Assembly (NCBI GenBank): GCA_013306675.1 | Contig: JABLUY010000024.1 | Location: forward strand, 158,819-222,818 | Reading direction: 5' to 3' | Source of the DNA: Thraustochytrium sp. TN22 | Taxonomy: Eukaryota; Sar; Bigyra; Thraustochytrida; Thraustochytriidae | DNA length: 64,000 bases | Part shown: in pieces, positions 1 to 64,000 of the stretch | How positions within the stretch are numbered: position 1 is the first letter of the stretch | Layout: each line of letters begins with the position of its first letter | Notes under the pieces: model-generated | Databases searched by the model: none | What the model was told of the DNA's origin: nothing | What the model saw: only the letters and a program-made list of their open reading frames with translations | Program-made: the position numbers and the translations under genes

Positions 1-1058
1 ACGTTGTGCAGGTAGCGCAGCGGCGCAACGATGCCGACATCGTGCTGCACGACGTCGGCGAGCCAGCAGCGTCCAAACCGGTCGCGCACGAGGACATCGC
101 CGAGGCTAAAATGCGAGTGCCACATCTCCTCGCGGCCCTGGGCGTCGATGACCATCTGCGTAACCATGGTTGAGCGCATGCAGCTGGTAGTGAAGCGGAT
201 ACGGTCGCTGAGGCGCTCAACGAGGTCCGGATAGAGCTTGTAGTTGCCCTCTCTTGAGAGCGGCACGGCGGACTCCGCCTCGGTCATGAAGAACTTGGCA
301 AAGTCTGCGCCGAGCGCCGGCAGGCGGCGGCCCTCACGCACCTCTACGCGGTAGCATACCGGGCCCAGGTCGCCAGGGTTGTCGCCAGCGCGCACGTCGA
401 CGGATGAGAGGCCGGTCGCGGACTGGAAGACGGCGCGCGCGTTGGGCGAGAACTCGCGGTGCGGGTCGCGTTTGGGCGACTCAAAGTTCATCTTGCGGAA
501 GCCCTGCGCCATGGCAAAGGTGGTGGCGGCGTGCAGGACGGTGACGGACTGGTCGGCGCGCGCGATGCTGATGAGCTTGCGGATGAACCAGTAGAGCGGC
601 CGAGGCTGACCACGCTCAAAGCCCAGCTCGCGGCTCATGGCCAGCAGCGCGCGCGCCGCCTGGTAGGCTTCCGAGCTGTTGGACCGTGGCTGGAAGGCAT
701 GGCAGCAGGTCCACGCCTCCAACTTGCGCAGCTCGGCCAGGTTCTGCTTGCTGGCGTCCAGCTGCAAGTCGTACTCCTTGGTGCCACGCGCCCCGGGCTC
801 GGCGCGCCGCATCTTGAGGCGCTCCGAGTGCTCCGCGAGCGGCCGGCCGCGCTTGCCCGGCACGCGAGGCACGCACATGAGCCCGAGCCGCACGCAGCGC
901 GCGCACGCTTCGCCGCTCGGCGGCGCCCTGCACTTGACGTGCGACTTGAAGCACGCCGCGCAGGCTGCGGCCGCCGGCGACGCCGCGCCGCCGCCGCCGC
1001 TCGCGCTCCCAGGTGACGCCGACCGCGCCGCCTGCGCCGCCTGCGTCGCCTGCGCCAT
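1..1058 (-). CDS. Zn2Cys6 zinc-cluster transcription factor, partial (3' end outside window)
   Basis: An open frame on the minus strand runs off the left edge. Read from the ATG at 1058 it gives an Ala/Gly-rich leader, then six cysteines spaced C-x2-C-x6-C-x8-C-x2-C-x6-C (codons about 965-877), followed by a basic stretch (PRVPGKRGRP). This is the binuclear zinc cluster of fungal-type DNA-binding regulators, known outside fungi in some protists including stramenopiles. Downstream the frame stays open to base 1, giving about 350 residues. The last visible part (about 330-50) resembles a PAS-like regulatory fold, but that is a weak impression. The start is uncertain: another in-frame ATG lies at 1082 and the frame stays open further upstream. 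A nuclear sequence-specific regulator is inferred; its targets are unknown. Confidence 0.75.
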   Translation of the reverse strand, partial: MAQATQAAQAARSASPGSASGGGGAASPAAAACAACFKSHVKCRAPPSGEACARCVRLGLMCVPRVPGKRGRPLAEHSERLKMRRAEPGARGTKEYDLQLDASKQNLAELRKLEAWTCCHAFQPRSNSSEAYQAARALLAMSRELGFERGQPRPLYWFIRKLISIARADQSVTVLHAATTFAMAQGFRKMNFESPKRDPHREFSPNARAVFQSATGLSSVDVRAGDNPGDLGPVCYRVEVREGRRLPALGADFAKFFMTEAESAVPLSREGNYKLYPDLVERLSDRIRFTTSCMRSTMVTQMVIDAQGREEMWHSHFSLGDVLVRDRFGRCWLADVVQHDVGIVAPLRYLHN

Positions 1059-1123
1059 CGTCGCCGGCGTCGCCTGCGCCATCGCGTCGCGCCTGCCTGC
1101 GCCCGCCGCCGCTCCCACCGCCG

Positions 1124-1168
1124 CGCTGCGCCGCGCCGCGCCTCGCCTCGCCGCGCCTCGCCGCGCCG
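1124..1168. repeat. Pentanucleotide tract, CGCCG/CGCCT units
   Basis: Nine 5-bp units in register (CGCTG, CGCCG, CGCCG, CGCCT, CGCCT, CGCCG, CGCCT, CGCCG, CGCCG). It lies 66-110 bp upstream of the chosen start of the zinc-cluster gene. It belongs to the 5-bp repeat family seen near many gene starts in this window. Confidence 0.8.
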
Positions 1169-2569
1169 GGCGCTCTGGGTCTGCTTTCCCGGCCAGCGAT
1201 CGAGGAGCTGGAGGCCGCGCCGCGCTCACGACAGGAAGAGGCGATGTGCGAATGGGTCACGCCGCCGCGCGGCACCCGGGCATGCGCTGCCTCTGCCTCT
1301 GCCTCTGCCTCTGCCTCCGCCGCCGCAGCACCACCACAAACAACCCAGCCCGAAGCAAACACGCCACGCAGACGGTGCGTGCGCCGCCGTGCGCCGCTCG
1401 TGCCTGCTCGCCAGCGTCCTGCTCGCTGGCCGCTCGTCCCGCGCCCGGCCAAATCGCCCAGGGCCCGTGCTGCGCGCGGTGGCGTGCGGCGTGGCGTGCT
1501 CGTGGTGGTGGGCGTACTGCACTGCACTGCAGTCAGGGCAGGGCAGTGCGCCGCTCGCCGCGCGGGCCTGCTCGGCTGCCCTGCGCCGTGCCGCCGCCAG
1601 CCGCTGCTCGCACTCCGCGAGGCGCCGCAGCGGGCCGGGCCAAGCAGGCAAGGCGTCCAGCACCGCGCGGAAGCTTTTGCCCGCGGATGCTTGCATGCAT
1701 GCTTGCTCTTGCTCTCTAGCTGGCACGGCAGCCAGGTGAAGAAGGCGGAGCGAGCTCAAGTGGCTGCGCCCAAATCAGCGCGTGCTCGCGCCGTGCCCGA
1801 CAATTTGGACGTCAAAGTCACAAATCGCTGCAGGCTGACTGCCGCCTGGCCGCCGACGGTGATGAGGCGGACATGCATACGCGGGACGAGCGCGAACGAA
1901 GCGACGCGGAGGAGAAGCAAGCGGCGATGCGCGAATCAGCAGCGCGATGCTTGGACTCAGGTGAGAGAGCTTTGAACCTTCGCAGGAACTGACGCGCGAG
2001 TCCAGTGGCTGCCGAGGACGGTGGTGGCTGGCTGCCTGGCTGGCCGGCACCGCGCCTCACAGAGCCCCTCTGGTCACTGTCAGACGGCTTGCCGGAAGGC
2101 AAGAGAGGACCAACGTCAAACCGCCACCAAGCAGAGTCGCAGACAGCCTGAGCCGGGCCAGGGAACCTTACGGTGGCGGCCGAACCGGCAGGCTGGCAGC
2201 TCCGCTGGCAGAACCGCAAATCCGGCGGTGGCGGCGGTGGCGGCATACGCGCACACCCGCTCTGTACAATCCCTCGAAGTCCCAAGACTGGGAGAAAAGC
2301 GCGGACGCCACTGCCGTCAAGCGCCCCCGCCCTGGCCGCGAGCAAGGCCCGTGCATGGCGCTGAGCAGGGCGAGCAGAGAGGCGACCTGCTGCCCTGGCT
2401 GCCCATGATCGGGCGAGGCAGCCAAGCAGGCCCGTCGGGCGGTTGCCGCCCGACGCCGCGAGAGGCTGCGGCTGCTCGCGGCCGACCGCCGGAGCCCCGG
2501 CGAACGACGCCCGACATCGGCCCGGGATCGCTGCTGGCCCGGCGGCTCAGCGCCGCGACGCCTTCGTGG

Positions 2570-2597
2570 AAGGAAGGAAGGAAGGAAGGAAGGAGTG
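2570..2597. repeat. GGAA tetranucleotide microsatellite
   Basis: About seven consecutive GGAA/GAAG units in an intergenic region. No coding context. Confidence 0.8.
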
Positions 2598-3422
2598 AAG
2601 GATCTCGAGCGCGACGTCACCAAAGGCGCCAGCCAGCCGCCACGGCCACAGCAACGCAGCAGTTGGTCCGGCGGCTCCGGCCGCCCAGCGGTGGCGGCTT
2701 GCGCCGCTGAAAGTGATGGTGGCGACGATGCCACGCTGCCTGCCACGCTGCGGAGTCTCGCGCGCCAGCCTTCGGCTACGCACGATGGCTGTCCCGGCGC
2801 GACCATGTCCTCCCCGCTGGAGTGCGCCAGCCGCTGAGGCCTGAGGCACTTGTGCGCTGCCAGGCCGCGCCGCCACCGGGCGATGAGGCTCGCAAGGCAC
2901 GCCTCGCCAGCGGCAGCGCTGACACTGCAGCAACGGCAGCACCCGAGCGCCGCGCCGCCCCCGGCTGCAGTGACGACGCCGCCGCCGCCGCCGCGGGCCA
3001 CGCGGCGCCAAGGTCACGGTGGTCACCGCTGACTAGTCGGGCGGCTGTCGGGCGATTCGTCGGAGGCGCGCGGGCTCGGGCGCGCGCGGGCGCCGAGCCC
3101 GTGCCGTGGGAGTTTATCGGAGCCACCGACTCAGCGGGCGGGCATTCGCCGGGCGTGGGAGCTTTGGCTTGAGACGCTCTTCTCTCTCCTGGCGGTCGGT
3201 CGGTCAACCCGCGCTTGGTGGCAGCGCGGCCGCGCACGAGGTCGCGCAAGTTCTGCGAGTGCTGGTGCTCAAGCTTGAGCTTGAGCTTGAGCTCGCGCTC
3301 GAGCTCGAGCTCGGCGACTTGTAACTCGCTACATGCTTGCATGCTTGCATGCTTGATGAGGTGACGCGTCTTTTTGCCAATCTTTCTGACGACCAGCGGG
3401 ATGGCCGGTCAGACCGTAAAGA

Positions 3423-3423
<1 letters not shown>

Positions 3424-3480
<57 letters not shown>
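3424..3480. repeat. GA dinucleotide microsatellite
   Basis: An almost pure GA run of about 55 bp, ending 44 bp past the stop codon of the minus-strand TmcB-like gene. It therefore probably lies in or beside that gene's 3' untranslated region. Confidence 0.9.
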
Positions 3481-3483
<3 letters not shown>

Positions 3484-3524
3484 TGGCCAGGCATGCATTT
3501 TTTTATTTTTTTTCCAAAAAGAAG

Positions 3525-6500
3525 TCAGCGGGCACCGCCTCTCCTGGACTTGCCCGCGCCGCCGGAGATGTTCATATCGTTGACGAGGAAGCGCTGGACG
3601 TGTGGTAGGTGCGGCAGCGCGTCCTCTGGAACAAAGAGGATGAGCTGGCGAGCGCGGGACATCTCAACCTTGAGTGCACGGATCGAAGGCGAGACGACGA
3701 GAATGTAGCAGAGCACGTTGAAGAAGAGAAATCCGATGCACAGGGCCAGCACGTAGTTCTCGAAACGGTTGATGACGTCTGAGTGGCGATCATGAATAAG
3801 GGTCACGGCAACGCCAAGCTGAGGCTCGAGAAAGTCTTCTTCAAGCTCCAGAGTCTCGGCGATATCCTCGCGGTGGAAGGCAGCGCGGCGAGCGGCGACG
3901 TTGGTGGCGAGCTCCTCCTCGTCGAGGGAAGTGTCGTAAGCCAAGCCGAGGTAAGACTCGAAGTACGTGCCCATTGCTGGGTGCAGGCCCGTGGCAAGCA
4001 GACCCTCGTGGAAGGCGGCGCAGTCCTCCGCGGTACGTGCGGCGCCTTCTGGCCAGCTTGCGCAGCCGTTCTGCGTGTACATGTACGAGATTGTGCTCGT
4101 GCCAGTGTCGTCACTCGCGAAGGTACCCTCCAAATTATACACGTCCGACCCGTACAGGCCAATGTCGTGCACCAGCTGCAGGGCGTTGATACGCTCCACA
4201 AGCTTGGCCCGCGACACAACGAGATCCACAGCCTCGCCAGTGGCTGGGTCGCTGAGGGCGTCCACGCTGACATTGACCATTGCGCCGGAGAGGAAGAGGC
4301 GCAAATCGAGAGCGGTCTGCCGCGCCAGCGTGCGCCGGAGGCCGGCCAGAAAGGTTTCGGAGGTGAAACCGGCGAGCGCGTCCTGCATCTGGTACTCGAT
4401 CTCAATCATGCCCAGCGAGAAAGCGACGTTGAAGACGAGGAGCACACTCATGCGCAAGAGCCGCATCATGCGCTTGAAGCTTCGGCGTGGAGGTTTTTGC
4501 AACTCAATGGTCGTCCGCTCCGAGCGCAGCAGGGCTCCGGACACGGACGGCCGCTTCTGCATGGACTCATGCGCCGGCAACTTCGTTGTGCGCGTCTCCG
4601 CCGACACGGCCGGAATCGGCACGCTTGCGTCCGTCGGAAAAAGCTCTCCTGGCCCAGCGCTCTCAGCACTTGCCGGATTCGACGCGCCATCCATACTGTC
4701 GATTTCCTCTTCGTCATTTTCCTCTGCACCTGAGTGCACAGGCCGCAAGCCACCTGTGAGCTCCTGGCAGCGGGTTGCGTACCTCGCCATATACTCCTGC
4801 GCCGCGACGCGAGGCATCCGCAGAAAGACATCCAGCACGCCATGCTTGGTACGCTCTACGCGCGCGTCGTTGCCCAGCAGCGGATAAAGACTCGCTACGA
4901 GCAGGACGATGCCGAAGACGCCCAGTATGATGGACTCCGACAGCAGCGTGTGCTCCGTCGCTGCCAACGAGACCTCTGTCTGGTTCATGTATAGCTGTGT
5001 GGACTGCTCCAGACCCCAGAGCGGCGCCTGCTCGACGCTATCTATGTTCGCCAGCAGAGCGATGAGAGAGTCGCTTTCGACGCGAAAGCCATCCAGAGGG
5101 AACTCGTATGCCTTGCTTGAGAGACTGGCGATGCTTAGCGTCGCATCGAAGAGAGTGACCATCTCGATTGAGAGGTCGCCCTTGCGCACGTCCAAGAACG
5201 CGATCACTTCCTCCTCGTAGAGCTGCGCAAGTTCTGCGGGCCCGCCTCCGCGCTGCTCAAACACGACCTTGTCCAGCCTCTTCAGGTCATCGGATGCCTT
5301 CAAGAGGCGCGCACGAAGACTGCTCTCCAGAGAGTCCGCAAGCGCTCCTTGCCGAACCAGGTCCAAACCATGGACCATGTGCGCGATTGTCACCAAGGAA
5401 AAGTCCCGAAAGGTGAGGTCCTCAATGAAGTCCAGACTCGAGCGGAAGCCCTCCAGGACCGCGGTCAGGTGGCCAAACTGGTAGATGGAGACAGCAGCAA
5501 CGAAGATGGACGTGCCAACGTACAGCTTGCGAACGCGCTCTAGGGCGGGGTCGCTCTCCGTCTCCACGTCACGCGACAACTCGCGACGGACCTTGTGCGC
5601 TCGGTTGCGCAGTTGGTCCGCAGAGCTCGTCGTAAACTGCGAGCTCGCGCCATCGTTGCCCGCAGCCTGCATTGATGTCTGAGCCCGCGCTTGCAGCTGC
5701 TGCGCCCGCTTGAGCACCGCGAGCAGGTTGCGCTCCTCGGCCTCATGATCGGCGTCGTTCATCAGGCGGTCATGGGCCGCGATGGCCTCGTGCAGATCCT
5801 CGTCAAAGCCAGGGTCGCCGTAGCCTCCACCTCCTCCGCCGGCGCTGACACCGCCGCCCGCAGCTTCGTTTTTAATGTTCCGCGCGCGTCTCGGCGCCGA
5901 GACCATGACCTTGATGAAGTCCTCGCCAAGCAAGTGGACGCGCTCGATGAGAATGTGCACGCGCGAGTCCCTCAGGTTTCTCAGGTCCGCCTCGTCCAGG
6001 TCCTGCTCAATCTCAAGATCTTCTGTGACAATGACCAGACACTCCGCAGTACCATCGGAGGTCTCGTCCAAGAGCCCCTCCAGGGCCACTCGCTTTGAAA
6101 TGTTTGCTTCGGGATCTGATCCCGAGGCGCTGAGCGTCGCGCTTCCCTCCGGCCCTACTTGGCGTCCTGCACGCCTTCGCGTCCTGGCCAGCTTCTCTGC
6201 AATAGAGTCCTGGGTGTGGGTGTCTAGCGTCGGCTTGCGCCCGGCGCGCCGCGCTTGCTCCGAGACCTTGGCGTCCTGCATGGCCTCCGTTAGGTCTGTC
6301 GCGTTAAGGACCAGGTCATGGAGCCGGCAGACGTGCTGCTCCGTCTGCAGTGAGCGCGGGAGCGAGTCATCGCTACTGTTGAACGCCGCTGCATCCGCTT
6401 GATTTGCCTGCTGTAGAAGGCTGCCCGCTCGGTGCCCGCGGAATCGGCTGTGCAGATGACCCGCCAGCCCGAGGACCTTTGCCGACTCGGGGTGCACCAG

Positions 6501-8735
6501 AATGTATGAGCTTGCCATTGACGGCTCTTGCGAGGCGGCGGCCTGATAGCCGGACAGTGCTAGCACACCGGTGTTAGGGCCGCCCTCGAGCGAATGGACC
6601 GGTGTGAAGAGGGCGTAGATTTGGAAGTGTAGGCCATCGGACGCAAACGGCTTGAGCTTGAGCATGACCTCGAGCACCTCACCGCTAGGCGTCTTGAGGA
6701 AGGTGTGCAGCTTGCGGTCGAACCAAGCGTCATCCCCGCGCTCGATAAAACGGTAGACGATATCGCCCAACTCGCTTCGCAGAGGCTCCATGCAAAAGTT
6801 CTGAAAACGGTCGCTCACCATAGATCGCGACGGGACATTGAGCATCTGCGAGGCCATCGAGTTCGCCGACAGTATACGCCCAGTTCCCTCGCGCGACGAG
6901 CTCTCCGAAACGCTCATGATGATCACGCCCACAGCCTCAGAGTTAATATCGTCCAGGTCCTCCTCGTCGCTGCGGCCCGGCCGCGTCCTGGACATGCGCA
7001 CAGCACGATTCAACATGGCAAGCCCGGTGTTGTAGTCGCTGCACACGTCGACCAGAAAGGTCCCAAAACGCTCCAGAAACTCCGGGTTGTTTGGCGCCAG
7101 ACGAAGAAGTTTCACATACGCCTCACGTGCGCCTGAGGTGTACTTGGCAGCCGACAGAGCAAGCTGGCGGACCTTGTTCACGTCCGGACGCACCTGTGAA
7201 AGCTCCTCCCAGAACTTGGCGAGTTCGTTGGCGCACTTTTCGTCCAAAGCCACGGCCTCGCGCATATACATGGCGCTCTTGACGTAGCCCATGAGGTCAG
7301 AGGATGCGCTCAGGTTCTCCTCCAGGAGTCGCTTGGTCTTGTAGATGGCAAAATGCAGGTCGATGTCCAGGCCTCGTCGCTCGGCAATGAGGATGGCGCG
7401 GCGCACGAGTGGGCTTCGATCGCGCAAAAAATCCAGCAACACGTGGGCGTGGAATACGCAGAGCGCGCTCGAGGATGGAAAGACCGCTGCCGCGTCGATG
7501 TACCACATGTGAGCTCGAAGCGAGCGCTCGTGCAGCTCCACGGGGTCCGCCTTGGACAGAATTGGAAAGTGCTTGTCTTTGCCCACGCCTTGCACCTCAA
7601 GTCGGCACTTGAGCTCCAGCTCGAAGACGTTGCTGCACTGTCGCGGCGCTTTGCTCACAAGTGAATAGCGCCTGTACTGAACCACAGCATGTGTGAGCGG
7701 GACTACCAAGATGAGGCCGCCGAAGAGGGTCACTGGTGCCGTGTACTCGTAGCGCGCGTCGTAGGCCGCACAGCTGTCTGGATCGAGCAGTACGTCCCGT
7801 CCGCTGAAGAGCCTCACGTGGCCGAAGGTACAGATCGCCGTCCAAGCGAGCGCAGAAGAAAGGATTGCGCGCACCATGCCCACGTCCTGGTCGAAGAAGG
7901 GCTGGTACCAGCAGAAGAGAAAGGCGAGACCCACGGACAGGGCCATGGTAAGAAAAGCCCAACCGGTCTTGAGGTTCGTACTCGGGTCGGGCTGGCTCAC
8001 AATCGTAAAGATCAGCGCGAAGACCGTCTTGGCGCAAAGGTGGAGGGTCGTGATGCGCGCGTGAGGGCGCGCAGAGGGCGCATCGGACATGGGGCGAGGG
8101 TCGAAGAGCGTCACGGACACGAGCAATGATATCGAGATGAAGACGATGAGTGCCACGGTCGTGATGGGCAGCAAGGCCTTGCAGGTCTCGGTTTTTTCGA
8201 AGCCGCGGCACGTGAACACGTTCGACATGATGCTCACGAATGGGATGAAAAGAATGCCGACACAGCTTGACATGGTGTGTCGTAGCACCTTGATGGTCCA
8301 GATGAACCTAAAGTTCTTGTTCGTCCAGGCGTACCCGACGTAGAAGAGGTTCACGAGCTCCAGCACGACCACCACAAGACAGACAATGAGCACTGGAAGC
8401 AGCGTGAATGTCCTCTTCGCTTGGTACCCGATCTGCACGTACACGATGCCGGTGGCCAGGTTCTGCACCGTCGTCGGGTAGTCCATGTCCATGATTTCTG
8501 GTGGCGGCAAGACGAACGAGAGCATCTGCAGAAAGTCCACGAACATGAAGAATAAAAAGAGGACCCTGGAGTGGGAGCCCTTCTTGGACATGGCGAAGAG
8601 GACGCCATTGAGCCCGTCCTGCGCAGCCTTGACGATGCGGTCGATTGATTCCAGCAGCGTCTCTGACTCCAACGCCCGATCGTTGAAGACGTCCAGGTGA
8701 TCGATAGTGTCCACCGGCTTCATCGCCGTCTTCAT
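3525..8735 (-). CDS. TmcB-like multipass membrane protein with TPR-like and PAS-like regions (paralog A)
   Basis: Encodes 1,736 aa from a single frame starting at ATG 8735. Eight hydrophobic segments lie at about residues 57-77, 110-136, 155-171, 188-210, 233-247, 258-276, 289-306 and 333-352. A helical region follows at about 360-585, with the QCSNVFELELKCRLEVQG and DKCAN-type blocks I associate with the TPR region of TmcB/TmcC (tiny macrocysts) proteins. A PAS-like domain lies at about 600-715. A charged, Ser-rich, probably cytosolic linker runs to about 1065, then TM segments near 1070-1090, 1278-1298, 1418-1443 and 1661-1682 enclose two helical, presumably extracytosolic domains. A membrane sensor role is inferred; no catalytic domain is visible. 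It is divergent from, and clearly paralogous to, the gene at 10359-15644. Confidence 0.8.
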   Translation of the reverse strand: MKTAMKPVDTIDHLDVFNDRALESETLLESIDRIVKAAQDGLNGVLFAMSKKGSHSRVLFLFFMFVDFLQMLSFVLPPPEIMDMDYPTTVQNLATGIVYVQIGYQAKRTFTLLPVLIVCLVVVVLELVNLFYVGYAWTNKNFRFIWTIKVLRHTMSSCVGILFIPFVSIMSNVFTCRGFEKTETCKALLPITTVALIVFISISLLVSVTLFDPRPMSDAPSARPHARITTLHLCAKTVFALIFTIVSQPDPSTNLKTGWAFLTMALSVGLAFLFCWYQPFFDQDVGMVRAILSSALAWTAICTFGHVRLFSGRDVLLDPDSCAAYDARYEYTAPVTLFGGLILVVPLTHAVVQYRRYSLVSKAPRQCSNVFELELKCRLEVQGVGKDKHFPILSKADPVELHERSLRAHMWYIDAAAVFPSSSALCVFHAHVLLDFLRDRSPLVRRAILIAERRGLDIDLHFAIYKTKRLLEENLSASSDLMGYVKSAMYMREAVALDEKCANELAKFWEELSQVRPDVNKVRQLALSAAKYTSGAREAYVKLLRLAPNNPEFLERFGTFLVDVCSDYNTGLAMLNRAVRMSRTRPGRSDEEDLDDINSEAVGVIIMSVSESSSREGTGRILSANSMASQMLNVPSRSMVSDRFQNFCMEPLRSELGDIVYRFIERGDDAWFDRKLHTFLKTPSGEVLEVMLKLKPFASDGLHFQIYALFTPVHSLEGGPNTGVLALSGYQAAASQEPSMASSYILVHPESAKVLGLAGHLHSRFRGHRAGSLLQQANQADAAAFNSSDDSLPRSLQTEQHVCRLHDLVLNATDLTEAMQDAKVSEQARRAGRKPTLDTHTQDSIAEKLARTRRRAGRQVGPEGSATLSASGSDPEANISKRVALEGLLDETSDGTAECLVIVTEDLEIEQDLDEADLRNLRDSRVHILIERVHLLGEDFIKVMVSAPRRARNIKNEAAGGGVSAGGGGGGYGDPGFDEDLHEAIAAHDRLMNDADHEAEERNLLAVLKRAQQLQARAQTSMQAAGNDGASSQFTTSSADQLRNRAHKVRRELSRDVETESDPALERVRKLYVGTSIFVAAVSIYQFGHLTAVLEGFRSSLDFIEDLTFRDFSLVTIAHMVHGLDLVRQGALADSLESSLRARLLKASDDLKRLDKVVFEQRGGGPAELAQLYEEEVIAFLDVRKGDLSIEMVTLFDATLSIASLSSKAYEFPLDGFRVESDSLIALLANIDSVEQAPLWGLEQSTQLYMNQTEVSLAATEHTLLSESIILGVFGIVLLVASLYPLLGNDARVERTKHGVLDVFLRMPRVAAQEYMARYATRCQELTGGLRPVHSGAEENDEEEIDSMDGASNPASAESAGPGELFPTDASVPIPAVSAETRTTKLPAHESMQKRPSVSGALLRSERTTIELQKPPRRSFKRMMRLLRMSVLLVFNVAFSLGMIEIEYQMQDALAGFTSETFLAGLRRTLARQTALDLRLFLSGAMVNVSVDALSDPATGEAVDLVVSRAKLVERINALQLVHDIGLYGSDVYNLEGTFASDDTGTSTISYMYTQNGCASWPEGAARTAEDCAAFHEGLLATGLHPAMGTYFESYLGLAYDTSLDEEELATNVAARRAAFHREDIAETLELEEDFLEPQLGVAVTLIHDRHSDVINRFENYVLALCIGFLFFNVLCYILVVSPSIRALKVEMSRARQLILFVPEDALPHLPHVQRFLVNDMNISGGAGKSRRGGAR

Positions 8736-8781
8736 CCTATCCTTTGAGGCGCGCTTTCGCGCGAGTTGATCAGCACTGCAC

Positions 8782-8830
8782 GCTAGTAGCTAGCTATCTC
8801 TAGCTTGCTAGTAGTAGCCAGCTTGCTACG
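8782..8830. promoter_or_regulatory. TAGCTAGC-rich block upstream of paralog A
   Basis: A cluster of GCTAG/TAGCT words 47-95 bp upstream of the ATG at 8735. Similar clusters lie 50-150 bp upstream of the starts at 26664 and 46344, so a core-promoter or initiator role is possible. This rests only on recurrence. Confidence 0.35.
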
Positions 8831-8837
8831 AGAGCAA

Positions 8838-8860
8838 GGGCGGCACCCTTGGTGCCGCCC
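8838..8860. repeat. Perfect 10-bp inverted repeat with 3-nt loop
   Basis: GGGCGGCACC, then CTT, then GGTGCCGCCC: a perfect GC-rich stem. It lies between the TAGC block and the pentamer array in the divergent region. It could be a protein-binding palindrome or a 5' UTR hairpin. Confidence 0.7.
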
Positions 8861-8900
8861 AGTTTGCGCTGCGCAAGCTCCTGCGCAGTCTGCGCAGTGG

Positions 8901-8985
8901 TGCGCTGCGCTGTGCAGCGCGGCGCTGCGCTGCGCTGCGCGGCGCGGCGCTGCGCTGCGCGGCGCGGCGCGGCGCTGCGCTGCGG
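8901..8985. repeat. Pentanucleotide array, TGCGC/GGCGC units
   Basis: Seventeen consecutive 5-bp units in strict register, nearly all TGCGC or GGCGC (exceptions TGTGC, AGCGC and a final TGCGG). It lies 166-250 bp upstream of the minus-strand TmcB-like start. Confidence 0.9.
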
Positions 8986-10358
8986 CACCACTCGTCCTTC
9001 CGGCGTGCGATCTTCGCGCCCGCGCGGGCGAAGGCCGTCGTTGCGGCGGCGGCGGCAGCGGGTGTGACGAGCGGCGAGAGCGTCTACTCTGAATCGATGC
9101 GGCCCCTCAGCGATGCAGGTCGAAACGGTGCACTGGGGTGGTCCATTGCCGCAAAGCAAGGTGATCAATTCGAGTGGAGAAAGACTTCCAAGCCAAAAGC
9201 TGCCCGTGCTGACTGCAGTGGCGCACGAAATGCAGACTTAGCTTGCGTGCACGAAGACGCAAAAGCAGCAGCAGCTGAGCAAGCAAGCTTTTGATCGGGA
9301 GGCTCCATTTGACCGGCAAGCCTGCTAGAGAGGAGCTCATCATGGAAAAAGGCCCTCAACGGATCTCTCGTGGGGCGAGGTCGTCGGAGGCATCGCGTTG
9401 TTTTCGCTCCGATGACCAGAGTCTGTCTAACTGGGCGAGCTTCCAAGCAGGCAGGTTGCAACCTCTCTGACAGTGTCATCTGTGGGGACTCCAGCACGGC
9501 GACGGTACGATTTGCCACGGCTGGGCATGGGCCGATAACGGACAAACAGTACTATCTGGAAGTCAGAATCATCCGGGCCGCTCAGATGCCATTTCCCGTC
9601 ATGGGGATGATGGGACCAAACTCACTCCAGCTCTGACGCTAGACCAGACCAGGTTCATTACGCTGGATCTCGTCATTTTTGATGCGCCTCCCGAAGACTT
9701 GATCGAAGTCGCCATCCGACGTTAGCTGTCCCACGTTTTGGATGATATCCACTCGGAGTTAGGACTACCCACCCAGCCTCCGAGTTTTTCGCGTTCTGGA
9801 GGCCACCGCTACTAGTATGAGCGCTGCTTCCCTTCAGTTACCTCGGTTTCAGATGATGCTCAGGCTCCCACTGATGTTCAGGCGAAGGCCGCAACTGCCC
9901 GTTCAACGGTAACAAGGAGCACCCGCATCCGAGTCTCTGGCTCGTCTCAAAAAGTGACAGCGACAGCGCGACGCAGAGGAGCGTTGGATTGGTAGCAGCC
10001 GCTGGCAGGCGGCGAGGCGCGTTGGCTGGCATGGGCGGCCCGGAACGGTCACGGACGGAGTCTGTCGTCCTGGCGGCTGCTGAAGCGTTATTGGAAGCGC
10101 GCCTTCCCCACTTCGAAGGCCGCCAACTTCGACTTTTTGCGAGGAGTGGTGCTATTTGCTGCAGAGCTTACTGCTGACCGACGCCAGCAGGGCGCTCCAT
10201 CTCCTGCACAACAGCATTTCGTTTCATTCGCGATTCGCGCCAGGGCGGCGCTCGTGCTGGTGCTGGTGTTGCGGTCCGAGCAGGGCGTCGGCCGCAGGTG
10301 AGCGGCGCGGCGGCACGGCAGTGCGCGCGCGGCCAAACACCGGAGCGTCGCAGCAGCC

Positions 10359-13300
10359 ATGGCGGCGACGGTCGTGTCGCGCTCCCAAAGCCATGTGAGT
10401 GGCATGACGGGCCTCACGGGCGCAAGCGGTGGTGTTGACGCGGACATGGACCGTGCCTTCCGCCAGCTGCGTTCGCAAAGTGGCGGCGCTGCAAGCATCT
10501 TTATCGAGCTGGAAGCCTTCTTTGAAAAGACCAAGACCGGGCTCAACAAGTTGCTGCACAGCTTGACGCGCACCTCCAAGGAGACCTACCTCGCCTTCCT
10601 GCTTGGCGCCGTCATCGAGGCCGGCCAGCTCGCGGCGCTCGCACTGCCCGCATCGGCGGAGATGAATCTGGGCTATCCGGCCCCTGTGGAGAAACTGGCC
10701 GAAGTCGTGGCGTACACGCGCTTTGGAGCGCTCTTGTGGGAGCATTTTGACCACTTCACGGTGGGTCTCGTGATGCTGAGCATCCTCTCCGTGGAGCTGT
10801 TGGCGCTACCCTACGTGGCGTACACGTGGGCCACAAAGGAGTTCCGCTCGCTTGGCACCAAGCTGGTGCAGTATCAGCTGGCCATCTTTGGCGGCGTCTT
10901 CTTCGTGCCTATCGTCACGTCCCTCGCTGAGTCCGCCTTTTGCAAGGGATTCACATCGAATCAATGCCAATTTGTCAGGCCGATTGCCGTTGTGCAACTC
11001 CTGATCTTCGTCGTACTCGTCCTACTCGTCTCGATCATGTACTTTGACTCACGGCCCAAGTCCAAATCGATGACCGCGCGCCCGCACGCCCGCATCCATG
11101 TTTTGAGCGTCGCCGTCCGCGCTGCGCTGACCCTGTCCTTTGTGGCGATGCACAATGTCTCGGGCGGCGCTTCCAGTCTGAAACACATCTGGGTCATTGT
11201 CGTCGCAGCATCGACGACGCTCCTGGCCGGCTTCTATGTGTGGTACCAACCCTACTACCAGCAGCGCGCCAACGCAATCCGCAGCATGTTGATGTCCGTG
11301 GTTGCTTGGCTCGCCATCTGCTCGATGGTCCACGTGCTCACGGGTGCCGACGCGGCAGCCAGCGACGAGAACTCTTGCGTATACACGCATGACAACACCA
11401 TCACGGTGACGGCATTCATTGGGCTTGCACTAGTTGTGCCTCTCTCGTGGGTCACGCTGCACTACCGCCGGTACTCTCTGCAGATGAAGAGCCCAAAGCA
11501 ATGCACGAACGTGTACGAGCTAGAACTCAAGGGCCGCATCGAGATTCAAGGCCTCGGCGTTCACCACCAAAGCGACCTGAATAAGGCAGACAAGGATGAG
11601 CTAGAGGCGCGTGCGGCTCGCGTGCACAAGTGGTACATGGAAGCTGCCCCACTCTTCCCGCTGTCCGGATCCCTCCTCATGTTCCACGCCCAGATGCTCC
11701 TCGCCTTTCTGCCGCATAAGACGCCCATGGTGCGGCGCGCCATCGTGACCGGGCTGCGGCGCGGCCTGGCCCCGGACTTCCATGTTGTGGCATACAAGGT
11801 GCGTCGCACGCTGGAAGAGACGATCCAGGGCGCCTCAGATGTGCTCAGCATCGTGAGGTCTGAGGAGTACATGGCGGAAGCATTCAAGTACGACAAAAAG
11901 TGCTCGCACCAGCTGGTTGATTTTTGGAGCGAGCTCTCGGAGAAGCGGCCCGACATAAACAAGGTTCGTCGGCTAGCACTCAACATCGCCGTTACATCCT
12001 CTGCGGCGCAACAGGCATACTTCAAGCTGCTCAAGCTGTCGCCCAAGTCTACGCGGGTGTATGACATGGTGTCTTCGTTCCTGCTGGAAATCATGCATGA
12101 CACACGAATGGCTAGCATGCTCAAGATGAAGGGGACTCGCATCGCGCGGGAGACCCAAGCGCGCGCGACCACGAACCTGAACGAGGTCGAATCCGACTCG
12201 CTGTGCGTCATCGTTGTGCGCGCCTCTCTGGAGAACCGCCACGAGCTCGGTGACATCGTCTTCGCAAACACGAACGCGAGCCAGCTCCTCAACCAGGTGA
12301 ACCAGATGATTGTCGGCCAGAAAATTAGCAGCTACCTCGTCTCGCCGCTGGCCGAATCCTTCGAGGAGCTTGTCGAGGGCTTCATCGAGGACGGCAAGGA
12401 CGAGGCCTTCGAAGGCACGCTGCAAACCTATCTGCGCACGCCTAATGGCAACCTGGTTGCAGTGAACATGAAGATGCAGCCGTACTCGCCGGATGACGTT
12501 CACTTCAACATATACCTGGTCTTCCAAGCGGATGCCTCTCAGCACACGGACAACTATGTACTCATTGACGAGCAGACTGGTATCGTGCAAGGCATGGGCG
12601 GCGCGTGCCTGGCCGCGTTTCAGTCACACGCTCAGCACGCCGCGCAGACACAGCATCGAGCCCTCGAAAGTCTCACCTCGGGGCCATCGCAGCTCCACAT
12701 TTCGGCGCTTATTCCAAACTTTGCCGTGGTGGACTTTGCGTTGTATCCGCCAGGCACTGCGCTTCCGGCGATGCTGGAGGAGGAGGACACCGGCATGGTC
12801 ACACTCCGCCGATTTCGCGTCTCGTTCTCCGCCTCGGGCGCCGATGTGGGGGCGCGCGGCCCCGCTGGGGCTGGTGTCGAGGGCGGGCCCCAGGAGGGCG
12901 CCATCAGCCGGCGACGCTCCAGCATCGCCTCGCTTCTCGTCGGCGACGAGCCAGACACCACCACGTTGCGGCGCGCCGGCACGTCGAGCTCCTTGAACGA
13001 AGCACTGCGGCGCTCGCAGACCGCGCCTGTCACGGAGCGCAGCTCCTTGATTGGCCGTGTCGACGAAGATGACGAGGCAGGCGCGGACGATAAGGTCAGT
13101 GCGCCAGGTGGAATGTATCAAATGCACCGGCCGATGGGAAGCTCGATGGGGAGTGGTTTTGCCACCATTCGACCGCGAAGGTCGTCCTCCCACGTCCCCT
13201 CGGACCATCCAGCTAGTGGGCGCATCTGGTTCCAGCGGCGCAAGGTGCTGGGCAAGCGGCTCCTGCAGGTCTTCGTGCACGACCCGGCGGTGCCGGAGTT

Positions 13301-15644
13301 CAACGCGGCTGTGGAGGAGCGCTTCTTCGACGATCGCGACGGTCAAAGCGAACTGGACGGCGCCTCCATGGACATTGGCAACGACTCAGACCCTGACACG
13401 GAGCCGGAAAAGCGCAAATCGGGTCAGCTTTTCAAGCGCGCCGTAACGGACAAGTCGGACCACCTGAGGCGCTTCATGGAGGAGATGGGCTCTGCCAGCA
13501 AGCTGAACACGTCGCAGATTCAAAACGTGAAGAAGGCGGGCTCCAAGAAAACCGGCTCCAAAGCGGGTTCGGTTGCTTCGGGCGAGGTTCTGCGGCTCAA
13601 GGCGCAGGCAGTGCGCAAGGTGCTGCAGGAGAGCCAGAACGCGGCGATGGACTCGACGCTGGCCAAGCTCAGGCGCTGGTACCTTCGCGCCAGCGTCGTG
13701 ACGTGCATCTGCGTGCTGATCCAGTACCTGGAGGCGACCCTTCTGCTGGACGAGTACAACGCGGACGTGAAATTCGTCTCCACCCTCAGCTTCCGCCGCT
13801 TCTGCATGGTCACGATTGCCTACTGCGTGCACGGGCTCTCGCTTGTCCATGAGGGCATTCTTCCTGCGTCGATGGAGTCCACGCTGCGCGCTGAGGTGGG
13901 AGATCTCGCCACACAGCTCAAAACCGTCGACTATGATGTTTTCCAGCGTCGAACTTCGATTGGTGGCCATCTTCAAGAGCTGTACGAGCAGAAGCTCCTT
14001 CACTATCACCTCATGCGCAATGGCTACGTCGTCGAGGAAAAGGTGAGCCTGTTCGACGCGACTTTGAAGCTGACAAGTCTTGCCATGCAGGCCAAGGAGA
14101 CGGAGCTGGACCACTTCTATCCGGGGTCTCCAACCATACTTTCGCTGATGGAGAACCTGGACGATGTCGGCAACACCGTGCTGGTGGGCATCATGAACTC
14201 GACCTCTGACTTCTCCGAGTACGCACTTCATCACTCTGTAAACCTCATGAACAGGGTGATCATCATGGCCTGCATCATGGGCGCTCTGGTCATCACGCTG
14301 ATTGCTCTGACCATCTATCCGCTCGTGGGCAATGGCGGAAAGATTGAGAAGGTCAAGGGCGAGATTCTTCAGGTCTTTGCGGACATCCCCAAGCGCACCA
14401 CGCAAGAGATAGGCATGCGATTTGTGGAGCGTCTGCACAGCGTGCACGAGGAGGACGTCGATGCGTCGAGGCTCAACGGCGACCACCCTGCGATGCGCGG
14501 GCGCGAGGACGGGCATGCGGAAAGCGAGGCGCGACCGGCGGGTGGCATGCTGAGTCACATCACCGACGCAAACGAGTCGGGCCAGACGCGCGAGCCGAAG
14601 AAGGTGGCCAAGGTGGTACCGGAGCCACCAGCATCTTCGCCGAGTCCGCGCGCTCGCAAGGCTGCTCAGGGCAAGCAGCACTCCTCGCGCCGAGAAAATC
14701 ATCAGCGTTCGCGCTGCTGCAGCATCAACAAGGTGCTCATCGTGTTGCGCATGAGCGCACTGCTTTTCCTGTCTGCCGCTTACCTCACGGCCGTCGTTCT
14801 CCTCGTCATCAAGCTCGAGTCGGATACGCACAGCGCACCAGTGGAGCTCAACTACGATGGCCTGCGGCGGATGCAGATGCGCTACAGTCTCCATGAATTC
14901 CGTCTTTGGATCACGGGCGCGTATCAGGGCGTCACCATGCAAGAGCAACTTGAGGACGGAAGCCTGGAGGATCTCGATTTTCGCTCCACGATCGACCGGA
15001 TCCGGGCGCGCCTTGATGAAACCCTCGCTACCCATGAGGCACTTCTCTACGGCGACGCGGCTCTCGAGCTGGAGGGCGCCTTCCGTGATCCAGACGTCAG
15101 CGAGACGTTGATGACGCTATACACCACGGACGGTTGCCAGGAACTCAGCGCGGACTCGCCAATGACCGAGGATGAGTGCCGCGCCTACGACAACGGACTC
15201 ATGGACACCGGCTTGCAAAGCGCCATTCTCAACTTCATCGAGAGCATGGAGGAGCTCACCTATGACACGGAACTCGCCGCAGCGTCACTGTCGCAGGACC
15301 TGGACCAGATCTCGGCTGTCTTCGCCCGCGACGATGTGCAGCGAATCATCACACTGGAGAACGACCTTCTTCAGCCACAGATGAGCACGATCATCTCCGT
15401 CTCTATGTCCGAGCTGCATGACAAGATCGTTCAGGTCGAGACATTCATGCTCATCATGCTCATTCTCTTCATCATCCTCGCCTTTTGCATCTACGCCTTC
15501 ATTGTCCGTGCTATCCTCAGTCGCCTCGACACGGAGGTGAAGCGCACGCGCAGCCTCCTCCTCGTCATTCCAGAGGACGTTCTCGACTCCCTGCGCCACA
15601 TCCAGGTCTTCCTCGTCGAGTCTTTCTCCAAGTCCTCCTCTTGA
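10359..15644 (+). CDS. TmcB-like multipass membrane protein with TPR-like and PAS-like regions (paralog B)
   Basis: Encodes 1,761 aa. The ATG at 10359 sits in a strong context (CAGCCATGG). The architecture matches paralog A: eight N-terminal hydrophobic segments (within about 70-360), a shared block of the form KQCTNVYELELKGRIEIQGLG, a TPR-like helical region (about 400-600) and a PAS-like domain (about 614-724). A long acidic/Ser-rich linker then leads to a C-terminal half with TM segments near 1110-1130, 1305-1330, 1465-1490 and 1695-1720 that enclose two helical domains. The C-terminal segment VIPEDVLDSLRHIQVFLVE parallels VPEDALPHLPHVQRFLV in paralog A. The linker and the tail after the first TM set diverge most. 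A membrane sensor or mechanosensory scaffold role is inferred from TmcB-type proteins. Codon periodicity is strong throughout and no intron is needed. Confidence 0.8.
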   Translation: MAATVVSRSQSHVSGMTGLTGASGGVDADMDRAFRQLRSQSGGAASIFIELEAFFEKTKTGLNKLLHSLTRTSKETYLAFLLGAVIEAGQLAALALPASAEMNLGYPAPVEKLAEVVAYTRFGALLWEHFDHFTVGLVMLSILSVELLALPYVAYTWATKEFRSLGTKLVQYQLAIFGGVFFVPIVTSLAESAFCKGFTSNQCQFVRPIAVVQLLIFVVLVLLVSIMYFDSRPKSKSMTARPHARIHVLSVAVRAALTLSFVAMHNVSGGASSLKHIWVIVVAASTTLLAGFYVWYQPYYQQRANAIRSMLMSVVAWLAICSMVHVLTGADAAASDENSCVYTHDNTITVTAFIGLALVVPLSWVTLHYRRYSLQMKSPKQCTNVYELELKGRIEIQGLGVHHQSDLNKADKDELEARAARVHKWYMEAAPLFPLSGSLLMFHAQMLLAFLPHKTPMVRRAIVTGLRRGLAPDFHVVAYKVRRTLEETIQGASDVLSIVRSEEYMAEAFKYDKKCSHQLVDFWSELSEKRPDINKVRRLALNIAVTSSAAQQAYFKLLKLSPKSTRVYDMVSSFLLEIMHDTRMASMLKMKGTRIARETQARATTNLNEVESDSLCVIVVRASLENRHELGDIVFANTNASQLLNQVNQMIVGQKISSYLVSPLAESFEELVEGFIEDGKDEAFEGTLQTYLRTPNGNLVAVNMKMQPYSPDDVHFNIYLVFQADASQHTDNYVLIDEQTGIVQGMGGACLAAFQSHAQHAAQTQHRALESLTSGPSQLHISALIPNFAVVDFALYPPGTALPAMLEEEDTGMVTLRRFRVSFSASGADVGARGPAGAGVEGGPQEGAISRRRSSIASLLVGDEPDTTTLRRAGTSSSLNEALRRSQTAPVTERSSLIGRVDEDDEAGADDKVSAPGGMYQMHRPMGSSMGSGFATIRPRRSSSHVPSDHPASGRIWFQRRKVLGKRLLQVFVHDPAVPEFNAAVEERFFDDRDGQSELDGASMDIGNDSDPDTEPEKRKSGQLFKRAVTDKSDHLRRFMEEMGSASKLNTSQIQNVKKAGSKKTGSKAGSVASGEVLRLKAQAVRKVLQESQNAAMDSTLAKLRRWYLRASVVTCICVLIQYLEATLLLDEYNADVKFVSTLSFRRFCMVTIAYCVHGLSLVHEGILPASMESTLRAEVGDLATQLKTVDYDVFQRRTSIGGHLQELYEQKLLHYHLMRNGYVVEEKVSLFDATLKLTSLAMQAKETELDHFYPGSPTILSLMENLDDVGNTVLVGIMNSTSDFSEYALHHSVNLMNRVIIMACIMGALVITLIALTIYPLVGNGGKIEKVKGEILQVFADIPKRTTQEIGMRFVERLHSVHEEDVDASRLNGDHPAMRGREDGHAESEARPAGGMLSHITDANESGQTREPKKVAKVVPEPPASSPSPRARKAAQGKQHSSRRENHQRSRCCSINKVLIVLRMSALLFLSAAYLTAVVLLVIKLESDTHSAPVELNYDGLRRMQMRYSLHEFRLWITGAYQGVTMQEQLEDGSLEDLDFRSTIDRIRARLDETLATHEALLYGDAALELEGAFRDPDVSETLMTLYTTDGCQELSADSPMTEDECRAYDNGLMDTGLQSAILNFIESMEELTYDTELAAASLSQDLDQISAVFARDDVQRIITLENDLLQPQMSTIISVSMSELHDKIVQVETFMLIMLILFIILAFCIYAFIVRAILSRLDTEVKRTRSLLLVIPEDVLDSLRHIQVFLVESFSKSSS

Positions 15645-16379
15645 TAGTTTTACCACACTTTTTCCACGAAAATCAGCCACATCAAGCACGAAGATATCGA
15701 ACGCTCAAGCGGCCGGGCCGACGCGCGTTAGCTTTGGCCAATCCTCCTCTCGTCGTTGTCGTCAAGTACCGAGCGAACCTTCAACTCACCGTCCTTTTGG
15801 AGGGTGAGGGGCGGGGTGGAGCTAACTACGTTCACCAAAACTAATGAAGAGTAGCGTGTCAGAGTGCCAGTCATTGTCGATCATGCCAATGCCAACCCGG
15901 GTCAACTTCACTCTCAAAGCTTCAACCTGACTCAAACTCGGACCCGGGACGCAGCCGCGGGACAACTTGACGTTGTTCTACAGCGTTCCGAACAACCGAA
16001 GAAGAGCCGCGGCGCCGCGCCCGGCAGCTCCGGCCGGCTCCGACTGCGCCACTGCAGCCAGCTGACCGAGGCTGACAGAAGGCTGCAAAGGAGCACGGAG
16101 CGCGTCTCGCTGCGTCTCTCTGCGCTCGCCTCGCGCCGCCGCGTGCTGGCCGCCTGGCGCAGTCTGAGCCGAGCTATCTGTAAGCGCAGCTGACCAGCAG
16201 GGGCCGTTCGGCTGTTCTCATGCAGGCCGTTCTTCTTCAAGTTGCCAGAGTCGCCTTGGGCGATGCCCGGCGCGTTCCGGCGGCAGGCGGTGGCTGCGAG
16301 TGAGCAGGAAAGGGCGCGGCACTCCGCGATCGATCGATCGGCGGCGCGGGCGAGGACGCGGCGGGCGGCAGCGAGCGCG
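15645..16379. other. Intergenic region upstream of TOM22
   Basis: No gene seen. It contains the 3' flank of TmcB-like paralog B and the presumed TOM22 promoter, including a short GATC run (CGATCGATCGATCGG) 45-60 bp before the ATG. Confidence 0.4.
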
Positions 16380-16569
16380 ATGATCACCGTGCAGCAGGAC
16401 GCGGCGGCGACGCCCGGCGCCGCCCCCGGCGGGCTCAAGGTACGTGTTTGCGGCGGGCGCCGCGAGCGTGAGAGGGGTGGGCATGAATGAAGCCGGAGGC
16501 ATGGACGCGGCGCGGCGGCGCAGCACGGCGCGGCGCGACGAGGCGCGGCGCGACGCTCCGGGTGGGTGC

Positions 16570-16600
<31 letters not shown>

Positions 16601-16889
16601 GCGGTGGTCGACGGCGGGCAGCAGAGACTGACGAATCTACGCAACACAGGGCCTGTTCGACTCGAGCCTGGTCAAGAGCGCCCGCGCCTGGGCGTGGTGG
16701 GCCTTCAAGAAGGGCGGCGACGTGACGTGGATCCTCACGACGACGGGCATCGTCGTGGTGTTCCCGCTGTATTTCCAGGTGGCCAGGGACATGGCGCTTG
16801 CCGAGGCCGAGGCCCAGCAGGTGCAGCAGCTTCGCGCGCAGGGCTACAACCAGCAGCAGATCAACCAGATGATGGGCCTGCCGCAGTAG
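16380..16889 (+). CDS. TOM22: Mitochondrial import receptor subunit TOM22 (two exons)
   Basis: Exon 1 is 16380-16439 (20 codons) and exon 2 is 16650-16889, giving 99 aa. The intron is phase 0, starts GTACGT, ends ACACAG and has a CTGAC branch-like site about 20 bp before the acceptor. After splicing the protein has a short N-terminal segment, an amphipathic Trp-rich stretch (RAWAWWAFKKGG), one TM helix with TTTGIVVVFPLYF, where the Thr cluster and the central Pro are typical of TOM22/TOM9 proteins, and a Gln-rich tail ending NQMMGLPQ. TOM22 is the central receptor and organiser of the outer-membrane TOM complex. The protein lacks the long acidic N-terminus of fungal and animal TOM22, so it resembles the short plant-type form. 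No single unspliced frame shows it. Confidence 0.8.
16440..16649 (+). other. Spliceosomal intron in TOM22
   Basis: A 210-bp GT-AG intron (GTACGT donor, CACAG acceptor) containing GCG-rich pentamer and triplet repeats. Its position is supported because removing it joins a 20-codon leader to a clean TOM22 frame. Confidence 0.75.
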
Positions 16890-17340
16890 ATGCCGAAAGA
16901 AAAGGAATGAGACCGTGGTTCTGTTCTGATGCTTCTTCCCCTTGAATGAAGCTCCGCGATGCCGAGCTCCATGGTGCTCCATTGGCCACCATTGGGCCTG
17001 ACTGTGAGATCTTCAAGATGATTTGAAGTGGAAAATGCAAGAGCATCGGATGATGGACGACACCCCTTTGTTTTGTTTTGCTGAGCAGATGACACGGCAG
17101 CAAGAAAGGCGTCAAGTCGGGCGGTCACGCTACCCATTCAGACTCTCTAAGAGCTGGCTGGCTTATGAACTGACAAAGGGTTTCATGAAGGCTCGAGTGC
17201 GCTCGGAGAAGCGCTTGCAGCTGGACTCGGACTCGTTCGCGTGCTCTCTTTCTCTCTCTCTCTCTCTACTCAAGGCCGGTTTCGGGCTTGCTTGCTTGCT
17301 TACCCAACAGAGCAGCTACAACAAAGCATGTAGACTTTGG
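16890..17340. other. Convergent 3' intergenic region
   Basis: Lies between the stops of TOM22 (+) and the Sds3-like gene (-). No gene seen. It holds a short TC dinucleotide run (about 17246-17268). Confidence 0.5.
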
Positions 17341-18279
17341 CTAGGCGGCCACATCGTCGACGAGCGGGCCAATTGTACAGCGGCCCGAACGAAGATAGGC
17401 GATGAGCACGCGCGTCTGTGAGCCATCTAACAGCTTGACAATGACCTCGGACGGGCTCACAGTTTGAATGGTGCCCTGGATCTGCTCCTTGGAGACCTCC
17501 GTGTAGCATACGACGTCTTGGTCCTTCTCGAGAATGTGCTCGTTGTAGTAGAGCACTCCGTCCTCGACACGCACACTCTCCTTGCCAAGATCATCCTGCG
17601 TGAGAAACTTGGTGGCACGGTCCTTCCAGTCCTGCTGGATGGCGCGCAGGTCGTTGAAGATGGAGTCCTCGGTCATGAAGAAGTTCACACCAAGGCTCTC
17701 AGCGCCATAGCCGCCGGGCGCGGCGGTACGTGCCGCTGCGGGCTCGCCGGCGCCCGGGGCAGGACTGGCCTCGCCGTCCACCTCCATGCCGCCGGCGCCC
17801 TCGTCGGTGGCCTCGTCGCCGTCGTGGCTACCGCCCTTCTTGCCGCGAAGCTTGCGCGAGCTAGCACGCACCTCGCCGCCACCGCCGCCCTCGCTGCCGC
17901 TGCGGAGCGCCTCCAGGCGCTTGATGGACTCCTCCAGCTCGCCCGTCAGCTTGGCCTGCATGTCCTTATAGGCGTTGTCGTAGGCCTCCTTGGCCGCCTT
18001 GACGTCAAAGGCGAAGAGCGACTCGGCCTCCTTGAGCCGCAGCTCGCGCATACGCTCGGCCTGCGTCACGCTGCGCAGCTTGCGCCGCTGCAGCGTCTTG
18101 TCGCCCTCCTTGATGTCCTCATGGGACCCGTCCTTGACGCGCGCCAGCTCCTTGCGCAGCTCGTCCACCTTGCTCTTGTAGAACGCCTCGCCGTCGCCGC
18201 CTTCGCCGGCCGCCGCCGCCGCGCTCGCCTCGCCGCCGCCGCCCTCGCCCTCCTCCGCGTCCGCGCGCTGCCGCTTCAT
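17341..18279 (-). CDS. Sds3/SUDS3 (BRMS1 family) Sin3-HDAC complex subunit
   Basis: Encodes 312 aa from ATG 18279 (MKRQRADAEEG). The same frame stays open to an earlier ATG at 18456, but that would add a Ser/Thr-rich leader from a repeat tract, so I prefer the downstream start. Order: acidic Gly/Ala-rich N-terminus, coiled-coil Sds3 domain (about 35-135, from YKSKVDELRKELARVKDG), basic linker (SSRKLRGKKGG), then VNFFMTEDSIFNDLRAI, which parallels the LNYLLTDEQIMEDL block of human SUDS3, and a C-terminal capped-Tudor-like segment with RVEDGVLYYN and VIVKLLDGSQTRV. In other eukaryotes the family bridges Sin3 dimers and stabilises histone deacetylase complexes. A nuclear corepressor role is expected. 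Confidence 0.82.
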   Translation of the reverse strand: MKRQRADAEEGEGGGGEASAAAAAGEGGDGEAFYKSKVDELRKELARVKDGSHEDIKEGDKTLQRRKLRSVTQAERMRELRLKEAESLFAFDVKAAKEAYDNAYKDMQAKLTGELEESIKRLEALRSGSEGGGGGEVRASSRKLRGKKGGSHDGDEATDEGAGGMEVDGEASPAPGAGEPAAARTAAPGGYGAESLGVNFFMTEDSIFNDLRAIQQDWKDRATKFLTQDDLGKESVRVEDGVLYYNEHILEKDQDVVCYTEVSKEQIQGTIQTVSPSEVIVKLLDGSQTRVLIAYLRSGRCTIGPLVDDVAA

Positions 18280-19107
18280 GCTGTCGCTGCTGGTGCTGCT
18301 AGTGCTGCTGCTGGTGCTGCTGGTTCTGCTGGTGCTGCTGGTACCGCTGCCGCTCGTACGCGCGCAAGCTCGCCCGCTCGCTCGCAAACTAGTTGGCGGC
18401 CGCCCTGCTGCACGCGGCCGAGGAGGCCGCTGCCGGCGCCGGCCACCGCCAGACAATCGCGCCGCCGCCGCCGCCGCCGCCGAGTCGCTGCGCGGCGAAG
18501 CTCCCCGATGCCTGCCGCCGCCGTCCGCTCAAGCGTCCAGGCCCCCGCCGCGCCGCAGCGCCGCCGTGCCGCGCCGCGCGCGCGCAATCGCTGCCGCGGC
18601 TTTGATCGCAGCAGGCAGCTCTGCGCCTGCTGCCGGCCGTCGTGGGCGGTGGTTGCCCGTTCCAACGTTCTGTTCGCGCGGGACGTTGGACCTCTTTACG
18701 TTCATTTCCGTTCGTTCTCCTGCTCGGCCGAAATTGAGGCTGTTATCTTGATTGAATCTTGAATCTTGATCTCATCATGTGAGGCGCGCTCAGGCTGGCA
18801 CAGTGCAGTGCCTTCTGGTCTGCTGGCGAACAAGCTTAGGCAGTAGCTGGCCGTAGAGGTGGCCTTCATGAGCTCAAAGGTGCGCCTGGCAGGCAGGCCC
18901 TGGTGCGGGCGTGGTTGCAGGTTCTCGATCTCTCCCTCCCTCACAACAAGCCAAGTCGAAAATCGACGCTGCTAGTAGCCGGAGACCACGCGCCGCGGCG
19001 GCGGCTCTCCTCACTGGCACTGTAGTAACGCACTAAGCACGACGTCAATCAAACCGCAGAGAACGAACAGCCAATCAAGAGCCTGCCAGTGGCTGCCTGT
19101 GCCACAG

Positions 19108-19133
19108 TATCTAGCTAGCTAGCTAGAGCTAAC
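19108..19133. promoter_or_regulatory. TAGCTAGCTAGCTAG block
   Basis: Four overlapping CTAG/TAGC words in a row, the longest perfect run of this motif in the window. It lies about 830 bp upstream of the Sds3-like start and 1.3 kb upstream of PCCB. The function is unknown. Confidence 0.3.
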
Positions 19134-20075
19134 TTGGAGCGAGCGCTGCTCGCAGTGCTCTGCCCGCCACCGGCCTGGCACCGCCCGCCCAGCCAGCCAG
19201 CCAGCCGCCTCCGCCTCCGCCAGCGCCGCGGCGGCAGCCGCAAATGCGCACGCGCAACTTGCGCAACAACTTGCGCATCATCGCGCCGCGCCGTGGCGGC
19301 ACTGGCGGACCAGCCGCGCCGCAGCTCCCGTCGCAAAAACATGCGCATCGCTCTCACGCCTCCCAGTCCTCCCGGGGACCGCCGGCCTCCGTCCCCCGCG
19401 GCCGCCGCGCTCGGGCTGCGCTCTCCTCTCCGGGCTCTCGGCGCCTCGCCTCGCCGGGCGTGGCGCTGGCCAGCCGCGCGCCGCGGGGCGCCTCGCCGCG
19501 CCGCGCGCCGCCGCTCCGGCGCGGGCCGCGCGCGCCCGGCCGGCCCGGCCCGGCCCGGCGTCGCCTCGCGCTCGGCCTGCGGCGCGAGTCCGAGCCATCG
19601 CTGCCGGCTGACTCGGAAGTCCTACCCCATCCCATCGCGCCTGCGCAAAGGTTTGCGGCGGACGGCGGCTCGCCGCGCGCGGCGGCCTGCCTGCCTGCCT
19701 GCCTCGCCCGCGCCGGGCCGCGCCGCCCGCCGCGCGCTGCCGCCGCTCGCGCGCGCTGCCGCCGCTCGCGCGCGCTGCCGCGCGCTGCCGCCGCCGCGGC
19801 CTGCGCAGGCGCCGCGCCGCGCCCCACGCCGCTGCTGCCCGCGCTGCCCGCGCCTCTGGTCCGACCGGGCTCCCGCGGCAGCGCGTGCGAGGCGTGCTTG
19901 TCCGCTATCTATCGAACGAAGTTAATCTCTGTCCATGCCTCTCGATCTCGTCTCGATCTCTCCCCACTGGCAGGCGCCGGGCGGCTGGCCGTGACCGCTG
20001 CTTCATGACCACGGCTCCATGCTCGTGTAGCATCCTGTCGCGATCAGCCTCGAGGCCTGGGTCGCGCGGCCTGGC

Positions 20076-20145
20076 TTTGCTTTGCTTTGCTTTGCTTTGC
20101 TTTGCTTTGCCCCGCTTTGCCCTGCTTTGCTCTGCTCTGCTCTGC
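20076..20145. repeat. Pentanucleotide array, TTTGC units
   Basis: Seven perfect TTTGC units followed by seven degenerate units in the same register (CCCGC, TTTGC, CCTGC, TTTGC, then TCTGC three times). It lies 276-345 bp upstream of the PCCB start. Confidence 0.95.
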
Positions 20146-20420
20146 ACGCCTTGTGCCCGGCTGCCCCGGGGCCGCGCCGCGAAGAGCGCGGCCGCGGCAA
20201 ATCCGATTCGCGCGCGGCGGACGGGAGGCGGCTCGCGGGCGCGGCGGCGGCGCGGCGGCGGCGGGCGCGGGCGGCGCGGCAGGCGGCGGCGCGGGCGGCG
20301 CGGCAGGGCGCGGGCGGCGCGGGCGGCGCGGCAGGGCGCGGCAGGGCGCGGCGAGGCGGCGCGCGAGCGCGGCGAGAAGCGGCCGGGCCGGACTTGGGCA
20401 GGGGCGGGAGGACAGAGAGG

Positions 20421-21674
20421 ATGCTGGCGCGCGGGCAGGCGCGGGCGGCCGCAGGGCGCGCGGCGGCGCAGTGGCAGGCGACGCGCGGCGTGACGGCGTT
20501 CGCGCAGCGGTGGCCGGAGATCAAGGCCAAGGCGCTGCTGGGCGGCGGCGAGGACCGCATCGCCAAGCAGCATGAGCGCGGCAAGCTGACGGCGCGCGAG
20601 CGCATCGCGCTGCTGCTGGACCACGGCTCCTTTATCGAGTACGACAGCCTCAAGTTGCACCGCTGCACGGACTTTGGCATGGAGAAGCAGCAGTACTACG
20701 GCGACGGCGTGGTGACGGGCTACGGCTACATCAACGGGCGGCCGGTCTTTGTGTTCTCGCAGGACTTCACTGTCTTCGGCGGCAGTCTCAGCGAGACGCA
20801 CGCCGAGAAGATCTGCAAGATCATGGACAAGGCCATGAAGGTGGGCGCGCCCGTGATTGGCATCAATGACTCGGGTGGCGCGCGCATCCAGGAGGGCGTG
20901 GCCTCGCTCGGCGGCTACGCCGAGGTCTTCCAGCGCAACGTCGAGGCCTCGGGCGTCGTGCCGCAGATCAGCCTCATCTGCGGCCCCTGCGCCGGCGGTG
21001 CCGTCTACAGCCCGGCCATCACGGACTTCACCATGATGGTGCGCGACACCTCGTACTGCTTCATCACCGGCCCCGAGGTCGTCAAGACCGTCACCCAGGA
21101 GGAGGTCACCCAGGAGGAGCTCGGCGGCGCCAAGGCGCACATGACCAAGTCCGGCGTCGCGCACCTCGCCTACGACAACGACGTCGAGGCGCTGCGCATG
21201 ACCCGCGAGCTCTTCGACTTCCTCCCGCTTAGCAACAGCTCCGAGGTCCCGCGCCGCGAGACGCTCGACCCGCGCGACCGCGCCGACCCCACGCTCGACA
21301 TGATCGTCCCGGAGGACCCCAACCACCCGTACGACATGAAGATCATCATCCGCAAGGTCCTCGACGAGATGGACTTTTACGAGATCCAGCCCGACTTTGC
21401 CAAGAACATCGTCGTCGGCTTTGGCCGCCTCGATGGCCGCACCGTCGGCGTCGTCGGCAACCAGCCGCTCGAGCTCGCCGGCTGCCTCGACATCAACTCC
21501 TCCACCAAGGCCGCCCGCTTTGTGCGCTTCTGCGACGCCTTCAACATCCCGCTCGTCACCTTCGTGGACGTGCCCGGCTTCCTCCCCGGCACCGCCCAGG
21601 AGCACGGCGGCATCATCCGCCACGGCGCCAAGCTCCTCTACGCCTACGCCGAGGCCACCGTGCCCAAGCTCACC

Positions 21675-21718
<44 letters not shown>

Positions 21719-22007
21719 CTCCAAGCACCTCCGCGCCGACACCAACCTTGCCTGGCCCTCGGCCGAGATCGCCGTCATGGGCGCCAAGGGTGCCGTCGAG
21801 ATTATCTTCCGCGGCAAGAACGTCGAGGAGGAGACCGAGCGCTACAAGGAGCGCTTTGCCAACCCTCTTGTCGCCGCCGCTCGCGGCTTTGTCGACGACA
21901 TCATTGTGCCCTCGGCTACCCGCCGCCACCTCTGCGAGGAGCTCGAGCTCCTCCAGGGCAAGAAGGAGCACCGCCCCAGCCGCAAGCACGGCAACATTCC
22001 TCTTTAA
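20421..22007 (+). CDS. PCCB: Propionyl-CoA carboxylase beta chain, mitochondrial
   Basis: Encodes 528 aa from ATG 20421. A longer in-frame extension upstream is rejected because it is repeat-derived. An Arg/Ala-rich, acid-free leader (about 1-25) looks like a mitochondrial presequence. The carboxyltransferase domain follows, starting [19 protein letters not shown] and [16 protein letters not shown]. It has the acyl-CoA-binding glycine-rich [19 protein letters not shown] and [17 protein letters not shown] in the N-half, and [14 protein letters not shown] and [17 protein letters not shown] in the C-half. Length and motifs match PCCB closely; methylcrotonyl-CoA carboxylase beta is less like it. 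The enzyme makes methylmalonyl-CoA from propionyl-CoA together with a biotin-bearing alpha chain that is not in this window. Confidence 0.93.
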
Positions 22008-22655
22008 ATTTTCCTTCACTGCAGTGCCACCATTTTTTGCCCTTCTTACAGACGTGATGATGACGCGGACGATCTCTCTTGTCATTGGACACAAGGCGCA
22101 CGAAGTCACAACAGAGGCAAGCTGGTGCTAAGTGACTTCCCCAGTCCCGGCCATGGCCTTGTCGACACTCGTGGCGGATCTTGCCAGTGCTCTCCTGGTC
22201 CGCGCCATCGAGCATCACGGTGATCACGTCCTCGGTTTCTCCAGTGGCCATGGTTCTCGAGGCCGCCCGGCCGCCAGCTGATGGTGACTGCTGAGTCGCA
22301 GCGCATGCTCCCGTGCGGCCAGACCCGTGCCATCATGTCCGCCGCCTCTTCAAAACCTTCAGCCCGCCCTGGTGTGCGATCCACGAGGCCCGGCCGTGCG
22401 TGCTTCATGCCGTGGCCCGAAATGGCCGGGCCCGGGCAGCGAGGGAATCGGACGGTATCTTGGATTACACTCCGGTGCGGTCGCGAAGCGCAGCAGCAGC
22501 GCAGCAGCGCAGTGCAGCAAACACGCAAAAGAAAGCCGCACGCGGAAACTGCAAGGCAGGAGGAGCCTCGAGCCGGCCCCGCCCACGTGATCGCGCCCGC
22601 GCCCGCCGAGCAGCAGCAGCTACAGCAAGAGCTACAGCAAAAGCGACCGGAAAGG
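22008..22655. other. Intergenic region between PCCB and PGK
   Basis: 0.65 kb with the PCCB 3' flank and the PGK promoter/5' UTR. No gene seen. The reading frame of PGK remains open upstream of its ATG, but that part is low complexity (AGCAGC repeats). Confidence 0.4.
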
Positions 22656-24065
22656 ATGAGCCTCCTGAGCAAGGCGAGCCTGGAGGATGTGGAGCTGCAG
22701 GGCAAGCGCGTGCTGATGCGCGTGGACTTCAACGTGCCGTTCGACAAGGCGACGGGCGAGATCAGCAACGATCAGCGCATGGTGGCGGCGCTGCCCAGCA
22801 TCCAGTACGCGCTGGACAAGGGCGCCAAGTCGGTGGTGCTCATGTCGCACCTGGGCCGGCCGGACGGCCAGCCCAACGCCAAGTTCTCGCTCAAGCCCGT
22901 GGCGACGCGCCTCGGCGAGCTGCTCAAGCGCGATGTGACCTTCCTCGAGGACTGCGTCGGCGAAAAGGTCGAGGCGGCCTGCGCCGACCCGGCGTCTGGC
23001 TCCGTCATCCTGCTGGAGAACCTGCGCTTCCACATCGAGGAGGAGGGCAAGGGCAAGGACGCCGAGGGTAACAAGGTCAAGGCGGACGCGGACAAGGTCG
23101 AGGCCTTCCGCGCCTCCCTCACCAAGCTCGGCGACGTCTTCGTCAACGACGCCTTCGGCACGTGCCACCGCGCGCACTCCTCCATGGTTGGCGTCAAGCT
23201 GGAGCGCGTCGGCGGCTTCCTCGTCAAGAAGGAGCTCGACTACTTTGGCGCGGCGCTGCAGGATCCCGCGCGTCCCTTCGTCAGCATCCTCGGTGGTGCC
23301 AAGGTCGAGGACAAGCTCAAGCTCATCATGAACATGCTCGACATCGTCAACATCATGATCATCGGCGGCGGCATGGCCTTCACCTTCAAGAAGGTCGCCG
23401 GCATGGAGATTGGTGGCAGCCTCTTCGACGAGGCCGGCGCCGAGCTCATCCCCAAGATCCTCGAGAAGGCCAAGGCCAAGGGCGTCGAAATCTACCTGCC
23501 CTCGGACTTCATCGCCGCCGACAAGTTTGCCGCCGACGCCGAGAACAAGGTCGTCACCGAGGAGGAGGGCGTGCCGGAGGGCTGGATGGGTCTGGACATT
23601 GGCCCCAAGTCTGGCGAGGAGTTTGCCAAGGTCATCGCCTCGGCCAAGCTCGTCGTCTGGAACGGCCCCATGGGCGTCTTTGAGTTCCCCAACTTCGCCA
23701 AGGGCACCAAGGCCGTCATGGATGCCGTCGTCGACGCCACCAAGGCCGGCGCCACCACCATCATCGGCGGCGGCGACACCGCCACTTGCTGCACCAAGGA
23801 GTACTTTGACACCGAGGACAAGGTTTCCCACGTCTCCACTGGCGGCGGCGCCTCGCTCAACCTCCTCGAGGGCGTCGAGCTCCCCGGTGTCGCTGCGCTC
23901 AGCGAGAAGAAGGTACGCCAGACCGCCTCCATCCCGCTCACGAAGGCGGCGCCTGCCAAGGCCTCCGGTCTCATGGCGCGTCTCGAGGAGCACCCCCTCG
24001 CTGTCGCTGGTGTTGCCGCCCTCGCCGTTATGGCCCTCTCCGCTGCTCTCGCTCGCAGGAACTGA
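22656..24065 (+). CDS. PGK: Phosphoglycerate kinase with C-terminal membrane anchor
   Basis: Encodes 469 aa from ATG 22656 ([19 protein letters not shown]). The catalytic core is complete: substrate-binding [10 protein letters not shown] (21-30), SHLGRPDG, the basic [10 protein letters not shown] region, nucleotide-binding GGAKVEDKL (about 210), hinge region WNGPMGVFE, and GGGDTATCC (about 368-376). It phosphorylates ADP from 1,3-bisphosphoglycerate in glycolysis. After the usual core end (about 417) comes a tail of roughly 50 residues: a basic, Ala/Pro-rich linker, then a hydrophobic helix [17 protein letters not shown] ending RRN at the C-terminus. A single moderately hydrophobic helix at the extreme C-terminus with basic flanks is the pattern of mitochondrial outer-membrane or peroxisomal tail anchors. 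No N-terminal presequence is obvious. Confidence 0.95.
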
Positions 24066-24468
24066 CTCTCCGTACTCTACGCGCGCTCACAGGCTTGATG
24101 ACGATGCTCTATCCCAAGAAAATGTTTCAGCATCTGCTTGACATCTCACGTTGCCTTTCCTCCCTGTGAGGAGTGACCATCGGCTCCAAGGCTTGCCTGC
24201 CTTTTCATAGAAGCGAACTTATTCTAAGAAAAAACGCTACACACTGCATGCATCGCATGAGTCACCTTCACCGCCTTGCCACTGCAGGATGTCGCATCTC
24301 CGCCACAACGAGCGATCATCACTGACAGTCGGATGTCTCGAGTCCTTTCTTATCTACGTAATTGCAGTAATTGCATGCAGGTCAGCCGAGTTGGTAAACA
24401 CCGTGCATGAGCATGAGCTCGTGCACGTGGATGTGATTTTGCCCCGTCGCCGCTTTATGTTTTCAAAC
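24066..24468. other. Convergent 3' intergenic region between PGK and the CoA-transferase
   Basis: Relatively AT-rich compared with the genes, as expected for 3' untranslated DNA. No gene seen. Confidence 0.4.
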
Positions 24469-26664
24469 TTAGGCCGCCTTGTTCTCAATGGTCTCCTTGA
24501 GGCGAGTCATGACGTCATCAAAGTCGGAGCGGGAGACATTTTGAGTGCCGTTTCCGAGGATACGGAGGATGTCGCGGTTGGAGAAGTTCATCTGCAGAAA
24601 GTCCTCGACGCCCTCCTTGAAGGTGGAGCGGGAAATGGTATCGTCGCCCTTGCTGATGGTCTCCCAAATATCGGCGTTGGAGCTGAGGTTCATGTCGCGG
24701 ACGAGCTTCTGGCGGGAGAACGCCTTGCCGCCGAGGCGCCGGATGCTGAGTAGGTAGCGCTCGTCAATGTCCTCGAGCAGCCTGGTGAGCTCCTCGGCGT
24801 ACTCGGGGAGGATGTCACTGCGCTCATAGGTGGCGATACAATGCACCTTGTTGAGGCCGTTGTCGGTGATGCGGTCGAGGTTCTCTCTGACCTCGTCGCA
24901 GAGCGCGTGCAGGGTCTTCTCGTTACGCACGCAAATGCCGCTGCAGTCCATGAAGAGCGTGTTGGTGTCCTCCTTGAAGTGTAGACGCTTGGAGAAGGCG
25001 CTCTGGTCGCGGAAGAAGTCGTCTTCCATGACCATCTGGTCGTCGCGGAAGATGCGCTCGTCCATGAGCTTGACGTTCTCCTTGTTGACGATGGGCTTGG
25101 GGTCCATGTACGGGAGGATCTGCGTGTCAATGTCGATGCCGGGAGCCACCTCGGTCAGCTCGAGGCCCTCAGGGGTCAGCTCGAAGACGGCGCGCTCCGT
25201 GATGTAGCGAACGTTCTGCGCCATGGCGAGCGCCTGGTCGCCGGAGAAGGTCACCTCGCGCACCGAGGTGAACATGGGGATCTCGCCCTCCTGGTCAATG
25301 ACCAGCTTGCCATCCTTAGTGGACACCTTGAGGCCCTTCTTGGTGAAGGTGCCGAGGAAGTTGACGCGGTGCGTGGACTGGGTGATGTCAATGAAGCCGC
25401 CCGGGCCGATGTAGCGCTCGCCGAGCTTGGACACATTCACGTCGCCGTTGCCGGCGTCGATCTCCGCCGCGCCCAGGTAGCAGATGTTGAGGCCGCCGCC
25501 GTTGTAAATGTCAAACTGCTGCGAGGTGTCCACGCAAGCCTGCGGGTTGTAGGCCGGGCCAAAGTTGTGGCCGCTCAGACCGAGACCGCCAAAGAGGCCA
25601 GCCTCGGTCGTCAGCGTGACGTACTTGAGGATGGACTCCTCCGCCGCGACGTTGGCCACGAACTCGGGCGCGCCAATGCCAAGGTTGACCATGTCGTACG
25701 GGCGCAGCTCCATCGCGGCGCGGCGGCCCATGATCTTCTTGGGCGACATGGGCAGGCGCGGTAGGTCGTCGAGCGGGATGCGCACCTCGCCGGACTGCGC
25801 CGGGTCGTAGCCCTGGTAGTAGCCCATGCGACCCTTGTGTTCCGGGTCCGCCAGCACGATGGCGTCCACCAGCGGGCCGGGCACCTTGACGTCGCGCATG
25901 CTGAGGGAGCCGGCCTGCGCGATGCGGTCCACCTGCGCGATCACGATGCCGCCGCTGGCGCGCGCCGCCGTGGCCAACAGCAGCGGGTCCGGCGACACGC
26001 TCTCGTTCTCCAGGGTCAGGTTGCCGTCCGTGTCGGCCGTGGTGGCCTTGATGATGCTGACCTCAATGTTGATGGGCTTATAGCGCAGGAACTCCTGGTC
26101 GTCGATCGTCACAACCTCGACCAGGTCAGTCTTGGTGAACTCGTTCAGCTTGCCACCGGCGTGCCGCGGGTCCACGAAGGTACCGAGGCCCACCTTGGTG
26201 AAGTGCCCGGCCGTGTTGCTCGCGCGGCTGCGCACCATGCGGGCCACCGAGCCCATCGGCAGCGCGTACGCCTCGATCTCGTTCGCGCGAATGAGCGGAT
26301 GCAGGTCTGGGCTCTGCCCAAAGTGGCTCGCCACCACGCGCTTCAGCATGCCCTTGTGCTTGAAGTGGTTCGTGCCGCGCTCGCCCTCCGGGTCGCCGCA
26401 CCCAAAGAACATGAGCGTCAGGTCGCGCGGCGCCTGCGTCTCCTGAAAGTGCGCGCCCAGAGCGCGCAGCACCGTCTCCGGCAAGGCCTGAGTCACGAAT
26501 CCGGAGATCAGCACCGTGTCGCCGCTACGCACCAGCGACGCCGCATCGCGCTTGTCCACCACCTTACTCTGCGACATGGTCGTGAACAGGCTGCGATACC
26601 GCCTGAACTCCTTCACCGGAGCCGCGCGCGCCCACGGGCGCGCCAGCTTCGACAGCCCCGCCAT
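24469..26664 (-). CDS. Propionate/acetate CoA-transferase (fused family I, YdiF/Pct type), probably mitochondrial
   Basis: Encodes 731 aa from ATG 26664. A basic N-terminus (about 1-30, MAGLSKLARPWARAA) suggests a mitochondrial presequence. Residues about 35-530 form a fused alpha-beta family I CoA-transferase, with GDTVLISGFV at the start, the oxyanion region GIGAPEFVANVA and the active-site block LTTEAGLFGG, in which Glu354 is the predicted covalent CoA-thioester residue. A further segment (about 570-665, KEDTNTLFMDCSGICVRNE) is typical of the longer members of this group. The last 65 residues (ISKGDDTISRSTFKEGVEDF and a second similar helix pair) look like a degenerate EF-hand pair. It likely moves CoA between acetate, propionate or succinate; the substrate cannot be fixed from sequence. 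PCCB lies nearby. Confidence 0.85.
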   Translation of the reverse strand: MAGLSKLARPWARAAPVKEFRRYRSLFTTMSQSKVVDKRDAASLVRSGDTVLISGFVTQALPETVLRALGAHFQETQAPRDLTLMFFGCGDPEGERGTNHFKHKGMLKRVVASHFGQSPDLHPLIRANEIEAYALPMGSVARMVRSRASNTAGHFTKVGLGTFVDPRHAGGKLNEFTKTDLVEVVTIDDQEFLRYKPINIEVSIIKATTADTDGNLTLENESVSPDPLLLATAARASGGIVIAQVDRIAQAGSLSMRDVKVPGPLVDAIVLADPEHKGRMGYYQGYDPAQSGEVRIPLDDLPRLPMSPKKIMGRRAAMELRPYDMVNLGIGAPEFVANVAAEESILKYVTLTTEAGLFGGLGLSGHNFGPAYNPQACVDTSQQFDIYNGGGLNICYLGAAEIDAGNGDVNVSKLGERYIGPGGFIDITQSTHRVNFLGTFTKKGLKVSTKDGKLVIDQEGEIPMFTSVREVTFSGDQALAMAQNVRYITERAVFELTPEGLELTEVAPGIDIDTQILPYMDPKPIVNKENVKLMDERIFRDDQMVMEDDFFRDQSAFSKRLHFKEDTNTLFMDCSGICVRNEKTLHALCDEVRENLDRITDNGLNKVHCIATYERSDILPEYAEELTRLLEDIDERYLLSIRRLGGKAFSRQKLVRDMNLSSNADIWETISKGDDTISRSTFKEGVEDFLQMNFSNRDILRILGNGTQNVSRSDFDDVMTRLKETIENKAA

Positions 26665-28013
26665 CTGGGCTGTCGGTTGTCTGCCGCCTCTACTGCCGCG
26701 CTGTCGCCGCCGCCGGCCGCAGCTGCCGCCGCCGCCGCCGCTGTTGCTGTCGCTGTCGCTGCCGCTGCCGCTGCCGCTGTAGCTCGACCTCTAGCTCTAG
26801 CTAGCTAGCTCAGCCGCCCGCGCGAGCCGAGCTTTCCAGTGAAGAAGGTCACCGAAATGGTTTTGCCAAGGATGCCGAGCGAGCGAGCGAGTCCCGCCAA
26901 GATCTTTCAGTCGCTCGCGCGCGAGCGAGCGCAGTCAGCGCAAACGCACACCGTGCTGACGCCTAGGCCCTAGCCGTCACCGCTCAGGCTGGCCTTCGCA
27001 CTGCAGTCAGAGTCAGTGCCGAGTCGTGCTGACCACCACCCGGCCTTGAAGAAGGCTTGCCTGCCACTGCCAGGCCTGCACTGGAGCGCCTGCTTGCCTA
27101 GCTCCCCGACGGAGAGGCAGAATGGATGCCTGGTCAGCAGATGCCGCAGTGCAGCGCATCGTGCGAGCTCAGGTTGCAGGGGCTGGTGCCTTCAGTTGGA
27201 GCTGAAGGTGATGCGAACGCAGTAGCGCTGCGCCCGCCCTGGAAGCCCGAGCCCGACCGCCGGGGCCGGTTCGCGGGTCCAGTGCCTGTTTGTTAGACAC
27301 TGAGAGACTCACATGTCAGCTCCTCGCCAGGTTGCTGGTACTGATCGGCCACTGACTACTGCTACGGCTACGGCCTGGCTGCTTCTCCCCGACAGTAGGC
27401 AGGTGCCTGCCAGTCTGTGCCAGACGGCACTCAATCCTTCACGATGCCACCTGGCATGGTCGGCCAGACTCGGCCTGGTTCGCACCATCTCGTTCGTTAT
27501 GCAGCGAAGGTGACCAGCTCAGCTGCACATGCAAATCTCGGGTCTGAGTTCGGCTTCGCGCGCTGACCTTGGAAACCGGGTGGTACCAAACCAACCTCCG
27601 GACCGCAATTTCCACACTTCGATGGACCTGGCCACGGAGACCTGGGGCCCGTGAACCGGCCGGGCCCGGGCGACATGAGTCGGACGCCTAGGTGGCCGTG
27701 AGAGGTCTACAAGCCAGGACGCGTAGCTCTCTAGCTAGGCACCTGACTTGCAGCGCTGGCGCTGGGGCAGTGCTCGAGCCCCAGGATCGCTGGCTGAGCT
27801 GAGCCAACCCGGTCGCTCGCTCTATCCCCTCTCAGATCCCGCTCGGAGTCTTGGTCTCACTGCATCAGCCCTGTCAGTCTTGCTTGGTCTCATACCCGCG
27901 AAAAGCTAGAGCTGGGGAGTCTGTTTTGAGCGTCGCTGCGAATCTTAGCCAAGGCCTCCACGGCCTTGGCAACCGAAAATCCATCTTCATCATGATCATT
28001 TTCATCGAAAGCT
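26665..28013. other. Intergenic region, no gene seen
   Basis: 1.35 kb between the CoA-transferase start and the 3' end of the first FG-GAP gene. It contains TAGC-rich blocks (26780-26814 and about 27724-27738) and a GAGC-rich stretch (26876-26930). No plausible exon was found on either strand. Confidence 0.45.
26780..26814. promoter_or_regulatory. AGCTAGCTAGCT block upstream of the CoA-transferase
   Basis: Repeated TAGCT words 116-150 bp upstream of the ATG at 26664, like the blocks near 8735 and 46344. A promoter role is only inferred. Confidence 0.35.
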
Positions 28014-31000
28014 TCAAGCGACCGTAATAGAGTTGCTTGTGGGCCGGCCAGCGAACGCAGCCTCCGTGTCCTGCTCGGAGATTCTCTCGCGCTGGGTGCT
28101 GCTCGCGTGCTTGGAGGAGCTTCCACGGCGCGCGAGCACCACCGCGAAGACGATACTGACTGCCTCAAGCGCAAAGACGATTGCAACGAGCGTGCTCGTG
28201 GCACCCTGGCCGAGAACGCCGAGTTCGGCGGCCACGCCGATGCAGCCCAGCGCTTGCAGCAGCGCGAGCGAGGCCTGCGCGAGAAAGAGGTTGCTGCGGT
28301 CGCAGTACGGGGCGAGGCGCTCCGAGAGCTTCAGAAAAATGCCGCTGGCCACGGCGAAGAAGAGCGCGCCGCCACCTGCTGACGATTGTTGTGCGAGCAG
28401 AAAGACCGAGGAGAGCACGAAGCGCTGGCCCAGATCCACGCTCACGTACCACGAACAGCGGTCCGGGTACGGCCGTGTCAAGAACGCCACAGCTGTCAAG
28501 AGCGCCGTCCGGTACGTGGCCGGCCGCGGCTTGGCCGCCGTGGCCGCCTCCGCCGCCATAGTAATGCCTTGGCGCCGCGCGTAGGCCGCGCTCAGCGTGA
28601 AGAGTGCCGCCACGCCCAGCGGGTACACGCCCAGCATGGCGCCCGCGTACCCGCGCGCCAGCTCGCTGTCCAGCGAGTCGTAATCCACCGAGTAGTCGGC
28701 ACGAAGCGCCCTATACGGCGCCGGGTCCCCGGCGTAGCGCGGCATCTCCTGGTACAGGAAGCTCTCCGTCAGGGTGAGTGCAACGCCCACGTACACAAAG
28801 AGCAAGATCTGGAAACTCGCCCAGATGGCACAGTTGGTGGCGCCCAGCGAGGCGCGTGACCGAGGTCTCCGCAAGGCCGTGAGTGCGACCACAGAGAGCA
28901 CGAGCGCGATGCTCGCAAGGGGCAGGAGCGTCACAGCCAGGAGCGAGTCGTACTGCGTGGGCGATGCGAAACAGCCCACCTCTAGGAAGCGCAGCAACTT
29001 CACCACGTGCGCCTCCAGAATCGCGTGCACTGGAATCGAGGCCGACGTGGCCGGCAGCAGGGACGAGGTGCGCACAAAGAGCGACGAGAGCTGCGCGAAA
29101 GCGACCACCATGCGGACCTTGTCGCCAGCCGTGTGGCCGCCCCCGCCCTGCGCGCGCTGCTTCAGGTCCTCCTCAGGCGTCACCGGCCGCACCTCGAAGC
29201 GGTTGCGGAGATGCCTTGCAATTCGCGCGACGCAGGCCAGCCGCCCGCACGCGCAGCACGCGCCGCGCTCGGCGCCCTCCTCGTCGCCAAAGGAAATGTA
29301 CACGAGACCTGCGGTCACTGCCGGCGTCAGCACCAGCAGTGCCGTCAGAGAGGCCACGACGGCCACGATCACCTGGTCGTGTTCTGCCATGTCCTTTGAA
29401 CACGGCTCGCACCGTCCATCCTGTAGCGCTGCGCCCTCCTCGCACTCCACACACAGAACGCCTTGATGGTACGGCGCGCAATAATCCCCAAAGTCGCCAC
29501 CTTTGCACGCACTGCCGTCCCCGCGACAGGCGAGCATGTCCTGGCTCGATCGTGCGATGCGCCAGTAGCCCGCACGCAGTGGCACAGTGTCCAGCGTCAG
29601 GCCCGCCAGCTCGCACATGACACCCTCTGCAAAGGACGTCTCCGCGCACAAAACCGGATCATCGCCGAGCATCAGGGAACCCGCCCCCGACGTGCAGTTC
29701 GCGCTCGACCTCGCCCCCAGATCCAGCGTCACGGGAAAGTCATCCGGGCACGCGGTGCAGCTCCCATTGTCATCGTAAAAGTTCTTCGCACAGACGCAAT
29801 CCTCGCCGACGACGGTGCGGTCTGAGGGGCACGCGCAGTCCGCCTCACTCGTGGCACCCACGGCCCACGTCAGCGCGGAGGCCGGCGTGCACGCCGAGCA
29901 GGAGGTCGTCATGCCCGTCACGTTCGAATACGTGCCCAGCGGGCACTCGTCGCAGCGGCCCGCCTCCGCGTTCAAGTACGTCCCGGCCGGGCAATGGCAC
30001 GCAAAGGATCCACCGTCCTGCGCCACTGTGACGAAGCCCTCCTTACATTGGCAGTCCTCGAGCGTGAGCGCCTCGGGCCACGCCGGCAGACGGGTCGTCT
30101 GCGAGTACGCCGGGCACGCCTGGTCGCAGTCGCGCCCGTACACGTCATCACGCGCACACAGCTCGCACGCGTCGCCCGTGAAGGTGTCCTGCTTGTAGCA
30201 CAGGCACGTGCCGATGGCATCCCAGATCGAGTCGTCCACCTGAGCCGGCAGCTCCCCGCCGAGGAGGGCCAGGGCGACGTCGCTCAGCGTCGCGTACTCC
30301 AAGAGCTCCGGCCGCACGCACGTGCCGCGAAAGGAGCACGCCGAGAGGCACTCGCGTGCCGTGTTGCGAAAGAACCAGAATCCTGTCTCGTCCTCGTCGT
30401 AAGACAACGCGTCCAGATCGCCATCTAGGTCGAAGTCTGCAATCTCCACGGCTTCGAAGCCTATAGGGCTCACGAAGGGATCTCCAGTCCCGTCAATCTC
30501 CATGAAGGAGGGCGTGCTGACGCTGCCGTAGTTGCGCCAGTACCAGAGCAACCCCTGGCCCTCATACGGTTCGAGGAGCACCATGTCTAGCAACCCATCT
30601 CGGTCCTGGTCCGCCAGCTTCACGCGCGTGTACCTATCCGATGCAATGCTCGTCTTCCACACCGCCGCGGCGCTGCCAAAGTCCGGCGCGCTCGCTGTCC
30701 CGCGGTTCCGCAGGTAGACAATTTGCGTCGCCAGGAGCAGGACGGCGTCCGGAATGCCGTCGCCGCTCAGGTCACCAAAGGCCACGTCCAGAGGCTGCTC
30801 GCCGCGCGAGCGGAACGGGTCTGTCGCCGCCGCAAATGACGCAAAGATCGGCACCTCCCCTGCCCAGCCCGTCGCCTTGAGGAGGCGCGGTGCCTTGCCC
30901 TGGCAAAGCGCTACTACATCGGGGAGGCCGTCCCCGGTGAGATCGCTCAGCACGACGCGCTTGAGGTTGCACGTGCTGTCGGAGCCCCAAGTCAGCGTGG

Positions 31001-32417
31001 TCGCTCCGGCCTTGGTCACCGCCAAGTCGGCGGGCTCCACTGCGGCACGTAGATAGGTCATCTCAAGCGAAGCGACTGCCGTGCCGGGCGCGACCGTAAC
31101 GAGTGCCTCCACGAGGCCGTCGGCGTCCATATCGGCAGCAGCGAGCATGATCAAGCTCGCTGTCGTCCCTGCGATCTCTTGACCCAAGCCGAGGGTGACA
31201 TCCATGGCGGTGAGGCTTTGCAGGCCAGGGTACCCGGCGGGCTCGTAGATCGTAATTTGGCCGCTGCGGAAGCGCACCACGATGTCCAGCCGGTGCGTTC
31301 CGCCGCGCAGGCGGCCGAAACTCACCTGCTCGGCCTTGGTGAAGAAATGAAATGGCCCGGGAATCTGCAAGAAGGGCGCGAACACGGGCGCGTCGACGGG
31401 GCCGATGTTCTCGTTGTAGTCCACGAGACCGTCCTCTTCTGCTGAGCCAGGCCGCACCATGATCACGTCAAGGTCCCCGTCGCCGTCCAGGTCTGTGAGC
31501 TCGAGCAGCTGCTCCGCCTCGAACTCAAAGTTGCTCAGCGGATTTCCCTCATCTTCCACCGCCACAAAGGAGGGCGAGCTGGCGCTTCCATCATTGCGAA
31601 AGTACAGGAGGCCCGACTTGCTCCCGAGCGGTGCGCCGAAGCAGTCCAGGTCGCCGTCGCCATCCATGTCGGCGCAGTCGACGATCTCGTAGGCGCGCCC
31701 CTTGACGCTCGGCCACAGGGCCTGCCCGCTCGCAAAGTCTGGTTGCGACCTGCTTCCCTTGTTGCGGAACCACATCGCCGACTGCAGCCTGGTGCCCCCG
31801 AAAATGGCGTCAAGATGGCCGTCCCCATCCAAGTCTGCGAAGCGGATGCGGTCCAGATTGTCCGCAACGCCGTCCAGACCTTTGAGGCGAACGATAGACC
31901 CCTGCGTCACCGCGAGCGTGCCAGCATCGTTTCGCAGTACGAAGATGCCAGGTGTCGGCTCGATCACAAGGCGCCGAAATCCCTCGTAGCTGGTCTCGTA
32001 GAAGTAGCTGTAGTAGTAGCCGTAGTCTCCTGCGCCCCCCTCGCCGCCCTCCTCGTCCGCGCCCGTCGCAAAGACTAAGTCGTCCAGACTATCGCCGACG
32101 AGGTCTGCAATGTCGAGGCTCGCCAAGGGGAGCGTGTACAGCGGAAAGTTGACATCCAGGTAGGTTTCCACGCTCGTCGCAAGCGCATCGAAGTCGATTG
32201 CCTCGCTCTCCTTGACCGGAATCACATCGATGCGGAGCTTCTCGTGGCGGCATGCGCCGGCTTCGGCTCCGGCGGCATAGCCCTCGAGACAAGGCCCGCA
32301 TGTGCTGGCGCCGTCCTCCGGGTCCTCTCGGTACTGCGCCGCGCAAGAGGAGGCGCCAGCCCCAGCGACGTGATCCGCCAAGAGCAAGATGAGGACGAGC
32401 GAAGCCCGCCTCCTCAT
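28014..32417 (-). CDS. FG-GAP/VCBS-repeat, Cys-rich, multipass membrane protein (paralog 1)
   Basis: Encodes 1,467 aa from ATG 32417. A signal peptide (about 1-20) is followed by a small CxxC-rich stretch. Residues about 95-685 carry at least eight FG-GAP/VCBS-type calcium-loop repeats, each with DxDxDGxxD (DLDGDGHLDAIFG, DMDGDGDLDCFG, DLTGDGLPDVVAL and others) and trailing FRNDG/YRN motifs, so a beta-propeller ectodomain is likely. Residues about 690-1005 are Cys-rich, with EGF-like and GCC2/GCC3 (ephrin-receptor-like) units such as CPAGTYLNAEAGRCDECPLG. A C-terminal bundle of about eight TM helices (about 1010-1440) and a short Ser-rich tail follow. Surface receptor or adhesion function is inferred. 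It is clearly paralogous to the gene at 37736-42604. Confidence 0.85.
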   Translation of the reverse strand: MRRRASLVLILLLADHVAGAGASSCAAQYREDPEDGASTCGPCLEGYAAGAEAGACRHEKLRIDVIPVKESEAIDFDALATSVETYLDVNFPLYTLPLASLDIADLVGDSLDDLVFATGADEEGGEGGAGDYGYYYSYFYETSYEGFRRLVIEPTPGIFVLRNDAGTLAVTQGSIVRLKGLDGVADNLDRIRFADLDGDGHLDAIFGGTRLQSAMWFRNKGSRSQPDFASGQALWPSVKGRAYEIVDCADMDGDGDLDCFGAPLGSKSGLLYFRNDGSASSPSFVAVEDEGNPLSNFEFEAEQLLELTDLDGDGDLDVIMVRPGSAEEDGLVDYNENIGPVDAPVFAPFLQIPGPFHFFTKAEQVSFGRLRGGTHRLDIVVRFRSGQITIYEPAGYPGLQSLTAMDVTLGLGQEIAGTTASLIMLAAADMDADGLVEALVTVAPGTAVASLEMTYLRAAVEPADLAVTKAGATTLTWGSDSTCNLKRVVLSDLTGDGLPDVVALCQGKAPRLLKATGWAGEVPIFASFAAATDPFRSRGEQPLDVAFGDLSGDGIPDAVLLLATQIVYLRNRGTASAPDFGSAAAVWKTSIASDRYTRVKLADQDRDGLLDMVLLEPYEGQGLLWYWRNYGSVSTPSFMEIDGTGDPFVSPIGFEAVEIADFDLDGDLDALSYDEDETGFWFFRNTARECLSACSFRGTCVRPELLEYATLSDVALALLGGELPAQVDDSIWDAIGTCLCYKQDTFTGDACELCARDDVYGRDCDQACPAYSQTTRLPAWPEALTLEDCQCKEGFVTVAQDGGSFACHCPAGTYLNAEAGRCDECPLGTYSNVTGMTTSCSACTPASALTWAVGATSEADCACPSDRTVVGEDCVCAKNFYDDNGSCTACPDDFPVTLDLGARSSANCTSGAGSLMLGDDPVLCAETSFAEGVMCELAGLTLDTVPLRAGYWRIARSSQDMLACRGDGSACKGGDFGDYCAPYHQGVLCVECEEGAALQDGRCEPCSKDMAEHDQVIVAVVASLTALLVLTPAVTAGLVYISFGDEEGAERGACCACGRLACVARIARHLRNRFEVRPVTPEEDLKQRAQGGGGHTAGDKVRMVVAFAQLSSLFVRTSSLLPATSASIPVHAILEAHVVKLLRFLEVGCFASPTQYDSLLAVTLLPLASIALVLSVVALTALRRPRSRASLGATNCAIWASFQILLFVYVGVALTLTESFLYQEMPRYAGDPAPYRALRADYSVDYDSLDSELARGYAGAMLGVYPLGVAALFTLSAAYARRQGITMAAEAATAAKPRPATYRTALLTAVAFLTRPYPDRCSWYVSVDLGQRFVLSSVFLLAQQSSAGGGALFFAVASGIFLKLSERLAPYCDRSNLFLAQASLALLQALGCIGVAAELGVLGQGATSTLVAIVFALEAVSIVFAVVLARRGSSSKHASSTQRERISEQDTEAAFAGRPTSNSITVA

Positions 32418-32941
32418 TTTGCTCTTTCACGGCCGGAGAGGCGAAAGTGAAGGGGCTTTACCCCCGGAGCATCATCATCGCCTCGGCCTTGGCGGGCCCC
32501 GTGGGCCATGCTATGCTACCCTTCCTGGCTGGGTCCATACAGATGGCCCTGGAGACTTGGAGAGAATGAGAGACGGAGGGAGGGAGCGAGAGAGACAGAC
32601 AGAGGGAGTGAGCAGCTTGGCCGTGCACGCATGGCCCAGCTCGCGGCTCACCGACCTGAGTAGGGGAGACGGACCATTCCTCCTTTGAGAAGAGAAGCAA
32701 CTGCACCTCCTCAAGGCCGCACTGGCATTCTCTCAGAGAGGTACACAGCAGTAAGTAGGTGGGACTATCACAATCAAACAGTCCTCGGACGAGGGCGGGC
32801 GGAAACGGTGGCGGCCAAAAAAGACATTCACAGTCAGTGAATCGCGTAAATGTGCCTGTTTTGGAAGCCGCGAGCGGAAGCCAGTTCGAGTCGGCAGGCA
32901 AACAACGCTGCGCGAGCCAGGGCATGGGTTCTGATCCCGTG
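32418..32941. other. Intergenic region with GA-rich tract
   Basis: Lies between the start of the first FG-GAP gene and the stop of the IQ-motif gene (both -). It contains a purine-rich GAGAGGGAG stretch (about 32562-32608). No gene seen. Confidence 0.45.
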
Positions 32942-34132
32942 TCAAAAAGGTGCGGCCTGGGCGTCCAGCTCAAAGAGCATGGCTGCGGCTCGACGGCGAT
33001 CGCGAAAGCCACGATAGGCGCGCTGCAGGTCCAGAGCCGCGGACTGGCGCCGATCGCGCAGCTTACGCGCCTCATGCACGCTCTTGTTGCGGTACCTGCC
33101 GCGCCTTCCCTTGGCAGGCACTCCTCTCTTGCGCTTGGTCTTGCCTGTTCGGCCTTTGCTCTTTGTCCCGCTGCTCTCCTGCTCGTGCACTCTTCGAGGA
33201 GAAGGAGAGGCCTGGGAAAAGGAGGCCGCGGCACTGGGGCTGCTCTGGCGAAGCGGAAATCTCAGTTTGGTCCTGGTGTCCGCACTTGGTCGCCTGATGG
33301 TGGTGCCGTTCGTGGTGTTGGTGTCGTCGTCGCCGTCTTCATCGTCCTCGTCGTCCAGATCTCCGTTGAAGAGCTTGCGAACGAGACGGCCACGACAAAT
33401 GGCCTGGAGCTTGGAAAGGATGTTCATGGAGGCTTGATGAACCTTGCGCGCCATGCAGCGGCGCCAGAACCGCTGAAGGACGGCCACCGCGGCGGCCCGA
33501 CGTGCCGCGCGCCGCCGCCCCAGCCACCCGCGGCCCAGTCGCTGCAAATCGACCATTGCGCCGAGCTCACGCTGCTGCGCGGCCTGGACTTCGCGTTCTG
33601 CGCGGAGTCGCTCTTCGCGAAGACCTTGCCGGAGGCCTCGGACGCGCCGACGCGCGAGGAAGCCGCGTGTCACAGACTGCATGACGATGGCGCTGTCCTG
33701 CTCCAGGTAGAAGCGCCGCCGCCGTCGCTCGCGCACCATGACGCGGTCATTGCGGAGCTGCAAGAGCTTGATCTCCTGCAGCATGCGCCGGTGGAAGTCG
33801 TCGTAGCGTTCCTGCTGCGCAGCAGCCATCTCCCGGCGCCGCTCGAGCCTCCTGTCCGCAAGCCAGGTTTCTCTGGTGGCGGCATCGAGCGTGGTGCTGC
33901 GCGGCATGCCCCCCACGAAGCTCCTTGTGAAGCTCTGTGACCGCCCAGAATACGAGAGCGACTCGAAGCAAGCCGACTCATCGCGCTCCGCGCTCTCCAC
34001 CGACGCAGCCAGCTTGCGATGCCGGGGCGACCTGGGTCGCGACACGGCCGCTCGCTCCGGTGCGAAAGGCGAGACGAGCTGCAGCTCAGAAGGAATGTCG
34101 CGCCGGGCTTCGGCAGGTGCTGCGCGCTTCAT
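32942..34132 (-). CDS. IQ-motif (calmodulin-binding) protein
   Basis: Encodes 396 aa from ATG 34132. Residues about 85-145 are a highly charged helix (RLERRREMAAAQQERYDD). Four IQ-type motifs follow at about 148-167 (VMQSVTRGFLARRR), 194-212 (LQRLGRGWLGRRR), 216-234 and 239-257 (LQAICRGRLVRKL), and a fifth lies near the C-terminus at about 366-385 (LQRAYRGFRDRRR). Between them are an acidic run (DLDDEDDEDGDDD) and a basic, Ser-rich disordered part. Each IQ motif would bind calmodulin or a similar EF-hand protein. No motor or GTPase domain is present, so this is probably a cytoskeletal, basal-body or centrosomal adaptor; that role is an inference. The gene is divergent from the acyltransferase at 34608. 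Confidence 0.75.
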   Translation of the reverse strand: MKRAAPAEARRDIPSELQLVSPFAPERAAVSRPRSPRHRKLAASVESAERDESACFESLSYSGRSQSFTRSFVGGMPRSTTLDAATRETWLADRRLERRREMAAAQQERYDDFHRRMLQEIKLLQLRNDRVMVRERRRRRFYLEQDSAIVMQSVTRGFLARRRVRGLRQGLREERLRAEREVQAAQQRELGAMVDLQRLGRGWLGRRRAARRAAAVAVLQRFWRRCMARKVHQASMNILSKLQAICRGRLVRKLFNGDLDDEDDEDGDDDTNTTNGTTIRRPSADTRTKLRFPLRQSSPSAAASFSQASPSPRRVHEQESSGTKSKGRTGKTKRKRGVPAKGRRGRYRNKSVHEARKLRDRRQSAALDLQRAYRGFRDRRRAAAMLFELDAQAAPF

Positions 34133-34607
34133 CTTGTAATGATCGGTCGCGATCGGGTTCTGTGGTCAGCTCGGGGACGCTGCCGCGTCTTGACGGCGGC
34201 CTGCAATCGTCAATGTGGCCCGCCCGCCCGGGGGGAACAACCCAAAAGTAACATCAGACAGAATTTGCAGCGGCCAAGATCCGCGCCGTTTTGTTTGTCT
34301 GTCCGAGTCAAGTTAGTTGAGCAGGTCAAGCCTTCCAAAGGTCCAAGCCGACAACGCTGCCGGCGACGCGGCGCGGCCGCGGTGGTGCCGCGCGGCCCAG
34401 GCTCTGACGTCCATAACGGATTTTTTTGGCTGGGCTTGTGGCTACGCTCACCTGTCAGGTTGGGATGGGATGACTTCTCCGTAGTTCCGCAGCTTATGGC
34501 AGTGGCGCGACCCGCTGCGCTGCGCTTCGCTGCGCTGCACTGCGCTCGAGCCGCGCTGCAGCTGCAGCAGATCGTGCGCATCGGCGCCGCGCTGGCGCTG
34601 GGCGAGG
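34133..34607. other. Divergent intergenic region (IQ protein / acyltransferase)
   Basis: 475 bp holding both promoters. It includes a TGCGC pentamer tract (34511-34545) just before the acyltransferase start. No gene seen. Confidence 0.45.
34511..34545. repeat. Pentanucleotide tract, TGCGC units
   Basis: Seven 5-bp units in register (CCCGC, TGCGC, TGCGC, TTCGC, TGCGC, TGCAC, TGCGC), 63-97 bp upstream of the acyltransferase ATG. Confidence 0.8.
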
Positions 34608-35543
34608 ATGGCGAAACCCTTCGAGCGTCGCGACATGAACATGTCGGCGCGTACAAGGCTCAAGACGGCGCTGGCGCTCGTGACCCTCGTGCCGGCGCGT
34701 GTGGCGCTGCTGGCTACCCTGCTGGGTTGCTACGGCGGCCTTCTAGCTGGCCTGACCGCGGTCGGCGCACGGCAGAGCATCGTGCTGTACCTGACGCAGC
34801 GTGTGGCGCGTGCGACGCTGTGGATTTTGGGCTTCTTCGAGATTGAGGAGCACGGAGACCCGCAACTCGCTGCGCGTCCACTCATCGTGGTGGCCAATCA
34901 CGTCTCGTACCTGGAGGTTCTGTACTTCATGGCGACGCCACTGTGCCCGTCTTTCGTCATGAAGAAGACCTGCCTGAAGGTGCCGCTCGTCGGATACGTG
35001 GCTATGAAGCTGGGCGGCGTGGTGGTGGATCGCGAGCTGGGCGGCGCGCGGGGTGCCGCCGCAGCGATTGAGGATCGCGTGCGCCAATTAGAGGGCCAGG
35101 ATCGTCCTCAGCCCGTGCTTGTCTTTCCGGAGGGGACGACCAGCAACGGGTCGTGCATGCTAACGTTCAAGTCGGGTGCCTTCCGTCCGGGCGTCCCGGT
35201 ACTCCCGGTGCTTGTCGAGTTCCCCTTTGACGCCGCGGCCGGCGACTTCTCGCCCACGTACGAGTCCGTGCACACGCCAACGCACATTCTGCGGATGCTC
35301 GCCCAATGGCGGCACCGCATGCGCGTGCGGTACCTGCCCATCTACGAGCCCAGCGCGACAGAGCGCAGGAATCCTGCATTATACGCTAAGAACGTACGCG
35401 CGTGCATGGCAGATGAGCTCGATGTGCCCGCCGTCGACCAGAGCTACGAGGACAAGCTGGCATATCATCACGAGCTCTTCAAGCACTACAAGCGCGCAGG
35501 GCCCGGCGCCCTGTACCTGTACGTGAGACCTGACTTGCTCTGA
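34608..35543 (+). CDS. Lysophospholipid acyltransferase (LPEAT/LPCAT-type, PlsC domain)
   Basis: Encodes 311 aa. ATG 34608 is used; in-frame Met10 and Met12 are alternatives. Two hydrophobic stretches (about 20-52 and 58-78) anchor the N-terminus, probably in the ER. The PlsC acyltransferase motifs are in order: motif I NHVSYLEV (97-104), motif II region KKTCLKVPLVGYVAMKLGG, motif III FPEGTTSNG (173-181) and motif IV-like GAFRPGVPVLPV (190-201). These match the plant LPEAT / animal LPCAT branch better than LPAAT. The protein lacks the C-terminal EF-hands of LPCAT1/2. The family transfers acyl groups from acyl-CoA to lysophospholipids. The normally invariant motif I acid is Glu103 here instead of Asp (H-x4-E). 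Its stop codon lies only 53 bp from the convergent DUF445 gene. Confidence 0.85.
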   Translation: MAKPFERRDMNMSARTRLKTALALVTLVPARVALLATLLGCYGGLLAGLTAVGARQSIVLYLTQRVARATLWILGFFEIEEHGDPQLAARPLIVVANHVSYLEVLYFMATPLCPSFVMKKTCLKVPLVGYVAMKLGGVVVDRELGGARGAAAAIEDRVRQLEGQDRPQPVLVFPEGTTSNGSCMLTFKSGAFRPGVPVLPVLVEFPFDAAAGDFSPTYESVHTPTHILRMLAQWRHRMRVRYLPIYEPSATERRNPALYAKNVRACMADELDVPAVDQSYEDKLAYHHELFKHYKRAGPGALYLYVRPDLL

Positions 35544-35596
35544 GATTCTAAAGGAATTTTTAGTATTCACAGTTGCCCACCACGGCATGATGGTCA

Positions 35597-37342
35597 TCAA
35601 AAGCCAATCGACTTGGCCTGGCAAAAGCCGAAGAGCGCGCCAAGGAGACCCCCCACTAGGACGAGCTTCCACTCTTCAGCCTGAAAGATTGGGTGCAGCA
35701 GCTGCTCGAAGTCGCCGGGCGGCAAGGCGTGCAGGCGCTTGCTAAGCGTGCGCTCGAGGTCGAAGACCTCGTCCATGTAGGGCTCTGCGGCGCGCATGAT
35801 TGCGTACATGCGGGTACTCATGGTGTCCGCCATGCGGTCGCCGACACGGTCAAGCGCATCACCCATGAGCGCCCTGAGCGGGCCGACGAGCGCCACGGAG
35901 CGGTCGAAGGCGGCTCGCACGTGGTGCTTGGCGAGCGCCTCGACGCGCTCGTGACGCGAGCCGCGCATGAGCGCGTGATTGAGGTTGGCAGCGGTGAGAA
36001 TCTTGTGACGGACAATGTGGCCATAGAGCCGGGCGACCTGCGGCTGGCGCTTGAGGAAGAGCCCCTGCAGGACGAGGCGTCCCCCGCACAAGCGCACGGG
36101 GTTGACCGGATTGAAGATGACAAAGAGTGCAATCCAGTTGGTGATGGCGCCGGCGACTAGGCCGACGACGGGCAAAATCCAGGGCGACTGCTTGAGCGAA
36201 ATGGTGAGCGCCATTTGGCCAAGGCCGAAGATGCCACCCATGTAGGCGCCGCTGTTGCGAATGAAGGCGAGCTCGCGGTCGGAACACTTGATGAAGAGGT
36301 CGTTGAAGAGCTCGAGGTCGTTGACCAGAATTTTGACGACGAGCGCCTCGAGGTCAATATAGTCCTCGATCTTGGTCTGCAGGTCCCCGAGGAGGCCCTC
36401 GATCACGCGCGGCGACTCCTTGGCAGCCTGGCGCAGCAGCTCGGCGCGCACGGCTTGTGGCAGGAGGTGCCAGGCGCGCGGCGCCTCGCTGGCGAGCACC
36501 TCGTCCAGCACGGCGGCAGTTTCGCGCTTGAGCTCGGCGTCAAGCTCGCGCGCCAGGCGCTGCGCCTCAAGGCGCTCGAAAACCTCGTTGACGCTCAACA
36601 GCTTGGTGGTCATGAGGGTCACCGCCGTGCGAGCCATGGGCTCCGCCTTGAAAGGCACGATGCCCTGCCAGCCCAGGCCCACATTGGTGCCAGGCACCTG
36701 CAGGCAGCCGCGGAAGTTCAGCGGATAAAACGTCATGTACAGCGCGAGCCAGATGTGCACGTAAGTGAAGGGCACCATGAAGACCGGAATGGACGCGTAG
36801 CGCAAGTACACGCGGACGAAGTCCTCGCGAGGCACATCAAGTGCATCGGCAAGCGCATCGCGCCATACCGTGCAGCATGCGACGATGAGCCCGGTGGCGA
36901 CGATCATGATGGAGAGGGACACGCAGCCTGGCCGCTCAAAGAGCGACGGAAACTCGTGGTGGTCCAGATGGACACGCGGCACGATGGTACCGTCGCCGTC
37001 CGAGTCGAAGTCCACGTCATCGAAGCTGAGCAGGCTGTCGAGCTCCGCGTCGAAGCTGCGGTCGTCCTCGAGGTCGCTCGCGTCCGCCAGCAGCGCTTGC
37101 CGGAGCGAGTCGCCGTCCTTCTTGGCGGGGCCTGTTTGTGCGGCCTTGGCGAGCCGCAGCAGTCGCCGCGACAGGCTTCGATCGCCCAGCACGTCCGTGC
37201 ATGCCTCCTCGGACCGCAGGCGCACTAGCTGCCGCCCATTGAGCAGTCCGCGGCTCGCCACGGCGCGCGCCACCTCCTCGTCGCGCTCGCGCAAGTACGC
37301 GAGTACATCTTGCTCAGACCACGACGCCGCAGTGCCCACCAT
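35597..37342 (-). CDS. SAM-like domain plus DUF445 membrane protein
   Basis: Encodes 581 aa from ATG 37342 (MVGTAASWSEQDVL). The frame stays open upstream to 37630, but that leader is Arg/Ala/Pro-rich repeat translation. Residues 5-70 resemble a SAM domain (WSEQDVLAYLRERDEEV through SLSRRLLRLAK). An acidic linker follows, then TM helices at about 141-160 and 182-205, the DUF445 hallmark LGWQGIVPFKAEPMA (about 223-237), a long helical region, two TM helices around 385-415 (including AGAITNWIALFVIFNPVNP) and a final TM helix near the C-terminus (about 560-577). DUF445 proteins are mainly bacterial membrane proteins of unknown function. The first Met and the SAM assignment are the uncertain points. 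Confidence 0.75.
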   Translation of the reverse strand: MVGTAASWSEQDVLAYLRERDEEVARAVASRGLLNGRQLVRLRSEEACTDVLGDRSLSRRLLRLAKAAQTGPAKKDGDSLRQALLADASDLEDDRSFDAELDSLLSFDDVDFDSDGDGTIVPRVHLDHHEFPSLFERPGCVSLSIMIVATGLIVACCTVWRDALADALDVPREDFVRVYLRYASIPVFMVPFTYVHIWLALYMTFYPLNFRGCLQVPGTNVGLGWQGIVPFKAEPMARTAVTLMTTKLLSVNEVFERLEAQRLARELDAELKRETAAVLDEVLASEAPRAWHLLPQAVRAELLRQAAKESPRVIEGLLGDLQTKIEDYIDLEALVVKILVNDLELFNDLFIKCSDRELAFIRNSGAYMGGIFGLGQMALTISLKQSPWILPVVGLVAGAITNWIALFVIFNPVNPVRLCGGRLVLQGLFLKRQPQVARLYGHIVRHKILTAANLNHALMRGSRHERVEALAKHHVRAAFDRSVALVGPLRALMGDALDRVGDRMADTMSTRMYAIMRAAEPYMDEVFDLERTLSKRLHALPPGDFEQLLHPIFQAEEWKLVLVGGLLGALFGFCQAKSIGF

Positions 37343-37735
37343 GCCTCGTCTGAGCCCGGCCGGCGCTGCCGCGCTGGCCGCCTTGGCCTGAGCTGGCCGC
37401 CGCCCTGCGCCGCGCCCTGCGCCCTGCGCCGCGCGCCGCGCCGGTGGTCGCCCGCCTTCACTGCTGTCCAGGTCGCACGCAGCCCAAGTCGCCAAGGTCG
37501 GCGGACGACGACCAGCGGCCGGCCGCACGCGCCAACAGAGGGCAGACAGGCAGGCAGAGGCAGGCAAAGCAAGAGGGTGTACGAGTACGAGTCCGGGGCG
37601 GTCATGCAGCCAGGCATTGACTGCCAGCAACCAGTCTTTACCTCGCCATGATTGCGTCCGAGTCCGAGTCCAGTGCGTGGTGTGACAAAGCGCGCGCTCT
37701 CAAGCTCTTGTCTTTTATAGGCCTAATGATTGGTG
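37343..37735. other. Intergenic region between two minus-strand genes
   Basis: Contains the DUF445 gene promoter and the 3' flank of the second FG-GAP gene, with two and a half CCGAGT hexamers (about 37651-37667). No gene seen. Confidence 0.4.
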
Positions 37736-40700
37736 TTAGTTGCCTCGCAGGGCGTCGAGCACGGCAGCGAAGAAACACAAGATCTCGAGGACGGCGATGA
37801 TGGTCATGCCGGCAACGTAGACGATGGGAGGCAGGAGGTCGAGCTCGTTGGCGATGCCGACGCCGCCGAGCATTGCGAGCAGCGTGAGGGAGACCTGGGC
37901 AAGCAGGAGATTGCTGCGGTCCTTGTACGGCGAAAAGTTGTTGATGAGCTCCAAGTAGACGAGCGTGAACGCGGTGAATAGGAGCGTGCCGCCGGGCGCG
38001 GAGGCCTGATAAGCGAGCAAAAAGGGAACCGTGAGGATGAAGCGGCGGCAGAGCTCGTAAGCCTCGTACCAGCTGTACGAGGACTTATACGGGCGGAGGA
38101 GGAAGCTTGCACCCTGCGCCAGTGCGGCTCTGTAGGAATCGACAGGCGCGTTGAGGTTCCGCAAAGTCAGAATAGCGGAAACCAGCACGAGGAGCGCTAC
38201 GCCAAAGGAGTAGACGGCAAACATGACGCCGGCATAGATGCGCGCGTCGTGGCTCGCGCCGGAGCGGTAGTCGATGGAGTAATCCGCGCGGAGCGCCGTG
38301 AACGGGTCGGCGTCGTCGTCGCTGCTTGGAAACTCGCGGTAGAGGAAGGTGTTCGTGAGGGTGACGGTGACGCCAATGTAGACGAAGAGCAGGACCTGGT
38401 ACGAAAGCCAGATGAAGAAGGCGAGCGAGGCGCGCGTAGCCGTGGAGCGCGGTCGGAAGGTGACGGCCCAGAGGATAAAGAAGGCGGCCAGCGCGATCGC
38501 CGCCAGCGGCATGACAGTCACCACCAGCAGCTGCGCGTGGTGATCGAGCGCGTAGACGCAGCCGGTCTGCATGGGCGCCAGCACGAGGGCGATGTTACCC
38601 TCCAGAACGGCTAGGAAGCCCGCGGCGGTCGAGGTGGTGCCAGAGGATGCGGTGGTGCGGATGAAGGTTGCGTAGAGCTGGAAGAAGGCAGTCGTGATGC
38701 GAACCTTGGTGCCGATGGTGCGAAGGCCCTTTTTCACGTTGTCCGATAGCCGTATCGAGAGCGCGCGCCCGCTAAGGCTCTTGCGGAAGGAGGACTTTTT
38801 ATTCTTGGACGGGGCACTGGAGGACGCGGGCGCGTTGGTCGTCGTGGCGACCGAAGCCTGCGCTTGGTCGCTCGTAGGCGGCGGCGCAGCACTCGTGCCC
38901 ATGGCCAAGGGCGGCGCAGCCGGTGAGCTCACGTACAGTTTGCCATCGCTGTCAGACTGAGGGAGGCCCTGCTCATTGTGGTCGCCCAGGGCAAGCTCGG
39001 TAGCGGTCTCGTGGTGAAGCTCGAGGTCGTCCTCGACCTCGAGAGTGATGTCGGATTTGAGGCAGTCAGCATCTTGCTCCGCGGCAGGGTCCAAAAAGGG
39101 CGGTCTCGACGGCATGGACGAAGGCGGATTGGCAGGCATTTTGGCTGGCTCATTCTCCGCGCGCACATTTGCGCCGCGGCTGAAGCTCGGACGCGGTGCG
39201 TGCAGCAGCCGCGTGCAGCAGGCGAGGAGGCGAAGCCACGCCCGCAGGAGTCGGGTCGCAAGCTGGACAGACTTCGGGTCGTCGGCCTCGCCGATCTGCG
39301 CCGTCTGCGGCAGGGCAGCCCGCTTGCGATAGGTGCGCATGGTGAGACATAGGGGCGCGAGGACGAGGAGGAGGGATATGAGGACCATGACAAAGAAGAC
39401 GGCGCGGTCGCGGCGTGTGCGCGCCGAGGTGCAAATCTTGCAGGCGCTGTCCTGGAGGGCGTAGCCGTCCTCGCACTCCTCGCAGAGTGTACCCTGGTGA
39501 TGGGCGGCGCAGTAGTCGCCAAAGTTGCCGCCCTTGCAAAAGTTCGCATTGGGGCAGGTGACAAAGTCGGTGGTGTTGTTGGAGATGCGCCACGTAGCAT
39601 CGCGGAGCGGAACGGTGGCGAGCGTGAGACCCTTTTGGGTACAGTTGACCTTGGTCGCATACGAGGCCTCAGCGCAAACAACGGCGACGTCGTCGACACG
39701 CATGGAGCCGGAGGCCGCGACGCAGGCGGCCCGCGAGAGCGCGCCGGCGCTGAGCGTGACGGGAAAGATGTCAGGGCAAGCGTCGCAAATGTCCTCGTCG
39801 CCGGCACGACGGTACCAGTTGCGCGCGCAGACGCAGGCACCATCGAGGTTCTCGCGGTCGGCGGTGCAGCTGCACTCGTCGGCGCTCACGGCACCGACTG
39901 CCTGAGTGAGGCCGCCCAGCGGCGTGCAGGCGGTACATGCCGTGCTGTTGTCCGTGGCGTCGGAGAAGGTCCCGAGCGGGCACTGCTCACACTTGCCGGC
40001 GTCCGCGTTCAGCAGGTGACCCTCCGGACACAGGCAGGAGAACGAGGTGCCGTCCTGGGAAGGCACCGAGACGAAGCCCTCGTCGCACACACAGTCGTCG
40101 AGCGTGTGCGCACTGGGGAAGACGGCGGTGCGCGGCGTGCGGCTATAGGCAGGGCAGGCCTGGTCGCAGTCGACGCCGTAAACCTGGTCACTGGCGCAGA
40201 GCTCGCAGGCGGCGCCGCTGAAGCCGCCATTGAGCAGGCAGATGCAGGTGCCAACGTCGGACCATATGGCGCTGGCGGTCGTGAGAGCGCTCTGCATGCC
40301 GAGGAGGGCCTTCTCGGCGTCGCTGAGCGCAGCGAGCGAGGTCGCGGTGGGTTGCAGACAGGTGCCGCGAAGGGAGCACCGCGAGAGGCACTCCGCGGCC
40401 GTGTTGCGCACGAAGCGATGCGAAAAGGCAGAGTTTTCGTCGATGACATCCAGGTCGCCGTCCAGATCCAGATCGGACACGGCGATTAGCGAGGAGATCG
40501 TCGAGGAGACCTCCCGAAAGGGGTTCTCCCTCTCGGAGAGTAGGCGCAGCACCGGAGTGTCTGCGGTGCCATCGTTCCGCAAGACGCTTACCCAGTCTTC
40601 GTATCGCAGGTAGTAGACGACGTCGAGCAGGCCGTCCCGGTCCACGTCGAAGGCGGTCACCTCGTAGTCGACCGAGATCATGTGACCAGTCTGGTCATAG

Positions 40701-42604
40701 ACGGTGTCGGAGAGATCTGGGATGGGCCAAGAGGCTGTGGTCGACTCGAAGCGGGGCTGGCTGGCGGTTCCGGTGTTGCGCAACCACGCAATTTCGGAGA
40801 CGCCGAGAAGGATGAGGTCCACGAGGCCGTCGCTGTCCATGTCTGCGAAGGCGAAGTCGAGAACAACCATGGCGCTGCCGTTCGCGGCGGTGGTGAACTC
40901 GGTGGCGCTGAGGTTCGCCAGAGCCACGAAGACGCCGCCGTTCTCCTCCTCCACCTCTTCAAAGACCGGCAGGGCGCTGTCGGCGTCGTCGGTCCAGCCC
41001 ATGTTGCGCCGCCAGCGGACCTGCGGGAAGCTGTCGCAGTTGGCCACGACGTCGAGGCGGCCGTCGCCATCGATATCAGCCAGGTCGAGGTCGAAGACGA
41101 CGGTCGGGTCGGACCAGACCCAAGTGATGTTCTGGAACGGGACCCGTGCCATGGATGCGCCGTCCATCTCCATGCGCACGCCGGTAAACACCTGGACACC
41201 GTCCGCGATAAGTCTCACCTCCTCGGCCGTCGGGTAGGCCAGCGCCTCGACCGTGCCGTCTCCATTGAGATCCCCAAAGGCGTAGCGCATCGAGGAGATC
41301 TCGGCGAAAGGCTTTACCGAGAAGGTCGTCAGGCGCTGCAGCCCTGGGTAGTCCCGCACTTGGTGGTGCGTGACGACGGAGGAGTTGGCGAGCAGGACGT
41401 CAAGGCGACCCGAACGAGACACCTGACCGACGGCTATGGCCGTGACCGCGTCGGTGTCGACCAGTGAGTCCAGCGGGCCTGCGTCATCGGTGAGGAGCAC
41501 GAAGGCCGGCTCCGCGGACGTGCCGACGTTTTCGTAGAAAGTGAGGGCTCCTTGGGTGGAAACGATAAGAGCATCCATGTCACCATCGCCATCCAGGTCT
41601 GTGAGCGTGAGCGACTCGTAGGAGACCAAGAAGCTGATGCCGTCGAGCGGATTCTCGGCGCCCGTGAGCGCGGTAAATGTGCTCGAGGTGCGATTACCGC
41701 CTTCGTTGCGCATGAAAATGAGGGTCTCAGTATCCTCGTCGACAACGAAATAGTCCACGTCGCCGTCGCCGTCAATGTCTACGAAGCAGGGCCCGATCGC
41801 GGGCCTATCGGGCAGAGTGTCGAACTGAGGCTCCGAGAAGGTGGCCACTTGGCCCGCCGGGCCGCCCTGGTTATACAGGACGGCGAAGTCCGCGGAGCCG
41901 ATGGCAGACAGTGCGGTGGAGGTCTGAAGATCGCGACGGAAGAAGAAGATGGCGCTGATGGTCCTCTTTCTATAGATGGCGTCCACGAGACCGTCGTTGT
42001 CGACGTCAGCGAAGGACAAGGTGCCCAAAGAACTCCCTGTGAAAGCGAGCCCCGGAACCTCCACGAGCGTCTCGTTAGAGACGGGCGGGAAAAGGCCATC
42101 CGACCGCCGGGGCAGCACAAAGGTGTAGAACTCCGCCAGCAAGCCGCGGCGCAGGAGGACGACGAAATCGTTCAGGCCGTCGTTGGTAAGGTCCGCGAGA
42201 TAAATCGCGCTCACGCGCAGCAAGGTACTCTGCCGCATAGCCTGGGCAACTGTGAGTACCTTGCTCCGCAGCGCGGTCACGTCGATGCGGTCCTCCTCGG
42301 CAGCCTCGTACAGCGCAACGCGGGGCCCCGCCGGCGCATGCCGGCACATCCCCGCGGCGCCGCCCTCAGCGTACCCTGCGAGGCAGTCGCCGCAGCTCGT
42401 CGTCCCGTCGGCCGCCGTCGCCACCACCTCCCGGTTCCTGGCCGCGCACCGTTCCTCGGTGGCCTCGCCCAGCGCGCCCTCGGCCGCGGCGAGCGCCGCG
42501 GCCACCGCGCCAACGACGACGACGACGAGCAGCTGCAGCCTGAGCAGCGCGTGCCGCCGCCCGCGGCGTGCGGCCGCCCGCGGCTGCCGCAGCGCCGCCG
42601 CCAT
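37736..42604 (-). CDS. FG-GAP/VCBS-repeat, Cys-rich, multipass membrane protein (paralog 2)
   Basis: Encodes 1,622 aa from ATG 42604. The frame remains open to 43000, but that extension is Arg/Ala-rich and pentamer-derived. The chosen start puts a strongly hydrophobic signal segment at about 20-42 (LLRLQLLVVVVVGAVAAALA). The order is as in paralog 1: CxxC-rich segment, FG-GAP/VCBS repeats (about 105-735; for example DVDNDGLVDAIY, DIDGDGDVDYFV, DLDGDGDMDALI, DLNGDGTVEAL, DIDGDGRLDVVA), Cys-rich EGF/GCC2-GCC3 region (about 738-1061; CPEGHLLNADAGKCEQCPLG), then the TM bundle. It differs by a Ser/Pro-rich cytosolic insert of about 200 residues (DPKSVQLA through KNKKSSFRKSLSG) between the first TM helix and the rest. 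A cell-surface receptor role is inferred. Confidence 0.85.
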   Translation of the reverse strand: MAAALRQPRAAARRGRRHALLRLQLLVVVVVGAVAAALAAAEGALGEATEERCAARNREVVATAADGTTSCGDCLAGYAEGGAAGMCRHAPAGPRVALYEAAEEDRIDVTALRSKVLTVAQAMRQSTLLRVSAIYLADLTNDGLNDFVVLLRRGLLAEFYTFVLPRRSDGLFPPVSNETLVEVPGLAFTGSSLGTLSFADVDNDGLVDAIYRKRTISAIFFFRRDLQTSTALSAIGSADFAVLYNQGGPAGQVATFSEPQFDTLPDRPAIGPCFVDIDGDGDVDYFVVDEDTETLIFMRNEGGNRTSSTFTALTGAENPLDGISFLVSYESLTLTDLDGDGDMDALIVSTQGALTFYENVGTSAEPAFVLLTDDAGPLDSLVDTDAVTAIAVGQVSRSGRLDVLLANSSVVTHHQVRDYPGLQRLTTFSVKPFAEISSMRYAFGDLNGDGTVEALAYPTAEEVRLIADGVQVFTGVRMEMDGASMARVPFQNITWVWSDPTVVFDLDLADIDGDGRLDVVANCDSFPQVRWRRNMGWTDDADSALPVFEEVEEENGGVFVALANLSATEFTTAANGSAMVVLDFAFADMDSDGLVDLILLGVSEIAWLRNTGTASQPRFESTTASWPIPDLSDTVYDQTGHMISVDYEVTAFDVDRDGLLDVVYYLRYEDWVSVLRNDGTADTPVLRLLSERENPFREVSSTISSLIAVSDLDLDGDLDVIDENSAFSHRFVRNTAAECLSRCSLRGTCLQPTATSLAALSDAEKALLGMQSALTTASAIWSDVGTCICLLNGGFSGAACELCASDQVYGVDCDQACPAYSRTPRTAVFPSAHTLDDCVCDEGFVSVPSQDGTSFSCLCPEGHLLNADAGKCEQCPLGTFSDATDNSTACTACTPLGGLTQAVGAVSADECSCTADRENLDGACVCARNWYRRAGDEDICDACPDIFPVTLSAGALSRAACVAASGSMRVDDVAVVCAEASYATKVNCTQKGLTLATVPLRDATWRISNNTTDFVTCPNANFCKGGNFGDYCAAHHQGTLCEECEDGYALQDSACKICTSARTRRDRAVFFVMVLISLLLVLAPLCLTMRTYRKRAALPQTAQIGEADDPKSVQLATRLLRAWLRLLACCTRLLHAPRPSFSRGANVRAENEPAKMPANPPSSMPSRPPFLDPAAEQDADCLKSDITLEVEDDLELHHETATELALGDHNEQGLPQSDSDGKLYVSSPAAPPLAMGTSAAPPPTSDQAQASVATTTNAPASSSAPSKNKKSSFRKSLSGRALSIRLSDNVKKGLRTIGTKVRITTAFFQLYATFIRTTASSGTTSTAAGFLAVLEGNIALVLAPMQTGCVYALDHHAQLLVVTVMPLAAIALAAFFILWAVTFRPRSTATRASLAFFIWLSYQVLLFVYIGVTVTLTNTFLYREFPSSDDDADPFTALRADYSIDYRSGASHDARIYAGVMFAVYSFGVALLVLVSAILTLRNLNAPVDSYRAALAQGASFLLRPYKSSYSWYEAYELCRRFILTVPFLLAYQASAPGGTLLFTAFTLVYLELINNFSPYKDRSNLLLAQVSLTLLAMLGGVGIANELDLLPPIVYVAGMTIIAVLEILCFFAAVLDALRGN

Positions 42605-42645
42605 CCCCCACGCTCGCGGCGCCGCAGTCGGGCCCGCGGCGCGCG

Positions 42646-42690
42646 CCTCGCCTCGCCTTCGCCGCCGCGCCGCGCCGCGCCGCGCCGCGC
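42646..42690. repeat. Pentanucleotide tract, CGCGC/CCTCG units
   Basis: Nine 5-bp units in register, five of them CGCGC, 42-86 bp upstream of the chosen ATG of FG-GAP paralog 2. A second similar tract lies at 42831-42880. Confidence 0.8.
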
Positions 42691-42830
42691 GATGGCCTGG
42701 CGTTCTGCCGCGCGCGGAGCGACGGGCCCGCGCCGCCTTGCGCGCAGTGCCTTCCTGATGTCTCACTGCAGCCTGCCGCGCCTCCGGAGCGGACCGCGGG
42801 GCCATTCTGCACGCGCGCCTGCCTCTCGCG

Positions 42831-42880
42831 CCTCGCGCCGCGCCGCGCCGCGCCGCGCCGCGCCGCCGCGCCGCGCGCCC
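42831..42880. repeat. Pentanucleotide tract, CGCCG units
   Basis: Six CGCCG units after a CCTCG and before CCGCG variants. It is upstream of FG-GAP paralog 2 on the minus strand. Confidence 0.85.
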
Positions 42881-44729
42881 GAGGACCCGCGCGCCCGGGC
42901 ACTGGCCTGGCAGCGGCCGCTGCGCTTTGAAGAGAGGCCAAGCCCGGGTCTTCAAGTTGGCGGCGAGATGGGTGAGGGCGGGGACCCGACTGGCCGCCAC
43001 GACGGACGGCGCAGCGCGGGCTTGGCGAGGCTTGGCTGGCGGCCGCTGGCGGCCGTGGCGGCCGGGCCCCGGCCAGCCTGAGGTCTCCTCTCAGAGGCTC
43101 TCGTCCTCATGCATCTCGTTCGCATTGACGAGTCTGCTTGCCCGGCAGGGGCCGGCCCCACTGACCCGAGGGACCGCTGTGCAGCTGCAGCGCCTGCAGT
43201 GCAGCGCAGTGCAGCACAGGCAGCCGCGTTCTCTGGCGCCGTGCGTGTGCCGTAGGGAGCGTCGCTGCTAGGAGCTGGCCTCTACGCGACGAGCCAGCTC
43301 GAGGGAGAGTTGGCGAGCTCGGCCGAGCCCGCTGGCAAGCTAGAGCTAGCGCCGTGGCCGCGCGCAGGGGCGGGGTCGGCGGCCCGCTGGCGAGGGCGAT
43401 GGAGGAGAACGCGCTGCCAGTCGCCCACGCGGCGCTTTTTGGCCTACTCGTTGCGCGGGGACGCCGAGGACGCGGCCGAGAGCGGGCTCGTGTCCGAGCC
43501 GGACGCGCAGCGCGGCGGCGCCGTGCAGCTGCAGCGCGGCTGTAAGTACGCCGAGCGCGGGGACTCGGACGGCGGCGGGGACGAGTGCCAGTGGCAAGCG
43601 CGCTCAAGCGCATCTTGTCTGGACTCTGGGCGGACCGGACCAGGTAGCTAGCACTCCGCCATCACCACTGGCGGAACGACGAAACACAATGATGCGACGA
43701 CGTCGCCGCTAACTAACCCGCTGCTAGGACTGCACTGCACAGAGCCTGCTGGCGAGCGCTGGCGAGGCGCTGGCGAGCGCATGCGAGGCGCTGGCGATAA
43801 TGCCAGCTACTAGTAGCTAAGAGCTAGCTAGCGAGTAGTTGGGAGCCACCTCGCATCGGCGCCCGCCTCGCCTCCGCCGCCCTCAGCTAGGCTCGCCTAG
43901 GCTCCTTGTACTTCAAGTTCTCAGCGGAACCACGGTGGTAGTAGTACTCTGCGGTACTCTGCCAGCGCTGGAGCCTGCAGGAAGCAGAGCAAACCTGCGG
44001 TCAGCGCGTCACGCTGCTTCGCGGCTGTCAGTGCCACTGCACTGGCAGTGCCTGCCTGCGGCCTGCCTGTGCCAGTGGCACTTCGGAGGGCCTGGCCCCT
44101 CGGCCCGTCCTCGGCCCCGCGCTTCGCAGGTTCTCTCCTGCCTGCAGCCTCGCTCCCTCCCACGTTGGCCCGGTCCGGCCGGCCGGGCGTCGCGCACGAT
44201 GTCTGCTGTGCCGTGGCGCGCCGTGGCACTGCATTCACGCAGAGACTGCGGCGGAGTGCGCACCTTCGCACTCTCGCCCTCGCTCGCGGGCGCGGCGGCC
44301 GGGCCGCACCGGACCCGGGCGGCGGCGCCGCTGCGGCCGCGGCCGCGCGCCGCGTCCGGTGCGGGCGCGGGCGCGGGCGCGGCACGTGCGCCGGCGAGCT
44401 GAGGAGCAGCCAAGGCCTGCATACTGCCAATCGAGGCGCGGCGGCGAGGCGCTCGGCGGCGCAGCCCAGCCTGCCGCAGGCTCGCGAGCGCGCCCGGAGC
44501 GCGCGGCGGCGAGCAGCGCGGCGGCCGCCCGCCCGCCGGCCGGCCCGCCGGCCCGCCGGGCGGCGAGCAGGCAGGCAGGCGGCAGGCAGGCAGGCAGGCA
44601 GGCGGCAGGAGCCAGCGGACGGGCTCGGCCGCCTCCTGGCGCGGCGGCGGGCTCGCTCTTGAATCGAGCGCGAGCGTCCCGCGCCCTCTCGCGGACGCGG
44701 CGCGGACGCGGCGCCGCGCGGCACGGCGC

Positions 44730-44764
44730 GGCAAGGCAAGGCAAGGCAAGGCAAGGCAAGGCAA
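44730..44764. repeat. Pentanucleotide array, GGCAA units
   Basis: Seven perfect GGCAA units, 51-85 bp upstream of the FABP-like start codon. It is the strand-complement type (TTGCC) of the TTTGC array before PCCB. Confidence 0.95.
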
Positions 44765-44814
44765 GGCACGGCTCGCGCGCAGGCGAGCAAGCGCGGCGGA
44801 CGCGCGCGGCGGAG

Positions 44815-45597
44815 ATGCAGAGCTTCCGGCAGAGCTTGGCGCGGCGGCAGGCGAGCAAGAGCAAGGCGGCGCAGCGCGCGGCGGAGGAGCTGGACGCCGA
44901 GGACGACCAGCCGCTGATTGAAAAGACCGAGAGCTACGCGCGGCGCGAGAAGTCCGGCAAGTCCTTCGTGGCCCCGCGGCTGCTGCAGAAACAGCAGGAG
45001 AAGCAGGGCAAGAAGTCGCGCAGCTCCGTGTCCAAGCTGCGCAGCTCGCTGGCGCGCCTTGCGCGGCCCAGCGTGGCCGCCGAGCTGGCGCGAGAGGCCG
45101 CAGAGGCGCCCGCGCGCCGCGATCGCAATGCGGCCACCATCAGCGTGGACCCAAACAACCCGTTCTCGGGGCTCTGGGTGAGCCAGCAGGCCGGCGACGA
45201 GCAGGACTTCCTGCAGGAGCTCGAGGTCTCCTCGCGCTTCTCCCGCATCGCCTCCAAGTTCGGCGGCTCGCAGGAGCAGACGCTCGACATCAACCAAACC
45301 GGCAACAAGTTCACCATCCGCTCCAACAACGAGCGTACCGAGGTCGTGCACACCTTCTCGGTCGGCAAGGCTTTCTACATCGAGAACGAGAAGGGCGAGG
45401 CCACGGACTGCCACGCCTCTTGGGAGCGCGAGCAACCCAACGGCGTCCTCGTCGTTGAGGCGACTGTGCGGGCCACCGGCGCCGTGCGTCACGTGCGCCG
45501 CGAGATTCTCTCCAACAACACCCTTCGCGAGGAGGTGCGCAGCGACCCTGCCGCCGCGCAGCCGAGCTCCACTCGCATCTACCATCGCCTTGCTTGA
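44815..45597 (+). CDS. Fatty-acid-binding/lipocalin-like domain protein with basic N-terminal extension
   Basis: Encodes 260 aa from ATG 44815 (MQSFRQSLARRQASK); frame upstream of it is repeat-derived. Residues 1-113 are basic, Lys/Arg/Ser-rich and probably disordered, with a short acidic patch (EELDAEDDQP). From 114 a beta-barrel domain begins with NPFSGLW, followed by FLQELEVSSRFSRIASKF, a strand-rich stretch (LDINQTGNKFTIRSNN), VGKAFYIENEKG, CHASWEREQPNGVLVVEA and REILSNNTLREEV. This order of FxGxW start, helix-turn-helix lid and K/R-containing last strands is that of cytosolic FABP/CRABP-like proteins. Binding of fatty acids or another hydrophobic ligand is inferred. The N-terminal extension is unusual for the family. 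Confidence 0.65.
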   Translation: MQSFRQSLARRQASKSKAAQRAAEELDAEDDQPLIEKTESYARREKSGKSFVAPRLLQKQQEKQGKKSRSSVSKLRSSLARLARPSVAAELAREAAEAPARRDRNAATISVDPNNPFSGLWVSQQAGDEQDFLQELEVSSRFSRIASKFGGSQEQTLDINQTGNKFTIRSNNERTEVVHTFSVGKAFYIENEKGEATDCHASWEREQPNGVLVVEATVRATGAVRHVRREILSNNTLREEVRSDPAAAQPSSTRIYHRLA

Positions 45598-46069
45598 CAG
45601 GAGTTTCTGGACTGACTGGGAGGCATCGGATGCGCGCATTCACTGCCACCAAGGCGCGCTTCGCTCCCGGGTCACGCCGAGCCCAATGGGCTCCTGTATT
45701 CCACTCTTCTTTGCTTCCTATTGACCACTAGGCCTACACACCAGTTAGATGAATTCCCCCCCTCCCTCTCCCCGCGCGGGTCCTGCCTGCAGCACGTAGC
45801 CAGAGGCTCGGAGCGCGCGCCGTCAGCAATCAATAACTTTGTTTGGTTCTTTACCACAAGGCACCAGCCAAATCACCAAATCACCTCTGATGAATGAAAG
45901 AAAGCATCAACCATCGAGCAGCCTCCAGAGCTGTCTCATGATTGCAAGGCCTGGCTTGACTTCAAGCTCAGGCTGCCTTGGTCTGGCCGGCATCTTTGAC
46001 GAGCCCGGGCCTGTGCAGGGCTTTTCCGCGTCCGAGTTGTGTTGGCCGACCGTCACATCACCGTGATTT

Positions 46070-46111
46070 CCGAGTCCGAGTCCGAGTCCGAGTCCGAGTC
46101 CGAGTCCGAGT
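46070..46111. repeat. CCGAGT hexanucleotide array
   Basis: Seven perfect CCGAGT units, with further single copies shortly downstream (about 46140). The same hexamer recurs as pairs near 37652. It is about 230 bp upstream of the secreted-protein gene. Confidence 0.95.
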
Positions 46112-46256
46112 CGCCGAGACTCTCGAGCGTGACTCCAAGTCCGAGTCACCGCCCATGGCCACTTTTCCCGCGCGTTGGACCAGTTCCGCTGTGATCTCGA
46201 TCGAGACCTCCACGTTGTCATCACCGTTTGGTGAGTAAGTTGGAGCAGCCAGTGCC

Positions 46257-46287
46257 GAGCTAGCTAGGCTACTGGGCCTCGCTAGCG
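46257..46287. promoter_or_regulatory. GCTAGCTAGG block upstream of the secreted-protein gene
   Basis: Two GCTAGC words flanking GGCTACTGGGCCTC, 57-87 bp before ATG 46344. It is the same motif class and spacing as near 8735. The role is inferred. Confidence 0.35.
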
Positions 46288-46343
46288 CAGAGCGGGCGGG
46301 CGGGCGGGCGGGCGCGCGCGAGAGGACGAGCGCAAGCGGCAGG

Positions 46344-47138
46344 ATGGCGGGGCGGCGGTGGGCGCTGGCGCTGCTGGTGTGCTGCGCCGTGCTGGCGCTG
46401 CTGAGCGGGCCGGCGGCTGCGGCGAGCCGCAAGCGGCGGTCGAAGCGGTCGCAGGCCGACATCGACGCGAGCAACTTCTACTCGGGCGTGACGCCGTCCG
46501 GGTCGACCAAGTGGAAGTCGGAGAGCAAGGGCGTCATCTACACGACCGTGGACACCTCTCACCTCGGCTTTGACCGCGTGCCGCGCTACTTTTGCACGGT
46601 CGTCGACGCCGGCCGCGGCTCGCGCGTCAACGCGACGCTGCTCACTCTCGAGGACGCCACCGTGCTCACCAACGTCACCGGCAAGAACGTGCCCGCGCGC
46701 CCGTCCAACACGGGCTTCCGCGTGCGCCTCAAGTTCAAGCCCGAGGTGGGCCGCGACCTCACCGAGTCCGACGCGCGCATGGGCGGCTGGCGCGTGCGCT
46801 GGGCCGCGGTCACCGACCCGCACTCCTCCTTTGCTGCGGCTCGCGACTACGTCGAGAACGAAAAGTACGAGTTCGGCATCGAGGAGAAGCCCGTCGGCGA
46901 GGCCCTTGCCTACGTCAACCTGCTTCGCAGCCTTGCGCTCGAGGATGCCCAGCTCGTGCAGAGCATGCTCGGCGCTGACTACGTCAAGCCCATGAGCATG
47001 CGCCCCAAGCCAAAAGCCAAGCCGGCTGCGGACGCCAAGTCTGACTCCTCTGCCGAGCCCGACGCCGATGCTGCCACTGACGCTGCTGCGGGCGAAGACG
47101 AGGCTGCCGCTGCTAGTGAGGACTCCGCCACGGAGTAG
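46344..47138 (+). CDS. Secreted or ER-lumen protein of unknown family
   Basis: Encodes 264 aa from ATG 46344. A clear signal peptide (about 1-26, ending SGPAAAA) is followed by a basic cluster (SRKRRSKR, possibly a processing site). The central domain (about 38-185) contains FYSGVTPSGSTKWKSES, RVPRYFCTVVDAGRG, GFRVRLKFKPEVGRDLTESD and GGWRVRWAAVTDP, with no family I recognise. It has one Cys in the mature part and two N-x-T/S sites (about 96 and 111). The C-terminus is a Lys/Pro run (RPKPKAKPAA) followed by an Ala/Asp/Glu/Ser-rich acidic tail ending SATE. Part of its 3' end is repeated downstream as a decayed copy (47206-47494). Confidence 0.7.
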   Translation: MAGRRWALALLVCCAVLALLSGPAAAASRKRRSKRSQADIDASNFYSGVTPSGSTKWKSESKGVIYTTVDTSHLGFDRVPRYFCTVVDAGRGSRVNATLLTLEDATVLTNVTGKNVPARPSNTGFRVRLKFKPEVGRDLTESDARMGGWRVRWAAVTDPHSSFAAARDYVENEKYEFGIEEKPVGEALAYVNLLRSLALEDAQLVQSMLGADYVKPMSMRPKPKAKPAADAKSDSSAEPDADAATDAAAGEDEAAAASEDSATE

Positions 47139-47205
47139 GCTCTCGAACTATAAAGATGATGGAGTACACGTGTGGACTATGGAAAGACACTCCTGCAGAA
47201 CAGCC

Positions 47206-47494
47206 CCTTCGGTGAGGCCCTTGCCAACATCAACTCGCTACTCGGCCTTGCGTTGAAGGATCCGGAGCATGCTCGGCGCTGCCTACGTCAAGCCCACGAA
47301 CATGCATGCGCCCCAAGCCAAGAGCCAGGCCGGCTGCGGACGCCAAGATTGACTCCTCTGTCGAGCCCGCCGAGGTGCTGCTGCGGCGACGAGGAGGCTG
47401 CCGCTGCTGGTTACGACTCCGCAACGGAGTAGGCTTTCGAAGAAATACACGCACGACACGTGCTGACCATGAACACATGCTCTTGCAGAACAGT
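47206..47494 (+). pseudogene. Decayed tandem duplicate of the 3' end of the upstream secreted-protein gene
   Basis: This stretch aligns base by base with 46890 to about 47205: GAGGCCCTTGCC, ATGCTCGGCGCT, TACGTCAAGCCCA, CTGCGGACGCCAAG, GACTCCTCTG and ACGGAGTAGGCT all recur in order. Small deletions (about 11 bp in the middle, others in the acidic tail) break the frame. The duplicate has no promoter-proximal part or signal peptide. Each copy ends near a CTCxTGCAGAACAG sequence (47190s and 47480s), so the repeat unit is about 290-310 bp. It is most likely a non-functional fragment; use as an alternative 3' exon (the junction has an AG) cannot be excluded. Confidence 0.75.
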
Positions 47495-48354
47495 CGAGCG
47501 GGCAGACGCCGCCACTGGCAGGCGCCAGCTGGCTGTAGAACATGAGCAGCCAGAAGGAGGAGACACATCTCATGCTCGCCTTTTCCTGGCTGCATTTCCT
47601 TGAGAGCCCTGAGCTGCATCCGAGCTGCACCTTGACAGCTGAGCTCTCTCTCTTGCTACCGGCCCTTTTGCGCCAGCGCCCTCGCCAGCCAGCCCCACGC
47701 TACTTCAACGTTGTTGCGGTCTGGTGCAATGACCCAGCTCGGCTCGCAAAAGCCGCGCACAGCACGCACATGTGCATGTGGTGTGGTAACTTACTAGTAC
47801 TGACAACGCTTGCATCGGACTGCAGCGGACTCGTACTGCACGCAGCGCTTGCAGCAAGGCAGCGGACCGTCCAGAGAGCCCTAAAGTACGCAATGCTCGC
47901 GCTACCTTGGTAGCCGGGTAGTACCACCAGGTACAAACCACAACCGATCTTCATCTCCGAGCAAATCGGCAGGCGAGGTTTTTTGCAGCCACGGGCCGCG
48001 GCCGCAGCCAGCGCGCAGCCTGCGTCAGGTCCGATTCTGCAGGGCCTGGCGCGGCGGCGCGGCGAGCGCTCTTGACTTATACTTCACTCAGCGGCTCTGT
48101 GGCACGGCACGGGGACAGACAGCCGCGGTCGCGGCGCACCGCGGCAGACCGGGCCAGTGGCCCTTGGCTAACCCGCGACCAGCGCCGCTCGCCGCGCCCG
48201 GGCACGCCACGCAGCGCAGCGCAGCACAGCGCAGCGCGGCGGGCTCGCCCGGCCCTCCCTCCCTTCCTCTCCCTCTCTGCCTCGCGCGCCCGGCTGGGAC
48301 AGGGCGGGCCTGCGAGGCGCGGCCCGGGCGAAAGAGAGGAAGTACACGGACAGG
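47495..48354. other. Intergenic region, no gene seen
   Basis: Follows the decayed repeat and precedes the tetraspanin-like gene. It contains a GCAGC pentamer tract (48211-48240) 115-144 bp before the next ATG. Confidence 0.4.
48211..48240. repeat. Pentanucleotide tract, GCAGC units
   Basis: Six 5-bp units in register (GCAGC, GCAGC, GCAGC, ACAGC, GCAGC, GCGGC) upstream of the tetraspanin-like gene. Confidence 0.8.
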
Positions 48355-49926
48355 ATGCGGCGGCTGTCGCGCCCCAGGCTCGACAAGTTCGGCGAGGAGA
48401 CGGTCGAGGCGAGCCTCCGATTCGTGCGGTTCTTCGCGGTGTTGGCGCTCGTCGCGGGGCTGCTCGGCGCCGTGACGAGCGGGCTGTCGCTGGAGACCGC
48501 GGACGGCTTCAGCCAGTATGCCGAGGTGGGCAGCGCCGCGGGCGTGAGCTACTTCGGCGAGCTGGTCCTGTGCATCTACATGATCTTCAGCGCGTCCGTC
48601 GTGATGGTGCTCGCCGCCGTGGCCCAGTTCGTCGCGGCGCATCGCGAACTGAAACCACATCTCATCGCCTGTGCAGTTCTCATCCTGATTGCTTGCATTT
48701 TGGTCATCACAGGGTGCGTGCTGGGCACGCAGTACGTGGAGGGTCTGTACACGGCGCTGTGCACCGACCCGACGACGTGCGATCCAAGCACCGAGCTGAG
48801 CGCGGAGCTCCGCGGCGTGGTGGACGTCGAGCTGGCCATCTTTGACGAGTGCTGCGTGGAGCGCGCTCTCGAGTACGACCTTATTCAGGGCAACATCACT
48901 GAGGACCTCGGCGTGGAGGACCCGCTGCTCATCGAGGAAAAGATCATGACCACCACGTACGGGCTCTGCCCGGACACCGCGCTCTCGCAGACCGAGTGCG
49001 ATGGCAAAGTCCCCTACGTCGTGGAACGCCTCGGTCTCGAGGACCTGGCGCTGCGCCTGTGCACCTGCGCGCCCAACGAGGGCAGCAAGTACGTACGCGC
49101 TGTGCAGGCCATCCGCGACGCCAAGTCCTGCGGCAACTTCGAGTCTCTCACCTTCACCATCACTGCCGAGACCTACGTCCCGACGCAACCCTTCACGCTG
49201 CTCAGCGTAGGTGGCCCACAGTATTCGGACTACTTCGACTTGCACCCGGAGTCGCTCAAGTCCATGACAGTACCCGTCGTGGGAAATCCGGGCCCGCCCT
49301 GGACCGCCAAGGACTTTCCCAACGGTGGCCTCGGCTGCGGCCTCGGAATGGCCAAGGGCCTCATCTGGTACACGCACTTGTACGCGACCGAGACCCTGGA
49401 CCTGACCTTCTCCGCCGGCATTGCGACCGGCGTCATCGGCATAGTTGCCTGCTTGCTCACGGGCGCCTACCTCTTCGTGTCGCGCGACAGCGAGCTGGAT
49501 CTCCTTGAATACCGTGACGAAGCCTTCCGGGTCCCGCCGTCCAAGAAGGCGCTCGCGACTGTCGGGCCTGCCGCGAGACCGGCCCCAGCGCGACCCGCGA
49601 CCCGCGCCGCAGCAGCCCAGGCAGGCAGCGAGGCCGGCCAAAGCCCCGACGAGGGCTCGCGCGCCGAGCGTCGCAACCTGGAGGCGCGCCTGCGAGCCTT
49701 TTACGCAGTGCACGCGCCGGCCAAGCTCGATGGCCGCGGCCAGCCCGACGCAGACGTGGTCACCTTCGGCCTCGTCAGTGGTGTTGACGCGCTCAACGCC
49801 AAGCTGCGCGACAAGTACGGCGCAGACCTTTCCGACGCCGACGCCGTCTCCGTCGCCACCTCGCACGCCGCCGACAACGTCATCGCAAGCCAGATCACGC
49901 GCAAGGACGTCGACGACATCATCTAG
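48355..49926 (+). CDS. Tetraspanin-like four-TM protein with large extracellular loop
   Basis: Encodes 523 aa from ATG 48355. TM helices lie at about 23-44, 66-94, 102-125 and 353-378. The short first loop and the very long loop (about 126-350) between TM3 and TM4 give a tetraspanin-type topology. The long loop starts with a Cys-containing stretch (ALCTDPTTCDP) and has a CC pair (DECCVER, Cys166-167) and several more cysteines, but not the canonical CCG, so membership is only structural. The cytosolic tail (about 380-523) has an Ala/Pro-rich linker and a conserved-looking end domain (RNLEARLRAFYAVHAP through ITRKDVDDII). Tetraspanins organise membrane microdomains; here that role is an inference. 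The loop is about twice the usual size. Confidence 0.6.
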   Translation: MRRLSRPRLDKFGEETVEASLRFVRFFAVLALVAGLLGAVTSGLSLETADGFSQYAEVGSAAGVSYFGELVLCIYMIFSASVVMVLAAVAQFVAAHRELKPHLIACAVLILIACILVITGCVLGTQYVEGLYTALCTDPTTCDPSTELSAELRGVVDVELAIFDECCVERALEYDLIQGNITEDLGVEDPLLIEEKIMTTTYGLCPDTALSQTECDGKVPYVVERLGLEDLALRLCTCAPNEGSKYVRAVQAIRDAKSCGNFESLTFTITAETYVPTQPFTLLSVGGPQYSDYFDLHPESLKSMTVPVVGNPGPPWTAKDFPNGGLGCGLGMAKGLIWYTHLYATETLDLTFSAGIATGVIGIVACLLTGAYLFVSRDSELDLLEYRDEAFRVPPSKKALATVGPAARPAPARPATRAAAAQAGSEAGQSPDEGSRAERRNLEARLRAFYAVHAPAKLDGRGQPDADVVTFGLVSGVDALNAKLRDKYGADLSDADAVSVATSHAADNVIASQITRKDVDDII

Positions 49927-50743
49927 AATCTTCCACGCTTTGTCCACGAACCTTTTTTTGTCTGCTGTGCTGACCCATTCTCGCAGCGAGCCTCCACCGA
50001 GAGTCCTTTTTCCCCAGCTGCTCCTTGGCTCGGAGCGCGCATCCATTCGCTCGCAGGTCTACGATCGTGCAACGAGCTCCCCGGCCACCAGCGCCTGGAC
50101 TCGCTCGCACTGACAGTCCCACCACCGCCGGAGAACGAAATCAAGCAGGCCGCGACTCGGAGGCTTGGCCGCAGTCGCTGCAGTGCACTGTCTGCCTGCA
50201 CAGCTGGACTCTCGGACTCGGGGCGGCGGCGAACGCTACAAGTGAACGCTACCAATGTAGCGCCGCCGTGTCCATCTTCGCGCACCGGGTCTTAGCGCCG
50301 CCTAGCCGACTCCTACGGCTCCCTCGCCCGCATTTTCCTCTCTCTCGACCGAGACACCCGCTGGACTTGTCCGTCAAAGAGGGGCGCTGGCCTGGCCTGC
50401 CAGGCCCTCGGACCGGCCAGGCCAAGTCCACGGCACGCCCTCGCCCCGCCCTGGATACCGAGGCCCAAGCCCCGGGCGGCGAGCCCGAGCGGCGAGCGCA
50501 AGCTAAACCGCAATGCGCGCGGCGGCGGCCTGACTGCCTCGCCTGCCTGAGCATCGTCGTCCATTCGTTCCCTCCCTCCAAGTCTGCGGCGCAGCAGCTG
50601 CAGAGCCTGAGACCGACTCGACTCGACTCGACCCGACCCGACCCCGGTCCGGCGCGCGCGCGCGGCAGGCCTGCAGACCCTGAAGACGGGCGGGCTGCGC
50701 AGAGGGCGGCGCGGCAGCGCGGCGCGGCAGCGGCGAGCGGCGC
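49927..50743. other. Intergenic region, no gene seen
   Basis: Contains the 3' flank of the tetraspanin-like gene and the promoter of the RING-Tubby gene, with ACTCG/ACCCG pentamers (about 50617-50645) and GCGGC repeats just before the ATG. Confidence 0.4.
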
Positions 50744-52996
50744 ATGTCGCGCAGGGCCGCGCTAGGACGGGCGCCAGCGCCGGCGGAATCGCGCGCCGGG
50801 CCAGGGCCTCACAGTCAAGGCCTCGTCCTCCAGGCACCTTGCGTGCAGACGGACCTGCGCCGCGCGGCCGCGCCGCGCGAGGCCGAGGCGCACGCGGGCT
50901 TCTCGTGGGAGGCGCTCTTCGGCGCCGCGGCCGACTCGCTTGACGGCGCGGCTCTGCTGCCAGGCCGCCAGCAAGGTCTGCAGCAGCGGCAGCAGGAGCA
51001 GCAGCAGGAGCTGCAGCACCAGCGCCAGCGTCAAGAACGCTCCTTCTCGCTGTCCTCCTACCTAGGCGTGCTGGGCGTCTTTAGCACAGGCAACGAGGAC
51101 GACAGCGAAGGCGTCGACGGCCAGCTCCTCGAGGAGCCCAAGTCGGCTCGCCGCAACTCCTGGTCGGTGCGCTCGCACCGCAGAGAGGCAGTCAAGGGCG
51201 CTCCCTCTGCTGCTGCTCCCGCTGTTTCTGCTTCCGCTTCTTCTTCTGCTGGTGCTGGTGCTGGTGCTGCCTCACTCCACTCCGCGGCGCCCCGCGGCTC
51301 GGGGACCGTGGTGCTTTACCCGGACAGCGACGCCAACACCGAGGCGTGCGAGGAGGACTTCTTTGACGAGGAGGCCAAGATCGGCCGCACCGACAGCGAG
51401 GGCAGCGAGGGCACCATGTCGGCAGAGTACCCGGACGAGGACGAGCCCCCGATGCTCGACGCCTGGGACAGCGAGGACGCCGACCATATCAGCGGCGGCG
51501 GCGGCGGCAGCGACAGCGGCAACGGCGTGAACGGCAGCAACGGTGGTCAGCCCAAGGAGCCGGCGGAGCCGAGCACGCCACCCACGGCGCCCCGGGGTGC
51601 CGCGCACAAGGTCCGCCCCGACGGCACGCCGCTCACCAAGGAGGAGGAGCTCTATCTCATGTACAACGCCAGCGCGGAGGCACATGCGGAAGCCACCAGC
51701 AGCAGCTCGACCGGCGCTAGTACCAATGCGCTCGCGGAGGAAGAAGCCAGCAGCGCCGCGGCGAGCGATGACCTCATGAGCGACGCCGAGGAGGACTGTT
51801 GCTTCATCTGCATGGCGGCCTTTACGGACAGCGACGAGTCGCCGCGCATCGAGCTTCCGTGCGCGAGCGGGTGCAACCGCACGCCGGTGCACGCCAAGTG
51901 CATCTTCGAGTGGCGCGAGCGGCGCAACAACTCGAAGGAGGCCTCTGGGACCTGCCCGCTCTGCCGCGGGCCGCTCGGCGAGATCGACTATCTGCCGCCG
52001 GACCCGCTTAACCGCGCGAGCTTCGTGCTCTACGAGGCGCGCCGCCGCTTCGTGCTTTACCCGGTGGCGCGCGAGCACGGCATGGTGCGTTGCTACCTGC
52101 GCGTCACGCCCTCCAACTGGCTCGGCATCAACTCCTACGAGCTGTATATTCAGGGGCCCTGCGCGCTCCCATACCCGCAGGGTTCCCTGCCACTGGCCGA
52201 GGGCCCGGTACAAGGCGACCAGCTCCTCCTTTGCGCACGCAAGCGTCTCCCGACGCTCGGCGGCCACCGCGTCGACATCACGCTCGACCGCGCCGGCCGT
52301 GACTACGATGCCAAGGGGCCCAATCTGGTCGGTCACGTGCACTCCAACCTGGTCGGTCTCGAGCACACGGTCACGGAGCCCGCCGTTTCGCCTGGCGCGC
52401 GCCGCGCAGGCCTGCAGGAGCTCGCCGGCGTCGTGTACGGCCAGAACCGCATCGGCGTCGGCATGGGCCCGCGCCGCATGCGCATCTGCATCCCGACCAC
52501 CGAGGATGAGGCTAGCACGCCCCGGAGTGCCAGCACCGAGCCAGAGGCAGAGCCCGGCGCCATGTCTGAGGAGCTGGACGTCGACCGGGTCGGGGCGACG
52601 GGAGCCGCGGCTGCCGCGCGGACCGCCGAGTACCGGCCTTCGCGCAAGCGTGACACCCTCGTGAACATGCTGCAGGCCGCGACGCCGGAGGAGGTCATGA
52701 CTAATCAGCTCCTCCAGTACGGTGAGAACCGCGAGCCGAGCTGGCTCGAGGCAATTCAAGCCTACTCGCTCGACTTCCACGGTCGCGTCACGCTGCCCTC
52801 CAACAAGAACTTCCAGCTCTGCCTGCACAATGATCCGGACCAAGCCGATACCTGCGTCCTGCAGTTTGGCAAGGTCGTCTCGCATGAGAGCAACGACGTC
52901 GCGGTCTACACGATGGACTTTCAGTTCCCGCTCTCGCCGCTGCAGGCCTTTGGGATTTGCATCAGTGCGACGGACCGCAAGCTCATGTGCGCTTGA
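50744..52996 (+). CDS. RING-CH (RINGv) - Tubby domain fusion protein, putative E3 ubiquitin ligase
   Basis: Encodes 750 aa from ATG 50744. The N-terminal third is disordered, with a Gln-rich stretch (about 75-95) and Ser/Ala- and Gly/Asn-rich linkers. A C4HC3 RING-CH-type finger follows: Cys353/Cys356, Cys373/Cys377, His383/Cys386, Cys404/Cys407, with W390 before the last pair (CPLCRGPLGE). RINGv fingers normally recruit E2 enzymes in MARCH-type ligases. From about 424 to the C-terminus is a Tubby domain: FVLYPVAREHGMVRCYLRV, LVGHVHSNLVGLEHTV, the LDFHGRVTLPSNKNFQL signature, VLQFGKVV and PLSPLQAFGICISATDRKL, ending MCA where Tubby proteins usually end ACE. Tubby domains bind phosphoinositides and membrane cargo. 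No TM helix is seen, unlike MARCH ligases. No frameshift or intron is needed; both domains lie in one frame. Confidence 0.85.
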   Translation: MSRRAALGRAPAPAESRAGPGPHSQGLVLQAPCVQTDLRRAAAPREAEAHAGFSWEALFGAAADSLDGAALLPGRQQGLQQRQQEQQQELQHQRQRQERSFSLSSYLGVLGVFSTGNEDDSEGVDGQLLEEPKSARRNSWSVRSHRREAVKGAPSAAAPAVSASASSSAGAGAGAASLHSAAPRGSGTVVLYPDSDANTEACEEDFFDEEAKIGRTDSEGSEGTMSAEYPDEDEPPMLDAWDSEDADHISGGGGGSDSGNGVNGSNGGQPKEPAEPSTPPTAPRGAAHKVRPDGTPLTKEEELYLMYNASAEAHAEATSSSSTGASTNALAEEEASSAAASDDLMSDAEEDCCFICMAAFTDSDESPRIELPCASGCNRTPVHAKCIFEWRERRNNSKEASGTCPLCRGPLGEIDYLPPDPLNRASFVLYEARRRFVLYPVAREHGMVRCYLRVTPSNWLGINSYELYIQGPCALPYPQGSLPLAEGPVQGDQLLLCARKRLPTLGGHRVDITLDRAGRDYDAKGPNLVGHVHSNLVGLEHTVTEPAVSPGARRAGLQELAGVVYGQNRIGVGMGPRRMRICIPTTEDEASTPRSASTEPEAEPGAMSEELDVDRVGATGAAAAARTAEYRPSRKRDTLVNMLQAATPEEVMTNQLLQYGENREPSWLEAIQAYSLDFHGRVTLPSNKNFQLCLHNDPDQADTCVLQFGKVVSHESNDVAVYTMDFQFPLSPLQAFGICISATDRKLMCA

Positions 52997-53357
52997 GTGG
53001 CGCGCCGCGTGGAACGAACAGGTACCCTAGCTAGTTTGCAGCGACTGCACGGGCGGGCTCTTTGCGTAGGACGAGGAGCCGAGCCTTGTGTGTACATGAT
53101 GACGATGTGTGGTCGATGCGAGCTTGCGGGCGCTCCTTGTTCATTTCCTTGGAAAGTGAAGTGAAGGCACTGCCATGCCTCACTGGACGTGGTCTGGGCA
53201 TGCATAGCCCCGCGTGGTCGCCACTGCACCGTGTGCGCCTGAAACAAAACAAAACGAAACGAACATACCATGGTGGTACTCGCGGACGGCGTGCAAACGT
53301 CATCTTTCTTACATTGCGTGGTCGCAGGTTCGACCACAAGAAGCACACAAGATATGT
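52997..53357. other. Convergent 3' intergenic region
   Basis: Lies between the stops of the RING-Tubby gene (+) and the coiled-coil gene (-). It has a CTAGCTAG word at about 53030. A GGTTCGACC at about 53331 recalls a tRNA B box, but no tRNA fold was found. Confidence 0.4.
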
Positions 53358-55043
53358 CTACAAACTCATGAACTTGAGCGAGGCATGCGGCAGGTCCTCC
53401 TCGTCGTCCATCTCGCCATTCGCTAGCCTGTTCTCGTGCTCGTGCAGGCTGATGCCCGCAGCCTTGCTGTCCGAGTCCGCCGAGAGCAGGATGGGCGGTG
53501 GCAATGCTTCAATTGGTGGGGCGTCGCTTGCGCTCTTCGAGGGCACCGCCTTGGCGGCTGGAGGCGAGCTCGCCGAGGTGGGAGGGGAGTCCATCGTCGC
53601 GGGGGTTGAAGGGGTCGCCGGCGGCGCTGCTGCAGCAGCGGCCGGCGGGCTGCGAGAGGAGAAGAGAGAGAAGCTGGAGAAGATGGAGCTTCCGTTGGGC
53701 TTTGCCGGGTGACGCGGGGGCGTGGCGGCCGCCGCCGGCGGCACGCTGGGCGCCCGCGCCCGTGATCGGTACTTCATCTCCTCCTCGGCACGCACCGCCT
53801 GGACCAACGCCTCCATGGCCTGTCGCTGGTCGAGAATGAGCTGATCAATCTCCTCCTGCGCCTTGCGCTGCTCCTGCTGGCGCACCTTGTCGCGCTCCGC
53901 CACAAGCATGGCTGCGGTCTCGCCGTCGAGCGCGGCGACGCGCTGCTCCTCCATGAGCTTGAACTCCTTGGCCTGGGATTCAATGCGTTCCTCGAGCTGC
54001 TGCACCTTATCCTGCGCGGTCTGCAGCGCCTTCTTGGCCTCGCGGAGCTGGTGCTGCGTCATATCGAGCTCCTCCTCCTTCTCGGCGAGCGCAGCCTTGC
54101 GCGCCTGCGCGGCCTCCGCCTGCTGTGCCTCGAGCTCGGCGCGGCGCGCGGCCTCGTCCTCCAGCAGGCGGGCGCGCTCCCGGTCCGCGCTGGCGCTGAC
54201 CTGCTCCAGCTCGGCGAGCCGATGTGCATTTCGCTGGGCGTCGGCGGACTGCGCCTGCAGTTCCTTCTCCAGCTTCTCGTTGCGGGCCCGCAGGTCGTCC
54301 AGGTCGCTCTGCATGATGGCCTCGCCCGTCAGCTTGACGAGCTTCTTCTCGAGCTCCTCCTTTTGCTGCTGCATGACCTTGAGCTGCTTTTGCAGGTCCT
54401 CTGAGAGCTGCCGGCTGCTGCCGGCCTCGGCCGCCTGGCCCGGCCTCCTTGTGCCCTCGGCGGCCTCGGCCTTGCTCTTCTCCTGCTTGGACTTTTCGCC
54501 GGCGCGCGCGGCCTCGGCGGCCTGCTCCTCGACGCGCGCCAGCCGTCGCAGCTCCGCCTGCTGCGTGCGCTCCTTCTCCTCCCAGCGCTCCATCTGCTCG
54601 AAGAAGTAAGCCTTGTCCTTGTCCTGCTCGGCGCGCTTCTCGGCGAGCTGCAGCTCGAGCTGGCGGTTCTTCGCCTCGAGCTCGCCGGCGCGCGCTGCAT
54701 CCTCGCGCGCGTCCTCGCGCGCCTTGTCTGCGCGTTCCGCGCTCTCCGTCAGCCTCTTCTGCGCCTGCTCGTGCTCCATGCGCAGGCTGCGCAACGAGTG
54801 CGCCTGCTCCTGTATGTTCTCGCGCGCCTCGCCCAGCTCCTGTTTGACGCGCTTCAGCTCCTCGCTGCGCTGCCGCAGCTGCGCCTCCAGCTCCTCCACC
54901 TGCACGGCCATCTTCATGGCCATTTGCATCGACCTCGCGCTGCCCTCGCCCTGCGCGGCCGGCGCCTGCCCGGGCTCCTTGGCCTCATCCTCCGAGCCCT
55001 TCTTGCCCTTGGCCGCCTTGTCGCGCTTCTTGAACACCTTCAT
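53358..55043 (-). CDS. Long coiled-coil protein
   Basis: Encodes 561 aa from ATG 55043 (MKVFKKRDKAAKGKKG). A Lys-rich N-terminus leads into a nearly continuous coiled coil (about 45-425) with heptad-like Leu/Ala spacing and Glu/Gln/Arg/Lys content (VEELEAQLRQRSEELKRVK, KQLKVMQQQKEELEKKL, QLREAKKALQTAQDKVQ). One break near 195-215 contains GTRRPGQAAEAGSS. The C-terminal 130 residues are Pro/Ala/Ser-rich and disordered, with an acidic patch (MDDEEDLPHASLKF) at the end. No catalytic or membrane domain is visible. It is probably a structural or scaffold protein (cytoskeletal, Golgi or centrosomal); the family cannot be named from a coiled coil alone. Confidence 0.75.
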   Translation of the reverse strand: MKVFKKRDKAAKGKKGSEDEAKEPGQAPAAQGEGSARSMQMAMKMAVQVEELEAQLRQRSEELKRVKQELGEARENIQEQAHSLRSLRMEHEQAQKRLTESAERADKAREDAREDAARAGELEAKNRQLELQLAEKRAEQDKDKAYFFEQMERWEEKERTQQAELRRLARVEEQAAEAARAGEKSKQEKSKAEAAEGTRRPGQAAEAGSSRQLSEDLQKQLKVMQQQKEELEKKLVKLTGEAIMQSDLDDLRARNEKLEKELQAQSADAQRNAHRLAELEQVSASADRERARLLEDEAARRAELEAQQAEAAQARKAALAEKEEELDMTQHQLREAKKALQTAQDKVQQLEERIESQAKEFKLMEEQRVAALDGETAAMLVAERDKVRQQEQRKAQEEIDQLILDQRQAMEALVQAVRAEEEMKYRSRARAPSVPPAAAATPPRHPAKPNGSSIFSSFSLFSSRSPPAAAAAAPPATPSTPATMDSPPTSASSPPAAKAVPSKSASDAPPIEALPPPILLSADSDSKAAGISLHEHENRLANGEMDDEEDLPHASLKFMSL

Positions 55044-55200
55044 GGCTCGCGCGCCTGCCGCGCCTGCCTCGCGCCGCGTTTCGCCGCCCTCGCCTTGCTT
55101 TCTTCGCCGCCGCCTCGCTCGTACGCGGCCACCTCAACCGTGTTGACGGCAACCGCCGCCGCCTCCGCGCCGCGCGCCGCCGCCGGCACCGGCACCGCCG

Positions 55201-55220
55201 CAGCGCAGCGCAGCGCAGCG
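55201..55220. repeat. Pentanucleotide tract, CAGCG units
   Basis: Four perfect CAGCG units, 158-177 bp upstream of the coiled-coil gene start (55043, minus strand). Confidence 0.8.
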
Positions 55221-55246
55221 CGACCGGTGCAGCGGGCCCGCGCCGC

Positions 55247-55283
<37 letters not shown>

Positions 55284-55460
55284 GCGCGCCCCGCGCCGCC
55301 GGAGCGAAGCAAACGGGGTCTGGCTGGGGCGGGCCGGCGGGCAGGCTGGCGCGAAGAGAGCGAGAGAGAGAGAGAGAGAGAGGGTGCCGCAGGCCGTCTC
55401 GACCGCGGCTGCCTCCGCGGTCCGAGCCGGCCTCCAGCGCCGCGCCACCCCGCCTGATGG

Positions 55461-55500
55461 CGCAGTGCGGTGCGGTGCAGTGCAGTGCAGTGCAGTGCAG
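55461..55500. repeat. Pentanucleotide array, TGCAG/TGCGG units
   Basis: Eight 5-bp units in register (CGCAG, TGCGG twice, TGCAG five times). It lies between the coiled-coil gene start and the 3' end of the SDR-like gene. Confidence 0.9.
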
Positions 55501-55923
55501 CACGGCGCGGCCTACTTACGTAGAGCAGCGCCGCGCAGTGAAGTGCAGCGAGGTGCAGCGCGGGGTCGAGCGCCGGGGAGACTGGGTCCGCGACAATGTA
55601 CCGGTTAACTTGGCTGGTGCCCAGTCGGACGACGGGGCGCCGCGAGGTGACAGAGAGGCCCGAGACCCAAGATTTGGCTAGTTAGATGAAGTGGAGACCG
55701 TGGGCTCTGGCCCTGGCGCGCGGCGAGGCCCGAGATTGAAGATCGTGGGCCGTGGCCTTTGCGTACGGGCTCGAGCTACCAAGGTCGACGACGATGAATG
55801 ACCGTCGAGACGACGCAGCAGGCGATGGCAAGGTATGGAACATGTTTACATGGTCAGGCATCGAAAGGCAGAGAATAAGAGAGGCCACACCAGACATGGA
55901 CTAGCGACAGCACTCCAGTTGAC

Positions 55924-56847
55924 TCAGAGAGCCGTCAGAAGTCGGCGGGCGAGGCTCACCGGGCTGAGCAGGAAACCCGAGAGGGCGCTACGCCAGGCGG
56001 CAGGGAGGAGTCGCAGCAGGAGGACGAGGAAGAGCTGGCGCAGAGGAAGACGCGCGAGCGAGAGGCGCTGCTCGAGAGCCACGATGCAAGTGAGAGTCCA
56101 CCAGTGGCGAGGCAAGAGGCCGATGCGCGAGAGGGCGGCGGCATAGCGAGGTGGCGGCGGCAACAAGGTACACTGAACGTGCTCGGGCGCCAGCAGACCC
56201 AGGCCGTTGACGATGGAGCGCATGGCGCGCTCCAGACGAGGCGAGGCGGAAAGGGGCCGCGCATCGATGGCGATGTGCGCCGGGCCGCAGCGGCAGCCGC
56301 CGCTGTTGCACTTATGGCGCGCAGCGACATGCAGCGCGGCCAGCACGACGTGGACGGCGCCGAGCAGGCTGGTCTCTAGAGCCCGCAGGCCGCCAGGCTC
56401 AGGTTCGTCGCCGCCAGCGCAGTCAGCGGCATCGACGCCGGCGGAACCAACAAGGTCCTCCTCACGGCTGCCGTTGTGGCTCGTGTCCACCACGAGGCGT
56501 GGCCGCGGCTGCGGCTGCAAGCCGGCGACGACGACGAGGTCGAGCGGGCGCTCATCATCCGCAGCCTGCAGCGCCGCGCGCATGGCTAGCCGGTCGGTCG
56601 GGTCCCTGTCCAAGAAGCGCACGCGCGCCCCACGCGCGCGGCACTCGTGTGCCGCGGCCTCGAGGCGGCGCCGGTCGCCGTGCGCCAGCAGAATCAGGTC
56701 CACGCCGGGCGCGGCCAGCTGCACGGCGAGCCCGCGGCCCAGGCCGGCCGTCGCGCCGGCCACCAGAACGGACCTGAAGCGCGGCGCCCCGCTCATGGCC
56801 GCCGTCCTCGTGGCGCTCTCGGCGTCCGTGCCCGCGCCCGTGCCCAT
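55924..56847 (-). CDS. Short-chain dehydrogenase/reductase-like protein lacking the YxxxK motif
   Basis: Encodes 307 aa from ATG 56847 (MGTGAGTDAE); Met at 56796 is an alternative and the frame continues Ala-rich upstream to 57099. A Rossmann nucleotide-binding start is clear: SVLVAGATAGLGRG (about 26-38) with the GxxxGxG pattern, then a second strand and acid-ended loop (VDLILLAHGDRRRLEAA) and DLVVVAG in place of the SDR NNAG. The usual catalytic YxxxK is not found in the expected region (AIDARPLSASPRLERAM), and an acidic, Cys-containing insert (DAADCAGGDEPEPGG) interrupts the fold. The C-terminus has hydrophobic helices (LPLRQLFLVLLLRLLPA), which suggests membrane association as in some sphingolipid or sterol SDRs. 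It may be a diverged or catalytically inactive SDR. It is divergent from the carrier gene. Confidence 0.55.
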   Translation of the reverse strand: MGTGAGTDAESATRTAAMSGAPRFRSVLVAGATAGLGRGLAVQLAAPGVDLILLAHGDRRRLEAAAHECRARGARVRFLDRDPTDRLAMRAALQAADDERPLDLVVVAGLQPQPRPRLVVDTSHNGSREEDLVGSAGVDAADCAGGDEPEPGGLRALETSLLGAVHVVLAALHVAARHKCNSGGCRCGPAHIAIDARPLSASPRLERAMRSIVNGLGLLAPEHVQCTLLPPPPRYAAALSRIGLLPRHWWTLTCIVALEQRLSLARLPLRQLFLVLLLRLLPAAWRSALSGFLLSPVSLARRLLTAL

Positions 56848-57152
56848 GGTCCACCCACCCCGCCGCTGCGGCCGCGGGCGCCGCGCCCCGCGAGGGGGGC
56901 CCGACTGCCTGCAGCGCGCCGCCGCCGCCGCCAGGGCGGCCGCGAGTGTTCGGCGCGCTGCGCTGCGCTGCGCGCCCGCCGCCGCCGCCACCGCCGTCGC
57001 CGCCGCCGCCGCCGCCGCTAATGACGCGCGCCGGCGGGCGGTTGATGCGGTTCTGCGCTGCGAACCTGGCGCAGAGGCCGCGTGCAGAGCGGCATCCATC
57101 CATCCTCCTCAGCCTGGGGCGCTCGGCGCGCGCGGCTGGCTGGGCGGGCGCG
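56848..57152. other. Divergent promoter region (SDR-like / mitochondrial carrier)
   Basis: About 300 bp shared by two divergent starts, with GCGCT pentamers (56955-56974) and GCC triplets (56977-57017). An ATG at 57099 (-) extends the SDR frame, but through Ala-rich repeat sequence. Confidence 0.45.
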
Positions 57153-58214
57153 ATGGGGCGCGCGGAGGACGGCGCGCTGCGCGCCGTGGTGCGGCGCACG
57201 CTGTCGAATGAGGGCGTGCAGGTGGACTTCGAGGACGACGCGCACGACCTGGGCCTCAGGCGCCACCTGTCGTCGCCCGCGGAGAGCGGGGACGACGACG
57301 ACGGCTTCGAGGAGGACGGCGGCGCGGCAGTGGCGGGCGGCGTGGTGCAGGCCAGTGCGCTGTACTACGCGACCAAGTTCGCGCTGACCGGGACGTCGGC
57401 CATGGCCGCGGAGAGCGCGACCTTCCCGATCGAGCAAATCAAGGTGCGGCAGCAGCTGTTCACGGGGCCATCGCGCGCCAGCTTCTTTGGCACGGCGCTC
57501 TCGGTGGTGCGCACCGAGGGCGTACTGGGCCTATACCAGGGCCTGGCGCCCGCGGTCCTGCGGCATGTCCCGTACACCGGGTCGCGCATCCTGCTGTACG
57601 ACACTCTGCGCAAGGTCTTCATGCGCGAGGACGGCACGGCGCCCTTTGTGAGCAAGTTGGCCATGGGGTTTACGAGTGGCGCCATCGGCCAAACCATTGC
57701 CGTGCCGACGGACCTGGTCAAGGTGCGACTCATCGGCGACGCGCGCAAGCCGGTCGCGGAGCGTCGGTACAAGGGCCTGGTGGACGCCTTCCGCAAGATC
57801 CCCCGTGAGGAGGGCGGCGTGCTGGCGCTTTGGAGCGGCAGCAAGCCGGCGATTTTGCGCGCGGCGCTCGTGAATCTGGGCGAGCTCGCCACCTACGACG
57901 CGGCCAAGCGCGGCTGGCTGTCGACCGGTCTGGTACAGGATGACATCCGCTGCCATGTGCTTAGCGCCGCGGCGTCCGGCCTGGTGGCCAGCCTCGTGAG
58001 CTGCCCGGCTGACGTGGTCAAGAGCCGCATCATGAACAACTCTGCTGCGTACAGCGGCATATTGGACTGTGCCGTCCGCACGGTGCGCGCCGAGGGCGCG
58101 TTGGCCATGTGGAAGGGCTTCTTCCCGACCTGGGCGCGCCTCGCGCCGTGGCAGGCCGTCTTTTGGGTCTCGTACGAGCAGCTGCTGCGCCTGGGCGGCA
58201 TGGACTCCTTTTGA
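57153..58214 (+). CDS. Mitochondrial carrier family protein (UCP/dicarboxylate-carrier-like)
   Basis: Encodes 353 aa from ATG 57153. An acidic N-terminal extension (about 1-65, with GDDDDGFEEDGG) precedes three carrier repeats, each with the P-x-[DE]-x-x-[KR] signature: PIEQIK (92-97), PTDLVK (185-190) and PADVVK (285-290). Each repeat shows the following glycine-rich motif (GLYQGLAP, ALWSGSKP, AMWKGFFP). PTDLVKVRL in repeat 2 and the final FFPTWARLAPWQAVFWVSYEQL are typical of the uncoupling-protein / oxoglutarate-dicarboxylate branch. The protein would exchange anions (for example dicarboxylates) across the inner membrane; the substrate cannot be fixed. The acidic leader is unusual. The first repeat has PIEQIK with Glu instead of the commoner Asp. 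Confidence 0.85.
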   Translation: MGRAEDGALRAVVRRTLSNEGVQVDFEDDAHDLGLRRHLSSPAESGDDDDGFEEDGGAAVAGGVVQASALYYATKFALTGTSAMAAESATFPIEQIKVRQQLFTGPSRASFFGTALSVVRTEGVLGLYQGLAPAVLRHVPYTGSRILLYDTLRKVFMREDGTAPFVSKLAMGFTSGAIGQTIAVPTDLVKVRLIGDARKPVAERRYKGLVDAFRKIPREEGGVLALWSGSKPAILRAALVNLGELATYDAAKRGWLSTGLVQDDIRCHVLSAAASGLVASLVSCPADVVKSRIMNNSAAYSGILDCAVRTVRAEGALAMWKGFFPTWARLAPWQAVFWVSYEQLLRLGGMDSF

Positions 58215-58284
58215 GCGAGCCCGCAGGCACAGTCGGGCTCAGTCGCTGGTAGTACCAAGGCTGTGTTGTTTGAAAAAAAAGAAA

Positions 58285-58290
58285 AATAAA
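58285..58290 (+). terminator. Candidate polyadenylation signal AATAAA
   Basis: AATAAA in an A-rich stretch 71-76 bp past the carrier stop, within the 149-bp convergent gap to the carnitine acyltransferase. It is the clearest canonical poly(A) signal seen near a stop in this window. Confidence 0.4.
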
Positions 58291-58363
58291 TGTGAGGGGT
58301 GCGCAGTGGTACAACCTCATGGTGATGGTGTCCGGCGGGGTACACCACTGCACCAACCTTCGC

Positions 58364-60456
58364 TCAGAGCTTGGACTGGGCCGGCTTGGGCGCAGCAGGG
58401 TGCGCCGTGAGCAGCGCGTACACGTCCCGGAAGGCCGTCTGCACGCAGCGATCGAAGCGGTTGACATCCTTGCCGTTGCCGCTGCGCTTGCGGCAGGTGA
58501 TGGTGGCCACGATGGTGTCGGCGTCCGTGAAGCGGTAGCAGGTCCCGTAGGCATTGGGGTCGTAGGCGCCAAAGCCGGGCCAGTCCATGACGGCCCATGG
58601 CATCTGCGAGGTGGACAGCGTGAAGGAGGTGCTCTTCTTGTAGGCCTTGTCCTCGAAGATGGCCGGCATCGGCATGCCGTGCGTGGCGGCCAGCACGCGC
58701 AAGCCAAGCAGGTGGCGGTCCACACCGCGGCCCGCCATGCAACGGCGCAAGTAATCGCGGTGCGCATTGGCGGCTTCGCGCACGAGGTCGGCCACCTTTT
58801 GACGAGGCTGCGCCGCGTCGTCGAAGGCGTACAGGAAGTCACGCATCGCCAGCGACTGCGGCCGGATGCACTCGGTGCGGCCATGAAAGAAGCCGCGCGT
58901 CGTGGCGGTCTCGTACGTGACCGGCATCTCGCCCTGGTCGCGGAAAAAGGCGAGCGCCAGCGACATCTGAACGAAGGAGTCGGTCGAGACGCCCTTGCAG
59001 GCCTTGGCGAGCGTCTTGGCGCCAAAGTCGGGAAAGTCTAGCGCGGCCACGGCATTGTCATCAATGATGACGGCCAACTCGGTCTTGGCCTCGGCCAGCG
59101 CGCGCTCCAGGGCGGCATCCAGCTGGAACTCGAGCTGGCGCGGCGCCGCCACGCCAGCGGAGCGCTTACCGTAGCCCTCGGCAAGACGCGTCACGGGGAT
59201 GTTGGCCAGACCCTCGCGGTAGTGGTCGCCCTGATCAAGCGAGAAGCCGACCTCGGGCGCATTCGCCTGCACGAACTCGTCCACGTAGACGTAGATGCGG
59301 CCCGGGACGACGGCGTCCGCGCTGGTGTGCTCGAGGTTGCTCCCGAGCTTGCCGTTCTGGAACAGAACGTGCGTGCCGCTCTTATCGAACCAGATCTGCT
59401 CGCCGTTGCCGCACTGGGTCAGGCGCTGCACCTCAGCAGGCGTGTCGGGCGTCGCCTCGCTGAGCGAAAGATGGACGACGGCCGACTCGAGCGTCTGCAG
59501 CGCAGCGGCGTTGGCCTCGCTGAGCGAGCGCAGCGACTCCCGCGCGCGCGCCCAACGCGTGCGCTCGGTGCCCGTGAGGGCTGCCAGCCCGGGGCCGCGC
59601 GCCTTGCGGTCAGCGTCCAGCACGATGGCCTCCAGCTGCGCGTGCAGGTCCGCAACCGACATGTCAATGGCGTTCTCCACCACGTACCAGTGGCCGCGGC
59701 GCTCCACGCAAAAGTGGCGACTCGCGCGGTAGGTGCGCATCACGTCGCACTCCTCGCCCGGGATGCGCGTCGTTGCGAACACGCGCAGGTACTGCGCATT
59801 GCACATGACCTGGTTCTTGCCGGCGGGCTCCGGGGTCACGCCCCCCTCCAGCACGAGGCGGTACGCGTCGAACATGCCCTTGACGGCCCACGCGCCGCGC
59901 AGGAGCACCTGGTCGTGTGACCGCGCACTAAAGTGCGACTGAAAGCAGTTGATGTTCACCGCCAGGCTCGTGCGGTCCGACAGGTACGCCAGGGTCTCCC
60001 ACCACTCCTCCAGCCAGTGCGTGCGCGGGTACGCTGACCCGTCCGGGTGGTCGTCGTCCGTGATGACCGCCGGCCCATCGCGAGGCCGAATGCCTGCCTC
60101 GCGCTCCTTGAGCAGCTTCTGCAGCTCCTCGCCCACGCCCTGGGGCCGCCCAAAGTCCTCCACCTTGCGCTTGGTCTCTGCGTGAGTTGAGTTTGCCCGT
60201 CAGTCAGCCAGTCAGTCATTCAGTCAGTCCCCCTTCGTCCTGGCCCCCGCCCAGGTCCTCGCCCTGGACCTCGTCCCGGTCCTCGTCCACGTCTCGCGTC
60301 TCGTCCTCGTCACCCAACTTCGCCGCGTCCACACTCACCGGCAAACTCCGCCGCCGTCAGCAGCGGCTCCACGGACTTGAGGTACGCCTGCAGCGTGTCC
60401 TTGAGCTCCGGCACCGGCAGCTGCGGCAGCTTGTCCTGCATCTCGAACGTCTTCAT
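58364..60456 (-). CDS. Carnitine O-acyltransferase, peroxisomal (two exons, C-terminal SKL)
   Basis: Exon 1 is 60339-60456 and exon 2 is 58364-60177, giving 643 aa. The intron (donor GTGAGT, acceptor ACGCAG, phase 1) joins KLPQLPVPELKDTLQAYLKS, the family N-terminus, to KRKVEDFGRPQGVGEELQKL. Other family blocks: HWLEEWWETLAYLSDRT, LEHTSADA with the catalytic His323, VQMSLALAFFRDQGEMPVTY, TTRGFFHGRTECIRP, TLSTSQMPWAV and the GTCYRFTDADTI region. The enzyme reversibly transfers acyl groups between CoA and carnitine. The last three residues are SKL, a canonical PTS1, and no mitochondrial presequence is present, so a peroxisomal acetyl- or medium-chain transferase is likely. Acyl-length preference cannot be read with confidence. 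Confidence 0.9.
60178..60338 (-). other. Spliceosomal intron in the carnitine acyltransferase gene
   Basis: A 161-bp GT-AG intron. Near its 3' side, on the coding strand, it has a run of CTGACTGA-type repeats (60197-60227), giving several overlapping branch-site-like CTGAC words. A CGAGGACG-like repeat fills the middle. Confidence 0.85.
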
Positions 60457-62214
60457 GTTGCGGGTGCTGCTGGTCCTCTACTCCTCGCCGTCCACCTCTT
60501 CGTCCCACGGCCTGTCCCGCGCCCGCTGGACTGGCCGCCGGCCGCGCGCTTCGCTGCGAGCGGACGCGCGCGAGGGCGGGCGGGCGGGCGGGCGGGCTGG
60601 TGCGCGCGAAGGCGGGCAAGCGCACGGCGCGGGCGGCGACGCGCGCTGGGACTCGGGTCTGCGACGCGCGCGCGCGCGCGCCAAGGGCGGCCTGGCCTGC
60701 GACCTAGGTTAGCGTATTGCTGCGTATGGTGCGCGCGGTGACAGCACCAAACGGGAAAGAGGTAATGCAGTCCGTCCGACCAGCCAGCTCTCAGGCTTCA
60801 CCTCTGCCCTGTCGTCTGCGTCTCTCAAGGTGGCCGGCCGCGGGCGGGACGTCTGCCACGGGCAGTGCCGTGCAGTGCAGTGCGTGCACTGGCAGGAGTG
60901 GAGAAGCATTTTCGGGCTCGAAGAGTACTTGACGAAAAGTTAACCTCGGCAGTCTGACCGGCCACGGAGATGGAGAAGGACTCGGAGCACCGCAAACCGG
61001 ACGGCCACTGCGACATCGCGAGAGAAGCATGTTTGCTAGCTAGCTAGTACCTAGCTCGAGGCTTGCAACACGCTTCGCTTGCCTAGGTTCGGACGCGCTG
61101 CTCCCCTTGTGTGTGGGACTGCGAAAGCGTGTCCTAGCGCCACGCTGAGCACGAGTTGCGGCTAATCCCAAGCCCCCGCAAAGAAAGCGCAGGACGAGAA
61201 GTGATCGTCCGCTTCGGCGTGATGTCTGACATTCAGCCTCGCGGTTGACTGCTCAGAGAGAGGCCCGGAACGCGCCCTCCGAGTCCGTGGCGGAGGCGAG
61301 GTCTCGCGATCCTCCTCGTAAATGTGGATGGGGGGCTATCGGTATCCGAGTCCGGGACGTCGCTCACCGGCGCGAGGCTGGTCCGAGTCGTCTATGCGCC
61401 CCCGCGCCTTGCTGCCAGGTTTCCCATGCCGACGATGGTGGGTCCATCGTTTTGCAGATTTGTTGTGTCTGCGATGCCGTCGCCGCCGCTTCGTACAGGG
61501 GTGGGACCGGCGATGCTTATGTCGCTTGGCGTGTTTGCGATACCGTCGCCGTCGCTTTGCACGATGCTTGCAGTGCTGTTGCCGTTGCTTTGCACTGCAT
61601 GCGAGCCTGCAGGGACATCGTTCCCCCCGGCCTTGCTCGTGCACTGCCTCGTAGTATTCGTGGCGCTCCGTGAAGATGAGCGTTCGCTTGGGCTCCGGTG
61701 CACTGTCGACCTGTTCGTCAATTGACGAGGCGAGGCGCTTGCCCAGGTCCTGTACGAGCTGGCGATGACGCGGAGCCGTGTACTCCGAGCGGGTTCTGTA
61801 TGACGTCGCGCGCGTCAAGAACGGTGATGTACTTATGATGCTCAAGTATGACTGACTATCGCAGCTTGATCCATACGAACACCCTGGCAGGCGACGGAGC
61901 CCGTTCTGCAAAGTTCAAGAGCCACCGACAAATGTGTACAGTCATCCCCGGTGCCATTCGCCTCGGACTAGACTTCGCCTGTTTTCTAATCACTTGGTGC
62001 GGTCGCTCATCATTTGGCAACCTTCTCTCTACCGCCAGCTCGGGCTCAGGCTGGTCCTGGCCCTCCTCCTCGTCGGCCTGCGTGGGCCGGTGCTGGTGCA
62101 GCAGCCTGATGAGCAGGAGCCTTGCCAGACTGCCTCCCCCTGCCTGGGCCTGCCAGCCTGCCTGCGAGAGAAGTTGGCTTCGCAGGGCGCAGGCAGAGCC
62201 GGGCCGCACGCGGT
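60457..62214. other. Intergenic region upstream of the carnitine acyltransferase and glycosyltransferase genes
   Basis: 1.76 kb between divergent starts. It has a GGGC tetramer run (60574-60597), a TAGCTAGCTAG block (61031-61060) and a less GC-rich segment (about 61240-61930) with partly repeated, protein-like frames on the minus strand (Arg/His-rich, or GDGIANT/GGDGIADT repeats in another frame). No gene is supported; an unrecognised exon or mobile-element relic is possible. Confidence 0.4.
61031..61060. promoter_or_regulatory. GCTAGCTAGCTAG block
   Basis: Three overlapping GCTAG words followed by CCTAGCTCGAG. It lies about 575 bp upstream of the carnitine acyltransferase start. Same motif family as at 8782, 19108, 26780, 43803 and 46257. 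Confidence 0.3.
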
Positions 62215-63783
62215 ATGGCGGAGGCGCGCTCGACCGGAGAGGCTGCGATGCCCCGTCGACGCCTGGACGCAGCGGGCGCGCTGGAGCTCGGAGCAGCCGG
62301 CGGCGCCGGCGGTGCCGGCGGCGCCAGCGGCGATGTCTGGAACGAGCTCGGCGCGGCCGACGACAACAGCAAGCTGGCGAACGCGACGGCCGCGACGACG
62401 CCGGCGAGCGTGTGCGCGGCGCTTCTTCAGGAGCGACCCAAGGTGCGGGTGTCGCTCTTGGCCCTGGTGGCAGCTTTTCTGGGGCTGTGGTACTTTTACG
62501 GCGCCTTCGACTTGACAATGGCGCTCTACGTACGTGCCGCCAGGGGTATGCCGCAAGGACCTGCGGCGCTACACTCGTCCTTCCTGACGGTCATGCATGG
62601 GACGCACGACCTGGAGGCGGAAAAGCGCGCTGCCGCAGAGCACATTTTTCAGGAGTGGGGGGCGCGCGCCAAGTTTGAGGGCACGGTTGACACGGACCAG
62701 CTGTCCGCAGACCTGCACGCTCTTGAGGACTACCTCAAGGACAGTCAAGGCACCAAGGTGGTGCTGGCGTGCATCACGCGGGATGACGCCCACGGGCTGT
62801 CGGTGAACAGGTACCAGATGGAGGAGCTGGGACGCGCGTTCCTGGACTACCGCATTCTTGTCGTGGAGAACGACTCGTCCGAGAGCTTCCGTGCGGAATT
62901 GGCATCCTGGGCCGCCAGCAACAGCAAGGTTCGCATCCTGTCCAAGACGTTCGGTCTCACAAAGCGGCCTAGCCTCGCGTTCCTGGCCAAGATGCGCAAC
63001 TTTTACGTGGACGAGATTCGCAAGCCGGAATACGACGACTTTGAGCGCGTGATTGTGATCGACATGGACATCTCACATCGGTGGCCAATCCAGGACATGT
63101 TCGCGAGCTCGGTGGTGCGGTCGGCGGCCTTTGGTGCGCGCTGCTTCAACATTTACACAATGACCTACGCACATCGGGACGTCCTACCGTTCCGCTCAGC
63201 CAAGTACGTGCCTGACTTCAAGTTAAAGCACGTGCCGGACTCCGTGGCGCCGGAAACGCTAAGCCACGTGCATACGATCAGCCGCACGTGGTACGAGGCC
63301 AAGTACAGCCCCAGGGTGGAGAGCTGCTTTGGCGGCATTGCCGTGTACAGCCGCGAGGCGCTGATGCGCTGCAGATACGACGACAAGCGCGACGAGTGCG
63401 AGCACGTGCCGTTAAACGAGTGTCTCCTGGCGAACGACCTCTCTGTTGTGCTGGACACAAGCGTCGCCATCCCGTTCCACTGCCGCACTTTTTCGGACGG
63501 CCTGCTCGTCAAGCTCGTCCAGCCGTCGTGCTACGTGCCGCTCTTTGTCGCGCTCGCGCTCGGGACTTTGCGCGCCTACTGGGTGCACTACCGGCTAGCG
63601 GGCGTCCCGTTTCAGTCTGTGCGGGACGTTCGCTGGGTGCTCTTTTGTGGTGTCATTGTCGTTGCCTGGTTTGCGGTCCTTGCCAAGGACGCTGCGCGCC
63701 CCACGGAGTACCTCCTCCTTGCGGCTCTGCTTGAGGCTCTCACAGTGGAGACCGCGTTGCGGCTCAAGGCGCGCTGGCTTTGA
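62215..63783 (+). CDS. Type II membrane glycosyltransferase (GT-A fold, GT69/CAP59-like)
   Basis: Encodes 522 aa from ATG 62215; earlier (62122) and later (62248) in-frame ATGs are possible. A short Gly/Ala-rich cytosolic leader precedes a TM anchor (about 78-100, LLALVAAFLGLWYFYGAF). The luminal domain has VVLACITRDD, YRILVVENDSSESFRAEL, a block around RPSLAFLAKMRNFYVDEIRK and the metal-binding IDMDIS (Asp283-x-Asp285), an order seen in GT69/CAP59 and GT62/Anp1-type mannosyltransferases. ESCFGGIAVYSREAL and LNECLLAND follow as probable acceptor-side elements. Unusually, at least two more hydrophobic segments (about 440-460 and 475-492) and a third (about 495-512) form a C-terminal membrane region. 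A Golgi sugar transferase is inferred; donor and acceptor are unknown. Confidence 0.65.
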   Translation: MAEARSTGEAAMPRRRLDAAGALELGAAGGAGGAGGASGDVWNELGAADDNSKLANATAATTPASVCAALLQERPKVRVSLLALVAAFLGLWYFYGAFDLTMALYVRAARGMPQGPAALHSSFLTVMHGTHDLEAEKRAAAEHIFQEWGARAKFEGTVDTDQLSADLHALEDYLKDSQGTKVVLACITRDDAHGLSVNRYQMEELGRAFLDYRILVVENDSSESFRAELASWAASNSKVRILSKTFGLTKRPSLAFLAKMRNFYVDEIRKPEYDDFERVIVIDMDISHRWPIQDMFASSVVRSAAFGARCFNIYTMTYAHRDVLPFRSAKYVPDFKLKHVPDSVAPETLSHVHTISRTWYEAKYSPRVESCFGGIAVYSREALMRCRYDDKRDECEHVPLNECLLANDLSVVLDTSVAIPFHCRTFSDGLLVKLVQPSCYVPLFVALALGTLRAYWVHYRLAGVPFQSVRDVRWVLFCGVIVVAWFAVLAKDAARPTEYLLLAALLEALTVETALRLKARWL

Positions 63784-64000
63784 TGGATGGAAGACTCCGA
63801 TGTCGAGATGAGATGTAATCTGAGCTAGCCAAGGTAGAAGCTGAGCTCTACCTGCGGCTGCGTCTGCATGCATGAGGCCGCGGGGGGGGGGGGAAGACAA
63901 GCCAACAGGGCAAGCACTTTGAAAGGGTAAACAAGTCATCCAATTAATTAACACCGAGTCAGTGGTATTCGTAGTAGGCGTTTGTGTGGACCTTTTGGAG

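Follow-up and report, generated by a model that had tools for sequence, protein, structure and literature searches.

Results

The RING-Tub gene

The window, by which we mean the whole 64,000-nucleotide stretch of Thraustochytrium sp. TN22 DNA that was analyzed, carries on its forward strand (positions 50744 to 52996) a single open frame of 750 codons plus a stop, running from ATG to TGA with no internal stop. An upstream in-frame stop ends at position 50683, 20 codons before the ATG. The product, referred to here as RING-Tub, joins a RING finger to a Tubby domain. Just upstream on the same strand, a 523-amino acid frame at positions 48355 to 49926 shows several hydrophobic stretches by eye and had no Pfam match above the cut-off.

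The N-terminal region of the window protein (amino acids 1 to 340, positions 50744 to 51763) contains, by eye, runs of glutamine, of alanine or serine and of acidic residues. It precedes a C4HC3 RING core at amino acids 353 to 407 (positions 51800 to 51964), with the ligands C353, C356, C373, C377, H383, C386, C404 and C407. A link of 18 residues (amino acids 413 to 430, positions 51980 to 52033) leads to the Tubby domain, which is matched by the Pfam model PF01167 over amino acids 446 to 744 (positions 52079 to 52975) and is interrupted by a variable insert at amino acids 586 to 630 (positions 52499 to 52633). The Tubby barrel starts some 17 to 39 residues past the last zinc ligand. In hmmscan the Tub model scored 132.8 bits against a cut-off of 27, and PDB sequence searches matched the same part to chains of tubby, TULP1 and TULP3 (3.2e-22 to 3.8e-18). 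The segments FHGRV, NFQL, QFGKV and PLSPLQAF, which the first-pass annotation of this DNA had listed as Tubby hallmarks, are all found in the protein. Structure prediction of amino acids 334 to 750 from the single sequence gave a mean pLDDT of 33.5 and no usable fold.

Other modules were looked for in the same sequences. No F-box was found among the Pfam matches of the window protein up to E 10 (with the HMMER filters on), and neither a SOCS box nor WD40 repeats were found among its Pfam matches. The ZZ finger had no Pfam match in any RING-Tub protein. Hydropathy gave no membrane helix, the top 19-residue Kyte-Doolittle mean being 0.91 in the window protein and 1.11 among the four RING-Tub proteins described below.

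RING-Tub paralogs in the genome

The genome to which the window belongs (37.9 Mb, 453 contigs) was searched with PF01167. This gave 17 matches in 15 places; in the 14 places besides the window gene, open frames were read for domain order. A RING precedes Tub in four of the 15 Tub proteins found, on three contigs; both counts are lower bounds because the genome search scores only the best candidates. Besides the window gene, on contig C166, the set comprises L011 (C138, minus strand) and two genes on C53, L021 at 26682-28751 of the minus strand and L009 at 33301-35319 of the plus strand. The C53 frames are divergent, with starts about 4.6 kb apart, which suggests a local duplication; the grouping of this pair in the Tub tree is weak (87/77). 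No fifth RING-Tub protein came out of genome searches in which the query was either the full-length window protein or the RING segment of one paralog: after the four, RING matches fall from 3.9e-21 to 2e-7, and the contig of the next one has no Tub match.

The three paralogs are 38-42% identical to the window protein, and all eight zinc ligands are invariant in the four. Mean pairwise amino acid identity is 0.24 in the N-terminal region, 0.55 in the RING, 0.38 in the link, where Y416, P418 and D420 are nonetheless invariant, 0.45 and 0.56 in the two parts of the Tubby domain and 0.27 in the insert between them. It is high in the RING and Tub and low elsewhere, and therefore both domains have been kept while the rest drifts. 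When each of the four proteins was shuffled 20000 times, a spaced RING pattern, which had been written after the sequences were seen, never came up. A tree was built from the 15 Tub domains and a tubby chain; seven of its 13 inner branches were drawn open, and the four RING-Tub proteins formed one clade (support 100/100, and 100% of 200 bootstrap trees). A single fusion with subsequent duplication would be the simplest account that fits the four genes.

These findings also bear on whether the frame is an artefact, that is, two adjoining genes joined by chance in assembly or reading. The DNA is GC-rich and holds long spurious frames, such as a 537-amino acid ATG frame on the opposite strand. 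Against this, four genes spread over three contigs share the join, and both sides of it are conserved among them to the degree given above. We consider a chance join scarcely credible, and the earlier claim of a RING and a Tubby domain in one uninterrupted frame stands.

The survey of Tub proteins gave some further observations. In L016 (C166) and L018 (C431), Tub is preceded by an SH3 domain and by GYF domains, with Pfam scores over the cut-off. This architecture is unusual for Tubby proteins, and the two proteins group together in the Tub tree (100/99). In L019 (C396), PDZ gives a weak match ahead of Tub that stays below threshold (18.3 of 23.2 bits). A BTB domain suspected by eye in L020 was dropped, since neither Pfam nor sequence searches against the PDB supported it. 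Elsewhere in the genome, a 3044-amino acid frame passes the cut-off for the omega-3 PfaA model (2539.7 bits with its neighbours, against 1010.1) and shows repeated matches to profile positions about 1290 to 1700; the repeats are presumably ACP domains. PfaA is associated with thraustochytrids, with which the frame is therefore consistent; some bacteria have it too, and it does not by itself prove such an origin.

The RING finger

While the ligand pattern is complete, the RING scores in hmmscan are low. The zf-RING_2 model gave 23.4 bits for the window protein and 17, 26.8 and 24.9 for its paralogs, all below the cut-off of 27.3, and RINGv (PF12906) gave 16.1 for the window protein and 10.3, 19 and 16.6 for the others, against 21.6. 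Across the four proteins, hmmscan gave no RING model a score as high as its Pfam cut-off. In the whole-genome search, which scores differently, the window stretch obtained 21.1 for RINGv and, with neighbours counted in, 21.7, which slightly exceeds 21.6; the C138 copy obtained 24.2 and the minus-strand copy on C53 21.4 (21.9 with neighbours), and the fourth was not among the matches listed. Three of the four proteins were thus marked as over the RINGv cut-off by that search. The first-pass annotation had proposed that an HMM search detecting either domain below threshold would refute the fusion; Tub scored above its cut-off in hmmscan and the RING models below theirs. In our judgment the sub-threshold RING score is outweighed by the invariance of the eight ligands across proteins as far apart as these paralogs.

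The type of finger was then compared. In all four proteins the ligand order is C4HC3, as had been claimed for C353 to C407, and the spacing is C-x3-C-x5-H-x2-C. The best five of the genome's 16 RINGv matches (49.5-61.3 bits) have the spacing C-x1-C-x7-H-x2-C. In a profile comparison (hhalign), the four RING-Tub RINGs scored 50.7 with a finger on C188, 48.5 with a finger on C70, 46.6 with four RING-H2 fingers, 38.4 with MEKK1 and 32.0, the weakest of the five, with the five RINGv fingers. The C188, C70 and RING-H2 fingers had been selected because RING-Tub queries brought them up, whereas the RINGv fingers were taken from a search for RINGv itself; the order of scores is therefore biased against RINGv. 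PDB searches with the window RING sequence matched APC11 (5.4e-5), MEKK1 (4.1e-4) and weaker entries including DOA10 (0.17). The RING profile matched RINGs of E3 ligases, namely RNF38 (4.8e-5), APC11 (3.6e-4), MEKK1 (0.0055), FANCL (0.008) and RNF4 (0.0085); up to E 0.1 there was nothing under the name of MARCH or DOA10.

The C188 finger (L042, C188:9869-10033) lies in a 287-amino acid frame and is the best match to the RING-Tub RING outside the Tub proteins (2e-7). It has C-x1-C-x7-H spacing and exceeds the RINGv cut-off (26.3) but carries CPMC as in ordinary RINGs; it is a possible relative of the donor finger. The C70 finger belongs to a 659-amino acid frame (L048, C70:60500-66000) in which Pfam identifies RING and ZZ fingers and a SWIM-like motif is suggested by eye, and the ligand spacing of its first RING is nearly that of RING-Tub. 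Because its nearest match is spaced like a RING-CH finger and scores above the RINGv cut-off, the RING-Tub finger is best called intermediate, C4HC3 in ligand order and not canonical MARCH type. The ligand order and the spacing of the nearest own-genome finger speak for the earlier label RING-CH; the x3/x5 spacing in place of x1/x7 and the poor match to the five RINGv fingers tell against it. The proposal of a counterpart of MARCH ligases is weakened by the non-canonical spacing and by the altered lipid contacts described below.

Several residues of the finger other than the ligands are also invariant in the four proteins, namely I355, W390 and P405, together with R408 directly after the core. 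The Ile, Trp and Pro of known RINGs face the E2. I355 aligns with the Ile of the MEKK1 CPIC motif, which we infer to be Ile440, and R408 aligns with the Arg of the RNF38 CPICR motif, which we take to be Arg454. Ile440Ala was made together with Cys438Ala to inactivate the E3 function of MEKK1 (PMC4356348, as excerpted), and exchange of the linchpin Arg454 of RNF38 led to weaker E2~Ub binding (PMC12326332, as excerpted). These residues weigh on a reading in which the RING is a structural zinc module devoid of ligase activity, so that Tub does the work and the protein acts as an adaptor. That reading would agree with the sub-threshold hmmscan scores of the finger and with the unusual C4HC3 spacing, but a purely structural finger would have no need of E2-facing residues, and here the Ile, the Trp, the Pro and the Arg after the last ligand have been held constant across four diverged paralogs. 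We regard it as distinctly improbable.

The Tubby domain and lipid contacts

In tubby, K330 and R332 contact PI(4,5)P2, and a second site lies at residues 301-305 (PMC10445746 and PMC6366083, both in excerpt). The domain binds two PI(4,5)P2 molecules cooperatively, and the changes R332H and KR330/332AA lower its affinity for the lipid (PMC10445746, in excerpt). Tubby numbering was counted along the printed chain from an assumed start; 301-305 then reads RKRKK and 330/332 are the K and R in the K-x-R of GKLRSN, as expected. At the canonical contacts the window protein has H531-V532-H533 (positions 52334 to 52342). The pair is thus H/H in the window and H/A, S/S and C/K in the paralogs, altered in all four, and the His at the R332 equivalent of the window protein is the same change as the R332H tested in the excerpted part of PMC10445746. 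The second site is represented by R499-K500-R501 (positions 52238 to 52246), which align with its first three residues. K500 and R501, the equivalents of K302 and R303, are kept as basic residues in all four RING-Tub proteins, and R301 has its counterpart in two, including the window protein. Position 304 is basic in none of the four and 305 in three, the window protein having P and T at 304-305.

Both lysine and arginine of the canonical pair are kept in one of the 15 Tub proteins found, L017. L014 has K/K, and L012, L013, L015 and L022 keep one of the two, with placement less sure in the very diverged Tub domains. Since 14 of the 15 proteins found are without the exact K/R pair, a changed pocket is a general feature of the Tub proteins of this genome and does not set RING-Tub apart.

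It had been suggested that Tubby would serve as the phosphoinositide-binding part of the protein, and the alteration of the K330/R332 equivalents weakens this. Canonical lipid recruitment by the RING-Tub Tubby domain appears unlikely, because both contacts are replaced and the window protein carries an R332H-type change. There is a variant of the lipid reading, that of a membrane-recruited E3 in which Tub would bind phosphoinositides through the second basic site or the altered pocket and bring the RING to membrane cargo. The K302 and R303 equivalents in all four proteins and the R301 equivalent in two would serve it, as would the cooperative binding described in the excerpt of PMC10445746. 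Set against these are the altered pocket, with the loss of affinity reported there for comparable changes, and the non-basic residues at 304-305 of the window protein, although the three paralogs do have a basic residue at 305. On balance, we find recruitment of this kind rather improbable.

Discussion

The reading that we favor, with reasonable but not high confidence, is that RING-Tub is a single-chain RING-type E3 whose Tubby domain is a targeting part that mainly binds protein. Zinc and E2 binding, ligase activity and partner binding are predicted from the sequences. The RING at amino acids 353 to 407 would bind E2~ubiquitin and promote its transfer, and the C-terminal barrel would most likely hold a protein partner or substrate and not PI(4,5)P2 in the classical pocket; a protein is favored over the lipid because the K330 and R332 contacts are replaced in all four paralogs. 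The N-terminal region and the insert in the barrel, which differ between paralogs, may set the choice of partner, and the enzyme would be soluble. The observed basis of the E3 reading is one frame with both domains, conserved ligands and neighbouring residues, a single clade and an altered pocket. Speaking against it are the sub-threshold hmmscan scores of the RING, the retention of the K302/R303 equivalents in all four proteins and the frequent loss of the K/R pair among the Tub proteins of this genome. A further proposal, which we advance only tentatively, is that these proteins form a lineage-specific family of self-contained Tubby-RING E3s in which the barrel, once a PI(4,5)P2 sensor, has become a receptor for proteins, either degrons or cargo.

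Relatives were sought in other collections. Against viral contigs, the RING-Tub alignment gave 28 pattern matches and the Tub alignment 72, none of them confirmed; 54 pattern matches in prokaryote genome contigs were likewise not confirmed, and tblastn found no match in phage records. As these collections are described as viral or prokaryotic, absence from them says little about protists. Among the papers listed from the open-licence literature on the architecture or the organism, no RING-Tub protein was found, and the domain order may already stand in protein annotations that no paper describes.

In animals, a SOCS-box protein with a Tubby domain serves as adaptor of a cullin complex. In plants, Tubby is tied to ubiquitin ligation through F-box proteins, likewise as adaptors of a cullin complex (PMC6366083 and PMC11900523, in the parts consulted). 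A Tubby family with a RING of its own suggests that the barrel has repeatedly been chosen as a ubiquitin-targeting module. Under the tentative proposal of a self-contained Tubby-RING family, RING-Tub would add to the F-box and SOCS-box types one more independent link between Tubby and ubiquitin ligation, and the one without need of a cullin. With its lipid contacts replaced, it also lets one ask whether the Tubby barrel recognizes proteins directly.

The RINGv fingers of MARCH and DOA10 share with RING-Tub the C4HC3 order, nine residues from ligand 3 to the His, and C-x3-W after ligand 6. They differ in the fourth ligand, which is displaced in RING-Tub (x3/x5 against x1/x7), and in having C[ESQ]xC, in the five compared, where RING-Tub has CPLC. 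The RING-Tub proteins also differ from MARCH in having no membrane helix by hydropathy. The RINGs of MEKK1 and of the SWIM-like proteins, as we read them, have C-x3-C-x4-H-x2-C-x3-W against C-x3-C-x5-H-x2-C-x3-W in RING-Tub; these proteins carry other domains, the C70 protein for example having the ZZ finger that RING-Tub is without. The closest finger outside Tub proteins, that of C188, has a different spacing (C-x1-C-x7-H) and is found without Tub. TULP4/TUSP combines WD40 repeats, a SOCS box and Tubby, and works through a cullin scaffold. It resembles RING-Tub in linking Tubby to the ubiquitin system, whereas RING-Tub has no SOCS box or WD40 match. The nearest described system is that of the plant F-box Tubby-like proteins, in which, as in RING-Tub, a C-terminal Tubby domain follows an N-terminal module tied to ubiquitin ligation (PMC6366083 and PMC11900523, in excerpt). 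Quite a few of the plant proteins keep the K/R lipid contacts (PMC6366083, in excerpt) that are replaced in RING-Tub, and while they act through the F-box as SCF adaptors, RING-Tub has no F-box match and its RING would recruit the E2 directly.
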